Shown: in pieces, positions 1 to 64,000 of the stretch
Position numbering within the stretch: the stretch's first letter is position 1
Layout of the letters: the number at the start of each line of letters is the position of its first letter
Source of the DNA: Gammaproteobacteria bacterium
Lineage (GTDB): Bacteria; Pseudomonadota; Gammaproteobacteria; Burkholderiales; Burkholderiaceae_C
DNA: 64,000 nt
Direction: 5' to 3'
NCBI GenBank assembly: GCA_018815325.1
Contig: JAHIYE010000021.1
Span: 186,001 to 250,000 of the forward strand
Position numbers and translations under genes: made by a program
Notes under the pieces: generated by a model
Told to the model about the DNA's origin: nothing
Seen by the model: only the letters and a program-made list of their open reading frames with translations
Databases searched by the model: none

Positions 1-1149
1 ACGGCAGCGATCGTCTGGATGACGAACAGGTTTGTGCCGGGTGCGACGGGTTCGGGCATTCCCCAGGTCATGGCCGCATTGTCTTCGGACGTGCATGCGG
101 AACACCGTGGCCTGTTCGTCTCCATCAAACTGTCCGTCGCCAAGATGCTCTTGACGGCCTGGGGCCTGCTGGCCGGACTGTCACTCGGACGAGAAGGGCC
201 GTCGGTTCAGGTCGCTGCAGGCGTCATGCACCACGCCCGGCGCTATCTGCCAACGGGCTCCAAGGTGTCCGAACACGGCTTGATGATGGCGGGTGGCGCT
301 GCCGGTATTGCGGCGGCTTTCAATACGCCGCTGGGTGGCGTGATGTTCGCGATTGAGGAGTTGACGCGGCGACCCGAACAGCGCAGCAACGGCCTGCTGC
401 TGTCCGCCATCGTGCTGGGTGGTTTGATGGCCGTTTCGGTGCACGGGAACTCTACCTACTTCGGCATCATCCGGGTGCAGAACTTCAGCATGGGCCTGGT
501 ATTGCCGGGACTGCTTGTGGCCGTGTGCAGTGGCGCTCTCGGCGGCTTGTTCTCCAGGCTGCTCGTGGTGTCCCTGTCGGGCAGGGCAACGGACCGTTTC
601 AGCCGCTTTCGCAGCAAGGCCCCGGTGAAGTTCGCGGCGATCTGCGGTCTCGTGGTGGCCATCCTGGGCATGGTCAGCTATGGCGGCACTTATGGCAGCG
701 GTTACGAGCACACACGTGACATGCTGGAGGGCACTGGCGAGTCTTCACCTGTGTTTGTGCTGCTCAAATTCATTGCGACCTGGGTGACTGTCTGGTCAGG
801 TGTTCCGGGTGGTTTGTTTGCGCCCGCGCTGACCATTGGCGGCGCACTGGGCAATGACATTGCGCAGTTGCTAACCTATGTCAACCCGCCAACGCTCATT
901 GCGCTGGGCATGGCCGCCTTTTTGGCTGCCGTGACACAGGCACCGCTCACGGCTTTCATCATCGTGATGGAAATGGTGGATGGTCATGCGCTGGTGCTCA
1001 GCCTGATGGCCAGCGCGCTGATCGCCAGTGGTGTGTCCCGCCTCATCAGTGCGCCTTTGTATGCCACGCTGGCGGAGCTGCAGTTGCTGCGCCTGCCCAG
1101 GAAAGAGGAAGACGAAAAAAAGGAGCCCCGAAGGGCTCCAAGCTCGTAG
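1..1149 (+). CDS. ClC-family chloride channel/antiporter (5' truncated by window edge)
   Basis: This is a ClC voltage-gated chloride channel or Cl-/H+ antiporter of the inner membrane. The reading frame is already open at base 1, so the N-terminus lies outside the window. The selectivity-filter motif GSGIPQV is followed by GREGPSVQ with the gating glutamate, then the conserved FNTPLGGVMFAIEEL helix, GVPGGLFAPALTIGGALG, and QAPLTAFIIVMEM near the end. The rest is hydrophobic helices. No C-terminal CBS domains are present; the protein ends in a short charged tail rich in Lys, Glu and Arg. The last codons overlap a hairpin that serves the opposite strand. Whether it is a channel or an exchanger cannot be told. 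Confidence 0.93.
   Translation, partial: TAAIVWMTNRFVPGATGSGIPQVMAALSSDVHAEHRGLFVSIKLSVAKMLLTAWGLLAGLSLGREGPSVQVAAGVMHHARRYLPTGSKVSEHGLMMAGGAAGIAAAFNTPLGGVMFAIEELTRRPEQRSNGLLLSAIVLGGLMAVSVHGNSTYFGIIRVQNFSMGLVLPGLLVAVCSGALGGLFSRLLVVSLSGRATDRFSRFRSKAPVKFAAICGLVVAILGMVSYGGTYGSGYEHTRDMLEGTGESSPVFVLLKFIATWVTVWSGVPGGLFAPALTIGGALGNDIAQLLTYVNPPTLIALGMAAFLAAVTQAPLTAFIIVMEMVDGHALVLSLMASALIASGVSRLISAPLYATLAELQLLRLPRKEEDEKKEPRRAPSS
1115..1139 (-). terminator. Intrinsic terminator for the usp/sulP transcript
   Basis: A perfect 7-bp stem (1122-1128 with 1133-1139) closes a four-base loop. On the minus strand it is followed by seven U residues (A-tract 1115-1121 on the plus strand). It lies downstream of the minus-strand usp gene but inside the last codons of the plus-strand ClC gene. 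On the plus strand there is no T-tract after the stem, so it should stop leftward transcripts only. Confidence 0.75.
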
Positions 1150-1269
1150 TGCTGATCCTGGCATGGCAAGGACAACAGCTACATTATATATTTGAACAAA
1201 TGCGTGTTGGAGCGCTGTCGTTTCTGGCCGTGCGACCAGAGCTGTAAACCCTGACGCTCGGCATCAGCA

Positions 1270-2127
1270 TCAGCGAAGAATCAGCACCGGCACTTCGCTC
1301 AAGCGCAGCAGGGTCGTGGTCGTGCTGCCCACAATGAGCTGACGGATGCGTGAGTGGCCATAGGCCCCCATGACCAGCAAGGTGGCCTCCTGTGCCTTGA
1401 GAATCGCAGGCAGTACCTGTTCCGGCTCACCCGCTGTAATCTCCATATCGACCTGAAAGCCTGCCGAGATGAGCGTCTGGCAAGCTTCGGAGAGCTGGCC
1501 GCGCGCAGCGGGCGTGTCATGGCCGGCCATCGCGACCAGTGCCGGCAGTCCCTTGAGCATTGGGCTTGCAGCCACTGTCGCAATGGTTTTGCGTGCCGTG
1601 GGGCTGCCGTCGAACGCCATGACAAAACGCTTGGGCGGGATGCATCGCTCACCCGTGGCGACAAGGACTGGCCGCTTGACGGAGCGGATCACGCGCTCAA
1701 CATGATGGTCTAGATGGAGTCTGGATGGCGCCGCTGCATGGTAGTGCTCCCCGAGGACAAACAGGCGTGCATCCGGCTCAAGCGCCAGTACGGTATCCAC
1801 CAATTCCCCGTGGCGCAATTGCGCATCCAGCGGCGAGACGCCTGCGGCAGTAGCACGCTCCCGGGCTGACGCAAGCAACTGGCGGCCTGCCTCCTGAGCC
1901 AGCTTGCTGCGCTGCCGATCCAGCTCGCTCAACTCCTGCAGCAGGGCTTCATGTGCACCCAGCCCGATGGAGCCGCTGTAGTCACGCAAGCTGGCCCGTT
2001 CAGGGTGGCGTTCCAGCACATGCAGGAACTCCAGGGGAACATCGAGCCGCTGTGCTGACCAGATCGCCCAGTCGATCACGGCCGAAGTGTTGGCAAGGCC
2101 ATCGATGCAGGCATAGACTTTGTTCAT
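1270..2127 (-). CDS. Tandem-domain universal stress protein (UspA family)
   Basis: A 285-residue cytoplasmic protein made of two UspA-like domains, roughly residues 1-145 and 146-285. The second domain ends with the nucleotide-binding pattern GAYGHSRIRQLIVGS (G-x2-G-x9-G-S), so ATP binding is expected. The first domain has a degenerate version around GEHYHA. Its start lies 11 bp after the stop of the SulP gene, so the two probably form one transcript. Usp proteins modulate survival under stress; a link to the transporter is inferred from gene order alone. The predicted terminator for this unit lies about 130 bp downstream. Confidence 0.9.
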   Translation of the reverse strand: MNKVYACIDGLANTSAVIDWAIWSAQRLDVPLEFLHVLERHPERASLRDYSGSIGLGAHEALLQELSELDRQRSKLAQEAGRQLLASARERATAAGVSPLDAQLRHGELVDTVLALEPDARLFVLGEHYHAAAPSRLHLDHHVERVIRSVKRPVLVATGERCIPPKRFVMAFDGSPTARKTIATVAASPMLKGLPALVAMAGHDTPAARGQLSEACQTLISAGFQVDMEITAGEPEQVLPAILKAQEATLLVMGAYGHSRIRQLIVGSTTTTLLRLSEVPVLILR

Positions 2128-2138
2128 TTGGTATTCCT

Positions 2139-3617
2139 TCAGTGCATCAGTTGTTCAATGGCGCCGGGTTTGTCATGCAGGGCAAACCGGTCCATCATGG
2201 TGGCGCTGGCTGCATCCAGGCCGACGACCTCCACCTCGGTGCCTTCCCGTTTGAACTTGAGCACGACCTTGTCCAGCGCGCTGATGGCGGTGATGTCCCA
2301 GAAGTGGGCTCGACTCACGTCAATGCGCACCTGCTCCACCACCTCCTTGAAGTCGAAGCCAGCAATAAAGGCTTCGGAGGAGGCGAAGAAGACCTGCCCC
2401 ACCACGTTGTAGGTGCGCAGAGCGTCGTGTGCATCGTTGCTGCGGTCAATCCGCAGCACGCGTCCGACCTTGTGGGCAAAGAAGATGCCTGAGAGCAGAA
2501 CGCCGACAAACACCCCCTTGGCGAGGTCGTGCGTGGAGACCGTGACGACCACCGTGGCCAGCATCACGATGGAGGAGCTTGGCGGATGCTCGCGCAGCTT
2601 GCGTAGCGAGTCCCAGCTGAAGGTGCCGATGCTCACCATGATCATTACGGCGACCAGCGCCGCCATGGGGATCTGGCCTACCCAGGGGCCAAGGAACACC
2701 ACCATGATGAGCAGGAAGATGCCGGCGGCCAACGTCGACAGGCGGCCGCGACCGCCAGACTTCACGTTGATCATGGACTGTCCGATCATGGCGCAACCCG
2801 CCATGCCACCAATAAAGCCGGTGGCGATGTTGGCCACGCCTTGCCCCACGCACTCACGGTTCTTGTTGCTGGCGGTATCGGTCAGCTCATCCACGATAGA
2901 GGCCGTCATCATCGACTCGAGCAGTCCGACCACGGCGAGTGTCACCGAGTAGGGCAGGATGATCCGCAGTGTCTCCAGGTTCAGCGGCATGTCGGGCAGC
3001 AGGAAGACCGGCAGACTGTCGGGCAGTTCACCCATGTCGCCCACGGTACGGATGTCCAGGTTGAATGCGAGTGCCACGCCGGTAAGCACGAGAATGCACA
3101 CGAGCGGTGAAGGCACGGCCCTGGTGAGGTAGGGCAGGCCGTAGATGATGACCAGACCTGCCGCCGTCATGGCATACACCACCCAGCTGACGTGGGTGAG
3201 TTCAGGCAACTGGGCCAGAAAAATCAGGATGGCCAGCGCATTGACGAAGCCGGTGATGACAGAGCGCGAGACAAAGCGCATCAATGAACCGAGTTTGAGT
3301 GCGCCCGCGACAATCTGCAGCACCCCCGTCAACACCGTGGCAGCGAGCAGATACTGCAGGCCATGATCCTTGACGAGGCTCACCATCACCAGCGCCATCG
3401 CACCGGTGGCGGCCGAAATCATGCCGGGGCGTCCGCCAGCGAACGCGATCACGACCGCCATGCTGAAGGAGGCATAGAGGCCGACCTTGGGATCTACCCC
3501 GGCAATGATGGAGAACGCGATGGCCTCGGGGATCAGGGCGAGCGCCACAACGAGGCCGGCGAGCAGGTCGCCACGAATATTGGACAGCCAGTCCTGTCGG
3601 ATGGAGGAGGTGAGCAT
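2139..3617 (-). CDS. SulP-family anion transporter with STAS domain
   Basis: An inner-membrane anion transporter of the SulP/SLC26 family, about 492 residues. The first ~380 residues are hydrophobic helices with the typical start [20 protein letters not shown] and the segment [17 protein letters not shown]. The C-terminal ~95 residues form a STAS domain with the signature [16 protein letters not shown]. The substrate may be sulfate or bicarbonate and cannot be decided from sequence. I chose the ATG at 3617; a TTG two codons upstream is possible, and an in-frame stop closes the frame just above it. Neither start has a clear Shine-Dalgarno. The gene is followed closely by usp. Confidence 0.9.
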
Positions 3618-3867
3618 GGGCAATCAATGGAAGTCTGAAATGCGCTGGGTCAGCGGAAGGCGCGGGGGAGCTGAGCGCGAGAAAGTGCCAGTCAGGATGA
3701 ACTGGCGCAGTAAAAAAGACAGGGATGCAACGCGGTATCTGGCTGTATCACGATGCCAGATAAGCGGCGTGGCAGCGCTGATGCAATGCCATATTTTAAC
3801 GGGTGCCGTGATCGGCCGCTGGATGGTCCAGTCTGGTTTGCACTTGTCAAAAGGGTGTGGACATGCC

Positions 3868-5181
<1,314 letters not shown>

Positions 5182-5200
5182 TCAGAGTCAGGTCCCCTTG

Positions 5201-7240
5201 ATGCACGCTCCCGATGCTCAGACCCTGCGCGCCCATGAGGCGGGCGGTGTCCCTGTACTGCCGCTGCGCCTGCTGCTGCGTTTTGCCGACGCGGCTTATG
5301 AGCGGCGCTTTGTCCAACACTACGTCGCCTTCTATTTCCGCTACGCACAGGTGAGTCTGGTGCTGGGCATGGTGCTGATCCTGGGGGACTACCTGGTTGA
5401 CCGTATCGCCTATGGTGCCCTGCCGGCCAATACGCTGCGGCTGACCACGGCCCTGCCGGTCTTGATCTGCGGCCTGGGCTATTCGATGCTGCCCAAAGCG
5501 CGCCGGCACTGGCAGCCGATGATGTCCAGCTTCATTGTGACCGTGGCCTTCTGCCTCTTTGTGATCCTGCTGCGCATCGATGTCGCAGGGGGCGCCGGCC
5601 TGAAAAGCTGGGTGGGGGTGTTGAACTTCACCTTCCTGGAGTTCTACTGCTTCGTGATTTTGGGTGTGCAGTTCCGCTACGCCCTGGCCTCCGGGCTCGT
5701 TATTCTGGCGGCCTTCGGGTACGCACTGTGGTGGCACGCCGGCCTGTCGGGACCGCAGGCGGCCTACTGGTCGTACCACGTGCTCACGCTCTTCATCCTC
5801 GCGGCCGGCATCGGCTGGTGGCGCGAGTACCTGCTGCGCAAGGAGTTCGTGGCACGCGCCGCACTGGACGACTCGCGTGCCGCAGCCGAGCAGCGGGCGC
5901 TCCAGCTGGCCCACTACGACGAGGTCACCGGCCTGCCGAACCGCCGCCTGTTTGCCCAACTGGCCGCGCCGACGCTTGAGCGTTCCTCGCGCAAGGGGTC
6001 GGGCTGCGCCGTGCTGCATGTCGAGATCGACCGCCTCGGTGGCGTCCACGACATCTACGGTCGTAGCCAGGTCGACACGGTCTTGGCCGGCATCACCCAG
6101 CGCATCCGCCAGTGCATCCGCGGTGGCGATGTGGCCGCCGTCAGCCCGGCAAGCGACGATCCGAGCGTGGTGGCGCGGCTCGGTGACAACGCCTTTTCGA
6201 TCCTCATCGCCGATCTGGACAGCCAGGAGCGCGCGTCCCCGGTCGCGCAGCGCCTGCTCGCGGCGGTGGCCCAGCCCATCGTCATCGACGCGCAGCCGCT
6301 GGTGCTGTCGGCCAGCATCGGCATTGCCATGTTCCCCGGTGATGCCCAGGACCTGATGGGGCTGATGCGCTGCGCCGAACAGGCCGCGCGGGCAGCAGAC
6401 GACGCCGGCGGAGCCCAGCACAAATTCTTCGACGAGGCGCTCGACGCCCGGGCCAGGGACCGTGCGCTCCTGGAGGCGGAATTGCGCCAGGCCATCCCGG
6501 CCGGGCAGCTGTGCTTGCACTACCAGCCCAAGGTCGACGTGCGCAGCGGCCGCATCGTCGGCGCCGAAGCGCTGGTGCGCTGGCAGCACCCGCAGCGCGG
6601 CCTGATCATGCCGGGCCGCTTCATCACCCTGGCCGAAGAAAGCGGGCTCATCGTGCCGCTGACGAGCTGGGTCTTGCACGCCGCCTGCAACAGCCTGCGC
6701 TGCTGGGCAGACGCCGGCCTGCGCAGCCTGCCGCTCTCGGTCAACCTGCCGGCGTCGAGCCTGGCCGACGTCCGGCTGCTGGACCAGCTGGACGAGCTGA
6801 TGCAGCACTACGGCCTGAGCCCATCCAGCCTCATGCTGGAGCTGACCGAAACCATGCTGATGCACGACGTGGCCTCGGTGATCGACGTGCTGGACCGTCT
6901 GCGCGCCAGGGGCTTCGGCCTCTCGCTTGACGACTTCGGCACCGGCTACTCCTCACTGAGTTACCTCAAACGCCTGCCGGTGAGCGAACTGAAGATCGAC
7001 CGCAGCTTCGTGACCGACGTGGCACGCGGCGGCCGCGACGGCGCGCTGGCCGCAGCAGTTATCACCCTGGGCAGCGAGCTGGGCCTGCAGGTGGTGGCTG
7101 AGGGCGTCGAGACCACGGAGCAGTCAGAGTTCCTGCTCGGCCGGGGCTGTGTGCTGCAGCAGGGGTTTTTGTATTCGAAGGCGGTGCCGCTGGCGGAGTT
7201 TGAACAGATGCTGGAGACGGGGACACCACTGAGGGGCTGA
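5201..7240 (+). CDS. Membrane GGDEF-EAL protein with degenerate GGDEF, likely c-di-GMP phosphodiesterase
   Basis: About 679 residues: an N-terminal membrane region of roughly six helices, a GGDEF-type domain and an EAL domain. Where the cyclase motif should be (near residue 327) the sequence reads RLGDNAFSI, so the GGDEF signature is lost and cyclase activity is unlikely. The EAL domain looks complete: GAEALVRW near residue 455, LELTETMLM, LDDFGTGYSSLSYLK, LKIDRSF and VVAEGVET. The expected product is a membrane-bound phosphodiesterase, perhaps regulated through the degenerate domain. The ATG at 5201 is my choice; a GTG at 5102 would add 33 residues. The gene diverges from tgt. Confidence 0.88.
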   Translation: MHAPDAQTLRAHEAGGVPVLPLRLLLRFADAAYERRFVQHYVAFYFRYAQVSLVLGMVLILGDYLVDRIAYGALPANTLRLTTALPVLICGLGYSMLPKARRHWQPMMSSFIVTVAFCLFVILLRIDVAGGAGLKSWVGVLNFTFLEFYCFVILGVQFRYALASGLVILAAFGYALWWHAGLSGPQAAYWSYHVLTLFILAAGIGWWREYLLRKEFVARAALDDSRAAAEQRALQLAHYDEVTGLPNRRLFAQLAAPTLERSSRKGSGCAVLHVEIDRLGGVHDIYGRSQVDTVLAGITQRIRQCIRGGDVAAVSPASDDPSVVARLGDNAFSILIADLDSQERASPVAQRLLAAVAQPIVIDAQPLVLSASIGIAMFPGDAQDLMGLMRCAEQAARAADDAGGAQHKFFDEALDARARDRALLEAELRQAIPAGQLCLHYQPKVDVRSGRIVGAEALVRWQHPQRGLIMPGRFITLAEESGLIVPLTSWVLHAACNSLRCWADAGLRSLPLSVNLPASSLADVRLLDQLDELMQHYGLSPSSLMLELTETMLMHDVASVIDVLDRLRARGFGLSLDDFGTGYSSLSYLKRLPVSELKIDRSFVTDVARGGRDGALAAAVITLGSELGLQVVAEGVETTEQSEFLLGRGCVLQQGFLYSKAVPLAEFEQMLETGTPLRG

Positions 7241-7550
7241 GTGGGCCTGACGATCCGCTCACGCTGCGCCACCATGCGGGATACGAGCACAGCGACTAAT
7301 CCATCGTGAGTTTTGTGGTGGACCACTTTGCGCATCCTGCGCGGGCTTTGTCGATGACATAGTTGATTCAGTCGGCTTTCGACCCGTTGTGGGTACTCAC
7401 GCGAACCGTGACAACGACAGCATTGCCTGCGATAGCTGCCATTCGTCGATATCCCCCAGATGGGGGATATTCAAACCAGTTATTGACGCAATAATCTGCA
7501 CCACCAATCAGCCCAAAGACAATTTACCCGTCTTCCGAGAGGGACTACTA
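7241..7550. other. Intergenic stretch with one strong palindrome
   Basis: I see no convincing gene in these 310 bases. The composition becomes more AT-rich towards the following hypothetical gene. The main structure is the palindrome at 7449-7470, listed separately. An upstream GTG at 7389 keeps the next frame open but has no ribosome binding site. Confidence 0.5.
7449..7470. promoter_or_regulatory. Perfect 10-bp inverted repeat, candidate operator or RNA hairpin
   Basis: Bases 7449-7458 are exactly complementary to 7461-7470 with a two-base centre. The arms contain ATATCCCCC. It lies 81 bases upstream of the start of the next gene and is not followed by a T-tract, which argues against a terminator. 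A dimeric regulator site is possible; no regulator is identified. Confidence 0.4.
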
Positions 7551-8153
7551 ATGCAACGAATCGTAGGTTTTCTAATAGTTTTTTCCCTCGGGTCAGCGAT
7601 GGCGATACCGGGATTTTTATTGCCTGGGTACTCACACACGAACATCCTGAACCTATTTACAACCGGTATTGGGATTTACTTGATGTACCGGGCAGTTTCG
7701 AGTCTATTCATTCCATCAACGGGGAACGTAGAAGTAGTGGAAAAAACTGGCACGAGTACGTTTGATAAATCGGAAGAGGGTCAAGACGAAATTGGGAAAC
7801 ACTACATTGAATCGCTGGCAGAAATCGATGTTCATAAGAGGCGAATTGCAAGTCTTGGCAAACTTGGTTACTTCACTTTGATCCTTTGGCCAGCCTTCTT
7901 GGGTGCAGGCTTTATGGCGTTTGACGCCCCAAACTCGGATAAGCAAGTTTGGCCGTATGTGTTGCTTTTCGTAGCGTTTAGCTATGGCGTGTTGCCGTTT
8001 GTAACGTCAAGGATGTCGATTTGGGCACTTGCGAGGGGGCGTACGAAAACTGCGCATGTTGTCGCTGCCCTGCCAATCTCAATCGCATCTCTCCTGTTTG
8101 CGTTGCCGAATCTGCAAAACTTGCTCTACAAGGTGCTCAAATCCGTGTCGTAG
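7551..8153 (+). CDS. Hypothetical membrane protein
   Basis: A 200-residue protein I do not recognise. It has about four hydrophobic segments: residues 5-25, 33-50, near 107-125 and near 133-150, with a further hydrophobic stretch at 165-185. A charged loop rich in Glu, Lys and Asp lies between the second and third. The ATG at 7551 is preceded by GAGAGGGA. Its codon use and AT content differ clearly from the flanking GC-rich genes, which suggests it was acquired. It stands alone, with queA convergent downstream. No function is proposed. Confidence 0.65.
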   Translation: MQRIVGFLIVFSLGSAMAIPGFLLPGYSHTNILNLFTTGIGIYLMYRAVSSLFIPSTGNVEVVEKTGTSTFDKSEEGQDEIGKHYIESLAEIDVHKRRIASLGKLGYFTLILWPAFLGAGFMAFDAPNSDKQVWPYVLLFVAFSYGVLPFVTSRMSIWALARGRTKTAHVVAALPISIASLLFALPNLQNLLYKVLKSVS

Positions 8154-8280
8154 GTTGAAACTGCCCTTGAATGACTGAGTCGGGGCGTGCGAAAAGTCAG
8201 CTAACAGCCCTATTGAGCCATTCAGGGCATTGGCATGAATTTCTGCTTGTGGCCGAAAGCGGAAATACGAGAGTGGTGGC

Positions 8281-9363
8281 TTACCGCAAGCGTTCCAGCA
8301 GCATCGCATCCCCATAACTGAAAAACCGATACCGCTGAGCTATTGCATGCCGGTACAGCCCCATGACGTGCTCGTAACCCGCAAAGGCGCTCACGAGCAT
8401 CATGAGGGTGGACTTGGGCAGGTGGAAGTTGGTGATGAGTATGTCTACCAGCTTGAACTCGAAGCCTGGCGTGATGAAGATTTCGGTGTCGCCGCTGGCC
8501 AATCCCGTCTTGGCCCAGGATTCGAGCGTGCGGATGGTGGTGGTGCCCACGGCCACGATGCGGCCGCCCCTGGCCTTGGTCTCGGCGATGGCCTGCTGCG
8601 TGGCGGCGGGCACCTCGTACCACTCGCGGTGCATGCGGTGCTCGGCCAGGTTTTCGGTCTTCACGGGTGAGAAGGTGCCGGCGCCCACGTGCAGGGTCAC
8701 ACTGGCGCGACGCACCCCACGCGCTTCCAGCGCAACCAGCACGCCTTCGTCGAAGTGCAGGGCGGCGGTGGGCGCGGCGGCGGCGCCGGGTTTGGCGGCG
8801 AAGACGGTCTGGTAACGGGCCACGTCGTCGGCGCTGTCGCCATGTTCGATCTCGTTACCCTGGTCGGGGTGACGTTCAATGTAGGGCGGCAGGGGCACGT
8901 GGCCGTGCTGCTCCATCATCCAATGCGGCTCCTGGTTGAAGCGGAAGCGGAACAGCTGCCCGTCTTCATCGGGCCAGCGGCCCAGCAACTCGGCGGTGAA
9001 TCCGCCCGTCATCTGCAGCACCATGCGCACCGGGGGCTTCTTGCTGACCTTCATGTGCGCGACGACCTCGTTGTCCGGGAGAACGCGTTCGATCAGCAGC
9101 TCCAGCTTGCCGCCGGTGGGCTTCTCACCAAACAGGCGGGCCTTGACGACCTTGGTGTCATTGAACACCAGCAGGTCACCGGCTTGCAGCAGGCCGGGCA
9201 GTTCGCGGAAGATGCGGTCCACTGGCTGGCTGTGGGTGCCGTCGAGCAGGCGCGAGGCGCTGCGCTCCGGCGCGGGGTGTTGCGCGATCAGCTCCGGGGG
9301 GAGGGTGAAATCGAAATCGCTGAGGGTGAAGACGCGTGATGCGTCCGAAGAAAGAGTCGTCAT
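8281..9363 (-). CDS. queA: S-adenosylmethionine:tRNA ribosyltransferase-isomerase
   Basis: QueA adds the epoxycyclopentanediol moiety from SAM to preQ1-tRNA, the step after Tgt. The 360-residue product begins with [19 protein letters not shown] and contains [45 protein letters not shown] and [19 protein letters not shown], all typical of the family. The frame is open 38 codons upstream, but the ATG at 9363 matches the normal N-terminus, so I use it. The last residues end in [13 protein letters not shown], also standard. Confidence 0.97.
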
Positions 9364-9540
9364 GGTGCTTGAGGGCCTAACTAACCCGTGCCAAGTGGCT
9401 GGATATGGAAAAGACAGGGCAGAATTGTCCCATGCCTGCAGACCGGTCTCCCGTGCAACCCGAAAAGGCAGGGCCACGCATGTTGCCTGGCCGTCACCGG
9501 GGTAAGGCGGGATCGATTCGAATGGCTGGGTCTGGGCGTT

Positions 9541-12029
9541 TCAGGCTTCGACGCCGCACAGTCGAGAACTCAAATCAGAGGCTTCGAGCGCCTTCGCGAA
9601 CAGCCATCCTTGATAGGTTTCACAGCCGTTGGCGCGCAAAAAATCCAGTTGCTCATCGGTTTCAACCCCTTCGGCGACCAGCGTCAGTTCCAGGCTGTGG
9701 GCCAATGCGATGATGGACTTGGTGATCTTGACGTCATTGGTGCCGTGAGGAAGGTCCTTGATGAAATCCCTGTCGATTTTGAGTATGGATACGGGCAAGG
9801 CCTTGAGGTAGGCCAAAGAGGAATAGCCCGTGCCGAAGTCATCCAGTGCGACGCTACAGCCAAGCGCGACCAGGGCGTTGAGCTGCTCGCGCGCCTGCAT
9901 GGGCTGCGACATGGCGACCGTCTCGGTAATCTCAATTTCCAGCAAGTGTGCTGATGCACCCGCTCGCTTGAGCGCGTCGCGTACCTTGTCGGGAAAATTG
10001 CGCTGACGGAACTGTTGAGCTGAAAAATTGACGGCGACACGCAAGGGCGTGCCAGCCTGTTCCCAGGCGGCAATTTGCCTGCATGCTGTTTCCAGGACCC
10101 AGTCTGACAAGGGCAAAATCAGGCCGGTCGTCTCCGCAACCGGTATAAACCGCATCGGAGGGACATCACCCAACACCTCATCATGCCAGCGCAGCAAGGC
10201 CTCCGCGCCCACAATTTCATCACTTCCCACGCTCACCTGGGGCTGGAAAAGAAGTTTCAGCTTGCCTCGATTGATCGCCTCTTTAAGACGCACATGCAAC
10301 TGCATGGTTTCGTGGGCATGGTGATCCAGTTGCGCTGAATAGCAGGCATAGGCACCTCGCCCCGCCTCCTTGGCCTGGTACATCGCCATGTCAGCGTAAC
10401 GCAGGATGCTTTCACTGTCCTGGGTGTCGTCGGGATAGAACGCCAACCCGATGCTGCCACCCGTGTGGACATCCTGGTTTAACAAATGATGCGGTGCATC
10501 CAGCACGGTCAGCAGCTTCTCGGCCACGCTGATGGCCTCATCGGTGCTCTCCATGTCGGCGAGCAGGATGGCAAATTCATCCCCCCCATTCGCGCCAGCG
10601 TGTCGTTCTCACGCAGAGCTTCGCGCAGGCGGGTGCCGACCTGAACCAGCAGTTCATCGCCAACGGCATGACCAAAACTGTCGTTGACCGTCTTGAAACC
10701 ATCCAGGTCCAGAAACAGGACGGCCACATGGCGCTTGGTTCTCTTCGCATGCACCAAGGCCTGGTTCAGCTGCAGATGAAACAGCCACCGGTTGGGCAGC
10801 TTGGTCAGTTCGTCGTGGGTGGCCCGATGCCGCAGGGACTCTTCAAATCTTTTGCGTTCCGTCAAGTCGCGGATGTAGGCAATAGCGTACTGCTCGTTCT
10901 CATCCTCCCAATGGCCCAGCGAGATATCGATGGGCCGCATTTGTCCGTCACGGCGCAACAGTTTCAAGTCCATGGAGCCCATGGCACGGGAATGTGATGC
11001 GATGAAATAGTTCCGCATGGTCTCGGCGTGCCGGGCGCGCAGATGCAAGGGTAAAAAAATGTCGACATTCTGGCCAACCAATTCCCGAGCCGGATAACCC
11101 GAGAGCGTTTCCATCGCCGGGTTGGCCATCAAGATGCAACCTTTTTGGTCAACCCACAAAATGCCATCCGGCGCAGAACTGAGCACCAGTTTTTCCCGCA
11201 AATTCTGAATTTCAATGCGCTCGATCGGTCTGCGCAAGGCCTCGTTGAAGGTGGCGTGAAACAAATACAGATAAGCCGCGACCTTGTAAAGATGCCCAAG
11301 GACGTTGGCCCCGTCCTTGTCGATCACGCCGAGCATGGTGAAAAACAACTCCGAGACGGCTGACAAGGCTACGGCAAAGCCCAGGGCCATGACGCACTCA
11401 CGCGCCAATTCCACGCGGCGATGCCATAGCACCGCGAGGGTTAACAAGTGGATGGCGATGATCAGCCATTCCAGGCCGATCTTGAGCGGTGTCAAGCCTT
11501 GCCCGGCAATGAACAAGGCCGGCAGGCGGTCAGGCCAAATAAGGCCGACATACCCCACCATGCCCACCCCGACCAGCATCAAAGTCAAAGCAAGCCGCTT
11601 GGGTCGCTTGCTGACATTGGGCACCGCCGGCAGCCAGACATAAACCAGCAAGGCCGCAGCTGCGAGCATGCGTGCCGAAAGCCAGAAAAATATGGATTTT
11701 TGGGCGGAGTTGGCCGTTACCGCATCAGGCATCCCGGCATAACTCATGGTGTGCAGGAAATCGAGGATCCCCACACCCAGAAATGCCAGACCCAGCAGGA
11801 CGACAGCGCCTTTGCGGACGGACAAGAAAGCGCGGTAGCCCGTGATGAAGATGAGCATGGCCACTACGACTGCAAACAATTCCACGGCGCTGTGCCAGAA
11901 CACGAACTGCGTTGGTGCCACCACAATCTGCCGCGAGGGATGCGAGACCCACCACAAAAGAGGCAAGGCCAGCGTCAGCAGGAACCAGCCCGTGGCATTT
12001 TGGTAAGGGTGCTTATGTCGGGGTTGCAT
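9541..12029 (-). pseudogene. MASE3-PAS-GGDEF-EAL protein interrupted by a -1 frameshift in the GGDEF codons
   Basis: Read from 12029, the first frame encodes a seven- to eight-helix membrane sensor of MASE3 type (about residues 1-260), a PAS domain (about 270-380) and a GGDEF domain up to RMGG. It then shifts and ends after about 20 unrelated residues (10509). The second frame resumes with the end of the GGDEF domain and a complete EAL domain (GAEALLRW, LDDFGTGYSSLAYLK, LVAEGVET), ending at 9541. The break falls in a run of seven Gs on the coding strand (10581-10587). Eight Gs would restore RMGGDEFAILLADM. It may be a true mutation, a phase-variable tract or a sequencing error; apart from this site the gene is intact. 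There is no clear ribosome binding site at the ATG. Confidence 0.85.
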
Positions 12030-12054
12030 ATAAACAGTTTGGAGATTCAGCCGC

Positions 12055-12224
12055 TCAAAGGCGGTTCTTGGCCTGTCCCATCAATGCTTCGGGGCTAAGG
12101 CCACTGGTGCGGATGAAAGTCGCGTTCGCGTAGCCGATGTGGTTCAAGGTGTCTGTCGTGGACAACAGGGTTTTCGTGCCGGGGAATTCGTCGGTCTTCC
12201 GGGTGACGGGCAGGTTTGCCTCAT
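12055..12224 (-). pseudogene. Remnant of an Aer-type PAS aerotaxis receptor (N-terminal fragment)
   Basis: The translation contains NLPVTRKTDEFPG, then LLSTTDTLNHIGYANATF and SGLSPEALMGQ, the N-terminal PAS region of Aer-like chemoreceptors. It stops abruptly five residues after MGQ; the usual H-N-x-x-R-H-P-D-M-P stretch and the whole membrane and signalling parts are missing. An ATG at 12224 has a good ribosome binding site (AGGGA, seven bases away) and the expected M-R start, but is one base out of frame with the PAS segment. So the remnant appears to carry a small deletion after the start codon as well as the 3' loss. It lies directly upstream of the broken GGDEF-EAL gene. Confidence 0.65.
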
Positions 12225-12439
12225 TTGTTTTCCCTGTTGTTATTGTTTTTTGGAGCAATATCGAATTTATAGGGCTTAGCCAGTTCTCGCTACCAGGGAA
12301 TTCTTGATTTTTATGTAGGTAATCACCGACAAAAGCCCGGCGACCTCCATCGGCTGGCCATGCGATGGCCGCAGGGTCCATGGCCGCAATAGTCAGGGTG
12401 CCGCGATGAGGCGATGGCGGGCTGGGTCAAAATGCAGGC

Positions 12440-14619
<2,180 letters not shown>

Positions 14620-14626
<7 letters not shown>

Positions 14627-14640
14627 GCGCGGTTCAGGCC
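14620..14640. terminator. Hairpin shared by convergent recG and lysR ends
   Basis: A 7-bp perfect stem (14620-14626 with 14634-14640) and seven-base loop includes the stop codons of both convergent genes. No T-tract follows on either side, so termination strength is uncertain. Confidence 0.4.
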
Positions 14641-15542
14641 CGAGCCAGAAACAGCTTGTGGATCGCACCGCGCAGCCAGGCATGGGCGGGGTCTTTCTGA
14701 AAGCGCCTGTGCCAGAACAGGTGCACATCAATGACGGGGGACTTCATGGGCGTGTCCATATAGCGGACATCGCCATGCCGGACGCAGAACTCGGCCAGGT
14801 CCTTGGGAACCGTGGCGACCAGGTCGGAGGATTCCACAATGGGCAGCAGGCTCATGAAGTGCGAGATCTCCACCAGCACACGCCGCTTGATGCCTTTTTT
14901 CTGCAGAAATTGCTCAAACACATGCTCTCGCCCGTCGGGCTTGACCACGGCATGTGAAGCCGAGAGAAACTGGGCCATCGTCATCTTGCTGCGGATGGTC
15001 GGGTGCGCCTTGCGCACCAGGCAGACGTGGGAATTCCTGAGCAGTTTTTGCTGATAGAAGCCAGCCTTCTGCAGGTCCGGAAAATAACCCAGCGCGAGTT
15101 CGGCACTGCCGGATTCCAGGCTTTCTGCCGCCGCATGACGCGGCATGGCCAGGGTTCTGACGTTGGTGTGCGGGGCCTCTTCTGCGAGTCCCGCCAGGAT
15201 GCGGGGCAGGAAATTCACCTCGGCAATGTCAGGCATCACGAGTGTGAAGGTGCGCTGGCTGACAGCCGGGTCGAAGGCCGAGCGCTGCAGGATGTCGGAC
15301 TTGATGGTGCGCACCACATGCCGGATGGCCGTGCCCAGTTCCATTGCGCGCGGTGTCGGCTGCATTTCCGCGCCGATACGCACAAACAAGGGGTCGCCAA
15401 ACAGGGTGCGCAGCCGTGCCACGGCGGCACTCATGGCCGGCTGGCTCAGGTCCAGCGCTTCGGCGGCGCGGGTCACGCTGCGGTGTTCCACCATGGCATC
15501 AAACACCACAAGCAGGTTGAGATCGACCGATCGAATATCCAT
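14634..15542 (-). CDS. LysR-type transcriptional regulator of the adjacent catabolic operon
   Basis: A 302-residue LysR regulator. The N-terminal winged helix-turn-helix reads DLNLLVVFDAMVEHRSVTRA followed by LSQPAMSAAVARLR, close to the NodD/NahR/DntR group. The remainder is the ligand-binding domain. It is transcribed divergently from a cluster of aromatic degradation genes, the usual layout for a regulator that responds to a pathway intermediate. A 9-bp inverted repeat begins three bases upstream of its start codon, so it probably controls its own synthesis. The inducer is unknown. Confidence 0.9.
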   Translation of the reverse strand: MDIRSVDLNLLVVFDAMVEHRSVTRAAEALDLSQPAMSAAVARLRTLFGDPLFVRIGAEMQPTPRAMELGTAIRHVVRTIKSDILQRSAFDPAVSQRTFTLVMPDIAEVNFLPRILAGLAEEAPHTNVRTLAMPRHAAAESLESGSAELALGYFPDLQKAGFYQQKLLRNSHVCLVRKAHPTIRSKMTMAQFLSASHAVVKPDGREHVFEQFLQKKGIKRRVLVEISHFMSLLPIVESSDLVATVPKDLAEFCVRHGDVRYMDTPMKSPVIDVHLFWHRRFQKDPAHAWLRGAIHKLFLARA

Positions 15543-15544
15543 GG

Positions 15545-15591
15545 CATGGATTCTATCTATCCAGAGAATCGACTAGATAAATGAATCCATG
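15545..15591. promoter_or_regulatory. Inverted repeat in the lysR/catabolic operon divergent region, candidate LysR operator
   Basis: CATGGATTC at 15545-15553 is mirrored exactly by GAATCCATG at 15583-15591, 29 bases apart. Between them lie further partly symmetrical TATC and GATA elements. The site sits immediately upstream of the LysR start codon and about 150 bases before the first catabolic gene, a normal place for a LysR recognition and activation site. Confidence 0.5.
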
Positions 15592-15738
15592 CTGCCTAGA
15601 CTTGCTGGCTTCTGCCGCAGAGCAGATGAAAAAACATACAGGAGACAGGTGCAGTGCAGCAATTCATGGCGGTGAGCGTCAAGCAGATCATGTCGGGCGA
15701 TGGCTTTGTCGCAGCCTGAAGAGATTGGCGTGGGCACG

Positions 15739-16779
15739 ATGCGCTGCCGCTGCGGTGTGGATGTGCACGCGCATGTGATTCCAGCCGAATTCCCGGCCTA
15801 CCTGGGCAGTGCTGCGCCTGCGGGATGGCCGTCAATGGCGCCAGCGGACGCCTGCCATCGTCACGTGATGATTGACGGCAAGAACTACCGCACGGTGTCG
15901 GACAAATGCTGGACGACTGCGCGTCGCCTGGCAGATTTCGAGGACATGGGGCTGGCACTGCAGGCCATCTCGCCCATGCCCGAGCTCCTGTCCTACTGGC
16001 TGCCCGCGGCGGCTGCGGCACAACTGGTGCGCTACCTCAATGAACAGATCGCTGGCATGGTGAATGAGTCTGCCGGACAACTGATCGGCCTTGGCGCTGT
16101 GCCGCTGCAGGACATGGATCTGGCGATTCGCGAGTTGCAGTACCTCAAGGCGACACCCGGTTTTGCGGGCGTCGAGATTGGCAGCAACATCAACGGTGTG
16201 GCGGTGGGTGACCCGCGGCTTGATCCTTTCTTCGAGGCCTGTGAGGCGCTGGACATGGCCGTGTTCGTGCATGCCTTGCGCCCGGCTGGCATGGACCGGC
16301 TGGTCGGGCCGCCACCCTTGCAGCAGGTGCTGGCCTACCCGACCGATGTGGGGCTGGCGGCGGCTTCGGTGCTGACCAGCCATCTCATCACGCGGCGACC
16401 CAAATTGCGCCTGGCCTTCAGCCACGGCGGCGGCACGCTGGCCATGCTGCTGCCCCGACTGGAGCAGGCCATGTCTGTTTTTCCTGCGGTGAAAGACTGT
16501 GTGGGTCATTCGCCGACTGCCCAGGCGCGCGCGTTGTTTTATGACGCACTGGTGTTCGACACGCCAACCCTGCAGCATCTGGTGAGCACCTTTGGCGAGT
16601 CTCAACTCATGCTGGGCACCGACTACCCCTTCAATTTCCATGACCACCGCCCGGTGGCGCGCATTCAGGACGCCGGGTTCGCGCCGCCGGTGCAGGACCA
16701 GTTGCTGCAGGCCAACGCCCGCCGCTTTCTGGGGCTGCCATCTTCACCTTCGCCGGCCTCAACAGGAATCACAACATGA
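15739..16779 (+). CDS. Amidohydrolase-2 family protein (ACMSD-like decarboxylase/hydrolase)
   Basis: A metal-dependent TIM-barrel enzyme of the amidohydrolase-2 family, which includes aminocarboxymuconate-semialdehyde decarboxylase and related aromatic acid decarboxylases. Metal-ligand motifs are visible: DVHAHVIP near the start, VFVHALRP, LAFSHGGGTLAMLLPRL and LGTDYPFNF. I chose the ATG at 15739 because the HxH motif then falls about ten residues in, as in relatives; a frame-open ATG exists at 15700 without a clear ribosome binding site. The stop overlaps the next start (ATGA), so it is translationally coupled to the dioxygenase gene. The exact substrate is unknown. Confidence 0.82.
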   Translation: MRCRCGVDVHAHVIPAEFPAYLGSAAPAGWPSMAPADACHRHVMIDGKNYRTVSDKCWTTARRLADFEDMGLALQAISPMPELLSYWLPAAAAAQLVRYLNEQIAGMVNESAGQLIGLGAVPLQDMDLAIRELQYLKATPGFAGVEIGSNINGVAVGDPRLDPFFEACEALDMAVFVHALRPAGMDRLVGPPPLQQVLAYPTDVGLAAASVLTSHLITRRPKLRLAFSHGGGTLAMLLPRLEQAMSVFPAVKDCVGHSPTAQARALFYDALVFDTPTLQHLVSTFGESQLMLGTDYPFNFHDHRPVARIQDAGFAPPVQDQLLQANARRFLGLPSSPSPASTGITT

Positions 16780-17678
16780 CACATGCCTCTGCCCATGTGA
16801 GTGCGCTGCGCAACGTGGCACTCAATGTGCCCGACCTTTCGCTTGCGGAAGACTTCTACACCCGCGTCTGGCACCTGACGGTGGTGGACCGCGCAGAGGG
16901 GGCGATCTACCTGCGTGCCACCGGCGCCGACCATCATGTGCTGGCCCTGCACGAAGCCGAGGGGCCGGCGACTCTGCGCAACGTGACCCTGCGTGCCCGC
17001 AGCCTGGCAGCGCTCGACACGGTGGCGCAGGCGGCAGTAAAGGCCGGTGGTCGTGTGCTGCAGCCAGTCGGTCCGGTCGCAGAGCCGGGTGGCGGCACTG
17101 CACTGACCATTGCCGACCCGCATGGCAGGATTTTCCGGCTGGTGCATGGCGATGTGCAGCATGCGGATGCCTGCGAAGTCATTGACCGGCCCGTGCGGCT
17201 GGCGCATACGGTCCTCAACACCCATGATGTGGCCGCTACCCAGCGTTTCATGGAGGAGGTGCTGGGTTTCTCGCTGGCCGACCGCACCCGCATCATGGCT
17301 TTCATGCGCTGCAACAGCGATCACCACAGCATTGCGCTGGGAGACACCGACAACGACGCGCTCAACCACATTGCCTTTCTCATGCCAGACCTGGAGTCGG
17401 TGATGCGTGGGGGTGGGCGCATGAAGGATGCGGGCTATGCGATCGAGTGGGGCCCCGGGCGCCATGGCCCGGGCAACAACGCCTTCAACTACTTTGTGGG
17501 CCCATTCGATGTGGTCATCGAATACACCGCCGAAGTCGAGCAGGTGGACGACAGTTACCAGGCGGGTCAGCCGACCGACTGGACCTGGCCGCCCGGGCGG
17601 ATTGACCACTGGGGCATTTCCGCACCACCGACAGCGCACCTCAAGCAGGCCCAGCGCGCCATTGTTTTTGTTTCCTGA
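16776..17678 (+). CDS. VOC-superfamily extradiol-type ring-cleavage dioxygenase
   Basis: A 300-residue protein of two vicinal-oxygen-chelate domains, like type I extradiol dioxygenases that cleave catecholic rings with Fe(II). In the C-terminal domain the expected 2-His-1-Glu ligands can be placed at VRLAHTVLNTHD, LNHIAFLM and VIEYTAEVE. The N-terminal domain has the same fold without the ligand set. It is coupled to the amidohydrolase gene by a 4-bp overlap and followed by FAH-type and hydroxylase genes, which supports meta-cleavage of an aromatic compound. The natural substrate cannot be named. Confidence 0.82.
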   Translation: MTHASAHVSALRNVALNVPDLSLAEDFYTRVWHLTVVDRAEGAIYLRATGADHHVLALHEAEGPATLRNVTLRARSLAALDTVAQAAVKAGGRVLQPVGPVAEPGGGTALTIADPHGRIFRLVHGDVQHADACEVIDRPVRLAHTVLNTHDVAATQRFMEEVLGFSLADRTRIMAFMRCNSDHHSIALGDTDNDALNHIAFLMPDLESVMRGGGRMKDAGYAIEWGPGRHGPGNNAFNYFVGPFDVVIEYTAEVEQVDDSYQAGQPTDWTWPPGRIDHWGISAPPTAHLKQAQRAIVFVS

Positions 17679-17707
17679 ATCAACGCACATACACGAGGAG
17701 TTTCCGC

Positions 17708-18568
17708 ATGCGTTTCACCACCTTCCGCCAGGGCCAGCAGGACCGTCTGGGCCTGATCGATGGCGACAAGGTCATAGACCTGAACCTTTCCCAGCCGCAA
17801 GTCAGCGCTGATCTGCGCGCCGCCCTGCGTTCTGGCGTGGACCTGGCGGCGGCTGCCAAAGCGGCACTGGCGTCTGACGCCACCCGGCTGCCTATGAGCA
17901 GCCTGCAGCTCTCGCCCATCATTCCCGAGCCCGGCAAGATTGTCTGCCTGGGCCTCAATTATTTCGACCACGCCAAGGAGGGCGGACGCGACAAGCCCGA
18001 GTACCCCTGGTTCTTCCTGCGTTCGGCGAGCTCGCTGCTGGCGCCCGGTGCCAAGGCCTTGCGGCCACGAGTCTCCACACGGCTCGACTACGAAGCCGAG
18101 CTGGCTGTGGTCATCGGCAAGACCGTCAAGCACGCCACTCTGGACAACGCCCTCGACGCCGTGTTCGGCTACTCCTGCTTCAACGACATCTCGGTGCGGG
18201 ACTACCAGAAGAAGACGCCGCAATGGACGATTGGCAAGAACTTTGACCGCACCGGCCCCTTTGGCCCCGTGCTGGTGACGGCCGACGAGTTGCCCCCGGG
18301 TGCGACCGAGTTGCGCATCCAGGCGCGCCTGAACGGTCAGGTCATGCAGGACGCCAACACGCGCGACATGATCTGGGGCGTGGCGGAGACCATCAAGCTG
18401 CTGAGCGAATGCATGACGCTGGAGCCCGGTGATCTGATCGTCATGGGAACGCCAGCCGGCGTGGGCCAGGCCCGTACGCCGCCGGTCTGGATGAAGCAGG
18501 GTGACGTGGTCGAGATCGAGATCGAGAACATCGGCGTGCTGCGCAACACCATTGAGGACGAGGCCTGA
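17708..18568 (+). CDS. Fumarylacetoacetate hydrolase family protein
   Basis: A 286-residue FAH-superfamily enzyme, probably acting on the ring-cleavage product as hydrolase, hydratase or decarboxylase. The C-terminal catalytic domain shows IVCLGLNYFDHAKE, the acidic metal-site motif LDYEAELAVVIGK, FGYSCFNDISVRDYQ, and GDLIVMGTPAGVG. An 80-residue N-terminal domain precedes it, as in HpcE-like and related proteins. The ATG has an upstream AGGAG. It lies 29 bp after the dioxygenase and 2 bp before the monooxygenase gene. Confidence 0.87.
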   Translation: MRFTTFRQGQQDRLGLIDGDKVIDLNLSQPQVSADLRAALRSGVDLAAAAKAALASDATRLPMSSLQLSPIIPEPGKIVCLGLNYFDHAKEGGRDKPEYPWFFLRSASSLLAPGAKALRPRVSTRLDYEAELAVVIGKTVKHATLDNALDAVFGYSCFNDISVRDYQKKTPQWTIGKNFDRTGPFGPVLVTADELPPGATELRIQARLNGQVMQDANTRDMIWGVAETIKLLSECMTLEPGDLIVMGTPAGVGQARTPPVWMKQGDVVEIEIENIGVLRNTIEDEA

Positions 18569-18570
18569 GC

Positions 18571-20124
18571 ATGGCAGCCGGAAACAACGCGGCAAGCTAC
18601 GACGTTGCCATCGTCGGCTTCGGGCCGGCAGGCGCAGTGGCCGCCGGCCTGCTCGGTGCCCAGGGCATCCGCACCTATGCGTGCGACAAGCTGCGCGACG
18701 TCTATGACAAGCCGCGCGCCATTGCGCTGGACCACGAGATCACGCGGCTGTTCCAGCAGATGGGCATTGCGAAGCAGATCAAGCCCTACATCGAACCGTT
18801 CACCGACTCCGTCTACTACGGGGTCGACGGTCAGGTCATCAAGCGCATGTCCACGGTGGCGCCGCCCTACCCGCTGGCACATACGCCGTCCGTCGTGTTC
18901 ACCCAGCCGCCGGTGGAGCGCATTCTGCGTGCGCATGCACAGTCTTTCCCGTCTGTCACGGTGCAACTGGGAACCACGTTGACCGGGATCACGCAGGATG
19001 CACAGGGCGTGACGCTGGCGTTGCGCGACGATGGCGGCAGCCGTTCTACCGTGCAGGCGCGCTACCTGATCGCCTGCGACGGCGCCTCCAGCACGGTGCG
19101 CACCCAGCTGGGCATGGCGCTGGAGGATCTCGACTTCGACGAGCCCTGGCTGGTGGTCGATGTGCTGATCAACGAGAAGGGGCTGGCCAAACTACCCAGC
19201 ACCAGCGTGCAGTACTGCAACCCCGAGCGTCCCAGCACCTACCTGATCTGCCCGGGCCAGCATCGCCGCTGGGAGATTTCCATCAACCCCGGCGAGGACC
19301 CCCAGCAGCTGGCCACACCCGAGGGCACCTGGAAGTTGCTGTCGCCCTGGATCACGCCCGAAGACGCCACGCTCTGGCGCCAGGCCAGTTACCGCTTTCA
19401 CGCGCTGGTGGCGGCCGAGTGGCGCAAGGGCCGGGTCTTCGTGGCGGGCGATGCCGCGCACCAGCAGCCGCCGTTCCTGGGGCAGGGCATGTGCCAGGGC
19501 CTGCGCGATGTGGCCAACCTGAGCTGGAAGCTTGGCGCGGTGCTGCAGGCTGGCGCCCCAGAGCGCCTGCTGGACAGCTACGGCCCCGAGCGCAAGGCGC
19601 ATGTGATTGACCTGACCACGCGCATCAAGGGTATCGGCCAGATCATCGGCGAGCGCGATCCTGCGCGCGCACGGGATCGTGATGCAAAGCTGTTGGCCGA
19701 ATGCGGTGGCGTGGTCAAGCCCACGCCGCGGCAGGATGTGCAGCCTGCCTTGCGCGAAGGACTGCTCGCCACGCAGGGGCATCCGGCGCGCGGCAGCATT
19801 TTTCCACAGCCCTGGCTGCGGGCAGGCAAAGGCCAGGGCGAGCCGCGCCGCATGGACGATGTGCTCGGCTGTGGCTGGCGGCTCGTGCTGGCGCAGGGGG
19901 CGGACGCAGCCTTCCGCTCGGCCGCGACTGGCGCCGCACGCAGGGGCCTGCAAGTCGCGCAACTCGGCGTGAACGGCTTTGAGGAAACCGAGGGCGTGCT
20001 GGCCAGCTGGTTCGCCCGGCATGGCTGCCAGGCGGCGCTGGTGCGGCCTGACCAGTACGTCTATGGCGTGGCCCGCACCGCATCCGAGCTGACGAGCCAG
20101 CTCCAGACACTGAGCACGATTTGA
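18571..20124 (+). CDS. FAD-dependent aromatic monooxygenase (MhpA-like)
   Basis: A 517-residue class A flavoprotein hydroxylase resembling 3-(3-hydroxyphenyl)propionate hydroxylase. The FAD-binding GxGxxG motif is VAIVGFGPAGAVAAG, the DG motif is YLIACDGASSTVRTQLG, and the GD motif is GRVFVAGDAAHQQPPF followed by LGQGMCQGLRDVANL. These enzymes hydroxylate a phenolic ring with NAD(P)H and O2, giving a substrate for ring cleavage. It starts 2 bp after the FAH gene. Together with its neighbours it suggests hydroxylation, ring cleavage and hydrolysis in one operon. Confidence 0.9.
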   Translation: MAAGNNAASYDVAIVGFGPAGAVAAGLLGAQGIRTYACDKLRDVYDKPRAIALDHEITRLFQQMGIAKQIKPYIEPFTDSVYYGVDGQVIKRMSTVAPPYPLAHTPSVVFTQPPVERILRAHAQSFPSVTVQLGTTLTGITQDAQGVTLALRDDGGSRSTVQARYLIACDGASSTVRTQLGMALEDLDFDEPWLVVDVLINEKGLAKLPSTSVQYCNPERPSTYLICPGQHRRWEISINPGEDPQQLATPEGTWKLLSPWITPEDATLWRQASYRFHALVAAEWRKGRVFVAGDAAHQQPPFLGQGMCQGLRDVANLSWKLGAVLQAGAPERLLDSYGPERKAHVIDLTTRIKGIGQIIGERDPARARDRDAKLLAECGGVVKPTPRQDVQPALREGLLATQGHPARGSIFPQPWLRAGKGQGEPRRMDDVLGCGWRLVLAQGADAAFRSAATGAARRGLQVAQLGVNGFEETEGVLASWFARHGCQAALVRPDQYVYGVARTASELTSQLQTLSTI

Positions 20125-20152
20125 TTACATAACCCTAGAAAAGGAGACAAGC

Positions 20153-21124
20153 ATGAAACGCAGAAATTTTGTACAAGCGGGCCTGTTGGCCACCACCGCC
20201 CCTTACGCATGGGCGCAAGGCGGTGCCTGGCCGGACAAGCCCGTCAAGTTGATCCTGTCCCAGCCACCGGGCTCGGGCCCTGACACGATCGCACGCCTGC
20301 TGGGCGATCGCCTGGCCAAGAGCCTGGGGCAGGCGGTGGTGATCGAAAACAAGCCGGGCGGCCAGAACATCATCGGCGCGCAGGCTGCGGCCCGCTCACC
20401 GGCTGACGGCTACACCTTCTACTTTGCGACCACGGCCGCGCTGGTGACGAACAAGTACCTGTTCAAGACCATGCCCTATGACCCGCAAAAGGATTTCGAG
20501 CCGGTGGCTTTCGTGGCGAAAAGCCCGTTTGCCGTGATCGTCAAGGCAGACTCGCCCATCACCTCGATGCAGGACCTGATCGCGCGCTCCAAGGCTGCGC
20601 CAGGCAAGGTGTCGCTGGCGAACGAAGGTCCGCGTACCTTTGGTGGCATCATCGCGCGCTTCATCAACGCCAAAGCAAAGATGGATGTGAACCTGGTGTC
20701 CTATGCCTCGGTGGGCGTGGCGGTGCAGGACGTGATTGGGGGCCACGCGGATGTGGTGGTGGCCGATCTGGCGTCCACCGCGCAGCTGGTGCGGCAGGGG
20801 CGCTTGCGCTACCTGGCTGTCACGGCGGCCAAACGGGTGGCCGGCTGGGAGCAGGTGCCGGCACTCTCCGAGTTGCTGCCCAATTTCGAGATGGTGGGCT
20901 GGTTCGCCATGGTGGCGCCAACGGGCACGCCCGCAGCGGCGGTTGCCCGCATGAACCGTGAGATCAACACAATGCTGGCTGATGCGGACACGGCGCAGCG
21001 CATGTTGACAGTGGGGCCGATAGCCGAGTCCCTGGGCGGCCCCGACAAGCTCAATAATTTCCTGCAACAGGAGCACGCACGCTGGAGCGAGGTGGCCAAG
21101 GAGATCGGCCTGCTGCCCGAGTAA
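20153..21124 (+). CDS. Bug-family (tripartite tricarboxylate) periplasmic binding protein
   Basis: A 323-residue extracytoplasmic solute receptor of the Bug/TctC type. It has an N-terminal signal (MKRRNFVQAGLLATTAPYAW), the N-lobe PDKPVKLILSQPPGSGPDT, the family motif VIENKPGGQNIIGAQAAA, and a C-lobe ending around GGPDKLNNFL. No TctA or TctB membrane genes are nearby, as is common for these receptors in Burkholderiales. As the last gene of the catabolic operon it probably captures the aromatic substrate or a related carboxylate. An AAGGAG site precedes the start. Confidence 0.92.
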   Translation: MKRRNFVQAGLLATTAPYAWAQGGAWPDKPVKLILSQPPGSGPDTIARLLGDRLAKSLGQAVVIENKPGGQNIIGAQAAARSPADGYTFYFATTAALVTNKYLFKTMPYDPQKDFEPVAFVAKSPFAVIVKADSPITSMQDLIARSKAAPGKVSLANEGPRTFGGIIARFINAKAKMDVNLVSYASVGVAVQDVIGGHADVVVADLASTAQLVRQGRLRYLAVTAAKRVAGWEQVPALSELLPNFEMVGWFAMVAPTGTPAAAVARMNREINTMLADADTAQRMLTVGPIAESLGGPDKLNNFLQQEHARWSEVAKEIGLLPE

Positions 21125-21144
21125 GCCGGGCAGGGTGAGAGCCC

Positions 21145-22272
21145 TCAGCGCTGGCCGATTCGCGCGTCGCCAAAAACGGCCTGGGCCTCGCGTGGCAGGC
21201 AGCGCCAGTACTGCGGGCTGGCCGTCACCTGCCCGCCCAGGGCGGCGGCGGCCTCCCAGGGCCAGCGGGGCTTGTAGAGCAGGGCGCGGGCCAGGGCGAT
21301 GAGGTCGGCGTCGCCCGCTTGAAGAATGTCCTCGGCCTGCTGCGGCCCGGTGATCAGGCCCACGGCGGTGGTGGGCAGGCCCGAGGCCTGCCGGATCGCG
21401 CGCGCAAAGGGCACCTGGTAGCCCGGACCAATGGCTATCTTCTGCTGTGGCGAGACGCCGCCCGATGAGACATGGATGAAGTCGCAGCCCAGCGCCTTGA
21501 GCTGCTGCGCAAAGACAGAGGTCTGCGCCACGTCCCAGCCTCCCTCCACCCAGTCGGAGGCGGACACGCGCACGCCGACAGGGCCGGCAAACACGCTGCG
21601 CACGGCTTCGAACACCTGCAGCGGAAAACGCATGCGATTGGCCAGACTGCCACCGAACTCATCATTGCGCTGGTTCGACAGCGGAGAGAGGAACTGGTGC
21701 AGCAGATAGCCATGGGCCGCGTGCAACTCGATGGCCTCGATGCCGATACGCTGCGCGCGCTGAGCCGCGGTGACAAAGGCATCGCACACCTGCGCCAGGC
21801 CGGCGGGGGTCAGCTCGCTCGGTGGTGTCTCCGTGGGCAGTTGCGGCAAGGCCGACGGCGCCACAGGCTGCCAGCCGCCTTGTGTGGGGCTCAGCAACTG
21901 TCCCCCGCGCCAGGGTACGGCGCTGGAGGCCTTGCGACCGGCGTGGGCGAGCTGGATGCACACGGGCATGACGGGGGCCTGTTGGCGGGCGCGCTTGAGC
22001 GTGTCCCCCAGCGCTTGCTCGGTGCGCGCATCCCACAGACCCAGGCAGTCCGGCGTGATGCGGCCCTCTGCGGTGACGGCCGTAGCCTCGAGGGTAAGCA
22101 TCGCCGCGCCGCTGTTGAGCAGGCTGGTCCAGTGGGCCAGATGCCAGTCGGTGGCCTCGCCGTTCGTGGCGGAGTACTGGCACATGGGGGCGATGACGAT
22201 GCGGTTGCTCAAGGGCAGGCCGCCGTTGGGGGAGGGAAGCTGGAAGGGGGAAAACAACAGGCTCACGGGCAT
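21145..22272 (-). CDS. NADH:flavin oxidoreductase, Old Yellow Enzyme family (YqjM-like)
   Basis: A 375-residue FMN-dependent ene-reductase. It carries the YqjM-type motif RIVIAPMCQYSATNG with the active-site cysteine, QLAHAGRKAS, and ELHAAHGYLLHQFLSPLSN, then RVSASDW and the FMN phosphate site near TTAVGLITGP. Family members reduce activated C=C bonds in enones and nitro compounds. I start it at the ATG 22272, preceded by GAGA; the frame is open 17 codons upstream. It is convergent with the catabolic operon and may or may not be part of that metabolism. Confidence 0.92.
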   Translation of the reverse strand: MPVSLLFSPFQLPSPNGGLPLSNRIVIAPMCQYSATNGEATDWHLAHWTSLLNSGAAMLTLEATAVTAEGRITPDCLGLWDARTEQALGDTLKRARQQAPVMPVCIQLAHAGRKASSAVPWRGGQLLSPTQGGWQPVAPSALPQLPTETPPSELTPAGLAQVCDAFVTAAQRAQRIGIEAIELHAAHGYLLHQFLSPLSNQRNDEFGGSLANRMRFPLQVFEAVRSVFAGPVGVRVSASDWVEGGWDVAQTSVFAQQLKALGCDFIHVSSGGVSPQQKIAIGPGYQVPFARAIRQASGLPTTAVGLITGPQQAEDILQAGDADLIALARALLYKPRWPWEAAAALGGQVTASPQYWRCLPREAQAVFGDARIGQR

Positions 22273-22419
22273 TCTCAATGGATAGGCTGGGTAGGGCCTC
22301 AACCGGCCGTAAGGGGCCGTCAAGGAAGGCGTCAGATAGAAATTGTGTCACGCTGGCGGTGTCCTTGTGGCGGCCGGGAATTTGGCGCTTTCAGGCAGTC
22401 GTGGAACAATGGCTGCATC

Positions 22420-23031
22420 ATGAAACATCCCGCTCTCACCTCGCTTGTATTCACCGGCCTCATGGCGCTGACCAGCCTGGCGGCGCACGCACAGGCGCCC
22501 AAGCGCGACCTGCTGGTGCAGTTGCGGCAGGTGGAGGATGCGCGCGGGGTGGCTGCGAGCACGCAGTCGCGAGAGCCCCTGCTCACGGCGCAGCAGATCC
22601 AGGTACGCAATGGCGAGAAAGCCAGCCTGCGCATGGGCCAGTCCATCCCCATGCACTGGGTCAAATCCCTGTCCTCGAAAAATGCCTCGCTTTCGGCGGG
22701 CGGTGCGACCGCCAGCGAAACCGGCGGCAGTGTGGTCAACGAGGTAACCTGGATGGAGTCCGGCCAGAGCCTGAGCGTGCTGCCGCGCTGGCCCGGTGGC
22801 AAGCAGCCGGTGCTGGTGGAGATCGAGGTGCAGTCGGCCTCGGTCGAGGCCCGCATCGGGGGCGACCTGCCGGCCCAGTCGCGCAACCACACAAAAACCA
22901 CGATGACCGTGCCGCTGGGTGAGTGGGTCACGATCGCCCTCACCGGTGGGCGCTCCCAGCCGGGCGTGTACGGCACCGACACCGGGGACGAGGTGCGCCG
23001 TCTGCTTCAGATCAGGGTGCAGGCGCAATAG
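22420..23031 (+). CDS. Secreted protein of unknown function
   Basis: A 203-residue protein with a clear signal peptide (hydrophobic core LTSLVFTGLMALTSLAA, likely cleavage after AHA). The mature part is Gln/Ser/Thr-rich with predicted beta strands, for example VNEVTWMESGQSLSVLPRW and PVLVEIEVQSASVEAR, and no cysteines. The pattern recalls beta-rich periplasmic domains but I cannot assign a family. The start is the ATG in front of the signal peptide; the frame is open far upstream as a shadow of the opposite gene. It is divergent from the Old Yellow Enzyme gene and upstream of oxyR. Confidence 0.75.
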   Translation: MKHPALTSLVFTGLMALTSLAAHAQAPKRDLLVQLRQVEDARGVAASTQSREPLLTAQQIQVRNGEKASLRMGQSIPMHWVKSLSSKNASLSAGGATASETGGSVVNEVTWMESGQSLSVLPRWPGGKQPVLVEIEVQSASVEARIGGDLPAQSRNHTKTTMTVPLGEWVTIALTGGRSQPGVYGTDTGDEVRRLLQIRVQAQ

Positions 23032-23067
23032 GCCTCACCCTGGCGCGCTGGATGCCACAATGGCGGT

Positions 23068-24024
23068 ATGACGCTAACTGAACTCAAATACATCGTGGCG
23101 GTTGCCCGCGAGCGGCACTTCGGCAAGGCGGCCGAGGCCTGTTTTGTTTCACAGCCCACCCTGTCGGTAGCGGTCAAGAAGCTCGAGGAAGAGCTGGACG
23201 TGAAGCTGTTCGAGCGCAGCGCCAACGAGGTCACGGTGACGCCGCTGGGCGAGGAGATCGTGCGCCAGGCCCAGTCGGTGCTGGAGCAGTCAGCCAACAT
23301 CAAGGAAATCGCCAAGCGCGGCAAGGACCCGTTGTCTGGCCCGCTGATGCTTGGCGTGATCTACACCATCGGGCCTTACCTGTTGCCCGACCTGGTGCGC
23401 CAGACCATCAAGCTGACGCCGCAAATGCCGCTAATGCTGCAGGAGAACTTCACCGTCAAGCTCCTGGAGATGCTGCGCACCGGCGAGATCGACTGCGCCA
23501 TCATGGCCGAACCCTTTCCCGACACCGGGCTGGCGATGGCGCCGCTGTATGACGAGCCCTTCTATGCCGCCGTGCCGGCCAACCATCCGCTGGCCAGCCA
23601 GGACAGCGTGACGACCGAGATCCTCAAGCGCGAGACCATGTTGCTGCTGGGCGCGGGCCACTGCTTTCGCGACCATGTGCTGGAGGTATGCCCGGAGTTC
23701 GCCCGCTTCTCCAGCAATACCGAGGGCATCCGCAAGAGCTTTGAAGGCTCCTCGCTCGAGACCATCAAGCACATGGTGGCTGCCGGCATGGGGGTGACAC
23801 TGGTGCCGCGACTGAGCATTCCGAAGGATGCGCTTGAGCACAAGAACAACAGGCGCCACCCGGAAGAAGACGCGTACGTGAAATACCTGCCTTTTGCAGG
23901 CGACCCGCCCACACGGCGCGTGGTGCTGGCCTGGCGGCGCAGCTACACCCGCTATGAGGCCATTGCCGCCCTGCGCAATGCGATCTATGCCTGCGAGTTG
24001 CCTGGGGTCAAGCGACTTTCCTGA
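23068..24024 (+). CDS. oxyR: Hydrogen peroxide-responsive LysR regulator OxyR
   Basis: A 318-residue LysR regulator that senses H2O2 through a disulfide. The winged helix reads LKYIVAVARERHFGKAAEAC and SQPTLSVAVKKLEEEL. The redox loop is GHCFRDHVLEVC; counting from the ATG gives Cys199 and Cys208, the same positions as the peroxidatic and resolving cysteines of E. coli OxyR. Expected targets include catalase and alkyl hydroperoxide reductase genes, none of which is here. In this family the reduced and oxidised forms bind DNA differently. Confidence 0.96.
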   Translation: MTLTELKYIVAVARERHFGKAAEACFVSQPTLSVAVKKLEEELDVKLFERSANEVTVTPLGEEIVRQAQSVLEQSANIKEIAKRGKDPLSGPLMLGVIYTIGPYLLPDLVRQTIKLTPQMPLMLQENFTVKLLEMLRTGEIDCAIMAEPFPDTGLAMAPLYDEPFYAAVPANHPLASQDSVTTEILKRETMLLLGAGHCFRDHVLEVCPEFARFSSNTEGIRKSFEGSSLETIKHMVAAGMGVTLVPRLSIPKDALEHKNNRRHPEEDAYVKYLPFAGDPPTRRVVLAWRRSYTRYEAIAALRNAIYACELPGVKRLS

Positions 24025-24081
24025 TATTTTTGGCCTCTAGCCCTTGTTGATATTGCGCAATAAGCTATCAATTCAGTAGCA
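24025..24081 (-). repeat. Degenerate copy of a Comamonadaceae-type intergenic repeat
   Basis: On the minus strand it starts TGCTACTGAATTGATAGCT and ends GGGCTAGAGGCC. I recall closely similar sequences scattered between genes of Acidovorax, Polaromonas and relatives. It starts directly after the oxyR stop codon. The central part has diverged. Identification is from memory and needs a genome search. Confidence 0.5.
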
Positions 24082-24119
24082 TTCTGGTTCCCCTTCCCCT
24101 TCTTCAGACGTTCCCGACC

Positions 24120-25007
24120 GTGCATCGCCTCCCCCTTTACCTTGACCTCATCCGATGGAACCGGCCGGCCGGCTGGCTGCTGCTGCTGTGGCCCACGCTG
24201 AGCGCCTTGTGGATTGCCGCCGGGGGCTTCCCGGGCTGGCATCTGCTGAGCGTGTTCACGCTGGGCACCATCCTCATGCGCAGTGCGGGCTGTTGTCTCA
24301 ATGATGTGGCCGACCGCGAGTTTGACCTGCATGTGAAGCGTACGGCGCAGCGGCCCGTCACTCGCGGTGCGGTGTCGGTGCGTGAGGCATTGGCCGTGGG
24401 GGCGGTGCTGGCGCTGCTGGCATTTGCGCTGGTGCTGACGACCAATACCGTGACGATCTTCTGGTCGTTCGCGGCGCTGGCGCTGACGCTGGTCTACCCT
24501 TATGCCAAGCGCTTTGTCTCCATGCCGCAGGCCGTGCTGGGGCTGGCCTTCAGCTTCGGGATCCCGATGGCATTTGCGGCGGTGCGAGGAGGAGATGCCT
24601 CCAGTTGGCAGGGCTTGCTGGGCAGCATGCCTGCACTGGCCTGGGTGCTGCTGCTGGGCAACCTGTTCTGGGTACTCGCTTATGACACCGAGTACGCGAT
24701 GGTGGACCGGGACGATGATGTGCGCATTGGCATGAAAACCTCGGCCATCACGCTGGGGCGCTTCGATGTGCTGGCGGTCATGGCCTGCTACGGAATTTAC
24801 CTGCTTGTTTGGGTGCTGGCCCTTGATGGTTATGCGCGAGGCGCTATATTCTGGATAGCGATCGTGATTGCCGTTGCACAGGTTCTCTGGCATTACCGCC
24901 TGATCCGTGAGCGCACGCGCGAAGGCTGTTTCAAGGCCTTCCGGCTCAACCACTGGCTGGGCTTCACCTTGTTCACGGGCACTGCCCTGCAATACGCCAG
25001 TCAATAA
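24120..25007 (+). CDS. ubiA: 4-hydroxybenzoate octaprenyltransferase
   Basis: UbiA prenylates 4-hydroxybenzoate in ubiquinone synthesis, in the inner membrane. The 295-residue product has about eight or nine helices and both aspartate motifs: [20 protein letters not shown] (N-D-x2-D-x3-D) and [13 protein letters not shown]. The N-terminus [19 protein letters not shown] is typical. The start is a GTG at 24120 without a strong ribosome binding site. A hairpin follows downstream and separates it from convergent proC. Confidence 0.94.
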
Positions 25008-25029
25008 CAGGCAGCTTAAGGGCCGCCGT

Positions 25030-25054
25030 AAAAAAGCCGCCTGTTCGGCGGCTT
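25030..25054 (-). terminator. Intrinsic terminator between convergent ubiA and proC
   Basis: An 8-bp perfect stem (25034-25041 with 25047-25054) has a five-base loop. On the minus strand it is followed by U residues (A-tract 25030-25035, part of which belongs to the stem). It fits termination of the leftward proC transcript; on the plus strand the T-tract is missing. Confidence 0.7.
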
Positions 25055-25107
25055 GGCAAAACCGGGGCAGCAGGGCTCCACCTGCCCTGCTACAGGGATT
25101 CCCCGCG

Positions 25108-25923
25108 TCAAGCAGCACCGAATTCGTCGCCCAGTTCCTTAGCCCGGCGGCAAGCGGCATGCAAGGCTTGCTCGAAATGTGGCTTGACCTGTTTTTCGTC
25201 CATGGCGGTGATGGCTGCGTAGGTGGTGCCGCCTTTGGATGTCACACGCTGGCGCAGGGTTTCGGGGCTCTCCTCCGAGGCGCTGGCCAGGGCCGACGCG
25301 CCCACAAAAGTCTGCACGGCCAGCAGGTGGGCCTGCGCGTGACTCAGGCCCATCTCGACGCCGGCGTGGGTCATGGCCTCGAGGAAATAAAACACATAGG
25401 CCGGCCCCGAGCCCGAGAGTGCCGTGACGGCGTCGAGTTGCGCTTCAGCGTCCAGCCAGAGGAATTTGCCGGTGGGGGCAATCACCTTCTCGACGGCCTG
25501 TCGGTCGGCCGTGGTCACCGCAGTGCGGCCAAACAGCGCCGTCATACCCAGGCCGACCAGGGCAGGCGTATTGGGCATGGCGCGCACCACGCGCTCGGTG
25601 CCCAGCCAGTGGGCAATGCTGTCGCTGCGGATGCCCGCCGCCACACTGAGGTGCAGGGCGGCGGCGGTGTGGGCGCGCGTGGCTTGAGCGGCCGCCTTGA
25701 AGGTCTGGGGCTTGACAGCCCACACCACCAGGCTGGCGGGCGTCAGCTCGGCCGTGGGGTGTTTCAGTGCCTGGAGCCCGAACTGGGCCTTGAGCCGGTC
25801 GCGGGCTTCGGCAAAGGGCTCAACCACGCTGATCTGGCCGGGCTTCATGCCCTGTTTGATCAGTCCGCCGATGATGGCGCTGGCCATGTTGCCGCCGCCG
25901 ATAAATGCAATGTGCTCGCTCAT
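25108..25923 (-). CDS. proC: Pyrroline-5-carboxylate reductase
   Basis: ProC makes the last step of proline synthesis, reducing pyrroline-5-carboxylate with NAD(P)H. The Rossmann motif IAFIGGGNMASAIIGGL opens the protein, and the C-terminal signature reads ALSGSGPAYVFYFLEAM, followed by SPETLRQRVTSKGGTTYAAI. The ATG at 25923 gives 271 residues, normal for the family. The frame is open 15 codons upstream. It stands alone, with a terminator downstream. Confidence 0.97.
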   Translation of the reverse strand: MSEHIAFIGGGNMASAIIGGLIKQGMKPGQISVVEPFAEARDRLKAQFGLQALKHPTAELTPASLVVWAVKPQTFKAAAQATRAHTAAALHLSVAAGIRSDSIAHWLGTERVVRAMPNTPALVGLGMTALFGRTAVTTADRQAVEKVIAPTGKFLWLDAEAQLDAVTALSGSGPAYVFYFLEAMTHAGVEMGLSHAQAHLLAVQTFVGASALASASEESPETLRQRVTSKGGTTYAAITAMDEKQVKPHFEQALHAACRRAKELGDEFGAA

Positions 25924-26010
25924 GATGGGTCCTGAAACTGTGGTGCCACAGACATGGTGGCAAGCCACAGAGTCTAATCACATGGCTTGCCCCGCCTGGC
26001 AAACGATGGG

Positions 26011-27501
26011 TCAGAGCACGGTTTGTTGCACGGCGTGTTCCCACTGTGCCATGAGCTCTTTGGCACGTTCGGGCTTGAGGGTGGGGAGGAAGCGGCGCTC
26101 GGATTTCCACAGGCCTGAGAGTTCGTCGGTGCTCTTGTACACCCCTGTCGCCAGACCGGCGAGGTAGGCCGCCCCCAGCGCGGTGGTCTCCGTGACGGCG
26201 GGACGTACCACGGGGATTCCCAGCAAATCTGCCTGAAACTGCATCAGCAAGTTATTCACGGTGGCGCCGCCATCGACACGGAGCTCGGCCACGGCCACGC
26301 CGCCTGCGCTGATCGCATCCCTGCTCATCGCCAGCAACAGGGCCGCACTCTGGTAGGCAATGCTCTCCAGCGCCGCTCTGGCAATGTGCGCGACGGTGCT
26401 GCCGCGTGTGAGTCCGGTGATGGTGCCGCGTGCTTCTGGCTTCCAGTAAGGGGCGCCCAGACCGGTGAACGCCGGCACCACCATGACGCCGCCGGAGTCC
26501 GGCACGCTTTCGGCCAGTGATTGCACCTCACCGCTGGCTTTGATCGCATGCAGGCCGTCACGCAACCATTGAACAACAGCCCCTCCGACAAACACGCTGC
26601 CCTCGAAGGCATATTCGGTTTGCGTGCTGGTCTGTGCCGCACTCGTGGTGATCAGGCCGTTGTGCGAGGTCTGGAACTGGGTGCCGGTGTGCATCAGCAT
26701 GAAGCAGCCTGTGCCATAGGTGTTCTTGACCATGCCCGCCTTGAAGCAGGCCTGCCCGAACAGGGCGCTTTGCTGATCCCCTGCCACGCCGCCGATGGGA
26801 ATCGCATGCCCCAGCAAGTCTGGGCTGGTCTCCCCGAACAGCGCACTGGACGGTTTGACGGCCGGCATCAGGCTCGCAGGGATGTCCAGCGCCTTGAGCA
26901 GCTCGGGGTCCCAAGTGTTGCTGTGAACGTTGAACAGCATGGTGCGCGAGGCATTGCTCACATCCGTGACATGAACCTTGCCGCCAGTGAGTTGCCAGAT
27001 CAGCCAACTGTCTACCGTGCCAAAAGCCAGCTCGCCATTTGCCGCCATTTGCCGGGCGTTGGAGACATGGTCCAGGATCCATTTCAGCTTGGTGCCCGAA
27101 AAATAGGCATCAATCAGCAACCCTGTCTTGGTCTGGATGGTGTCGGCAAGACCTTGTTCGCGCAAGGCCGCGCAGGTGGGTTCAGCCCGCCGGTCCTGCC
27201 AGACGATGGCGTGATGGATCGGCAATCCGGTGCGCCGGTTCCAGACGACCGTGGTTTCGCGTTGGTTGGTGATGCCGATGGCGTGAATGTCATGAGCTTG
27301 CAGACCAGCCTGGGTCAGCGCAGCTTTCGCGGTTGCGAGTTGCGTGCGCCAGATCTCAAGCGGGTCGTGCTCCACCCAGCCCGGTTGCGGAAATATCTGG
27401 GTGAGTTCCTGCTGGGCAAGTGCAACGACCTGCCCATGTGCATCAAAAACAATACTTCTCGAACTGGAGGTGCCCTGGTCCAGGGCGAGCAGATAAGTCA
27501 T
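26011..27501 (-). CDS. glpK: Glycerol kinase
   Basis: GlpK phosphorylates glycerol with ATP to glycerol-3-phosphate. The FGGY-kinase N-terminus reads [18 protein letters not shown]; later come [44 protein letters not shown], the [11 protein letters not shown] signature and [19 protein letters not shown]. The ATG at 27501 gives 496 residues and has GACGGA at good spacing; another ATG two codons upstream is possible. It forms a leftward unit with glpR, which diverges from the glycerol transporter operon, so uptake, phosphorylation and oxidation are grouped. Confidence 0.97.
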
Positions 27502-27538
27502 GGGCATTCCGTCATCAAACGTCAATCACACAAACATG

Positions 27539-28306
27539 TCAGGGCAAGGCTACCTCATAGCGTACCTGTGCCTCGGCAAGCAGTTCAGGGAATGGCTCAG
27601 GAGGCGCTGCATCCGTGAAAAGACGGTCAATCTGTGACAGGGTCGCCACTTCAACCATGGCCGGGCGGTTGAATTTGCTGATGTCGGCCGCCAGCCAAAC
27701 CTCTCGTGCGTGGCTGATCATGGTTTGGGAGACCTTGACTTCACGGTAGTCAAAGTCCCGCAGTGACCCATCGGCCTCGATACCCGAAATGCCAATCAGC
27801 GCGATGTCGACCTTGAATTGGCCGATGAAGTCCACCGCCGCTTCGCCCACGATGCCCTGATCACGAGGGCGCACCACGCCCCCGATCACGATCACCTCGT
27901 TCTTGGGGTTCGGGCTGAGGATGGTCGCAACCTTGAGGTTGTTGGTGATGACCCGCAGCCCGGTGTGATGCATCAAGGCCTTGGCCACGGCCTCTGTGGT
28001 CGTTCCGATGTTCAGTATCAGGGAACAGTCGTTCGGGATGGCCGCTGCCACGGCCCTCGCGATACGGGCCTTGCCCTGGGCGTTCAGACTCTCGCGTTGC
28101 TGGTGCGCGATGTTCTCCACCGTGGAGCTGGGCACACGCACGCCACCATGAAAACGCGTCAAAAGCCCCTGATCGGCCAGGCGCTGGACGTCGCGGCGTA
28201 CGGTCTGGAGTGTGACTCCCAGCTTGTCCGCGAGTTGTTCAACCGTCACTGACCCGCGCGTTTGCACAACGGTCAGCAAGGTAAGTTGTCTGGGATTCGG
28301 ATGCAT
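27539..28306 (-). CDS. glpR: DeoR-family glycerol regulon repressor
   Basis: A 255-residue DeoR-type repressor. The helix-turn-helix is VTVEQLADKLGVTLQTVRRD followed by LLTRFHGGV; the C-terminal effector domain has LNIGTTTEAVAKAL and LIGISGIEADGSLRDFDYRE, as in GlpR proteins that respond to glycerol-3-phosphate. The ATG at 28306 gives the usual N-terminus PNPRQLTLL. It lies 37 bp upstream of glpK and diverges from the glycerol ABC operon, so it probably represses both. Confidence 0.93.
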   Translation of the reverse strand: MHPNPRQLTLLTVVQTRGSVTVEQLADKLGVTLQTVRRDVQRLADQGLLTRFHGGVRVPSSTVENIAHQQRESLNAQGKARIARAVAAAIPNDCSLILNIGTTTEAVAKALMHHTGLRVITNNLKVATILSPNPKNEVIVIGGVVRPRDQGIVGEAAVDFIGQFKVDIALIGISGIEADGSLRDFDYREVKVSQTMISHAREVWLAADISKFNRPAMVEVATLSQIDRLFTDAAPPEPFPELLAEAQVRYEVALP

Positions 28307-28469
28307 GGTTCGGATTTGAGGGGCAGCGCTGAAAGACAAGAGTATCGACGGTAAATCGATCAGAAAAGAATATCTTCAGGGTAAATACCGACATAAAAAG
28401 AATCAAAACGAACAACAATAATCAATATGGAAGCATTGATTCGGTTTATCTCAAGGGCGAAGGTCTGAA
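28307..28469. promoter_or_regulatory. Divergent control region of glpR-glpK and the glycerol ABC operon
   Basis: An AT-rich 163-bp region between divergent units. It contains several related short elements such as AAAACGAAC (around 28405), GATTCGGTTT (around 28440) and AAATCGATC near 28352. They may be DeoR-type half sites, but no perfect palindrome stands out. A GAAGG ribosome binding site precedes the rightward start. Confidence 0.4.
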
Positions 28470-29543
28470 ATGCAGTTGGCACTCGAGCGCATCCACAAGA
28501 AAGTTGGGGCCCAAACGTGGTTGCATGACATGAGCTTGTCGCCACGCAGTGGCGCTGTGACGGTGCTTCTGGGGGCGACCCAGGCTGGCAAAACCAGTCT
28601 CATGCGCGTGATGGCGGGGCTGGATGTGCCGTCTGGCGGGCGCGTGCTGGTGGATGGACAGGATGTGGTCGGCGTGCCTGTGCGTGAACGCAATGTGGCA
28701 ATGGTCTATCAACAGTTCATTAATTACCCCTCCATGCGGGTGCGCGACAACATCGCGTCGCCGATGAAGCTGCGGGGAGATTCGGACATTGCGCAGCGCA
28801 CCCGCGCTTTGGCCGAGAAACTGCACATTGACATGTTTCTCGATCGCTACCCTTCCGAGCTGTCAGGCGGGCAGCAACAGCGCGTGGCGCTGGCCCGTGC
28901 GCTGGCCAAAGGCGCACCCTTGATGTTGCTGGATGAGCCGCTGGTCAACCTGGACTACAAGCTGCGTGAGGAGCTGCGCGACGAGCTGGGTTCCCTGTTC
29001 GCTGCGGGCGACTCCACCGTGATTTACGCAACCACGGAGCCGGGTGAGGCGCTGCTGCTCGGCGGCTACACCGCGGTGCTGGATGCCGGCGAACTGCTCC
29101 AGTATGGGCCGACGGCCGATGTGTTCCATACGCCGCGCTCCTTGCGGGTGGCACGTGCCTTCAGCGATCCACCCATGAACCTGGTAGGGGCCACGGCCGT
29201 GCCAGAGGGCGCAAGAATGAATGCGGGCCCGGCGCTGAACTTGCGACTGCCTGCAGACGCAAGCGCAAAGCTGACCCTCGGCTTTCGGGCCGGTGCTGTC
29301 CATGCAACCCCGCGTGACGGCGATGTGGCCATCGCCGGCGAGGTGGAGTTGGCCGAAATTTCTGGCTCGGATACGTTTTTGCATGTCTCCACCGCCGTGG
29401 GGGAGCTCGTGGCGCAGCTCACGGGCGTGCGTTTCTATGACATCGGAACGGCAGTCACGCTGCACGTGCATCCCTCGCAGGTGTATGTGTTCGATGCTGC
29501 GGGTGATCTGTTGCTGGCGCCGGTCCGGCCGGGGAGGCGCTGA
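28470..29543 (+). CDS. glpS: Glycerol ABC transporter ATPase 1 (GlpS-like), H-loop degenerate
   Basis: One of two ATPases of the glycerol importer related to the Rhizobium Glp ABC system, 357 residues with a C-terminal regulatory beta domain. Walker A is GATQAGKT (35-42), the ABC signature LSGGQ is intact (131-135), and Walker B is LMLLDEP (151-157). At the H-loop the usual Y-V-T-H-D reads YATTE, so the switch histidine is replaced by Thr189. Its partner has the opposite defect. It is the first gene of the operon, one base before the next. The name glpS is given by analogy. Confidence 0.85.
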   Translation: MQLALERIHKKVGAQTWLHDMSLSPRSGAVTVLLGATQAGKTSLMRVMAGLDVPSGGRVLVDGQDVVGVPVRERNVAMVYQQFINYPSMRVRDNIASPMKLRGDSDIAQRTRALAEKLHIDMFLDRYPSELSGGQQQRVALARALAKGAPLMLLDEPLVNLDYKLREELRDELGSLFAAGDSTVIYATTEPGEALLLGGYTAVLDAGELLQYGPTADVFHTPRSLRVARAFSDPPMNLVGATAVPEGARMNAGPALNLRLPADASAKLTLGFRAGAVHATPRDGDVAIAGEVELAEISGSDTFLHVSTAVGELVAQLTGVRFYDIGTAVTLHVHPSQVYVFDAAGDLLLAPVRPGRR

Positions 29544-29544
29544 C

Positions 29545-30621
29545 ATGGCACAGATTGAACTGGACCTCGCACACTCCTACAAGGCAGAGCCACGCACGGA
29601 CGGCGACTACGCCTTGCTGCCACTCAAGATGACGTTTGAAGACGGCGGAGCGTATGCCTTGCTTGGCCCTTCGGGCTGCGGCAAGACGACCATGCTCAAC
29701 ATCATCTCGGGCTTGCTTGCACCCTCACAAGGCAGTGTCACCTTTGACGGGCAGGACGTCACCCGGCAGTCGCCGCAGCAGCGCAATATCGCGCAGGTGT
29801 TTCAGTTCCCGGTGATTTACGACACCATGACCGTGGCGGAGAACCTGGCGTTTCCGCTGCGCAACCGCAAGGTGGCGCCTGAGGTGATCAAGCAACGTGT
29901 GGGAGAGATCGCCGAGATGCTGGAGTTGAGTGCGCAGCTCGATCAACGGGCTGCCGGCCTCGCGGCGGATGCCAAGCAAAAAATCTCGCTGGGCCGGGGC
30001 CTGGTGCGACCAGATGTGTCGGCGGTGCTGTTTGACGAGCCGTTGACCGTGATCGACCCGCACCTGAAGTGGCAGTTGCGGCGCAAGCTCAAGCAGATTC
30101 ATCATGAACTGAAGCTGACGCTGATCTATGTCACGCACGACCAGGTCGAGGCCTTGACCTTTGCCGATCAGGTCATGGTCATGACGCGCGGACGGGCCGT
30201 CCAGGTCGGCAGTGCGGAAGCGTTGTTCGAGCGCCCGCAGCACACGTTTGTGGGGCACTTCATCGGCTCGCCTGGCATGAACTTTCTGCCGACCGAAGTG
30301 GCGGCGGACGGGCGCCTGACCGTGGCGGGACACGTGTTGGCATCGAATGGCAAAGCGCTTCCAACCGGGGGCTTGAAACTGGGTGTGCGTCCTGAGTATG
30401 TGGGCCTGACCGATGCGGATATGCCAGGTGCATTGCCGGTGACGGTGACCCAGGTGCAGGACGTGGGGACTTATTTCATGCTCACAACGAGCGTCAATGG
30501 TCAGACGATCAAGGCGCGGCTGAGTCCTGAGACGGCCATGCCGCAAGCAGGCAGTCAAGCTTGGCTGCAGGTGCTGGGCGAGCACACCTGTTTTTACCAA
30601 AATGAGGAGTTGGTGCCATGA
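29545..30621 (+). CDS. glpT: Glycerol ABC transporter ATPase 2 (GlpT-like), signature degenerate
   Basis: Second ATPase subunit, 358 residues. Walker A GPSGCGKT (41-48), Walker B VLFDEP (161-166) and the H-loop YVTHDQVEAL (His198) are intact, but the LSGGQ signature is replaced by LAADAKQ (139-145). With its partner this predicts one competent and one degenerate ATP site in the dimer. A C-terminal regulatory domain is present (LKLGVRPEYVGL). It starts one base after the first ATPase and overlaps the permease start by 4 bp. This name is unrelated to the E. coli GlpT antiporter. Confidence 0.85.
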   Translation: MAQIELDLAHSYKAEPRTDGDYALLPLKMTFEDGGAYALLGPSGCGKTTMLNIISGLLAPSQGSVTFDGQDVTRQSPQQRNIAQVFQFPVIYDTMTVAENLAFPLRNRKVAPEVIKQRVGEIAEMLELSAQLDQRAAGLAADAKQKISLGRGLVRPDVSAVLFDEPLTVIDPHLKWQLRRKLKQIHHELKLTLIYVTHDQVEALTFADQVMVMTRGRAVQVGSAEALFERPQHTFVGHFIGSPGMNFLPTEVAADGRLTVAGHVLASNGKALPTGGLKLGVRPEYVGLTDADMPGALPVTVTQVQDVGTYFMLTTSVNGQTIKARLSPETAMPQAGSQAWLQVLGEHTCFYQNEELVP

Positions 30622-31514
30622 GCACGACAAGCAAACCGGTCAATCAGAAGGCTTGGCTGCTGATCCTGCCCGTCATCATCTGCGTGGCGTTCTCAGCTGT
30701 ACTGCCCTTGATGACCGTGGTGAACTATTCGGTGCAAGACATCTTCTCGCCTGAGCGTCGCGTGTTTGTTGGAACCGAGTGGTTTGCTGCCGTGATGCGA
30801 GATGAGGAACTGCATGCAGCGCTGCTGCGCCAGCTCACGTTCTCGCTGGCTGTGCTGGTGGTGGAGATTCCACTTGGCATCATGCTGGCGCTGTCGATGC
30901 CCGCGCAAGGCTGGAAGTCGTCGGTGGTGTTGGTGCTTGTGGCGCTGTCGCTGCTCATCCCCTGGAATGTGATTGGCACCATATGGCAGATATTTGGCCG
31001 AGCCGACATTGGTCTGGGTGGTGCCCTGTTGCAGCAGATGGGCGTCGAGTACAGCTATACCGGAAACGCCGCCCACGCCTGGCTGACCGTGCTGGTGATG
31101 GATGTCTGGCATTGGACACCCCTTGTGGCCTTGCTGTGTTTCGCGGGCTTGCGCTCGATTCCGGATGCCTACTACCAGGCCGCACGTATAGACGGGGCGT
31201 CCAAGCTGGCGATCTTCCGCTACATCCAGCTGCCCAAGATGCGGGGTGTGTTGATGATTGCTGTGCTGTTGCGCTTCATGGACAGTTTCATGATCTACAC
31301 CGAACCGTTTGTTCTGACCGGCGGAGGGCCAGGTAACTCCACAACCTTCCTCAGTCAATACCTTACCCAGAAAGCCGTAGGGCAATTTGACCTGGGGCCG
31401 GCGGCGGCCTTCTCCCTGATTTACTTTCTCATCATCCTGCTGTTGTGCTTCATTCTCTATAACTGGATGCAGCGCGTCGGCACAGCCAGCAAGGAGGAGG
31501 TGCGATATGAATGA
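30618..31514 (+). CDS. glpP: Glycerol ABC transporter permease 1
   Basis: A 298-residue inner-membrane permease of the carbohydrate-uptake-1 (MalF-like) class, with six hydrophobic segments. The cytoplasmic EAA-type loop appears at DAYYQAARIDGASKLAIFRYI, where the conserved glycine couples to the ATPase; the protein ends with a further helix and a basic tail. It overlaps the upstream ATPase gene (ATGA) and the downstream permease gene by 8 bp, so the three are translated together. Confidence 0.88.
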   Translation: MSTTSKPVNQKAWLLILPVIICVAFSAVLPLMTVVNYSVQDIFSPERRVFVGTEWFAAVMRDEELHAALLRQLTFSLAVLVVEIPLGIMLALSMPAQGWKSSVVLVLVALSLLIPWNVIGTIWQIFGRADIGLGGALLQQMGVEYSYTGNAAHAWLTVLVMDVWHWTPLVALLCFAGLRSIPDAYYQAARIDGASKLAIFRYIQLPKMRGVLMIAVLLRFMDSFMIYTEPFVLTGGGPGNSTTFLSQYLTQKAVGQFDLGPAAAFSLIYFLIILLLCFILYNWMQRVGTASKEEVRYE

Positions 31515-32319
31515 ACAACGTTTCCAGAAGCGGACGATCTTCCTGTTTGCTTATCTGTTGTTTGCCGTGCTGCCCATCTATTGGATGGTCAACATGAGCT
31601 TCAAGACGAACCAGGAAATACTCTCCAGTTTCTCGTTTTTTCCGCAGCATTTCACATGGGACAACTACCGGACCATTTTTACCGACCCCTCCTGGTACTC
31701 GGGCTACATCAATTCGCTTATATACGTGGGTATCAACACGGTGATTTCCCTCACCGTTGCCTTGCCCGCCGCATACGCCTTTTCCCGGTACAGCTTTCTC
31801 GGTGACAAGCATGTTTTCTTCTGGTTGTTGACCAACCGGATGACGCCACCCGCCGTATTTTTGCTGCCATTTTTTCAGCTCTATTCGACGGTGGGTCTGA
31901 TGGACACCCATCTCGCAGTGGCGCTGGCGCACCTGTTGTTCAACGTGCCGCTGGCCGTGTGGATTCTGGAGGGCTTCATGAGTGGCATCCCGCGGGAAAT
32001 CGATGAGACGGCCTATATCGACGGCTACTCGTTCCCCCGCTTTTTTGTCACTATTTTTCTGCCACTCATCAAGGCGGGTGTCGGTGTGGCCGCATTCTTC
32101 TGTTTCATGTTCAGTTGGGTGGAGCTGTTGCTGGCACGCACGCTGACCAGCGTGAATGCCAAGCCGATTGTGGCCACCATGACGCGTACTGTGTCGGCGT
32201 CGGGGATGGACTGGGCCACGCTTGCTGCGGCAGGCGTGCTGACCATCGTGCCAGGCGCCATCGTGATCTGGTTTGTACGGCATTACATCGCGAAGGGTTT
32301 CGCGATGGGACGTGTTTGA
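31507..32319 (+). CDS. glpQ: Glycerol ABC transporter permease 2
   Basis: A 270-residue MalG-like permease with six hydrophobic helices. The EAA loop reads IDETAYIDGYSFPRFFVTI, and the protein ends in WFVRHYIAKGFAMGRV, the usual end of this permease class. It pairs with the preceding permease to form the membrane channel. The name follows the Rhizobium glycerol transporter and not the E. coli glycerophosphodiesterase. An AGGAGG site precedes the start. Confidence 0.88.
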   Translation: MNEQRFQKRTIFLFAYLLFAVLPIYWMVNMSFKTNQEILSSFSFFPQHFTWDNYRTIFTDPSWYSGYINSLIYVGINTVISLTVALPAAYAFSRYSFLGDKHVFFWLLTNRMTPPAVFLLPFFQLYSTVGLMDTHLAVALAHLLFNVPLAVWILEGFMSGIPREIDETAYIDGYSFPRFFVTIFLPLIKAGVGVAAFFCFMFSWVELLLARTLTSVNAKPIVATMTRTVSASGMDWATLAAAGVLTIVPGAIVIWFVRHYIAKGFAMGRV

Positions 32320-32331
32320 GGAGCAGGCGAT

Positions 32332-32640
32332 ATGTTTATCTGGATGGCATGGACCACACCTGTTGCCGTGTTCTTCATCTGTATTGCCCTGATGCTGATC
32401 GCGATGACGGTCTGGGAGATCAAGTCTCCGACCACGCTGCGCCGGGGTTTTCTCCCGATGGACACTACCCGCGGCGACCGGCTTTTCATCGGACTGCTGG
32501 CGGCGGCTTACTTGAATCTCATCTTCGTGGGGATCAGCGGCTGGCTGGCGCAATGGTTTGGGCTGGATGCCGACCCATCGATTTGGATCAGTTTTCTGGC
32601 GTCCATGGCGCTGCTGGTGTGGATCATGCGAAAGGGGTGA
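32332..32640 (+). CDS. DUF2160-type small membrane protein of the glycerol transporter operon
   Basis: A 102-residue protein with three or so membrane helices (residues 7-28, 47-70, 82-99). It matches the small DUF2160-like protein found between permease and binding-protein genes in related glycerol ABC operons. Its role is not known to me; it could help assemble the transporter. It begins 12 bp after the permease stop, with a GAGGAG site. Confidence 0.75.
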   Translation: MFIWMAWTTPVAVFFICIALMLIAMTVWEIKSPTTLRRGFLPMDTTRGDRLFIGLLAAAYLNLIFVGISGWLAQWFGLDADPSIWISFLASMALLVWIMRKG

Positions 32641-32727
32641 GTACGCGTGACGGATCCGACCCTTTGCTTCCCCGGGCCGGAGGAATTCAGGACTACCTTG
32701 GGGAGGCGTCAATTGAGGAGACAAGAT

Positions 32728-34458
32728 ATGAAGATGCGTTACACGTCCCTGGCGTTGGCCGCGGCGATGGTCGCAGGACAAGGCGCCTGGGCTGGCGAGG
32801 CCGAAGCCAAAAAGTGGATTGATGCCGAGTTTCAGCCGTCGACCTTGTCCAAGGACAAGCAGATGGCTGAGATGAAATGGTTCATTGATGCCGCCAAAAA
32901 ACTTCAGGCCAAAGGCGTCAAGGAAATCTCGGTGGTGTCGGAAACCATCACGACTCACGAATACGAGAGCAAGACACTGGCCAAGGCATTTGAGGAAATC
33001 ACGGGCATCAAGGTCAAGCACGATCTGATTCAGGAAGGCGATGTGGTCGAGAAGCTGCAGACCTCCATGCAATCCGGCAAGTCGATCTATGACGGCTGGA
33101 TTTCTGACTCCGACCTGATCGGTACGCACTACCGTTACGGCAAGATCATGAGCCTGACCGACTACATGGCGGGTAAAGGCAAGGAGTGGACCAACCCGGG
33201 ACTGGATCTGAAAGACTTCATCGGGACCAGCTTCACCACCGCGCCGGATAAAAAGCTGTACCAACTGCCTGACCAGCAATTTGCCAATCTGTACTGGTTC
33301 CGTGCGGATCTGTTTGCCCGTCAAGATTTGAAGGACAAGTTCAAGGCCAAGTACGGCTATGACCTGGGTGTGCCCTTGAACTGGAGTGCCTACGAGGACA
33401 TTGCCGAGTTCTTCACCAACGACGTCAAGCAAATCGATGGCAAGCCGATTTACGGCCATATGGATTACGGCAAGAAAGATCCGTCGCTGGGATGGCGCTT
33501 CACGGATGCGTGGCTGTCCATGGCCGGTACGGCAGACATCGGCATTCCCAATGGCAAGCCTGTCGATGAGTGGGGCATCCGTGCCTCAGCAGACGGTTGC
33601 CACCCTCTGGGTGCGTCAGTGTCACGCGGCGGCGCTACGAACTCACCGGCCGCCGTGTACGCACTGACGAAATATGTCGACTGGATGAAGAAGTACTCAC
33701 CCAAAGAGGCTATTGGCATGACTTTCGGCGAGGCTGGTCCCGTGCCTGCGCAGGGCCAGATTGCCCAGCAGATCTTCTGGTACACCGCTTTCACGGCCGA
33801 CATGACCAAGCCTGGCTTGCCTGTGGTCAACGCCGATGGAACGCCCAAGTGGCGCATGGCACCTGGACCGAATGGACCGTACTGGAAACAGGGCATGCAA
33901 AACGGCTATCAGGACGTGGGCTCGTGGACTTTCTTTGCTGACCATGACGAAAACAAGGTGGCCGCTGCCTGGCTCTATGCCCAGTTCGTGACAGCTAAGA
34001 CGACCTCTCTCAAGAAGACGATTGTCGGGTTGACACCGATCCGAGAAAGCGATATCCAGAGCAAGGCCATGACCGATCTGGCGCCGAAACTGGGTGGGCT
34101 GGTTGAGTTCTATCGCAGTCCAGCGCGGGTTGCATGGACACCAACCGGCACCAATGTGCCTGACTATCCGAAGCTTGCGCAGCTTTGGTGGAAAAATGTG
34201 GCGGTCGCAGTGACAGGTGAAAAAACACCTCAGGCCGCCATGGACAATCTGGCCGAGGAGATGGATCAGGTCATGGCTCGCCTGGAGCGTGCTGGAATGG
34301 CGCGTTGCGCACCCACGCTCAACAAGAAAGAAGACCCCAAGAAGTGGCTGAGCAACAAGAGTGCCCCATGGGCCAAGCTGTCCAATGAGAAGCCGAAAGG
34401 CGAAACCATTGCCTATGACACGCTGCTCAATGCCTGGAAAAACGGCAAGGTGCGTTAA
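32728..34458 (+). CDS. glpV: Glycerol ABC transporter periplasmic binding protein
   Basis: A 576-residue extracytoplasmic binding protein, longer than most sugar-binding proteins but typical of this glycerol family. The signal peptide MKMRYTSLALAAAMVAGQGA ends at AWA. The mature protein contains EITGIKVKHDLIQEGDVVEK, DGWISDSDLIGTHYRYG and a C-terminal Lys-rich tail. GAGGAG precedes the ATG. As the last transporter gene before glpD it should deliver glycerol to the permeases. Confidence 0.88.
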   Translation: MKMRYTSLALAAAMVAGQGAWAGEAEAKKWIDAEFQPSTLSKDKQMAEMKWFIDAAKKLQAKGVKEISVVSETITTHEYESKTLAKAFEEITGIKVKHDLIQEGDVVEKLQTSMQSGKSIYDGWISDSDLIGTHYRYGKIMSLTDYMAGKGKEWTNPGLDLKDFIGTSFTTAPDKKLYQLPDQQFANLYWFRADLFARQDLKDKFKAKYGYDLGVPLNWSAYEDIAEFFTNDVKQIDGKPIYGHMDYGKKDPSLGWRFTDAWLSMAGTADIGIPNGKPVDEWGIRASADGCHPLGASVSRGGATNSPAAVYALTKYVDWMKKYSPKEAIGMTFGEAGPVPAQGQIAQQIFWYTAFTADMTKPGLPVVNADGTPKWRMAPGPNGPYWKQGMQNGYQDVGSWTFFADHDENKVAAAWLYAQFVTAKTTSLKKTIVGLTPIRESDIQSKAMTDLAPKLGGLVEFYRSPARVAWTPTGTNVPDYPKLAQLWWKNVAVAVTGEKTPQAAMDNLAEEMDQVMARLERAGMARCAPTLNKKEDPKKWLSNKSAPWAKLSNEKPKGETIAYDTLLNAWKNGKVR

Positions 34459-34607
34459 GCCAGCATCGCTTGGCACAATGCTCTAATGGAGGGCCGTGGT
34501 TGCAGAGCAACTCTCAACACGGTCCTTTGTTACAGCTTCGTTGCCCTGCTTGAAGACATGGCGGAAGACGACAGCTCCCGACTGAAATTGTGCTCTCCCT
34601 ATCTTGT

Positions 34608-36206
34608 ATGTCCCAATCCACGCGTCCACAATACACAGACCGCGCAGAGTTAATGCCCCGGCTTGCGCAACCCGGTCAATACGACGTTGCCGTCATTGGC
34701 GGTGGCGCCACCGGTCTGGGTGTTGCACTCGATGCCGCCGCACGCGGCTTCAGCGTGGTGCTGGTCGAGTCGCATGACTTTGCCAAGGGTACTTCGTCTC
34801 GCGCGACCAAGCTGGTGCACGGTGGCGTACGCTACCTGGCCCAGGGCAATATCTCGCTGGTGCGTGAGGCGCTGCACGAGCGCAGCACCCTGTTGCACAA
34901 CGCCCCTCATCTCGCGCAACCACTGCCTTTTGTGATGCCGTCCTATGCCTGGTGGGAGGCGCCGTTCTATGGCATTGGGCTCAAGATGTACGACGCGTTG
35001 GCGGGCAAGTCCGGCCTTGGGCCGACCGAATTTCTGGGGCGTGAGCAAGCCCATGGCTATTTGCCCAACCTGCGTCTGCAGGGGCTCAAGGGCGGGGTGA
35101 AATACTGGGATGGCCAGTTTGACGATGCGCGGCTGGCGCTCGCGCTGGCCCGTACGGCGGCCAGCCGCGGTGCCCTGCTGGTCAATTACTGTGCTGCGAC
35201 CGGACTGCTGCATGAAGGCGGCAAGGTGGTGGGTCTTACCTGTCAGGATCGCGAGAGCGGTGTTGACTACACGCTCAAGGCCCATTGTGTCATCAACGCC
35301 ACCGGCGTCTGGGTCGACAAGTTTCGCCAGCAGGACGGTGAGGTCATCGGCCGGCCGACGCGGCCCATGGTAGCGCCCAGTCAGGGTGTGCATATGGTGG
35401 TGGACCGCAGCTTCATGCCGGGCGAGCATGCCTTGCTGGTGCCCAAGACGGTGGATGGTCGTGTGCTGTTTGTCGTGCCTTGGCTTGGCAAGCTCATTCT
35501 GGGGACAACCGACACTCCGCGGGGTGATCTCGCACGGGAGCCGGATCCCTTCAAGGAGGAAGTCGACTTCATTCTGGGCGAGTCGAGGCGCTATATGGAG
35601 AAGCCCCCCGGCCGGGCAGACGTGAAAAGCGTCTGGGTAGGTCTGCGTCCGCTGGTCAAGCCCCAGGGTGAAGACGGTGACAATACCAAGGGCCTGAGCC
35701 GGGAACACACCATATTAGTAAGTCGGGGTGGCCTGGTCACCGTAACCGGGGGCAAGTGGACCACCTACCGGGCCATGGCAGAGGATGTGCTGGCGCATTG
35801 CTTTGCCGCCAGGCTGCTGCCCGAAGCTCCCTCCGGAGTGACTGCCAACTTGCGATTGGTGGGTTCACCAGCAACACAGGTGGCTGCTGCGCACAGCATT
35901 TCCGAGCCGCAAGGCCTGCATTCTTATGGGGCGGATGCCGACGACGTCAATACGCTGCCGGGTGCGGGAATAACGCTGGGGGCGGGACTGACCGAGGCCA
36001 TGGTGCGGTTTGCGGCCCGCTATGAATATGCGCGCACAGTCGAGGACGTACTGGCCCGGCGCTCGCGACTGCTGTTCCTGGATGCGGCGCAAGCCGGGGA
36101 ATTGGCCGCCGGGGTGGGGGAGGTGCTGCGCCAGGAGACTGGAATCGACCCCCAAGTACAGGCATTTTCCGACTTGGCGAGGCATTACCTTCAACTTCCT
36201 GCTTAA
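34608..36206 (+). CDS. glpD: Aerobic glycerol-3-phosphate dehydrogenase
   Basis: GlpD oxidises glycerol-3-phosphate to dihydroxyacetone phosphate and feeds electrons to ubiquinone at the membrane. The FAD motif is VAVIGGGATGLGVALDAA, followed by SSRATKLVHGGVRYL, TGVWVDKFR and VTVTGGKWTTYRAMAEDV, all standard. About 532 residues from the ATG at 34608; a second ATG at 34653 is possible, and neither has a strong ribosome binding site. It completes the path begun by the transporter and GlpK. Confidence 0.95.
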   Translation: MSQSTRPQYTDRAELMPRLAQPGQYDVAVIGGGATGLGVALDAAARGFSVVLVESHDFAKGTSSRATKLVHGGVRYLAQGNISLVREALHERSTLLHNAPHLAQPLPFVMPSYAWWEAPFYGIGLKMYDALAGKSGLGPTEFLGREQAHGYLPNLRLQGLKGGVKYWDGQFDDARLALALARTAASRGALLVNYCAATGLLHEGGKVVGLTCQDRESGVDYTLKAHCVINATGVWVDKFRQQDGEVIGRPTRPMVAPSQGVHMVVDRSFMPGEHALLVPKTVDGRVLFVVPWLGKLILGTTDTPRGDLAREPDPFKEEVDFILGESRRYMEKPPGRADVKSVWVGLRPLVKPQGEDGDNTKGLSREHTILVSRGGLVTVTGGKWTTYRAMAEDVLAHCFAARLLPEAPSGVTANLRLVGSPATQVAAAHSISEPQGLHSYGADADDVNTLPGAGITLGAGLTEAMVRFAARYEYARTVEDVLARRSRLLFLDAAQAGELAAGVGEVLRQETGIDPQVQAFSDLARHYLQLPA

Positions 36207-36212
36207 AGTTTG

Positions 36213-36241
36213 TTGACGATCGCAAAAAAGTTTGGCATAAT
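36213..36241 (+). promoter_or_regulatory. Strong sigma-70 promoter for the spc/alpha ribosomal operon
   Basis: TTGACG at 36213-36218 and CATAAT at 36236-36241 are separated by exactly 17 bases. The box lies just after glpD and about 140 bases before rplN. It makes the ribosomal block from rplN onward an independent transcription unit with a leader of roughly 130 bases. Confidence 0.8.
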
Positions 36242-36380
36242 CGAAGGCTTCGCGTAATTAACGTGAAGTTTCTGCCCAAAGGATGCGGTGTGAGTGGTTC
36301 ATGCCGAGTACGACGGGCCCAAGACTGACTGGGATTTTTGCCAAGTGGCGAGGATGCTGGTGCAAGTTGGGAATATTGAA

Positions 36381-36749
36381 ATGATCCAGACAGAATCTCG
36401 GTTAGAAGTTGCCGACAATACCGGCGCGAAATCCGTCCTTTGCATCAAGGTGCTGGGCGGCTCTAAGCGTCGCTACGCCAGTGTCGGCGACGTTATCAAG
36501 GTAAGCATCAAGGAAGCCGCTCCGCGTGGTCGCGTCAAAAAAGGCGAGATTTACAGTGCTGTGGTGGTCCGTACGGCCAAGGGCATTCGCCGCAGTGATG
36601 GCTCCCTGGTTAAATTCGACGGCAACGCGGCTGTGTTGCTGAATAACAAGCTGGAGCCTATCGGCACTCGCATCTTTGGACCGGTCACGCGTGAATTGCG
36701 TACTGAGAAGTTCATGAAGATCGTGTCCTTGGCTCCTGAAGTTCTTTAA
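36381..36749 (+). CDS. rplN: 50S ribosomal protein L14
   Basis: A 122-residue protein starting [20 protein letters not shown] and containing the L14 signature region [21 protein letters not shown]14 binds 23S rRNA and bridges to the small subunit. The frame is open upstream, but the ATG at 36381 is the universal start. It is the first gene of this ribosomal block: rpsQ, which usually precedes it, is absent, with glpD in its place. Confidence 0.98.
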
Positions 36750-36758
36750 GGACTCGCC

Positions 36759-37079
36759 ATGAACAAGATTCGCAAAGGCGACGAAGTGATCGTGCTCACG
36801 GGGCGCGACAAGGGTAAGCGCGGCAAGATTGCCCTGCGCAAGGATGATTCGCACGTGGTCGTCGAGGGTATCAACATGGTGAAAAAACACACCAAGCCGA
36901 ACCCTCTCAAAGGCACTACGGGCGGCATCGTCGAGAAATCCATGCCGATTCACCAGTCCAACGTGGCCATTTTCAATGCCGCCACGGGCAAGGCTGATCG
37001 GGTTGGCATCAAATTGCAGGCTGATGGCAAACGCGTTCGCGTTTACAAGTCCAGCGGCGAAGAAATCAAGGTGGCATGA
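36759..37079 (+). CDS. rplX: 50S ribosomal protein L24
   Basis: A 106-residue protein with the KOW motif [18 protein letters not shown] at its N-terminus. L24 is one of the first proteins to bind 23S rRNA and nucleates 50S assembly. It starts 9 bp after rplN, and its stop overlaps the start region of rplE. Confidence 0.98.
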
Positions 37080-37081
37080 AC

Positions 37082-37621
37082 ATGGCGCGTCTGCAACAAC
37101 ACTATCGCGAGAAAATAGCTCCCGAGCTGATCGCCAAGTTTGGCTACAAGTCGCCCATGCAGGTGCCTCGCATCACCAAAATCACCTTGAACATGGGTGT
37201 GAGTGAGGCTGTGGCCGACAAGAAGGTCATGGACAACGCGGTGGCTGATCTCACCAAGATTGCCGGCCAGAAGCCGGTGGTGACCAAGTCCAAGAAGGCG
37301 ATTGCGGGTTTCAAGATCCGTGAAGATCAGGCCATTGGCTGCATGGTGACGCTGCGTGGCGTTCAAATGTACGAATTCCTGGATCGCTTCGTGACCGTGG
37401 CCCTGCCCCGGGTGCGCGATTTCCGTGGTATCTCGGGTCGCGCATTTGACGGTCGTGGCAACTACAACATCGGCGTCAAAGAGCAGATCATTTTCCCTGA
37501 GATTGAATATGACAAGGTGGATGCCTTGCGTGGTCTCAATATCAGCATCACCACAACGGCCAAGTCCGACGATGAGTGCAAGGCACTGCTCGCTGGTTTC
37601 CGTTTCCCGTTCAAGAACTGA
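37082..37621 (+). CDS. rplE: 50S ribosomal protein L5
   Basis: A 179-residue protein starting [18 protein letters not shown]5 binds 5S rRNA and contacts tRNA in the P site. Two starts exist: an ATG at 37076 that overlaps the rplX stop, and the ATG at 37082. The latter has AAGGTGG at better spacing and matches the usual N-terminus. The sequence [20 protein letters not shown] is typical. Confidence 0.97.
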
Positions 37622-37629
37622 GGTGACCT

Positions 37630-37935
37630 GTGGCTAAAGTAGCTTTAATCCAACGCGAACTCAAGCGAGACAAGCTGGTCGCCAAGTATGCGAAAAAACT
37701 CGCAGAATTCAAGGCGGTTGCCAGTGATCTGAAGCGCAGCGACGAAGAGCGCGCAGCGGCTCGTCTCGGCATGCAGAAGATCCCCCGTAATGCCAACCCA
37801 ACGCGTCAGCGTAACCGTTGCGCCATTACCGGTCGCCCTCGCGGTACGTTCCGTCAATTCGGTTTGGCGCGCGCCAAAATTCGTGAACTGGCGTTTGCTG
37901 GGGATATCCCCGGTATCGTCAAGGCCAGCTGGTAA
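37630..37935 (+). CDS. rpsN: 30S ribosomal protein S14
   Basis: A 101-residue S14 of the long, zinc-free type: only one cysteine appears in the core [20 protein letters not shown]. The start is a GTG after GAGGTGACC. S14 is needed for assembly of the 30S head. Confidence 0.97.
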
Positions 37936-37954
37936 GCGGTAGGAGACATTAAAC

Positions 37955-38350
37955 ATGAGCATGAGTGATCCCATCGCCGACCTGTTGACCCGCATCCGCA
38001 ATGCGCAGATGGTGGCTAAAACCACGGTCTCCGTGCCTTCTTCCAAAGTGAAGATCGCCATTGCACAGGTGCTGAAAGACGAAGGTTATATCGACGGCTT
38101 CCAGGTGAAGTCCGAAGATGGCAAGAACCAACTTGAAATCGCCCTGAAGTACTATGCCGGTCGCCCTGTGATCGAGCGTATTGAGCGTGTGAGCCGTCCT
38201 GGCTTGCGCGTGTACAAAGGCCATGATGCCATCCCCCAGGTCCAGAACGGAATGGGTGTTGCCATTGTTACCACGCCGAAGGGCGTGATGACTGATCGCA
38301 AAGCGCGCGCTACCGGTGTCGGTGGCGAAGTGCTCTGCTACGTGGCTTAA
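37955..38350 (+). CDS. rpsH: 30S ribosomal protein S8
   Basis: A 131-residue protein beginning [18 protein letters not shown] and ending [11 protein letters not shown], both conserved. S8 binds the central domain of 16S rRNA. In E. coli it also represses its own operon by binding near rplE; I did not model a matching RNA structure here. AGGAG precedes the start. Confidence 0.98.
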
Positions 38351-38374
38351 CCGCGGCATTGAGGAGAAACTGAA

Positions 38375-38908
38375 ATGTCCCGAGTAGGAAAAATGCCCGT
38401 CGCCATCCCCACAGGTGTCGATGTGTCTGTCAAGCAAGACCAGATCAGCGTCAAAGGCACTGGTGGCTCCCTGTCGCTGGCGCAAAACGCGCTGGTGAAG
38501 ATCGTCAGCGATGCTGGCAAGCTGAGCTTCGCTCCGGCGAACGACTCCCGTGAGGCTAATGCCATGAGCGGAACCATGCGCCAGTTGGTGAACAACATGG
38601 TGATCGGCGTGAGCAAGGGCTTTGAGAAAAAGCTGTCGCTGGTTGGTGTGGGTTACAAAGCTCAGGCGCAAGGCGCCAAGCTGAACCTGTCGGTGGGTTA
38701 CTCCCACCCGGTTAACAAGGACATGCCTGCTGGCATCACGGTGGCTACCCCGACCCCCACGGAAGTGGTGATCAAGGGCGCCGATCGCCAGCGCGTCGGT
38801 CAGGTGGCTGCAGAGATTCGTGCGATCCGTCCTCCCGAGCCTTACAAGGGCAAGGGCATCCGTTATGCGGATGAGAAGATCGTGATCAAAGAGACCAAGA
38901 AGAAATAA
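38375..38908 (+). CDS. rplF: 50S ribosomal protein L6
   Basis: A 177-residue protein beginning [17 protein letters not shown] with the C-terminal signature [17 protein letters not shown]6 lies near the factor-binding site of the large subunit. GAGGAG precedes the ATG. Confidence 0.98.
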
Positions 38909-38919
38909 GGAGCTGCAAC

Positions 38920-39285
38920 ATGTTGACCAAGAAAGAGCAGCGTATTCGCCGGGCCCGTCAGACTCGCATTCGCATTGCGACGCAAGGGGTGGCCCGACTG
39001 ACGGTAAATCGCACGAACCTGCATATCTACGCCAGCGTCATTGCCGGCGAGGGTGGCAAGGTTCTGGCCAGCGCATCGACAGCAGAAGCCGAGGTGCGCA
39101 AGTCCCTGGGCGGCGCAGGCAAGGGCGGCAATGCGGCTGCAGCGCAGCTGATCGGCAAGCGCATTGCTGAAAAAGCCAAGGCGGCTGGCGTTGAGAAAGT
39201 GGCATTTGACCGTTCTGGCTTTGCCTACCATGGCCGCGTCAAGGCGTTGGCTGATGCCGCGCGTGAAGCTGGCTTGCAGTTCTAA
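38920..39285 (+). CDS. rplR: 50S ribosomal protein L18
   Basis: A 121-residue basic protein with [12 protein letters not shown] at the N-terminus and the conserved [20 protein letters not shown] near the C-terminus. L18 brings 5S rRNA into the large subunit together with L5. AAGGAG precedes the start. Confidence 0.98.
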
Positions 39286-39302
39286 GCAGATCGGAAACAA
39301 AG

Positions 39303-39827
39303 ATGGCTAAAGTTCAAGCAAAAATGCAGGGTAAGGCAGAGGGTCCTGAGGACGGTCTGCGCGAAAAGATGATCGCGATCAATCGCGTTACCAAGGTGGT
39401 CAAGGGTGGCCGTATTCTTGGTTTCGCTGCGTTGACCGTGGTTGGCGATGGGGAAGGCCGTGTTGGCATGGGCAAGGGCAAATCGAAAGAGGTGCCCACT
39501 GCTGTGCAGAAGGCGATGGAAGAAGCCCGTCGCAACATGACCAAGGTCACGCTCAAGAATGGCTCCATTCACCACAAGGTGATGGGTCAGCACGGCGCAG
39601 CCTCCGTGATGATGGCTCCGGCTCCCAAGGGTACCGGCATCATTGCAGGCGGTCCGATGCGCGCAGTGTTTGAAGTCATGGGCATTACCGACATCGTGGC
39701 CAAGAGCCATGGTTCCAGCAACCCCTACAACATGGTTCGCGCCACTCTTGATGCGCTTTCGCACTCCACTACCCCGGCGGAAGTGGCTGCAAAACGCGGC
39801 AAGACGGTTGAAGAGCTCTTCGCCTAA
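39303..39827 (+). CDS. rpsE: 30S ribosomal protein S5
   Basis: A 174-residue protein with the S5 signature [20 protein letters not shown] and [17 protein letters not shown]5 helps keep decoding accurate. Its N-terminal tail is Lys/Gln-rich, as usual in this group. Confidence 0.98.
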
Positions 39828-39841
39828 TCCGGGAGTTTCAA

Positions 39842-40024
39842 ATGACGACACAACAAACAGTCAAGGTCCAGCTGGTCCGTAGCCCCATCGGTTGCAAAGA
39901 GTCGCATCGTGCGACCGTGCGCGGCCTGGGTCTGCGCAAGCTGCGCAGCACCAGTGAGCTGCAGGACACGCCCGAAGTTCGCGGCATGATTAACAAGATC
40001 AGTTATCTGATCAGAGTGCTTTAA
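39842..40024 (+). CDS. rpmD: 50S ribosomal protein L30
   Basis: A 60-residue protein with [20 protein letters not shown] and [20 protein letters not shown], which identifies it as L30. It lies between rpsE and rplO, as in other spc operons. Confidence 0.97.
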
Positions 40025-40034
40025 GAGGTAGATG

Positions 40035-40466
40035 ATGGAACTCAATAGCATCAAACCCGCTGATGGCGCAAAGCACTACAAGCGTCGTGTCGGTCGCGGT
40101 ATCGGCTCCGGCATTGGCAAGACAGCTGGTCGCGGCCACAAGGGTCAAAAATCCCGTGCAGGCGGTTACCACAAGGTCGGCTTTGAGGGTGGTCAAATGC
40201 CCATGCAGCGTCGTCTGCCAAAGCGTGGCTTCAAGTCACACCTGCTGAAATTCAATGCTGAAATCACTCTCACTGCGCTTGAGCAATTGGGTGTTGACAG
40301 TGTGGATCTGCTGACGCTCAAGCAGGCTGGCCTGGTCGGCGAGCTGGCCAAGGTGGTCAAGGTCATCAAGACGGGTGAGATCAGCAAGGCTGTGAAGCTC
40401 AACGGTATTGGTGCAACGGCTGGTGCAAAAGCGGCTATTGAAGCGGCTGGCGGCAGCGTCGCCTAA
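40035..40466 (+). CDS. rplO: 50S ribosomal protein L15
   Basis: A 143-residue protein beginning [20 protein letters not shown] with the Gly/Lys-rich [20 protein letters not shown]. Two ATGs are adjacent (40032 and 40035); the second has the better spacing from AAGAGG. L15 is a late-assembly 23S rRNA binder. Confidence 0.97.
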
Positions 40467-40489
40467 CTGGTATCTGAAAGACTACTTGC

Positions 40490-41809
40490 GTGGCAACTAA
40501 CTCGGCTCAACTGGCAAAAACTGGCAAGTTCGGCGACCTGCGTCGCCGGCTGGTCTTTTTGTTGCTCGCGCTGGTGGTGTACCGTGTGGGTGCGCACATC
40601 CCTGTGCCGGGTATTGACCCGACGCAGTTGCAGCAGTTGTTCAAAGGGCAGCAGGGCGGTATCCTGAGCCTGTTCAACATGTTCTCGGGTGGTGCCCTGT
40701 CCCGCTTCACCGTGTTCGCTTTGGGGATCATGCCATATATCTCGGCTTCGATCATCATGCAGTTGCTGACCTATGTGTTGCCTGCATTCGAACAGTTGAA
40801 GAAAGAGGGCGAAGCTGGTCGTCGCAAGATCACGCAGTACACCCGCTATGGCACGCTGGGCTTGGCCTTGTTTCAGTCCATGGGTATCGCCGTTGCGCTG
40901 GAGAGTTCTGCTGGTTTGGTCATCACGCCGGGCTTCGGCTTCCGCATGACCGCAGTGGTTACGCTGACGGCGGGCACGATGTTCCTGATGTGGCTGGGTG
41001 AGCAGATTACCGAGCGTGGTCTGGGCAACGGTATTTCGATTCTGATTTTTGGTGGTATTGCGGCCGGTTTGCCCAATGCCATCGGCGGTTTACTTGAGTT
41101 GGTGCGCACAGGTGCGATGAGCATCATCGTGTCGTTGCTGATTGTTGTGCTGGTGGCGCTGGTGACTTACTTTGTGGTGTTTGTCGAGCGTGGTCAGCGT
41201 AAGATTCTGGTGAACTATGCCCGCCGCCAGGTTGGCAACAAGGTGTACGGTGGCCAGTCTTCACATTTGCCGCTGAAGCTGAACATGGCCGGCGTGATCC
41301 CGCCGATCTTCGCCTCCTCGATCATCCTGTTGCCCGCAACGGTGGTCAGCTGGTTCAGTTCTGGTGAATCCATGCGCTGGCTCAAGGACATCGCGTCAAG
41401 CTTGTCACCTGGACAACCTGTGTATGTGATGCTGTATGCATCTGCGATTGTGTTCTTCTGTTTCTTTTATACGGCGCTGGTGTTCAACAGCCGTGAGACA
41501 GCAGACAACCTGAAGAAGAGTGGCGCGTTCATTCCCGGGATTCGTCCTGGTGATCAGACGGCCAAGTACATCGACAAAATTTTGCTGCGCTTGACGCTGG
41601 CAGGTGCGATTTACATCACGTTTGTATGTTTGCTGCCCGAATTCCTGATCCTGAAGTACAACGTGCCATTTTATTTTGGTGGCACCTCACTTCTGATCAT
41701 CGTGGTGGTGACCATGGATTTCATGGCCCAGGTACAGAATTACATGATGTCGCAGCAATATGAGTCGCTGCTAAAGAAAGCAAATTTCAAGACATCACTG
41801 GGTGGTTGA
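40490..41809 (+). CDS. secY: Protein translocase subunit SecY
   Basis: SecY forms the channel of the Sec translocon. The 439-residue protein has about ten helices and the signatures [20 protein letters not shown] and [19 protein letters not shown]. Cytoplasmic loop 5 residues ([16 protein letters not shown]) for SecA and ribosome contact are present. The start is a GTG at 40490; it is in the standard position between rplO and infA. Confidence 0.97.
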
Positions 41810-41814
41810 GGGGT

Positions 41815-42033
41815 ATGTCAAAAGACGACGTCATACAGATGCAGGGCGAAGTGGTCGAAAACCTGCCTAACGCGACATTTCGCGTGAAGCTGGAAAACGG
41901 TCATGTGGTTCTGGGGCACATCTCCGGAAAAATGCGAATGCATTACATCCGGATTCTGCCCGGTGACAAGGTCACGGTGGAGTTGACGCCCTACGATTTG
42001 AGTCGGGCACGTATTGTGTTCAGGGCAAAGTAA
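41815..42033 (+). CDS. infA: Translation initiation factor IF-1
   Basis: A 72-residue OB-fold protein with [20 protein letters not shown] and [22 protein letters not shown]-1 occupies the A site during initiation. The ATG at 41815 follows GAGGGGT six bases after the secY stop. In the frame, a start at 41806 would overlap secY and is unlikely. Confidence 0.97.
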
Positions 42034-42091
42034 AAGCGAGTGTTCCGCGCGAAACAAGTCGGAACGGGGCGTAGGATTTTAGGAGAATGAA

Positions 42092-42205
42092 ATGAAGGTT
42101 TCGGCTTCGGTCAAGAAAATTTGCCGCAACTGCAAAATTATCCGCCGCAAGGGTGTTGTGCGTGTGATCTGTACAGATCCGCGTCACAAGCAGCGCCAGG
42201 GTTAA
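42092..42205 (+). CDS. rpmJ: 50S ribosomal protein L36
   Basis: A 37-residue protein starting [20 protein letters not shown] with the zinc ribbon C-x2-C and C-x4-H (CRNC, CTDPRH), so it is the zinc-binding form. AGGAGAATGAA precedes the ATG. Confidence 0.97.
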
Positions 42206-42229
42206 TTGCAAGAGTATTAGAGGACAAAA

Positions 42230-42595
42230 ATGGCACGTATCGCTGGTATCAATATTCCGCCGCATCAGCATTCCGAGATTGGCCTGACAGCCATCTTCGG
42301 CATCGGTCGCACGAGCGCTCGCAAGATTTGCGATGCCTGCGGCATTGCATATTCCAAAAAGGTCAAGGATTTGACCGACGGTGACTTGGAAAAGATTCGC
42401 GACCAGATCGCTGAATACACGACCGAAGGTGATCTGCGTCGCGAGACGACCATGAACATCAAACGTCTGATGGACATCGGTTGCTACCGTGGTTTCCGTC
42501 ATCGCCGTGGCTTGCCCATGCGTGGTCAGCGTACGCGTACCAATGCGCGTACCCGCAAAGGACCGCGCAAGGCTGCTCAGTCATTGAAGAAGTAA
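42230..42595 (+). CDS. rpsM: 30S ribosomal protein S13
   Basis: A 121-residue protein with [20 protein letters not shown] and the C-terminal signature [20 protein letters not shown]13 contacts tRNA and bridges to L5 at the top of the 30S subunit. Confidence 0.98.
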
Positions 42596-42614
42596 CAGGG
42601 ATTGAAGGACCACT

Positions 42615-43019
42615 ATGGCAAAAGCTCCCAGCAATAACGCAGCACAACGTGTGCGCAAGAAAGTCCGCAAGAATGTTGCGGACGGCATCGCGCACGTTCA
42701 TGCATCGTTCAACAACACGATCATCACGATTACCGATCGCCAGGGCAATGCCCTGTCGTGGGCATCGTCAGGTGGTCAGGGCTTCAAAGGCTCACGCAAG
42801 TCGACCCCATTTGCTGCGCAGGTAGCATCCGAGGTTGCCGGTCGTGCTGCCCTTGAACAAGGCATCAAGAACCTTGACGTCGAAATCAAGGGCCCAGGTC
42901 CTGGTCGTGAATCTTCGGTTCGCGCACTGGCAGCCTTGGGCATTCGCATCAACATGATCGCTGATGTGACACCAGTTCCTCACAACGGATGCCGTCCGCA
43001 AAAGCGCCGTCGCATCTGA
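42615..43019 (+). CDS. rpsK: 30S ribosomal protein S11
   Basis: A 134-residue protein with [38 protein letters not shown] and the C-terminal [13 protein letters not shown], all typical of S11. It forms part of the mRNA exit region of the 30S platform. Confidence 0.98.
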
Positions 43020-43101
43020 TTTTTAAACAAGCCCACCGCCATGTGCCCCAGGCTCATGGCTCCCGCATCACCATGCGGCAGATGACATAAAGGAAGTTCA
43101 A

Positions 43102-43725
43102 GTGGCACGCTATCTCGGCCCCAAGGCCAAACTATCCCGCCGTGAAGGCACCGACCTGTTCCTGAAGAGCGCCCGCCGCTCGATTGGTGACAAGGCAAAA
43201 TTCGACTCCAAGCCGGGTCAGCACGGACGTACCTCGGGTGCCCGTACCTCCGACTACGGTTTGCAACTGCGTGAAAAGCAGAAGGTCAAACGCATGTATG
43301 GTGTGCTGGAGCGTCAGTTCCGCCGCTACTTCGAGGAAGCTGACCGTCGCAAAGGCAACACCGGCGCCAACCTGCTGTTCCTGCTTGAGTCCCGTCTCGA
43401 CAATGTCGTCTACCGTATGGGTTTCGGCTCCACGCGCGCTGAGGCACGTCAGCTGGTTTCGCACAAAGCCATCACGGTCAATGGCAATTCGGTCAATATT
43501 CCCTCTTACATGGTTAAGACGGGTGATGTGGTCGCCGTGCGTGACAAGTCCAAGAAGCAGAGCCGCATTGTTGAAGCATTGCAGTTGGCTCAGCAAGTGG
43601 GTATCCCCGCCTGGGTTGAAGTGAGTCTGGACAAGGCTGAAGGCACTTTCAAGAAGGTGCCTGATCGCGATGAGTTTGCTGCCGACGTCAATGAATCATT
43701 GATCGTCGAGTTGTACTCGCGCTAA
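43102..43725 (+). CDS. rpsD: 30S ribosomal protein S4
   Basis: A 207-residue protein with the S4 RNA-binding signature around [21 protein letters not shown]4 starts 30S assembly and in E. coli represses the alpha operon translationally. The start is a GTG with AAGGAAG. An 82-bp gap separates it from rpsK, and a strong hairpin lies after it. Confidence 0.98.
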
Positions 43726-43744
43726 TCATCATTTAAAAATCGTT

Positions 43745-43772
43745 CCCATGCTGGGGGGCACCCCCGCATGGG
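43745..43772 (+). promoter_or_regulatory. Long hairpin between rpsD and rpoA
   Basis: Seven outer base pairs (43745-43751 with 43766-43772) and five inner G-C pairs (43753-43757 with 43761-43765) flank one bulged T and a three-base loop. It lacks a T-tract, so processing, stability or attenuation is more likely than full termination ahead of rpoA. Confidence 0.5.
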
Positions 43773-43826
43773 TGCTTCACCAGCCTTACCGGTGTAACGA
43801 ACCGGGGGTATTGAGAGGAAGTCTTA

Positions 43827-44816
43827 ATGCAAAACAGTCTGCTGAAACCCAAAGCTATCAACGTAGAACAGCTCGGCTCCAATCGCGCCAAAGTGGCCCT
43901 GGAGCCGTTTGAACGTGGTTACGGCCATACGTTGGGCAACGCGCTGCGCCGCGTATTATTGTCATCGATGCCCGGTTATGCGGCCACCGAAGTCACCATC
44001 GCAGGCGTGCTCCACGAGTACTCGTCCATTGACGGTGTGCAGGAAGACGTCGTCAACATCCTGTTGAACCTCAAGGGTGTGGTGTTCAAGCTCCACAACC
44101 GTGATGAAGTGACGCTGAGCCTGCGCAAAGATGGCGAAGGTGCCGTCACTGCCGGTGATATCCAGACGCCGCACGACGTCGAAATCATCAACCCTGATCA
44201 CGTCATTGCCAACCTGTCGCAAGGCGGCAAACTGGACATGCAGATCAAGGTCGAAAAAGGTCGCGGCTATGTGCCTGGCACCATGCGCCGTTATGGCGAT
44301 GAGCCGACCAAGTCGATCGGCCGCATTGTGCTCGACGCCTCGTTCTCGCCCGTCAAGCGCGTGAGCTACACGGTGGAAAGCGCTCGCGTTGAGCAGCGTA
44401 CCGATCTGGACAAGCTGGTTGTCGAAATCGAGACCAATGGTGCAATTTCTGCAGAAGATGCCGTGCGCGCCTCTGCTAAAATTCTGGTCGAGCAACTGGC
44501 TGTGTTCGCACAACTTGAAGGCAGCGAACTCGCCGCCTTCGATGCGCCGGCACCGCGTGGCAGCGCACAGTTTGACCCAATCCTGCTGCGGCCGGTGGAT
44601 GAGCTTGAACTGACCGTACGCTCGGCCAACTGCCTCAAAGCAGAAAACATTTACTACATTGGCGACTTGATTCAGCGCACCGAAAACGAGCTGCTGAAGA
44701 CCCCCAACCTGGGTCGCAAGTCACTGAACGAAATCAAGGAAGTGTTGGCTTCCCGTGGTCTGACCTTGGGCATGAAGCTCGAGAGCTGGCCGCCAGCAGC
44801 GCTCGAAAAGCGCTGA
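43827..44816 (+). CDS. rpoA: RNA polymerase alpha subunit
   Basis: A 329-residue protein. The N-terminal dimerisation domain carries [20 protein letters not shown], and the C-terminal domain that binds UP elements and activators reads [19 protein letters not shown] and [20 protein letters not shown]. Position and length match the alpha operon of related bacteria. GAGAGGAAG precedes the start. Confidence 0.98.
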
Positions 44817-44824
44817 AAATTCAC

Positions 44825-44881
44825 GAGCCCGACCAACATTGCGGGCTCAGTGCACCAGGTGGTACCTGATACGGCCACCTG
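44825..44881 (+). promoter_or_regulatory. Two consecutive hairpins between rpoA and rplQ
   Basis: The first stem pairs 44825-44831 with 44842-44848 (7 bp, ten-base loop). The second pairs 44856-44862 with 44875-44881 (7 bp, twelve-base loop). No T-tracts follow. They may tune expression of rplQ or protect mRNA ends. Confidence 0.4.
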
Positions 44882-44903
44882 TTTATAAATAAAGGAAAGC
44901 ACC

Positions 44904-45305
44904 ATGCGTCACGGACACGGACTACGTAAACTCAATCGCACCACTTCGCACCGCCTTGCGATGCTGCGCAACATGATGAACTCGATGATCGAGCACGAGG
45001 TCATCAAGACCACGGTACCCAAGGCCAAGGAATTGCGCCGTGTGGTCGAACCCATGATCACCCTGGCCAAAGAAGATACCGTGGCTAATCGCCGCCTGGC
45101 TTTTGACCGCCTGCGTGATCGTGACAGCGTCACCAAGTTGTTCAACGATCTTGGCCCCCGCTTCAAGACCCGTCCTGGTGGCTACACCCGCATTTTGAAA
45201 ATGGGTTTCCGTGTGGGCGATAACGCTCCCATGGCCCTGGTCGAATTGGTGGACCGTCCGGAAGTCACGGAAGAAGTGACGGACGTGACAGCCAAGGCAG
45301 AATAA
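44904..45305 (+). CDS. rplQ: 50S ribosomal protein L17
   Basis: A 133-residue protein with [20 protein letters not shown] and the family signature [20 protein letters not shown]. It is the last gene of the alpha operon. The -35 box of the tRNA promoter lies within its final codons. Confidence 0.98.
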
Positions 45306-45313
45306 GCTATAAT
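45285..45313 (+). promoter_or_regulatory. Promoter of the initiator tRNA
   Basis: GTGACA at 45285-45290 and a perfect TATAAT at 45308-45313 are 17 bases apart, placing the start of transcription a few bases before the tRNA. The -35 box overlaps the end of rplQ. Confidence 0.75.
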
Positions 45314-45323
45314 GCTAGATTAC

Positions 45324-45400
<77 letters not shown>

Positions 45401-45425
45401 ACATGAAGCGGTCTCCGCTGATAGC

Positions 45426-45451
45426 AAACGCCAACTTTCGAGTTGGCGTTT
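45426..45451 (+). terminator. Intrinsic terminator of the tRNA-fMet transcript
   Basis: A 10-bp stem (45426-45435 with 45442-45451) with a six-base loop is followed by TTGCTTT. It is 25 bases after the tRNA end and uses A-T pairs at its base, the usual form of a rho-independent terminator. Confidence 0.85.
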
Positions 45452-45466
45452 TGCTTTGTGTCGAGG

Positions 45467-45494
45467 TTTGTGACGAGGGCTGTGTCGTCACAAA
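45467..45494. repeat. Perfect 9-bp inverted repeat near the tRNA-island junction
   Basis: TTTGTGACG at 45467-45475 is exactly mirrored at 45486-45494, ten bases apart. A second inverted repeat, AATTGAC/GTCAATT at 45525-45544, with another GTCAATT copy just after, follows. They could be recombinase accessory sites or operators at the edge of the island. Confidence 0.45.
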
Positions 45495-46221
45495 GTTTCA
45501 AGATTTCGTATGTGACCATTGGGTAATTGACTGATATGTCAATTCTTAGTCAATTTGATTAGTAGATTGAAGAGGTCCTTAAAAAAGATCGACACTCTAT
45601 GATGAGTTCGAAAATGGAACTCAAAGAATCTAGATGTCAGTCCCGTGCCGAAACTGGGCCTTGACAAGATGGACTTGAATGACCGCAAGGCAGCTTGGAT
45701 TCAACCGGTCGGGCTGATAGCCACGAAGGTCAGGTCTCTGCCAAGAGCGGAAGCTTACCGGCGGCTGCATTAGGGCGCCCCGGTGGATGGCAGTGTGTCC
45801 TGCGGACTTCACACGGCACCCTCCAACTTTCGTTTTCAACGCCAATTGAGGCAATCGACCGATCACTTCTTGATAATGACGCATTCTTGGTTCAGTACGG
45901 GGTTGACTTCCCGCCGTTGCCCTGCATCCCAGCTTACATGCGTGCTTGACCTACGGCCGCGACTTAGCGGCAGCCTCGCAGGTCGTCTTGGAAGTGAAAC
46001 CGCCCAGAATAGACATCGACACGTCGAGGATTTCACCAGGCGTGCCGCTAGCGATGTTTAGTGCCAAGACTAGGACCCACTCACCCATTCCAGCTCCCCG
46101 TTGGTGTTATTGACGGCCATTCTGGCCTAGCTGAGCCGCGTACTCCCCGGCGAGGGTGCCTCCGCATTGACCGCCTGCAAACATTTCGTTACCCTCCGTG
46201 CAGGGATGGGACAACAAACTA

Positions 46222-46725
46222 ATGGCAATTGATCAATCTGAACTGCTGCGAGCCGGTCAACGGCGGCCGCTTCTCAAATCGCAAATTCGTGCCGGCTTGC
46301 AAAAGACGGCCTTCCTGTGCCACAGCCACCGTGACGAAAAGCTCGCCGAAGGGCTGCAGGCACTACTCGCAGAACAGGGTGTCGAGCTGTACATCGACTG
46401 GAAAGACGCGTCGATGCCGCCCGAGCCCAATCGAGAAACGGCGTCACGGATCCAGCACCGCATCAAGACGTGCGACTGGTTCCTGCTTCTTGCCACCGCC
46501 AACTCCATGGGCTCGCGCTGGTGTCCGTGGGAGTTGGGCTATGCCGATGGCCAAAAGCAGCCTGACCGTATTGCCATCGTTCAGACATCCGATTCCACGA
46601 CCACACACGGCAACGAGTACATGCAGCTATACCGCCGCGTCGACACGTCCAGCGGCGGTGAACTGCTATGGGTGCCGGCGGGCAGCAACCAGGGGCAGTT
46701 CGTGCGCACTGTACCGTTCCTGTGA
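46222..46725 (+). CDS. TIR-domain protein (TIR1)
   Basis: A 167-residue cytoplasmic TIR protein, first gene of the cluster. The domain opens with TAFLCHSHRDEKLAEGLQAL (residues 29-48), has VELYIDWKDASMPPEPN, and carries the putative NADase glutamate Glu104 in SRWCPWELGYADGQ. The N-terminal ~25 residues are basic. It resembles TIR3 at 49572 closely enough (Y-I/V-D-W, PWELG) to suggest duplication. TIR enzymes of bacterial immunity degrade NAD+ or make signals from it; which applies here is not visible. The start was chosen at the ATG 46222; the frame is open eight codons upstream. Confidence 0.85.
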   Translation: MAIDQSELLRAGQRRPLLKSQIRAGLQKTAFLCHSHRDEKLAEGLQALLAEQGVELYIDWKDASMPPEPNRETASRIQHRIKTCDWFLLLATANSMGSRWCPWELGYADGQKQPDRIAIVQTSDSTTTHGNEYMQLYRRVDTSSGGELLWVPAGSNQGQFVRTVPFL

Positions 46726-46736
46726 GGGTGTGGTCA

Positions 46737-47873
46737 ATGGCGCTCTACCAATGTCTTCTACTAGGGGCACCGACCGACTCGCAGACCTCTGCCTTTTCGG
46801 CGACGTTTGACGAATGCCTCGGATTGTTTGGCCTGCTGCGCGGTCGCGACTACACGATTGACAGCGGTATCACCGCCGACTTCAGCGATACAACAGCCAC
46901 GGTGGCCGTCTTCTTCGGTGCCGACGGCACTGAGTACCCTGAAGCGGCCCGGCTGACCAAGCTGGGAGTGCCCGTGGTGCCCATCGTCAGCGTAGCCGCC
47001 CGCGTCAGCGCCGAGTTGCCAGCGGAGTTGCGCAGCATCAATGCGATGTTCCATGACCCCGCTGATACCGGCCTGCGCCGGGTCGTCACGGCTGCCTTGC
47101 AGTGTCTAGGCTTGCTGCCTGCCCAGCGGCGTGTCTTCGTCAGCTATCGCCGCGAGGAGTCGGCCGACGTCGCCCTGCAGCTTTACGAGACCCTGTCCGC
47201 GCGTCATTTCGACGTGTTCTTGGACACGCACTCTGTCTCTGTGGCCACCGACTTCCAGGCTGCGCTCTGGCATCGCCTGTGCGATTCCGATGTGCTGGTC
47301 ATGCTAGACACCCCGGGCTACTTCACCAGCCGGTGGACCACGGCCGAATGGGGTCGGGCCATCGCCAAGCACATCTCCATGTTGCAGTTGGTCTGGCCCG
47401 GTCACACGCCCGTGCGCGAGTCGCACTTGGCCACGTCGAAAAAGTTGACCGACGCCGACTTCACCGGCACACGCCTCACGCCGGCGATGGTCGCGGATGT
47501 CGCACTGGAACTCGAGCGCGTGCGAAGCGTCAGTGTGGCGCTGCGGCATACCAACATGGTCGGCACGCTGCGCACCGCGATCCAGGACCTGGGCGGCAGC
47601 GTCGAAGGCGTAGGCCAGAAGCGCTCCGTCATCCTAAAGCTGCCTTCCGGCAACCCGCTAGTGGTCTACCCGGTTGTTGGCGTGCCGACGTCGCTCGACG
47701 TCCATGATTGCATTGACCTGAGCGACTCGCGCGCCGCTGCCGTGGTCTACGACCACCTCGGCATAAGCGAGGAATGGCGGCGCCATCTGGACTGGCTCGC
47801 CTCCCGTGTCGGTGCCGTCAAATGGCTGCGAAGCCGCGAGGCGGATTGGCAGTTGGCCGATATCGAGCAGTAG
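46737..47873 (+). CDS. Multidomain protein with central TIR domain (TIR2)
   Basis: A 378-residue protein. Residues 1-125 form an unrecognised alpha/beta region (VAVFFGADGTEYPEAARLTK). Residues 132-210 are a TIR domain: RRVFVSYRREESADVALQLY, HFDVFLDTHSVSVATDF, LCDSDVLVMLDTPGYFTSRW, with candidate catalytic Glu204 in WTTAEWG. The last ~170 residues are another alpha/beta region of unknown fold. It starts 11 bp after TIR1, with GAGGG at good spacing. Two flanking unknown domains suggest binding to a partner or ligand. Confidence 0.8.
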   Translation: MALYQCLLLGAPTDSQTSAFSATFDECLGLFGLLRGRDYTIDSGITADFSDTTATVAVFFGADGTEYPEAARLTKLGVPVVPIVSVAARVSAELPAELRSINAMFHDPADTGLRRVVTAALQCLGLLPAQRRVFVSYRREESADVALQLYETLSARHFDVFLDTHSVSVATDFQAALWHRLCDSDVLVMLDTPGYFTSRWTTAEWGRAIAKHISMLQLVWPGHTPVRESHLATSKKLTDADFTGTRLTPAMVADVALELERVRSVSVALRHTNMVGTLRTAIQDLGGSVEGVGQKRSVILKLPSGNPLVVYPVVGVPTSLDVHDCIDLSDSRAAAVVYDHLGISEEWRRHLDWLASRVGAVKWLRSREADWQLADIEQ

Positions 47874-47875
47874 CC

Positions 47876-48505
47876 GTGGGCGCGATCTTTCTATCCGCTA
47901 GCGTGCCGACGCGCGAACCGTACAGCTCAGACTGCCGGCCACAGGAGATCCAGGCCGCCGTTAACGCGCTGGCACAGGTGGTGCTGGGTCGCAAGACGCT
48001 AGTTTGGGGCGGCCATCCGGCCATCACGCCGCTGCTGTGGTCAGCGGCGCAGGCGGTGGGCGTCGAGTACACGGTGGCGGTAGAGCTGTTCCAGTCGAAG
48101 TTGTTCCAGAAGGTGCTGCCAGAAGAGAACAAGAACTTCGCGAACGTGAAGCTGATCGACGCTGTCGGCGAGGACGTTGAAGCCAGCCTGCTCGCGATGC
48201 GCAAGGCCATGTTCACGTCCGGCGAGTTTGAGGCGGCCGTTTTCATAGGTGGTATGCATGGCATCCTGGACGAGCACAAGCTGTTTACGAGTTACTGGCC
48301 CAACGCAACGTGCATCCCCATCGCCCAAACCGGCGGCGCGACCGTGCACCTCGCTCGAGATCTGAACTACCTGCCACCCGACGATTTGGCGCCACTGGAT
48401 TTCGTGGCGCTGCTCTATCGCGGCTTGGGCATCCGGCCCAGCCAAAAGCGAGAAGCCCGAGTAGACCAAGGAAAAGACCATGGCACGAGTCCCGGTATTT
48501 TATAG
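47876..48505 (+). CDS. Stand-alone SLOG-like nucleotide sensor
   Basis: A 209-residue Rossmann-like protein. FLSASVP (5-11), VWGGHPAITPLLWSAA (43-58), VFIGGMHGILDEH (122-134) and IAQTGGATVHLA (149-160) fit the SLOG superfamily, whose members bind nucleotides or NAD-derived signals. In Thoeris ThsA a SLOG domain senses the TIR product but is fused to a SIR2 effector; here it is alone. The start is a GTG at 47876, three bases after the TIR2 stop; a longer frame upstream overlaps TIR2. Its 3' end overlaps the next gene by 26 bp. Confidence 0.72.
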   Translation: MGAIFLSASVPTREPYSSDCRPQEIQAAVNALAQVVLGRKTLVWGGHPAITPLLWSAAQAVGVEYTVAVELFQSKLFQKVLPEENKNFANVKLIDAVGEDVEASLLAMRKAMFTSGEFEAAVFIGGMHGILDEHKLFTSYWPNATCIPIAQTGGATVHLARDLNYLPPDDLAPLDFVALLYRGLGIRPSQKREARVDQGKDHGTSPGIL

Positions 48506-48959
48506 TTTTCACTTCGACAACGACGTCATGCGGGTCCAGCAGATCCGCCAGATGGGCATGATCGATGACGATGAACCGGTCTCCAAGAACGACTGGGAGA
48601 CCGTTAAGCGCAGCGGAACCGGCGCCGTCGAGCGGTGGATCGACGACAACATGAAATACAAGCGCTGCGTGGTTGTGCTGATCGGCACCGACACGCACGC
48701 ACGCCCCTGGGTGCAACACGAAATCAGGAAGGCCTGGACGGACAACCGCGGCCTGCTGGGTATCCACATCCACAACCTGAACTGTCCCCGACAGGGCACC
48801 TGCTCCAAGGGCACGAACCCGTTCGATCAGTTCACCTTCCGCGAGGGCAATAACATCGTGCGGCCTCCAGTCTATGACCCGCCAGCCTACGGCACCCACA
48901 ACCACATCAAGGACCACCTGGCGGCGTGGGTGGATGACGCCATCGCCCGCCGTCAATAG
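48480..48959 (+). CDS. Thoeris ThsB-like TIR protein (DUF1863-type), copy 1
   Basis: A 159-residue MTH538-type TIR-like protein. It begins VFYSFHFDNDVMRVQQIR, has the strand KRCVVVLIGTDTHARPWVQ followed by candidate catalytic Glu81 (PWVQHEIRKAW), then RGLLGIHIHNL. These are the features of ThsB proteins that make cyclic ADP-ribose-type signals upon phage infection. A second copy occurs at 50200. Its gene overlaps the SLOG gene and is followed by a membrane protein, so they are probably co-translated. Confidence 0.85.
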   Translation: MARVPVFYSFHFDNDVMRVQQIRQMGMIDDDEPVSKNDWETVKRSGTGAVERWIDDNMKYKRCVVVLIGTDTHARPWVQHEIRKAWTDNRGLLGIHIHNLNCPRQGTCSKGTNPFDQFTFREGNNIVRPPVYDPPAYGTHNHIKDHLAAWVDDAIARRQ

Positions 48960-48978
48960 GCCCGGCAAGCACTGCGTC

Positions 48979-49389
48979 ATGTCCGACATCTCCAACAAGC
49001 ACAAGCACCTCGAGTTCATCCAGGCGTCGATCAGCCGGATGTCCGGCAACCTTTTCTTGCTCAAGGGTTGGAGCGTCACGCTCATCGCTGCTCTCTTCGC
49101 CCTGGCGGCCAAGGACACCAACAAGGCCTACATCGTCGTGGCCTATTTCCCGCTGTTCATCTTCTGGTTCTTGGACGGCTACTTCCTCGCGATGGAGAGG
49201 CGCTTCCGGTCGCTGTACGAGCATGTGCGGCAGCTCAAGGAGGAAGACATCGACTTCTCGATGAACACCGAGCCGTACAAGAGCGACCCGCGAAATAAAT
49301 TGATCTCGACATTGTTTTCCCGGACCTTGTTCCCGTACTACGTCACTTTGGCCATCCTGATGATTCTGCTGTCGTTCTTCTTGCGCTAG
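48979..49389 (+). CDS. Small three-helix membrane protein, candidate pore-forming effector
   Basis: A 136-residue protein with hydrophobic helices at about residues 28-44, 50-70 and 118-134. The N-terminal stretch HKHLEFIQASISRMSGNLF and LLKGWSVTLIAALFALAA recall small membrane proteins I have seen next to ThsB-like genes, and the layout recalls SLATT-type effectors linked to SLOG sensors. Family membership is uncertain. It starts 19 bp after the ThsB-like gene. A membrane-damaging effector triggered through SLOG or TIR signals is a reasonable inference. Confidence 0.7.
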   Translation: MSDISNKHKHLEFIQASISRMSGNLFLLKGWSVTLIAALFALAAKDTNKAYIVVAYFPLFIFWFLDGYFLAMERRFRSLYEHVRQLKEEDIDFSMNTEPYKSDPRNKLISTLFSRTLFPYYVTLAILMILLSFFLR

Positions 49390-49449
49390 GCGACCCAGAC
49401 CGCGGCATCCCACTGAACTTACCGACAAACCAGTCTTGGCGAAAGAAAT

Positions 49450-49572
49450 ATGAATCACAAATTTTTCCTCAGCTTCGCGTCTGACGATTGCGCGATCAAT
49501 GTCATTGGCCAGCCGCTGGCAGATCAGCAGACCGCCGTAATCCGGGCACTTATCGAACTTCAGGGGATGTGA
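49450..49572 (+). CDS. 40-residue ORF coupled to TIR3, possible TIR strand remnant
   Basis: An ORF starting with ATG at 49450, with GAAAG eight bases upstream. The product begins MNHKFFLSFASDD, which resembles the first strand of a TIR domain, then diverges and ends in ALIELQGM. Its stop overlaps the ATG of the next TIR gene (TGATG), a typical coupling arrangement. It could be a leader peptide gene that couples translation or the decayed start of another TIR gene. Confidence 0.4.
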   Translation: MNHKFFLSFASDDCAINVIGQPLADQQTAVIRALIELQGM

Positions 49573-50171
49573 TGGCAGCGCGTCATTTCACAAAGACGGA
49601 AGCACGGGCTGCGGCTCAGGCCGCAACTCGACAGTTCTCTGCGCGGTCCGCAGGACAAATTCTGGAGTCCGTGCGTGCCAATACGCGCGATTCCGAGGCG
49701 TTCGACATCTTTTTGTCGCATGCGATTGCTGACGCTGAGTTGGTTCTCGGCGTTAAGCAACTGTTAGAGCAGCAGGGGGCCACGGTTTACGTGGACTGGA
49801 GCCACGACCCACAACTTGATAGGTCGAAGGTCAACACCGAGACAGCGGCGCTGCTCCGCCAGCGCATGAGGCAGTCGAAGTCCCTGATCTACCTAGCGAC
49901 CGACGCGGCGACCACATCGAAATGGATGCCTTGGGAGCTCGGATTTTTTGATGGCTTTCGATCCAACGGCGTGGCCATCATGCCCCTGCTGGACAGAGAG
50001 ACCGATGGCTTTGCAGGTCAGGAATATCTAGGCCTTTACCCCAGGGTGACCAAGGACAACTACCGAAACTCGGCTGCCTCGGATGTGTTTGTCGAGGGCC
50101 TTGGTCGCTGGACGACCCTCAAGTCGTTCCGAGCGGGAACCCCCAATTGGCAAAGTTACACCAATCCCTAG
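49572..50171 (+). CDS. TIR-domain protein (TIR3)
   Basis: A 199-residue protein with a ~40-residue basic, Ala-rich N-terminus followed by a TIR domain: AFDIFLSHAIADAELVLGVK, ATVYVDWSHDPQLDR, and candidate catalytic Glu122 in SKWMPWELGFFDGFR. The resemblance to TIR1 indicates a shared subfamily. It is followed 28 bp later by the second ThsB-like gene, so TIR1 and TIR3 both accompany a ThsB-like protein in this cluster. Confidence 0.85.
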   Translation: MAARHFTKTEARAAAQAATRQFSARSAGQILESVRANTRDSEAFDIFLSHAIADAELVLGVKQLLEQQGATVYVDWSHDPQLDRSKVNTETAALLRQRMRQSKSLIYLATDAATTSKWMPWELGFFDGFRSNGVAIMPLLDRETDGFAGQEYLGLYPRVTKDNYRNSAASDVFVEGLGRWTTLKSFRAGTPNWQSYTNP

Positions 50172-50199
50172 ACGAATTTTCAGACCAAAGGAGAGTCAC

Positions 50200-50649
50200 A
50201 TGGCGAGACGTACGTTTTTCAGTTTTAACCACGGCCGCGACAACTGGCGGGTTGGCCAGGTGCGCAACAGCTGGGTCGTTGGCAAGGATCGCGAGGCCGC
50301 CGGCTTCTGGGACGCTGCAGAATGGGAAAAGGTGAAGCTGCAAACTCCGGACAAGATCCGTAAGTGGATCGACGAACAGCTCGTCGGAACTTCGGTTACC
50401 GTGGTCCTCATCGGCAACGAGACCTCCACTCGGCCGTATGTGAAGTACGAGATCGAGCAGAGCGTCGCACGGGGCAACGGCTTGCTGGGGGTCTACATCC
50501 ACAACATGAAGGACGTGGAAGGCAAGACCGACACAAAGGGCTTAAACCCGCTTCCTGCTGGCTACAAGACGTACGACTGGGTCAATGACGATGGCCGGAA
50601 CAACATCGGGGCATGGATCGAAGCCGCTGCGAAGGTCGCGGGGCGATGA
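50200..50649 (+). CDS. Thoeris ThsB-like TIR protein (DUF1863-type), copy 2
   Basis: A 149-residue ThsB-like protein: RTFFSFNHGRDNWRVGQVR, TVVLIGNETSTRPYVKYEI with candidate catalytic Glu84, and NGLLGVYIHNMKD. It has a strong ribosome binding site (AAAGGAGAG). It resembles copy 1 in length and motif order but differs in many residues; the two may sense different triggers, as multiple ThsB proteins do in some Thoeris loci. No ThsA gene is present in the window. Confidence 0.85.
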   Translation: MARRTFFSFNHGRDNWRVGQVRNSWVVGKDREAAGFWDAAEWEKVKLQTPDKIRKWIDEQLVGTSVTVVLIGNETSTRPYVKYEIEQSVARGNGLLGVYIHNMKDVEGKTDTKGLNPLPAGYKTYDWVNDDGRNNIGAWIEAAAKVAGR

Positions 50650-50660
50650 TCTAATCGGTG

Positions 50661-51266
50661 ATGGAGCGCTGTAAGGGAAAAAACCAGAGAGATCAGCGCT
50701 GCTTGCGGCCAGCATCAGCCGGTAGCAGCTACTGCGCGTCCCACGCTTCTCAAGGCGCCACCAAAGACGCCTGGACCTACGGCATAGGCGCTGTCTTGGG
50801 CCACATGGTGGCGCCCGGCGTCGGTGGCGCGATCGCTGGCGCCGCTGCCAGCAAGTTTTTCTCTTGGCTCGCCGAATCGGATGGAACGCGGCCACCGCGG
50901 GTTTTCGTCAGCTTTGACTTCGATAACGATCAGCAGCTCAAGCATCTGCTGATCGGCCAGACCAAGCGACAAAACCTGCCATTCTCGGTGGTCGATGGTT
51001 CCTTGAAAGAGGCTGCTCCCGAGCCGCGCTGGAAAGAAGCGGCGCTGAGGGAGATCCGTCGATGCGACGTGGTCGTCGTACTGCTTGGGCGTTACACGCA
51101 CAAGGCGCCTGGCGTGTTGGCCGAGGTAGCCATGGCTCGGGCGGAAGGCAAGCCCATCGTGCAGCTCATCGGTAGCCGAGCGGGCGCCTACACCCGCGTG
51201 AGGGGCGGCGGCAGGATCTTGGCCTGGACGCAGGACAACCTTTCGAGGCTATTCGGCGGCTTTTGA
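50661..51266 (+). CDS. Zinc-finger/glycine-rich/TIR-like fusion protein (TIR4)
   Basis: A 201-residue protein with an unusual layout. Residues 1-30 contain a Cys/His cluster (Cys4, Cys14, Cys25, His28) that could bind zinc. Residues 38-70 form a Gly/Ala-rich hydrophobic stretch, YGIGAVLGHMVAPGVGGAIA, which may enter or associate with a membrane. Residues 79-171 are a TIR-like domain: PRVFVSFDFDNDQQLKHLL, CDVVVVLLGRYTHKAPG and candidate Glu155. A GTG just before the ATG is an alternative start. It ends the TIR cluster. Confidence 0.75.
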   Translation: MERCKGKNQRDQRCLRPASAGSSYCASHASQGATKDAWTYGIGAVLGHMVAPGVGGAIAGAAASKFFSWLAESDGTRPPRVFVSFDFDNDQQLKHLLIGQTKRQNLPFSVVDGSLKEAAPEPRWKEAALREIRRCDVVVVLLGRYTHKAPGVLAEVAMARAEGKPIVQLIGSRAGAYTRVRGGGRILAWTQDNLSRLFGGF

Positions 51267-51650
51267 ACGTTTTGACTGGCGTAGCGCTGCCGAGATGAGC
51301 TGCAGCTTTCTGACATGCCACATCACTACGGCCGACTACCGCTTTACAGCCGATAGCTGCCGCTCGGTGAGCCCGCCTCGAACGGCGGCGAACAGCCTGA
51401 AGCCGACATCGCAATTCTGAACGGCAGTTGTGCAGCGGTTGCTGCCGGTGGTGTCAGCCCCCTGAGTTCACGGTCTGGGCTACACAGAGGTCATTCATGC
51501 GCCAGTGAAATCTTGGAGCCGCCCCTATTGGCGAAGCGCCATTCGTTCGATCAATGGACCTCACTCACCAATCCTGGGGATAGCAAATGATGTGGCGAGA
51601 AGCTCGGCTGGCCGCCAGCAATGTAGGCAGCCGGGTCACACATCCTTCAC
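51267..51650. other. Convergent intergenic stretch, no confident gene
   Basis: The 384 bases separate the rightward TIR cluster from the leftward Gabija-like block. A 41-codon open frame begins at 51295 but has no recognisable feature. I saw no clear terminator. Confidence 0.4.
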
Positions 51651-52937
51651 CTAGGGCCATTTCATCGGAGTGAACTGCGGCCACTCTACTAGCGTCGGGT
51701 TGTCCGGCGGAGCGTGGGCTAATCCGAACTTCGTAGTTAGTTCGTCGAGATGCGTTTCGAGGTAGGTGAGATGCGTCAGCTCCATATCGGCGAACGACGC
51801 GATGCTCGCGAACTCAAAGAAGAGCCTTGCAAAGTAGGGCGTGGATATCCCGGACAAGGGGGCCCTGCCCGGTATAGCACCAGGGCGCGTGACGACCAGC
51901 GTGACCATGGGGTGATCAACGAAGGTCGCAGCCAGACCCTTGGCTGCAAATGCAGCGACGAGTTCATCTGTTTCGAGAAGGATCATCAGCGTCAAGTCGC
52001 CGTTCATGAATCCGTAGAGATCTTCCTTGCGGCGGATGGATAGCACAAATGGGAAATACGGCATCCATTGGCCTTCGGTCTTCGCTTCATTGAGAATTGC
52101 CACGGTGGTCCTAGGCTTCATGTACTGATCCAGCCTAGATGCGGCCTCGACTGAGCGCACTGCGAGATAGGTCAGCCCGGGCTCCGGCGAGTTCGCGGCA
52201 AAGCCGCTGTCTCGCGAGCTGGCGATGCAGTCGTTCATGGCGTCAACATGGGATACGTCCGATCCTGGCACTTCGAGCCTAGCGACCTGATCAAGACCTC
52301 GAAAGTTTTTTGCCACGTCCGTCTTAAGGAACTGCCTGAGTGCGGTAAGGCTAGCGATCTGCCGGTCAACGCGCGCGTTGCGGTTCTTGCTGGTCTTGAC
52401 CTCGACCGGAATCGGGTCGGGGCCGATCAGCACGCAGATATCGCCATGCCGGATCGTGTTAGTGAGGTCGGAGAGGACCGCAGGAATCTCCCGGCCAATG
52501 ATCAGCTTGAGGATCGACCACTCCTTGCGCAAGCCCACTTTGCCGAGAATCGCTCCTGCCGCCTCCTTCACGCTGTATTCGTGCGTGTTGTAGAGCATGT
52601 GCTTTAGGGCAAGCTTGTTCAGATAGATGAAGGCTATCCCGTCCCCAAAGCAGCGCCAGAAAAACAAAAGCCGTTGTGCATCGGTGATCGCCTCGCTGGT
52701 CGCGGCGATCGCGTCCTTGGTCCGCTTTGCTTCCTCTTTTTTAGCCCCGGCCTTCTTCTGCTGCACGAGCGCCTTGCGCTTAGTCTTCAGCGCGGCAATG
52801 CGCGCATCGGTACGCTTGATGCGTGACAGCAGTTCCTTCTGAAGATCGAACAGAAGCGCGTAGTCCGACGGTCTCGCTTCGAGTGCGCGAAGCATCTCGG
52901 TGAGTTTGTAGATCGAGGGACGATAGCGGGACAGCAT
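51651..52937 (-). CDS. PD-(D/E)xK nuclease-like protein associated with Gabija-like genes
   Basis: A 428-residue protein I cannot assign to a named family. A Lys/Ala-rich coiled region (about residues 25-85) precedes HGDICVLIGPDPIPVEVKTS (Asp, then Glu-Val-Lys about 13 residues later), which fits the active site of PD-(D/E)xK nucleases. The C-terminal half is alpha/beta without recognised motifs. It follows the helicase gene on the same strand. I chose the ATG at 52937; a TTG at 53084 overlapping the helicase is possible. It may add DNA cleavage to the system; this is inference. Confidence 0.6.
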   Translation of the reverse strand: MLSRYRPSIYKLTEMLRALEARPSDYALLFDLQKELLSRIKRTDARIAALKTKRKALVQQKKAGAKKEEAKRTKDAIAATSEAITDAQRLLFFWRCFGDGIAFIYLNKLALKHMLYNTHEYSVKEAAGAILGKVGLRKEWSILKLIIGREIPAVLSDLTNTIRHGDICVLIGPDPIPVEVKTSKNRNARVDRQIASLTALRQFLKTDVAKNFRGLDQVARLEVPGSDVSHVDAMNDCIASSRDSGFAANSPEPGLTYLAVRSVEAASRLDQYMKPRTTVAILNEAKTEGQWMPYFPFVLSIRRKEDLYGFMNGDLTLMILLETDELVAAFAAKGLAATFVDHPMVTLVVTRPGAIPGRAPLSGISTPYFARLFFEFASIASFADMELTHLTYLETHLDELTTKFGLAHAPPDNPTLVEWPQFTPMKWP

Positions 52938-53034
52938 CGTGAAGCGGCCAAATGCATTCTGCGATGGTTGCAGGCAGTGAACGTAGGGGCCGAGGGCCAA
53001 GATAACAGATGATATCTTGCAGACCGGATGTGCT

Positions 53035-54297
53035 TCATGTGAAGGGAGGCTGGTCCATATGAGCAGATGCCTGCACAAGGACAATGCATCGCTCTTTCGC
53101 GCGTGTCACTGCGTTATATAGCAAACGCCGCTTCTGGTCGTCGCTGCCGCCCACGGCTGCCGGCCAGAGAACAATGACGTTGTCGAACTCCCGGTTCTTG
53201 GCGCCGTGAACTGTCATCCCCTTCCATCCACGAACGTCGCTTCTCCGAGATTGGCGGCGCTGGGAAAAGGACTGCTCGACCAACTTCACGACCTCATCCC
53301 TCGTGAACTCCACCTTCGCCCTGGTCCGACGTTGAATCTCTAGCCATTCGGTCACATCTCTGGCCGTTCTGGCATCACCTGCAGCAGCAAGGACTGCAGC
53401 GATGGAAGGACCATCAGCCTTGTCGGCTAGTTGAATCGTGGCGAGGTACTCGGATGCAGCTTTTGCCTCCGACTGTTCCCAAGCAACGTTGTAAGGGCCT
53501 GCACCCTTCTTGGTCTTGTTTGCGGCAGCCCAGGCCAATGCAGCTCTCGAAAACGCCCCGTGCGTTGGGGTGATGATCGCGACACGCTTGCCTCCGCCGT
53601 ACCAACTCAAATTGGAGTTGATCCATGCACCAGCCAACGGAGCCGTCGACGTCTGCGCAACAATGAAGAATTTGTCTGATTTAGGCGCTTCGCCGGCGCG
53701 AATCGCTTGAGCTGCATTGAGCAACTCGTCGACGTTGGTCCGACGGGGCTGTGTAAGTTCTTGTGGGGCGCATACCTGGGATAGCCAAGCACATGCCGGA
53801 TTGGGGCGAAGCACCTCGCTGAGGCACTGAAACTCGTCGGCAGCGACGAAGACCTCCAGCCTGTTGGCCAGGCCTGCAACCATGCCGAGGCGATTTACAG
53901 TCATGTCTTGCGCTTCGTCCACAACGAGAATGGGAAACGTCGCCGCCACCCAGTTGTAGACTTCCTTGACGTTTGCGAGGGCACTGGCAGCTTCACATAC
54001 ACGCTCGTACTCACTCGGTTCGATGTTTACGAAGCCGAAAGCGGCGGCAAGGGAACGCCAACGCCGAACTAAACGCCATGCGAAGCTGTCAATGGTCGCG
54101 CATTCCGTCTTGCCCTTGAGGTTCTGAAGCATCCCAAGACGCTCTTCCAAGCGCCGGCGAGATCCGTGCATGAACGTGAGCGCCAGGACTTTCTGACCGA
54201 CATGCAAAGGTGCTGCGTCCAGATGAGCAGAAAGCGATTCCATGAGCATGTGGGTCTTGCCGCAACCAGCACCGCCGATGAATGCGCGGACCTTCAC
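53035..54297 (-). CDS. UvrD/Rep-like helicase, Gabija GajB-like
   Basis: A 420-residue superfamily 1 helicase, shorter than UvrD. Walker A is FIGGAGCGKTHML, Walker B LVVDEAQDMT, motif III VAADEFQCL, motif V MTVHGAKNREFDNVIVLWP and motif VI LLYNAVTRAKER. The start GTG overlaps the upstream stop (GTGA), and another GTG five codons upstream is possible. Pairing with an OLD-family nuclease is the hallmark of Gabija, where GajB helps GajA act on phage DNA. Confidence 0.85.
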   Translation of the reverse strand: MKVRAFIGGAGCGKTHMLMESLSAHLDAAPLHVGQKVLALTFMHGSRRRLEERLGMLQNLKGKTECATIDSFAWRLVRRWRSLAAAFGFVNIEPSEYERVCEAASALANVKEVYNWVAATFPILVVDEAQDMTVNRLGMVAGLANRLEVFVAADEFQCLSEVLRPNPACAWLSQVCAPQELTQPRRTNVDELLNAAQAIRAGEAPKSDKFFIVAQTSTAPLAGAWINSNLSWYGGGKRVAIITPTHGAFSRAALAWAAANKTKKGAGPYNVAWEQSEAKAASEYLATIQLADKADGPSIAAVLAAAGDARTARDVTEWLEIQRRTRAKVEFTRDEVVKLVEQSFSQRRQSRRSDVRGWKGMTVHGAKNREFDNVIVLWPAAVGGSDDQKRRLLYNAVTRAKERCIVLVQASAHMDQPPFT

Positions 54298-56084
54298 GGC
54301 TGAAACACCCACACTCCATTGGCCCCGCGAACAAAGCGCTGCGTAGCTTCATCACCGGCACAAGCACAAGCCAGACCACTCAGTAGGTCTGCCGCCCGCT
54401 CCCTACAGGCAGGCGTCGTAGCAATGGCTTCCGCAAGACTTTCGTAGGCGATGATGTCCATCTTCTTCGTCTTCAGGTATGCGACCACCGCCGCACTCGA
54501 AGCAGGTGGTTGCGGGGGTATCTCCGCCAACTTCCCTACCACCGTCGGCTCGTCCGCATTGAGGATCCACCCGATGGCGTCTTCGATCATTGCACCATCG
54601 TTCCAGCGGATGATCGCGCTCGGAGGGGCGGCGTCTTGCCGCAATTGAGCCGCATAGTCCAGCCCAGCTGCATCACCGTCGACTAAGCAGCACACGCGCT
54701 TGTGAAGCCGCCTCATCAGCCGGTGGGTCTCGATGACATTTGCGTCTTCCGTCGGAATCACTCCGACTTCAATGCCAAAGGGTCGCTGCATCGTGTCGAT
54801 CCATCCTTCGGTCATCATCAAAGGTCGGAGGATGCAACGTAGCAGCTGGAAATCGGATCTGCCTTCTGGAACGAGAAGTGCAGGCTGCATCAATGCACTC
54901 AACACGTCAATGCGGCTGTGTTGAAAAAACTTGCGCTTCCAATTCGGGGCTGCCGCGGTAAGGGGGCTTGCCAAGAATGGCTCGGCAGTGAGAACGCCAT
55001 CATGCTTCTTCAAGATCAGCACCGAGGTCGGATCTGCCATGCTGGCAACGAGAGGCGAATGGGTCGTTACGAAGGTCTGGGTAGACAGAGCTTGAACCCG
55101 CTGAACCAACCGCTGCTGTGCGGAGGGTGGGAGATGGACTTCAGGCTCCTCCAGCGCCATTATGAACTCTCCACCGCTTGCAGCACGAGCGCGACCAAGC
55201 TCAAGCAGCAGCAATAGGCCTTGCATGGACACCAGCCCACTACCCTGTCTCGCCGCAGGAATACTAAAGCCATCCGTTCCTGCAAAGTGGGCTGAGACAG
55301 CATCCATCACCGACCGGCTGTCGGTGCTGGTGAGCCTCAATTGGACCTTCGGAGCATTCGGGAATGAGAACGCAAGTTCGTTGTTCAGATTCTGAATCAG
55401 CGGTTGGATGCCCGGGTCAGCATCGATCGGCTGGGCCGGCGCCCGCAGGCGATCTCGCTCAGCGAGCAGTGCATCTGCAGGCTGAGCCGCTGCAGCAAAC
55501 AGAGTGCGCTTGAAAAGCTCATTCCCCCATGAAAAGACTTTGTCCCAAGTCCGGCTCGCGCGCACGAGATAGAAACTCAGTTCCTGTACGAGCTTGCCTG
55601 GAACAGGGGCCGGTGCCTCATCGGCGAAAGGATCGATGGGCTCATCGTGGTCATGGAAGTAGCGCACCGTCTCGACAGCTAAGCTGTCGTGGTCGAAACG
55701 CGCTTGAACGCCGAGTTGACAGCACAGCTTCCACGCAGGGTTGTTGCGCGCCGGATGCACATGGCCTGTTGCCTCGTCAAGCCATTTGACTACCGCCCGC
55801 TCATCACGAAACCACTGGCTGCTCTGCTCCGGGTCATCGCTGGGAAAATCAGTGACCGTTGCTACGACCTTGATCCTGTCGGCAGCCTGTGGGTTGGATC
55901 CGAAGAAGTCATGCTCGGTCAGTTCGCGAACTAGACGATCTCTGCCAAGCACGAGAGTCAATGCTTCGATCAGAGTTGTCTTGCCGGTATTGTTGTCCCC
56001 AACAAGAACGGGATGCCTGCCGAACTGCACGAAGCCACTTCTTACGCCCCGAAAGTTCTCGATTCTCAAATTGGCTATTCGCAC
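54294..56084 (-). CDS. OLD-family ATPase-TOPRIM nuclease, Gabija GajA-like
   Basis: A 596-residue class-2 OLD protein. The ABC-type ATPase has Walker A GDNNTGKT (29-36), a QGSGLVSMQGLLLL signature region and Walker B MALEEPEVHL. The C-terminal TOPRIM domain shows LLVPEGRSDF (Glu407) and LVDGDAAG (Asp469, Asp471), so nicking or cleavage of DNA is expected. The GTG at 56084 has a very strong AGGGGGGAAGG site, so I prefer it to the frame's upstream ATG. With the following helicase it forms a Gabija-like pair. Confidence 0.85.
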   Translation of the reverse strand: MRIANLRIENFRGVRSGFVQFGRHPVLVGDNNTGKTTLIEALTLVLGRDRLVRELTEHDFFGSNPQAADRIKVVATVTDFPSDDPEQSSQWFRDERAVVKWLDEATGHVHPARNNPAWKLCCQLGVQARFDHDSLAVETVRYFHDHDEPIDPFADEAPAPVPGKLVQELSFYLVRASRTWDKVFSWGNELFKRTLFAAAAQPADALLAERDRLRAPAQPIDADPGIQPLIQNLNNELAFSFPNAPKVQLRLTSTDSRSVMDAVSAHFAGTDGFSIPAARQGSGLVSMQGLLLLLELGRARAASGGEFIMALEEPEVHLPPSAQQRLVQRVQALSTQTFVTTHSPLVASMADPTSVLILKKHDGVLTAEPFLASPLTAAAPNWKRKFFQHSRIDVLSALMQPALLVPEGRSDFQLLRCILRPLMMTEGWIDTMQRPFGIEVGVIPTEDANVIETHRLMRRLHKRVCCLVDGDAAGLDYAAQLRQDAAPPSAIIRWNDGAMIEDAIGWILNADEPTVVGKLAEIPPQPPASSAAVVAYLKTKKMDIIAYESLAEAIATTPACRERAADLLSGLACACAGDEATQRFVRGANGVWVFQP

Positions 56085-56117
56085 CCTTCCCCCCTCTCTT
56101 ATGGGTGGTCGGACCAA

Positions 56118-56438
56118 AGGCTCCGGCCGTCAAGTGTCTTGGCCGTCACAGTCTAAGCTATTGCCAACCAAAGTCAGCTTTAGGTTGACGCAGACGTTCG
56201 GTGTCCAATCACATGCGACTGCAACCAGGCCTGAAGCGGACATCCCGTCAAAAATACCAAACGGCTGCTCCTCGCCGAGCGCAGTAGTCGCGTCCTATCT
56301 TTCAAATGACAGATGCTGCAACTATGTGGTCAGTTTTAAAGCCCGGCAGATAAGGCTAGATATTCAAATAGCCTTGGACAATTGCAACCAGTGGCCCAAA
56401 CAATCAGCGGCAGGACTCAAAGACACAGACCCAGAGCC
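56118..56438. other. Upstream region of the Gabija-like operon, no gene seen
   Basis: These 321 bases lie between the start of the OLD-family gene and the end of the Xre gene, both leftward. The sequence is of mixed composition. No reading frame has domain features; it should contain the promoter of the nuclease operon, but no obvious boxes stand out. Confidence 0.4.
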
Positions 56439-56669
56439 CTAGCTTTCATCCCCAGGCACATGCTCCATCAGGTCTTCAACTTTGCAATCAAAGTATTGGC
56501 AAAGCCGGTCAACTGTTTCTGTTCCGGTGCCATATCCCTTTTGATTCAGGATTTTTGACAGCGTCATCCGGTTAAGACCGGTAGCTGTGGCGATCTCATT
56601 GATGGTGACGCGTCGCCCTTCGGCGAACTGCTTCTTCTCCATCATTTCACCCAGCTTGAATCTGATCAT
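56439..56669 (-). CDS. Xre/Cro-type small repressor
   Basis: A 76-residue protein with a Cro/CI-type helix-turn-helix: VTINEIATATGLNRMTLSKI, then the third helix region TVDRLCQYFDCKVEDLMEHV. Its start diverges from an AlpA/Xis-like gene and integrase across an AT-rich control region with an inverted repeat. It probably represses excision functions or itself. Confidence 0.87.
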   Translation of the reverse strand: MIRFKLGEMMEKKQFAEGRRVTINEIATATGLNRMTLSKILNQKGYGTGTETVDRLCQYFDCKVEDLMEHVPGDES

Positions 56670-56746
56670 GTGTATGAAAAGTCACAAAAGATAAATATAT
56701 ATATCAAATGACTTGTAAAGTGAGCTTTTATGCGTATCATTGGCAT

Positions 56747-56772
56747 CAAGTGATAAAAATATTAATCACTTG
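56747..56772. promoter_or_regulatory. Inverted repeat operator between xre and the integration genes
   Basis: CAAGTGAT at 56747-56754 is mirrored by ATCACTTG at 56765-56772, ten bases apart, inside an AT-rich divergent promoter region. A partial copy (CAAATGACTTG) occurs near 56705. This is the expected place for the Xre repressor to bind. Confidence 0.55.
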
Positions 56773-56798
56773 CAACCTTGATTGTAAAGGAGCTACCA

Positions 56799-57047
56799 AT
56801 GTTGGGTCAGACATATCTCACCACAGATGAACTGTCGTCAAGAATCAAGTATGACGTCCGAACCATTCGCGAACGGCTGAAGGACAGTGTGTTGATTGAG
56901 GGGGTTCACTATCTGAGACCGTTCGGAGGTCGAAAGATACTGTTTGTTTGGGAGGCCATTGAGCGTGACATGAAGGTTGCATCAGTTCAGCAGCCGGTCG
57001 GTATGGGGGCCATTCCCATGGCAAATGGAGCTGTGCTTCATGGCTAA
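56799..57047 (+). CDS. AlpA/Xis-like DNA-binding protein
   Basis: An 82-residue protein with a winged-helix pattern: YLTTDELSSRIKYDVRTIRE, followed by a beta-wing VHYLRPFGGRKILFVWEAI. This is the form of excisionases or AlpA regulators coupled to integrases. It begins after AAAGGAG and overlaps the integrase start by 8 bp. It likely directs excision or activates the integrase gene. Confidence 0.8.
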   Translation: MLGQTYLTTDELSSRIKYDVRTIRERLKDSVLIEGVHYLRPFGGRKILFVWEAIERDMKVASVQQPVGMGAIPMANGAVLHG

Positions 57048-58500
57048 AGTCAATGTGAGAAAGGAGACGGGCAAGCTTGTGATCGACTTCACTTATCGCG
57101 GTGTACGGTGTCGTGAGCAAACTGCATTGCCAGATTCGCTGCAAAACAGGAAGCGCGTCCAGGGAGTGCTGGAAAAGATCGCAAAGTCTCTGAAGGAAGG
57201 AACCTTCAAATACAGGGAGTTTTTCCCGGAAAGTGCCCTCGCTTCAAGATTCGATCCAGTTATCGCTCTGAAATCTCCAGACGGGAAAACAGAAGAATCG
57301 TGCATTGGGCAAATTACGCCACTGTTCAAAGACTTCGCCAACCAGTGGGTAGACGAGCACAGCATCGAATGGCGCCGTAGTCACATCAAGTCACTGGTCT
57401 CGACTCTCAACAGCCGGCTGATCCCCCATTTCGGCGACAAGTCCGTCAACGCAATCAGCAAATCGGACATTCTTGCTTTTCGCGCAACACTGGCTCAAGT
57501 GCCAGGACGCGGTGACAAGGCAGGACTCTCACCAAAACGGATCAACGAAATCATTGGTCTGCTGCGCCAGATCCTGGCTGAAGCAGCTGAACGATTTGAG
57601 TTCACGTCACCCGCACTCAACATCAAGACCCTGCGTCTTAAAAAGACGGATGTACACCCGTTCAGCCTGAACGATGTGCAGCAGATCATGGCCACCGTTC
57701 GCCCTGATTACAAAAACTACTTTGTTACCCGATTCCTAACCGGTATGCGAACAGGTGAAGTCCATGGCCTGAAGTGGAAATACGTCGACTTTGATCTCCG
57801 TATCCTGAAAGTGCGGGAAACCTTCGTGCTCGGTGAAGACGAATACACCAAGACAGATGGCAGCCAGCGTGACATCCAGATGAGTCAGCCGGTGTATGAC
57901 GCACTGAAGTCACAGTTTGACGTGACAGGAAAACTCTCTGACTACGTGTTCTGCAACCTGCTTGGTCAGCCGCTCGATAACAAGAACTTTTCAGACAGGG
58001 TCTGGTATCCGCTGCTCAGGCATCTTGATCTGGAAAAGCGTCGTCCGTATCAGATGCGACATACCGCAGCCACACTATGGCTGGCAGCCGGTGAGGCGCC
58101 TGAATGGATAGCCAGACAGTTGGGACACACCAGCACCGAGATGCTGTTCCGGGTCTACAGCCGCTACGTTCCCAATCTGACACGACAGGATGGATCCGCC
58201 ATGGAGCGACTGCTGGCCAGCAAACTGGCCACCGGAAACCTGATCCCCCTGCAAAGTCCGCAGGAGGATGCAAAAGCAAACGGGAACTGGCGCAACACAG
58301 CGACCTACGTACCCGGTACCAATATCCCGCCCCAGGTCACACCCAAACCGCGTGGCATCCATGGATCACGCAGCATCCGTTCACCAGCAGACCGTGACAT
58401 CGTGATTCCTGCCCCGAGGTCGAAGGCGGGCAATGACCCCCAGCCTCCGCCCATGAGGTGGATGAGTCTGGCGTCAGCACCAGTTCACTGGTCAGCCTAA
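57040..58500 (+). CDS. Tyrosine recombinase/integrase
   Basis: A 486-residue integrase. The N-terminus (MAKVNVRKETGKLVIDF) is an arm-binding domain of the DUF3596 type; a core-binding domain follows at about residues 90-200. The catalytic part shows Arg237 (LTGMRTGEVHGL), the box II sequence YQMRHTAATLWLAAG (Arg340, with Tyr337 at the first His position), LGHTS (His363) and the nucleophile Tyr373 in FRVYSRYV. The ~100-residue C-terminal tail is Pro-rich and unusual. Its attachment site cannot be identified in the window. Confidence 0.93.
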   Translation: MAKVNVRKETGKLVIDFTYRGVRCREQTALPDSLQNRKRVQGVLEKIAKSLKEGTFKYREFFPESALASRFDPVIALKSPDGKTEESCIGQITPLFKDFANQWVDEHSIEWRRSHIKSLVSTLNSRLIPHFGDKSVNAISKSDILAFRATLAQVPGRGDKAGLSPKRINEIIGLLRQILAEAAERFEFTSPALNIKTLRLKKTDVHPFSLNDVQQIMATVRPDYKNYFVTRFLTGMRTGEVHGLKWKYVDFDLRILKVRETFVLGEDEYTKTDGSQRDIQMSQPVYDALKSQFDVTGKLSDYVFCNLLGQPLDNKNFSDRVWYPLLRHLDLEKRRPYQMRHTAATLWLAAGEAPEWIARQLGHTSTEMLFRVYSRYVPNLTRQDGSAMERLLASKLATGNLIPLQSPQEDAKANGNWRNTATYVPGTNIPPQVTPKPRGIHGSRSIRSPADRDIVIPAPRSKAGNDPQPPPMRWMSLASAPVHWSA

Positions 58501-58949
58501 GCCGGACTCCAGACCAACTAGCCATCCAGACAGCCATCACTGCTGCAAGTTCTCTTGCAGCGGTGAGGGGAGAGCTTTGCCTGAAACACGGAATGAGCCT
58601 GCTCCAAGGGGGTCTCGCGCAACTGGAATTCAGCATCTCAAAAACAAAAAGAGCAGGCCTGCAGGTATGGAAGAGGTAGGTGAAATTTTCTGGAATGGAA
58701 CCCCCTTGACAGGGAGGTCTTCAGTGATAGCTTGGTTTTGAGACCTTAAACAAACACACGAAATAAGTGAAATATGACGCTACGAACACATCCCCAAACG
58801 CACCCGCCCTAGTGCTCCACGGCGGCCGCGTGCTGAGTTCACTCACACGTAAAGATCGCCTTCCCTGATGCCTATCTTTCAATCCCTGTTTTTACAGGGA
58901 CGGGGGAAGGCTTTGCCAGAAATCTTTAAGCACATATCGAAAGCAAAAC
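58501..58949. other. Region after the integrase, no confident gene
   Basis: These 449 bases have a short open frame that overlaps the integrase end but no convincing gene. A TTGACA occurs near 58706 without a good -10 box. A hairpin with a 6-bp stem pairs 58883-58888 with 58895-58900, just before the next gene. The recombination site may lie here, but no repeat of the tRNA end is visible. Confidence 0.45.
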
Positions 58950-59552
58950 ATGAACCGCAAATACAAAAACCTGAATCAGATCCGTTTTACAGCCAGCATC
59001 AAACCGTCTGCCGTTAACAGGGCAATCGACAGGCCTGAGCCACAACCCTGGATGAGGGGTGTTTTGGACGACCTGAGCGATGAGGCCCTGCGCGACTTTG
59101 TCACGCAAGTCTGTGAAGAACAGGTAGTGGCCCGGGAGCTGATCCGAAAGGTCAGCTGGCGCAAAACGCCAGAACAGATCCTGTGCATAGAACAGCTGCA
59201 TCGTGCAGCAGTGTTTGCCAGGACCTGGCTGCCTTCTTGCCCGAAGACAGGAGAAGTCATCTACGTGAGTACTTTTCTGCAGGGTCTGGTGGAAGTGATG
59301 AAGCCGCACATCCTGAACAGCGGGTGCACGCCTCTGGCGCAAATCTTCACGATTGCGCGATCAGCGCTGATCCGGCTGGATGAACAGGCAACAGGCAGCG
59401 CCTGGCTGATTCGTCATGTCATGGGTTGGGGACTGGAAGACGAGGTCGATCTGGTACCTGGTCTGAGCGAGATCCATCACGCCATTGCAAAAGCTCTGGG
59501 CTCCGCCGGCCTGAAGAAGATCAGCCCATCAATCAATCCACGTCTGCACTGA
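58950..59552 (+). CDS. Hypothetical protein of the mobile element
   Basis: A 200-residue, mostly helical protein I do not recognise. It contains LSDEALRDFVTQVCEEQVVA and KTPEQILCIEQLHRAAVFAR, and a later Ala-rich helical part. Ribosome binding is through GAAAG before the ATG. It is the first of a train of small rightward genes after the integrase. No domain is assigned. Confidence 0.7.
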   Translation: MNRKYKNLNQIRFTASIKPSAVNRAIDRPEPQPWMRGVLDDLSDEALRDFVTQVCEEQVVARELIRKVSWRKTPEQILCIEQLHRAAVFARTWLPSCPKTGEVIYVSTFLQGLVEVMKPHILNSGCTPLAQIFTIARSALIRLDEQATGSAWLIRHVMGWGLEDEVDLVPGLSEIHHAIAKALGSAGLKKISPSINPRLH

Positions 59553-59569
59553 AGCTAAAGGAGAAATAC

Positions 59570-60151
59570 ATGAAATATCAAAAAACAGTGACTTCACAGC
59601 AGTCCATTCCAGGTGAATTGATGCAGAAAGCGCCGCCGCAAATAACAGGCAATCGTGAGCCCGGCATAGATCCGTTACTGCATGGCATGAGAAAGCGATA
59701 TGCAGGCATGTTTCTGGGGCGCCACCTGGGCTTGAGCATGTGTGCCGGGTGGCTGCCGGTTTTCGAGCGGGTGTGCGAGGACATAGATCTGGCGCTGGGG
59801 GAGGAGCGAGATGACTTCCGCTGGGTTCAGACCAAGGAAAAGTTTGGATCAGCCCGCTGGTACTGGACCATGGATGAAAAGTCGGAAAACCTGTTCGACA
59901 TCCTTGCAAATGTCTCGGGGGCATTTAGCGACGGCATGCCGACGCTGGCAAGTCAGCGCAGGCATTCCGTCGCCGAGCTGGTCAAGGCAGCAGAACAGAA
60001 GACCAGGACCATGTGCATGGTCTGTGGCCTGAATGGCCACAGGCAAGAACACCGGGGCTGGTATGTCGTGTGCTGCGAGGAGCACTTCCAGTTGCTCAAG
60101 CACCAGCCCGAGAGGTTCATTCATCAGTGCAGCACCAGGAGCACGACATGA
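59570..60151 (+). CDS. Phage/plasmid-type protein with KEKFG motif and Cys/His cluster
   Basis: A 193-residue protein with WVQTKEKFGSARWYW, a motif I recall in many phage and plasmid proteins of unknown function (usually K-E-K-F-G-x-L-R-F-Y). A C-terminal Cys/His group, CMVCGLNGH and CCEEHF, may bind zinc. AAAGGAG precedes the ATG. Its stop overlaps the next start (ATGA). Confidence 0.7.
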   Translation: MKYQKTVTSQQSIPGELMQKAPPQITGNREPGIDPLLHGMRKRYAGMFLGRHLGLSMCAGWLPVFERVCEDIDLALGEERDDFRWVQTKEKFGSARWYWTMDEKSENLFDILANVSGAFSDGMPTLASQRRHSVAELVKAAEQKTRTMCMVCGLNGHRQEHRGWYVVCCEEHFQLLKHQPERFIHQCSTRSTT

Positions 60152-60297
60152 ACCAGAAAACCCTCGACGCCTTCCTCACTGCAATGCAGTCAATGACGTT
60201 GATGGCTATCTTCCGCGCGGCAGACGCGCTGATCCATTTCCATCCCAACAACCTGACCACACCTGTCAGCGGATGCCATTACCCCAAAAAACCGTAA
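60148..60297 (+). CDS. Small hypothetical protein
   Basis: A 49-residue protein starting at the ATGA overlap with the preceding gene, so probably co-translated. The N-terminal half is helical (KTLDAFLTAMQSMTLMAIFR), and the C-terminal half is rich in His, Pro and Asn. No function is proposed. Confidence 0.5.
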   Translation: MNQKTLDAFLTAMQSMTLMAIFRAADALIHFHPNNLTTPVSGCHYPKKP

Positions 60298-60317
60298 ACC
60301 ACTCACAAAGGAATCAC

Positions 60318-60773
60318 ATGACCAGGAAATCCAAACCAACGATACCGAGCAAGAAAGCCGTCAAGGAATCAGCGACCAAAACACATTCCATGCGTGCAAA
60401 GCGCGATGGACCTGTCGTCGAAGGCGAAATCGTGCAGAACACCGTGAACCTCAGCTTGCCAGTCAAGTCCTCGGACTGGCAGCACGGGCCGGGAGAAAAG
60501 GCCAAGGGGAAGCGAGCCGTCGTGTACGACTTCACGGGCTATGTGGTCTTCATGTTGCCGACCAACATCAGGGACACCCTGGGCGAGGTGGAGTTCAACA
60601 AGTACGTGAAAGACCTGGAAGACTGCAAAGTGACCGCCATCCGCCGGGGAAAAGCCACCGTCAGCTTCTTGCGCATGAACTGCCTGACCAAGGTGTTCAC
60701 CTCGTCGACCCCGCAGAGCGCTCCCGGCAAGCCAGCCAAAACAGGTAAAGGACATGGCAATCATGGCGCCTGA
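60318..60773 (+). CDS. Hypothetical protein with lysine-rich N-terminus
   Basis: A 151-residue protein. The first ~35 residues are very basic, the middle contains YDFTGYVVFMLPTNIRDTLG and a beta-rich part with RRGKATVSFLRMNC, and the tail is Ser/Pro/Lys-rich. Nucleic acid binding is possible, but no family is recognised. AAAGGAA precedes the ATG. The 3' end overlaps the next gene by 20 bp. Confidence 0.65.
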   Translation: MTRKSKPTIPSKKAVKESATKTHSMRAKRDGPVVEGEIVQNTVNLSLPVKSSDWQHGPGEKAKGKRAVVYDFTGYVVFMLPTNIRDTLGEVEFNKYVKDLEDCKVTAIRRGKATVSFLRMNCLTKVFTSSTPQSAPGKPAKTGKGHGNHGA

Positions 60774-61212
60774 AGCAGGGGACGAGGCCACAGCGGTGGC
60801 GCCACAGCAGGCGGCCAAGCCCAAATCCCGTCTTGACGCCATCCAGCGGCGTGCCCTGCTGTCTGCCCTGCTCGTGCTGGCGATCGGTTTGGGAATGGCG
60901 GCACTTCTGCTCACTGCCGGCTACATGTCCTACCGCTATGGCGAACCCAGGGTTGTGTCCACCGTCCCGGCCGGGCGGGTGCTGGGCGTGCAGTTGCACG
61001 TCGGCCTGTTCAGCTTTGGCCTGGTGGAAACCGATACCGGCTTTTACGCACTGGAAGAGGGCGTGAGCTTTCTGAAGGGCGAGATGCTGACCCTGGTGGA
61101 GCGGGAGAACAGGAACCGATTTCTATGCGACTCGGGCCAGCACTGCACACGGTTGTTGCGACCAATGGAGCAGGGCGGCGCACAGACCATGACCTCAACT
61201 TCAAGTCCCTGA
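60754..61212 (+). CDS. Single-pass membrane protein with Cys pair (paralogue A)
   Basis: A 152-residue protein with an Ala-rich cytoplasmic part, one helix (ALLSALLVLAIGLGMAALLL) and an outer beta-rich domain ending in FLCDSGQHCTRLL. The two cysteines are likely to form a disulfide if the domain is periplasmic. The next gene has the same layout, so the pair probably arose by duplication. Function unknown. Confidence 0.65.
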   Translation: MAIMAPEAGDEATAVAPQQAAKPKSRLDAIQRRALLSALLVLAIGLGMAALLLTAGYMSYRYGEPRVVSTVPAGRVLGVQLHVGLFSFGLVETDTGFYALEEGVSFLKGEMLTLVERENRNRFLCDSGQHCTRLLRPMEQGGAQTMTSTSSP

Positions 61213-61225
61213 AAGGAATGTGCAA

Positions 61226-61633
61226 ATGAATGATGACAAGTTAAAGCAGGAGCCCGTTGAGATGAACGGAGAAGCAAGCACTGACATCGGCGAAGAAGCA
61301 ACAGCAAAAGACAGCGGTGAATTTCTGGTCAAAGTCCTGATGTTTCTGGTGCTTGGATTTATCCCTCTGATGTTTCTCTCCCCCTGGCTGTACGGATGGG
61401 TGAATGCCCTGGGGCGCGTTGGCAATGGGGAATACATCGGCATGGTCCAGACGATCAGCTACGTAGGCGGTTTTGGGCTAGACACCCAGGTAAACACGGA
61501 TGTTCGGACCGTTCTGCTCAGGGGGGCCGTGATCCTGAAGACAGGTGACCGATTGGAGCTGCGCAAGGGCTACCTGAACAGTGACGTGTGTCTGGCAAGT
61601 ACGGACCGGTGCTGGCGCCTGATGGGTAGCTGA
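61226..61633 (+). CDS. Single-pass membrane protein with Cys pair (paralogue B)
   Basis: A 135-residue protein with an acidic N-terminus, one helix (FLVKVLMFLVLGFIPLMFL) and an outer domain that ends VCLASTDRCWRLMGS. Helix, beta-rich domain and C-terminal cysteine pair match the preceding gene. GAAAGGA precedes the ATG at 61226. Confidence 0.65.
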   Translation: MNDDKLKQEPVEMNGEASTDIGEEATAKDSGEFLVKVLMFLVLGFIPLMFLSPWLYGWVNALGRVGNGEYIGMVQTISYVGGFGLDTQVNTDVRTVLLRGAVILKTGDRLELRKGYLNSDVCLASTDRCWRLMGS

Positions 61634-61645
61634 AGGGGACGCGAC

Positions 61646-62017
61646 ATGAACAGGAAAACTTCTGCGACAACGCGTTCTTTCAGAAAAGTCTCAGGCGGTA
61701 TGACAAGCAACAGACCTGTATTCAGCCTCAAAACAAGAGGGTTCCGGAAGGCTGGCGGTGAAACTGTCGGCAGTCTGCGGGTAGTGATGCCGCCCGGATT
61801 GCTGAAGCTGATGGGCTGGCGTGCTGGCCTGAGGTTGAAGGTTCAGCTCGTCAAAGGGGGGCTGAGGCTTACACCTCGGCAGATACCCAGTGTGTACCGC
61901 AAAGCTATTCCATCAAAAAGGACGGCCGCTGAACAGGTTCGCTTCAGCCGGAGGTGGGAGCAGGAGCTGCGGTCATGGAGCCGCAGGCGGAACAGGAAGC
62001 AGATCGGATGGTGCTGA
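61646..62017 (+). CDS. AbrB/SpoVT-like DNA-binding protein
   Basis: A 123-residue very basic protein. The central part VGSLRVVMPPGLLKLMGWRA followed by LKVQLVKGGLRLTP has the swapped-hairpin pattern of AbrB/SpoVT domains, common in antitoxins and regulators. Flanking arms are rich in Arg, Ser and Lys. No toxin gene is seen directly beside it. AAGGGG precedes the ATG. Confidence 0.55.
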   Translation: MNRKTSATTRSFRKVSGGMTSNRPVFSLKTRGFRKAGGETVGSLRVVMPPGLLKLMGWRAGLRLKVQLVKGGLRLTPRQIPSVYRKAIPSKRTAAEQVRFSRRWEQELRSWSRRRNRKQIGWC

Positions 62018-62029
62018 AAGGTAGAAGTA

Positions 62030-62049
62030 GCCCGGCATTCATGCCGGGC
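62030..62049 (+). terminator. Hairpin after the AbrB-like gene
   Basis: An 8-bp perfect stem (62030-62037 with 62042-62049) with a four-base loop, 13 bases after the stop codon. No T-tract follows, so it may be a weak terminator or mRNA-stabilising structure. Confidence 0.45.
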
Positions 62050-62111
62050 ACAACTCAGGCACTAGCCGAGAGAACCCCATTTGAATATTCAACAGAACAA
62101 AGGAAATAGAA

Positions 62112-62507
62112 ATGAGCAAATTCCCAATGAATCACGAAGATGAAGGACACAAGCAGGAGATGGCTGAAGTTCCGGCAGAGTTCCCCTGGGATCCGTTTCC
62201 GGCATCCCTGTCAGGAGCGCAATCCAAAGTTGCAGCCAGGCTGATTGATGGACGGTATGTGTCAGGTCTGACTGAGGATGAGAGGCGAGGGCGCTACCTG
62301 ATGTGTGTTGACCTGGTGGAGCAACTAGTCGAGTACACCGAGCGCAAGCACTTGCAGCGGCCTGATCTGACCTTGCCTGCATTGCTTGATCAGATCGATG
62401 ACGGGGTCAGGAAGAAGGGCTGGGAAGTTGGCGCGGTGGAGTTTGACTGGATCATGGGGCGGGTCAGGGTTCGCATATTGCCGGCATACGTACCTCGGAA
62501 CACCTGA
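62112..62507 (+). CDS. Hypothetical protein of plasmid/ICE type
   Basis: A 131-residue acidic protein with LTEDERRGRYLMCVDLVEQL and a C-terminal beta part, WIMGRVRVRILPAYVP. I recall no specific family. AGGAAATAGAA precedes the ATG. Together with its neighbours it seems part of a cargo or maintenance block of the mobile element. Confidence 0.65.
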   Translation: MSKFPMNHEDEGHKQEMAEVPAEFPWDPFPASLSGAQSKVAARLIDGRYVSGLTEDERRGRYLMCVDLVEQLVEYTERKHLQRPDLTLPALLDQIDDGVRKKGWEVGAVEFDWIMGRVRVRILPAYVPRNT

Positions 62508-62529
62508 TGGGATGCTGAAAGGATCCAAC

Positions 62530-63375
62530 ATGAAAAATGAACTGGCAACTGAGCGCTTGATACTGTTTCTGGGCTTTGATGGAATGTTGCATCCAGAAGG
62601 GGTTGGAGCTGAGCTGGAGTTCGTTTATTTGGACAACTTCGAGCGAGTGATGCGGGAGTACCCGCAAGTCCGGATCGTGGTGTCTTCCTCCAGGCGATTC
62701 AGTGAATCCGTTGAGGAATTGCGGATGCATTTCTCGACCGACATACGTAAACGGATCGTAGGTGTCACGCCCAGACTCGCAGAGTCAGAATCGGTACGGG
62801 GGCAAAGACAGCGGGAATGTGAAGCCTGGATCAGGGAGGAAAGCCCGGACTCAGGATGGCTGGCGCTGGATGACAGGGAGCAATACTTTGATGAGGGATG
62901 TCAGAGCCTGCTGTTGATACCCAACGTGCATGACGGTGGTGCAGGATTAGAGGGAATATATGTTGAAACCTTGCGGATCAGGATCGGTGAGGTTCCGGGA
63001 CAGGAAGCTATAGATCATCCTTCGATGGTGTTGGCCAAGGCGGTGATTCGTTGTTCACAAATATTGGGTATGGATGAGTCAGCCCTGGCTGATGCGTTGG
63101 GAGTTTTCCCCACTTTCATCGAAAAGTTAAAGCGCGGTGAGATTGGACTGGATCCTGGCAGTCAGGCAGGAGAAGTGGCGGCAGTATTGCTCAGGCTTCA
63201 CATGGCACTGCACACGCTGGCAGGAGGAGACCCGGAGAAAATGACGCCCTGGGTGAAATCATTTAATACTGGCCTGGATGGTATTCCGGTTGATCTGCTG
63301 GGTGAGGAGCACGGATTGGGGCGGGTCACGGCGTACGTTGAGAACATGCTTCATCATTGCCAAGCCATTCGTTGA
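62530..63375 (+). CDS. Pseudo-HAD domain fused to an MbcA/ParS/Xre antitoxin-like domain
   Basis: A 281-residue fusion. Residues 1-155 are a HAD-like domain: LILFLGFDGMLHPEG, VRIVVSSSRRFSES, WLALDDREQYF. The first motif normally reads D-x-D; here Gly15 replaces the nucleophile aspartate, so phosphatase activity should be lost. Residues 165-281 resemble the MbcA/ParS/Xre antitoxin family: VIRCSQILGMDESALADALG and IPVDLLGEEHGLGRVTAYVE. No RES-type toxin gene follows in the window. The ATG at 62530 is the best start; the frame is open further upstream. Confidence 0.7.
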   Translation: MKNELATERLILFLGFDGMLHPEGVGAELEFVYLDNFERVMREYPQVRIVVSSSRRFSESVEELRMHFSTDIRKRIVGVTPRLAESESVRGQRQRECEAWIREESPDSGWLALDDREQYFDEGCQSLLLIPNVHDGGAGLEGIYVETLRIRIGEVPGQEAIDHPSMVLAKAVIRCSQILGMDESALADALGVFPTFIEKLKRGEIGLDPGSQAGEVAAVLLRLHMALHTLAGGDPEKMTPWVKSFNTGLDGIPVDLLGEEHGLGRVTAYVENMLHHCQAIR

Positions 63376-63818
63376 GGGTCTGCGGCACGGTGCCGATCCT
63401 GGGTGCTGTGGACTCAATGGTTGTCAATCATGAGGAATATGCCCCGTGGTATTGACGCACCGGGCGCAAAGAACTTTCGCGCACAGCAGGTGAAAACTTG
63501 TTTGATTTTTTCATGGCTCCATCTTCTCAAAGGTTGGAGCCTACTCAATGCCAGGGGCGATTCAGGAGGCAGTCCCGGGTTCGTCTACCGGACCGTAAGC
63601 ATTCCAATGCAAACCACCCATCAGAAAAACTGTAGATGCCATATATATTTCGCAAATTTGGGTGGAGTTGGTGCAATGCGCCATAAATGGATTGAAAATT
63701 TAGAAATCCCGCCTATTGATAGAGCGGTTACTCATTTTCTAGTGCAAAATGATCGAAAAGAGTATAGGCAATGAACCATGCTCAGCTTCATTTTTTTCTA
63801 TAAAAAAGAGGGGGGAGC
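63376..63818. other. AT-rich stretch without a confident gene
   Basis: A 123-codon frame (63403-63774) is open here, but its composition is irregular and it has no good ribosome binding site or recognised domain. Composition becomes AT-rich after 63600. A near-palindromic T/A tract around 63790-63806 may be a terminator. Confidence 0.4.
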
Positions 63819-63947
63819 GTGAAAGACGTTAAACGCGTTTCAGTGTCTTATGCCTTGACAAAAACGTTGTCGATTTGCCTATCAAAGTGCCATAAGTGCA
63901 ATCAGACGCCTATATTTTTCGGTAATCCGCGTAGGTCGTTTGAGTAG
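63819..63947 (+). CDS. Small cysteine-rich ORF
   Basis: A 42-residue ORF that starts with GTG directly after a very strong ribosome binding site (AGGGGGGAG). It carries Cys at two close sites (CLSKCHKCNQ), suggesting a metal-binding knuckle. Its stop lies 2 bp before the ATG of the next gene, an operon-like spacing. No family recognised. Confidence 0.45.
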   Translation: MKDVKRVSVSYALTKTLSICLSKCHKCNQTPIFFGNPRRSFE

Positions 63948-63949
63948 CA

Positions 63950-64000
63950 ATGAAAATCCAAGACTTGCTTTCAAGGGTTGATAGGGCCATTTCTGATCTG
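63950..64000 (+). CDS. Partial CDS at window end
   Basis: An ATG at 63950, two bases after the preceding stop, opens a frame that runs to the window end and gives MKIQDLLSRVDRAISDL. Only 17 residues are visible, so no function can be assigned. There is no classical ribosome binding site; translational coupling to the upstream ORF is possible. Confidence 0.4.
   Translation, partial: MKIQDLLSRVDRAISDL

Follow-up and report, generated by a model that had tools for sequence, protein, structure and literature searches.

A Gabija-type gene pair adjoins a gene of the nuclease-like phrog_14906 family in an island-like stretch of a bacterial genome

Shedu (SduA) is a PD-(D/E)xK nuclease that works as a single gene. 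Gabija, which consists of two genes, is described in the available part of PMC10781630 as forming a 4:4 complex and degrading phage DNA, and the same source describes the features with which the motifs of the OLD-family protein and helicase studied here agree. A preprint proposes, in the part available (PMC12407980), that Gabija acts on linear DNA devoid of RecBCD. For the resolvase Hjc (1gef), the accessible text of PMC1913061 names residues E9, D33, E46 and K48. Rousset and colleagues, in the accessible part of PMC9122126, identified two intervals as hotspots of antiviral systems, one between psu and the integrase gene of P4-like satellites and the other between gpA and gpQ of P2-like prophages, with old and tin in the P2 interval. 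The locus analysed here combines a gene pair of the Gabija type with a third gene from a family that is also found in these two intervals.

The gene pair and its surroundings

Three genes lie on the minus strand at positions 51651-56084 of the window (the whole stretch of DNA analysed, 64,000 nucleotides). The first (54294-56084, 596 aa) encodes a GajA-like, OLD-family protein with an ABC ATPase and a TOPRIM part, and the second (53035-54297, 420 aa) a short, UvrD-like helicase resembling GajB. Both have a GTG start; that of the OLD gene is preceded by GAGAGGGGGGAAGG, and that of the helicase gene lies in a GTGA shared with the stop of the OLD gene. The GTG start of the OLD gene is also used in a relative that is 92% identical (locus L101), and the annotated copy of P. 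putida S12 has the same length as the window protein read from this codon. The OLD protein matched the Pfam families AAA_15 (8.4e-21) and AAA_21, with a sub-threshold match to Toprim_2 (0.07). It has a Walker A motif at residue 29 and the TOPRIM residues Glu407 and Asp469-Gly-Asp471, and thus the ABC ATPase and the TOPRIM domain with Glu and DxD that define GajA. The helicase matched UvrD_C_2 (4.3e-13) and UvrD-helicase and contains GGAGCGKT, in which GKT is followed by H, together with DEAQD, as in GajB, an SF1A helicase with Gx4GK[TT] and a DEXQD box encoded beside GajA. The PADLOC models for GajA (1.5e-51) and GajB (2.2e-25) matched the OLD protein and the helicase, respectively. Judged by these sequence features, the two genes are an ordinary two-gene Gabija-type pair with a short helicase. 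The preliminary description of this DNA, made from the sequence alone, had reported three same-strand genes, a Gabija-like pair overlapping by GTGA and a GTG start of the OLD gene behind a very strong ribosome binding site; all of these observations agree with the results above.

Matches to the OLD protein at E below 1e-20 were obtained in 16 plasmid records. Among 299 genomes of the taxonomic family of the window, a close helicase (91%) occurred only in the window's own genome and in one other (G824), the next-best match having an E value of 2.4e-10, and a scan of viral contigs with the helicase found no relative.

The open frame of the third gene spans 51651-53084 and would overlap the helicase gene if read to its full length. 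This overlap was rejected, because alignments of homologues place the most likely start at the ATG at 52937. The gene would therefore extend over 51651-52937 (minus strand), encode 428 aa and begin 97 bp behind the helicase stop. The similarity of the pair to its relatives at the DNA level ends at the helicase edge of this spacer (52938-53034). The region 52600-53400 yielded no promoter- or terminator-like site, and G+C content (57.7, 57.9 and 57.8%) did not separate the three genes.

The genes lie in an island-like stretch (45324-58500) that runs from a tRNA-Met gene (45324-45400), located, by eye, behind a ribosomal-protein and rpoA-like region, to a tyrosine integrase gene (56977-58500). 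A search of the window for the borders of this stretch revealed no repeat of more than 12 bases from the tRNA-Met end. The plus strand at 48480-51266 carries four ThsB/TIR-like genes (48480-48959, 49488-50171, 50083-50649 and 50658-51266), among which a membrane protein matching PADLOC PDC-M50A lies within the frame 48874-49389. No ThsA was found among the window proteins scanned. Two further frames, 46198-46725 and 46668-47873, appeared TIR-like by eye.

The third protein and its family

The third protein matched no Pfam or NCBIfam family at cut-off and no PADLOC family. The profile phrog_14906 (PHROGs v4) matched all 44 aligned family members, with a best E value of 3.7e-135, and gives no mechanism, since it is listed as being of unknown function. 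The same 44 members matched no PADLOC family and neither of the Pfam models Hjc (PF01870) and SduA_C (PF14082) at E 0.01; membership of Hjc or Shedu by Pfam profile was therefore rejected. A profile search of PDB sequences matched no nuclease, and a literature search, supplements aside, found no paper on phrog_14906 or on three of its E. coli member proteins.

The 44 sequences of the alignment (A2) were 25-48% identical to the window protein. In its numbering, in which residue 1 is the Thr preceding Met, the invariant residues are Glu140, Asp158, Asp167, Glu180, Lys182, Arg190 and Gln194, and all were unchanged after the addition of five E. coli members (49/49 sequences, including that of the window). 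PD-(D/E)xK motifs I to III (Glu, Asp and Glu-x-Lys) are thus conserved in every aligned sequence. In the window protein, the Asp is followed 13 residues on by Glu-Val-Lys, a spacing from Asp to Glu, and then x-Lys, that is the same as in Hjc 1gef according to the part of PMC1913061 available. The predicted active-site stretch (52359-52523, minus strand) includes the codons for Glu (52521-52523), Asp (52440-52442), Glu (52401-52403), Lys (52395-52397) and Gln (52359-52361). The preliminary description had proposed a nuclease-like protein with a PD-(D/E)xK-like site, an Asp and then EVK, and a coiled region. The site is borne out and goes beyond chance, being identical in all 49 sequences.

The AlphaFold model of the whole protein was confident (mean pLDDT 92.1, pTM 0.91). 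It placed long helices at residues 2-106, forming a hairpin that accounts for the coiled region, followed by an alpha-beta part in which the order of secondary structure elements fits the PD-(D/E)xK superfamily. Coiled coils and helical bundles filled the results of fold searches with the whole model, and the part from residue 107 was therefore folded alone (88.7 and 0.82). Foldseek returned nothing significant for either the whole model or this part. In VIA-align searches with the part alone, 10 of the 12 best rows were Holliday-junction resolvases, representing about five different proteins, with Z values of 4.3 to 3.2 (best row: 68 residues, 3.0 A, 18% identity); Hna was level at 4.3 and Bax1 reached 3.0, and all these values are low, none being 5 or more, and can reflect a common arrangement. 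Each of these matches covers the stretch with the invariant residues. The fold prediction called for in the preliminary description thus pointed to a nuclease core, but weakly. Taken with the invariant residues, the model and the fold matches support the nuclease-like character that had been proposed, and the third protein likely carries a PD-(D/E)xK core.

Genomic settings of the third gene

We compared the pair with its closest relatives. By blastn, DNA similarity was 88% over 53027-56149 with a genome of the same taxonomic family (L101) and 82% over 53032-56083 with plasmid pTTS12 of P. putida S12 (L088), in both cases ending at the helicase stop, and the third gene was absent from both. 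The third protein gave no tblastn match at E 0.01 in any of 12 plasmid pair loci (L088 and L090-L100, of which L099 is fragmented, while the systems of L090 and L100 nearly duplicate one another; L089, with a broken pair, was left out).

For the converse count, 54 loci with a family gene were fetched outside the window, and 51 were kept after the removal of L047 (25% identity over part of the protein, outside the cluster), L034 (duplicate of L033) and L056 (duplicate of L052); these 51 still include fragments (L005 and L035) and related loci (L003, L004 and L043, which share neighbours). A pair of the window's type was present in one of them, from Massilia (L016), with an OLD protein, helicase and third protein 61, 49 and 36% identical, respectively, to those of the window. 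Any Gabija-like pair was present in four (L016, L033, L038 and L044), and none in the DNA covered for the other 47; 13 of 54 loci, here including the window, have less than 3.5 kb on one side, so pairs may be missed there. The family gene lies directly downstream of the pair in L016, starting 14 bp after the helicase gene, further downstream after two genes in L038, upstream in L044 and convergent to the pair in L033; in four of the five Gabija-adjacent cases (window included), gene and pair share a strand. In a tree of 48 rows, the Gabija-adjacent copies and that of the window fell on separate branches (five changes), and a single clade uniting the three-gene sets of the window and Massilia, as one inherited unit, was rejected by the AU test (p 1.45e-56).

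The third gene is therefore not regularly linked to GajA-GajB (0/12 plasmid pairs, 0/1 related genome, 4/51 loci). The preliminary description had suggested that it extends Gabija as an accessory, and had proposed counting how often its homologues neighbour OLD plus UvrD pairs. That suggestion was not upheld: close relatives of the pair lack the gene, and the homologues occur mostly away from such pairs. Five independent cases, the window and four of the 51 loci, are nevertheless more than random genome positions would give. This excess may stem from the clustering of defence genes in islands, and there may be a looser link between the family gene and Gabija.

The family is rare. Beyond the window's own genome, it was detected in 0/59 relatives, 0/273 genomes of the class, 1/397 of the phylum and 1/199 of the taxonomic family, these samples overlapping. 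A single-sequence scan of viral contigs with the third protein gave no match; an alignment-based scan of viral contigs did find family members. No match was obtained in phage records with the proteins of the window, L022 and L054. Thirty scanned neighbours of family genes included integrases, phage tail genes (L052) and RES, SIR2, HipA, FRG, SMC-like and OLD-like proteins, along with a transporter, a transposase and unmatched proteins. Of 129 neighbours tallied (127 of 143 listed, with the helicases of L016 and L044 included manually and the OLD gene of L033 being among the 16 proteins left out), a match to the Shedu C-terminal domain was obtained for two and to a phage integrase for three. 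The gene upstream was on the same strand in 35/48 loci (one, L016, mis-called) and the gene downstream in 17/49.

Several settings recur or stand out. In three rhizobial loci (L004 277-6760, L043 3242-9725 and L003 1-5502), the family gene is divergent from two genes, one encoding a NERD/kinase-like/SF1 helicase protein of 1656-1668 aa and one of about 494 aa with no Pfam match, with an intervening IS in L003. In L009, the family gene lies 3 bp beyond the end of a 481-aa gene (10052-11497, minus strand) for which Pfam gave no match. In a viral contig (L052 6000-11320), the family gene directly follows minor tail/baseplate hub genes, a typical cargo position. The Klebsiella record containing L002 (CP125156.1, 5.4 Mb) is filed as a plasmid and is probably a chromosome, because it has yicI and a P4-like integrase region.

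A family gene was found in 27 of 5426 E. coli genomes, ten copies being about 97% identical to the Klebsiella gene of L002 and 17 showing 60-80% identity; a search with the second of these types recovered 17 genomes, and the Pantoea gene of L013 had no match in the E. coli genomes. Ten of the 27 loci were inspected, taken from the best search rows rather than at random, and all ten occupied one of the hotspot intervals. Five lay between psu (polarity suppression) and the integrase gene of P4-like satellites at tRNA-Sec (L103, L104, L106, L111 and L112), and five between the replication endonuclease and portal genes (gpA-gpQ) of P2-like prophages (L105 and L107-L110). This position is an association, not a function, and no test of the family gene was seen in the part of PMC9122126 available, supplements aside. 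Five of the E. coli loci were tested for an OLD protein or helicase of the window's kind, and none was found. Two genes without a Pfam match, one of 243 aa on the same strand upstream of the family gene (L105 3174-3905) and one of 457 aa on the opposite strand downstream of it (L103 10407-11780), could be its partners.

Interpretation and comparison with described systems

The explanation that we favour, with a probability of roughly 0.6, is that two separate cargo modules adjoin in one island: a Gabija-type pair and a member of a previously undescribed nuclease-like family, probably with an anti-phage role. By analogy with the known system, the TOPRIM nuclease of the first module, with its ABC ATPase, and the SF1 helicase would cut foreign DNA. 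The second module would be the single PD-(D/E)xK-like gene of the phrog_14906 family. In the model, its N-terminal helical hairpin would probably serve self-association or target binding, and the Glu, Asp and Glu-x-Lys of its Hjc-like core would hold metal and cut DNA, most likely that of phages or rival mobile elements, with no need for Gabija. The family as a whole is best read as mostly stand-alone and nuclease-like, with no Pfam, NCBIfam or PADLOC model found for it. It probably serves competition among phages, satellites and hosts, in which cleavage, substrate and defence are our inferences.

A more specific proposal, which we regard as tentative and rather doubtful, is that phrog_14906 is a new single-gene anti-phage system, in which the Hjc-like nuclease and the hairpin would recognise a branched or recombining intermediate of phage DNA, and that P2-like phages, P4-like satellites and defence islands carry it. 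The occasional position beside Gabija-type pairs would then reflect a shared action on the ends or junctions of phage DNA. The resolvase-like structures that come closest to the core, and the many copies in prophages, in satellites or beside integrases, are also what would be expected of a housekeeping nuclease of mobile elements, resolving junctions or assisting recombination in phage, satellite or island DNA rather than acting as a weapon. We consider this unlikely, given that the E. coli copies occupy the variable hotspot intervals and not the conserved replication genes (PMC9122126, in the part available), that so few of the E. coli genomes carry the family and that its gene is also found among defence genes outside phages.

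It is also quite improbable that the third gene encodes a genuine accessory subunit in a variant of Gabija, joining or following GajAB and trimming, nicking or licensing the DNA attacked. The strand and gene order common to the window and Massilia L016, where the gap is short, would fit such a subunit, as would the Gabija-like pairs near the family gene in three other loci (L038, L044 and L033). However, the closest relatives of the pair and all the plasmid pairs do without the gene, such a pair is absent from the DNA covered for most family loci, and the layouts differ among copies that do not form one clade. Least probable by far is a third protein devoid of nuclease activity, with a core serving as a binding or regulatory domain. 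That neither sequence searches nor Foldseek gave a significant match to a nuclease would be consistent with such a protein, but even members with as little as 25% identity to the window protein retain the active-site residues, and the residue spacing fits the PD-(D/E)xK superfamily.

If the two-module explanation is true, a nuclease family found across Pseudomonadota, for which the Pfam, NCBIfam and PADLOC libraries scanned offered no model, would amount to a defence gene that can be tested directly. It is carried in E. coli by P2- and P4-like elements, whose cargo lends itself to cloning and to challenge with standard phages. The locus also provides a caution, in that a gene next to a Gabija pair and on its strand is not necessarily a Gabija component.

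With respect to described systems, the locus resembles Gabija in the overlap of its OLD/TOPRIM nuclease gene with the gene for a UvrD-like helicase, in the PADLOC matches and in the motifs. It differs in the length of the helicase (420 aa, versus chains of 493-499 residues in PDB entries) and in the third gene, which is not a Gabija component. Shedu differs from the family, no member of which (0/44) matches the SduA_C model at E 0.01. Hjc-type resolvases rank best among the structural matches of the core (Z 4.3 to 3.2) and have the same Asp-13-Glu-x-Lys spacing, but the Pfam Hjc model matches 0/44 members at E 0.01, and the third protein has an additional N-terminal hairpin and C-terminal part. 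The family corresponds to phrog_14906, which all 44 aligned members match. Finally, the E. coli members, in psu-int or gpA-gpQ, resemble the cargo of P2/P4 hotspots (old, tin, PARIS and others), whereas the window copy sits in a chromosomal island.
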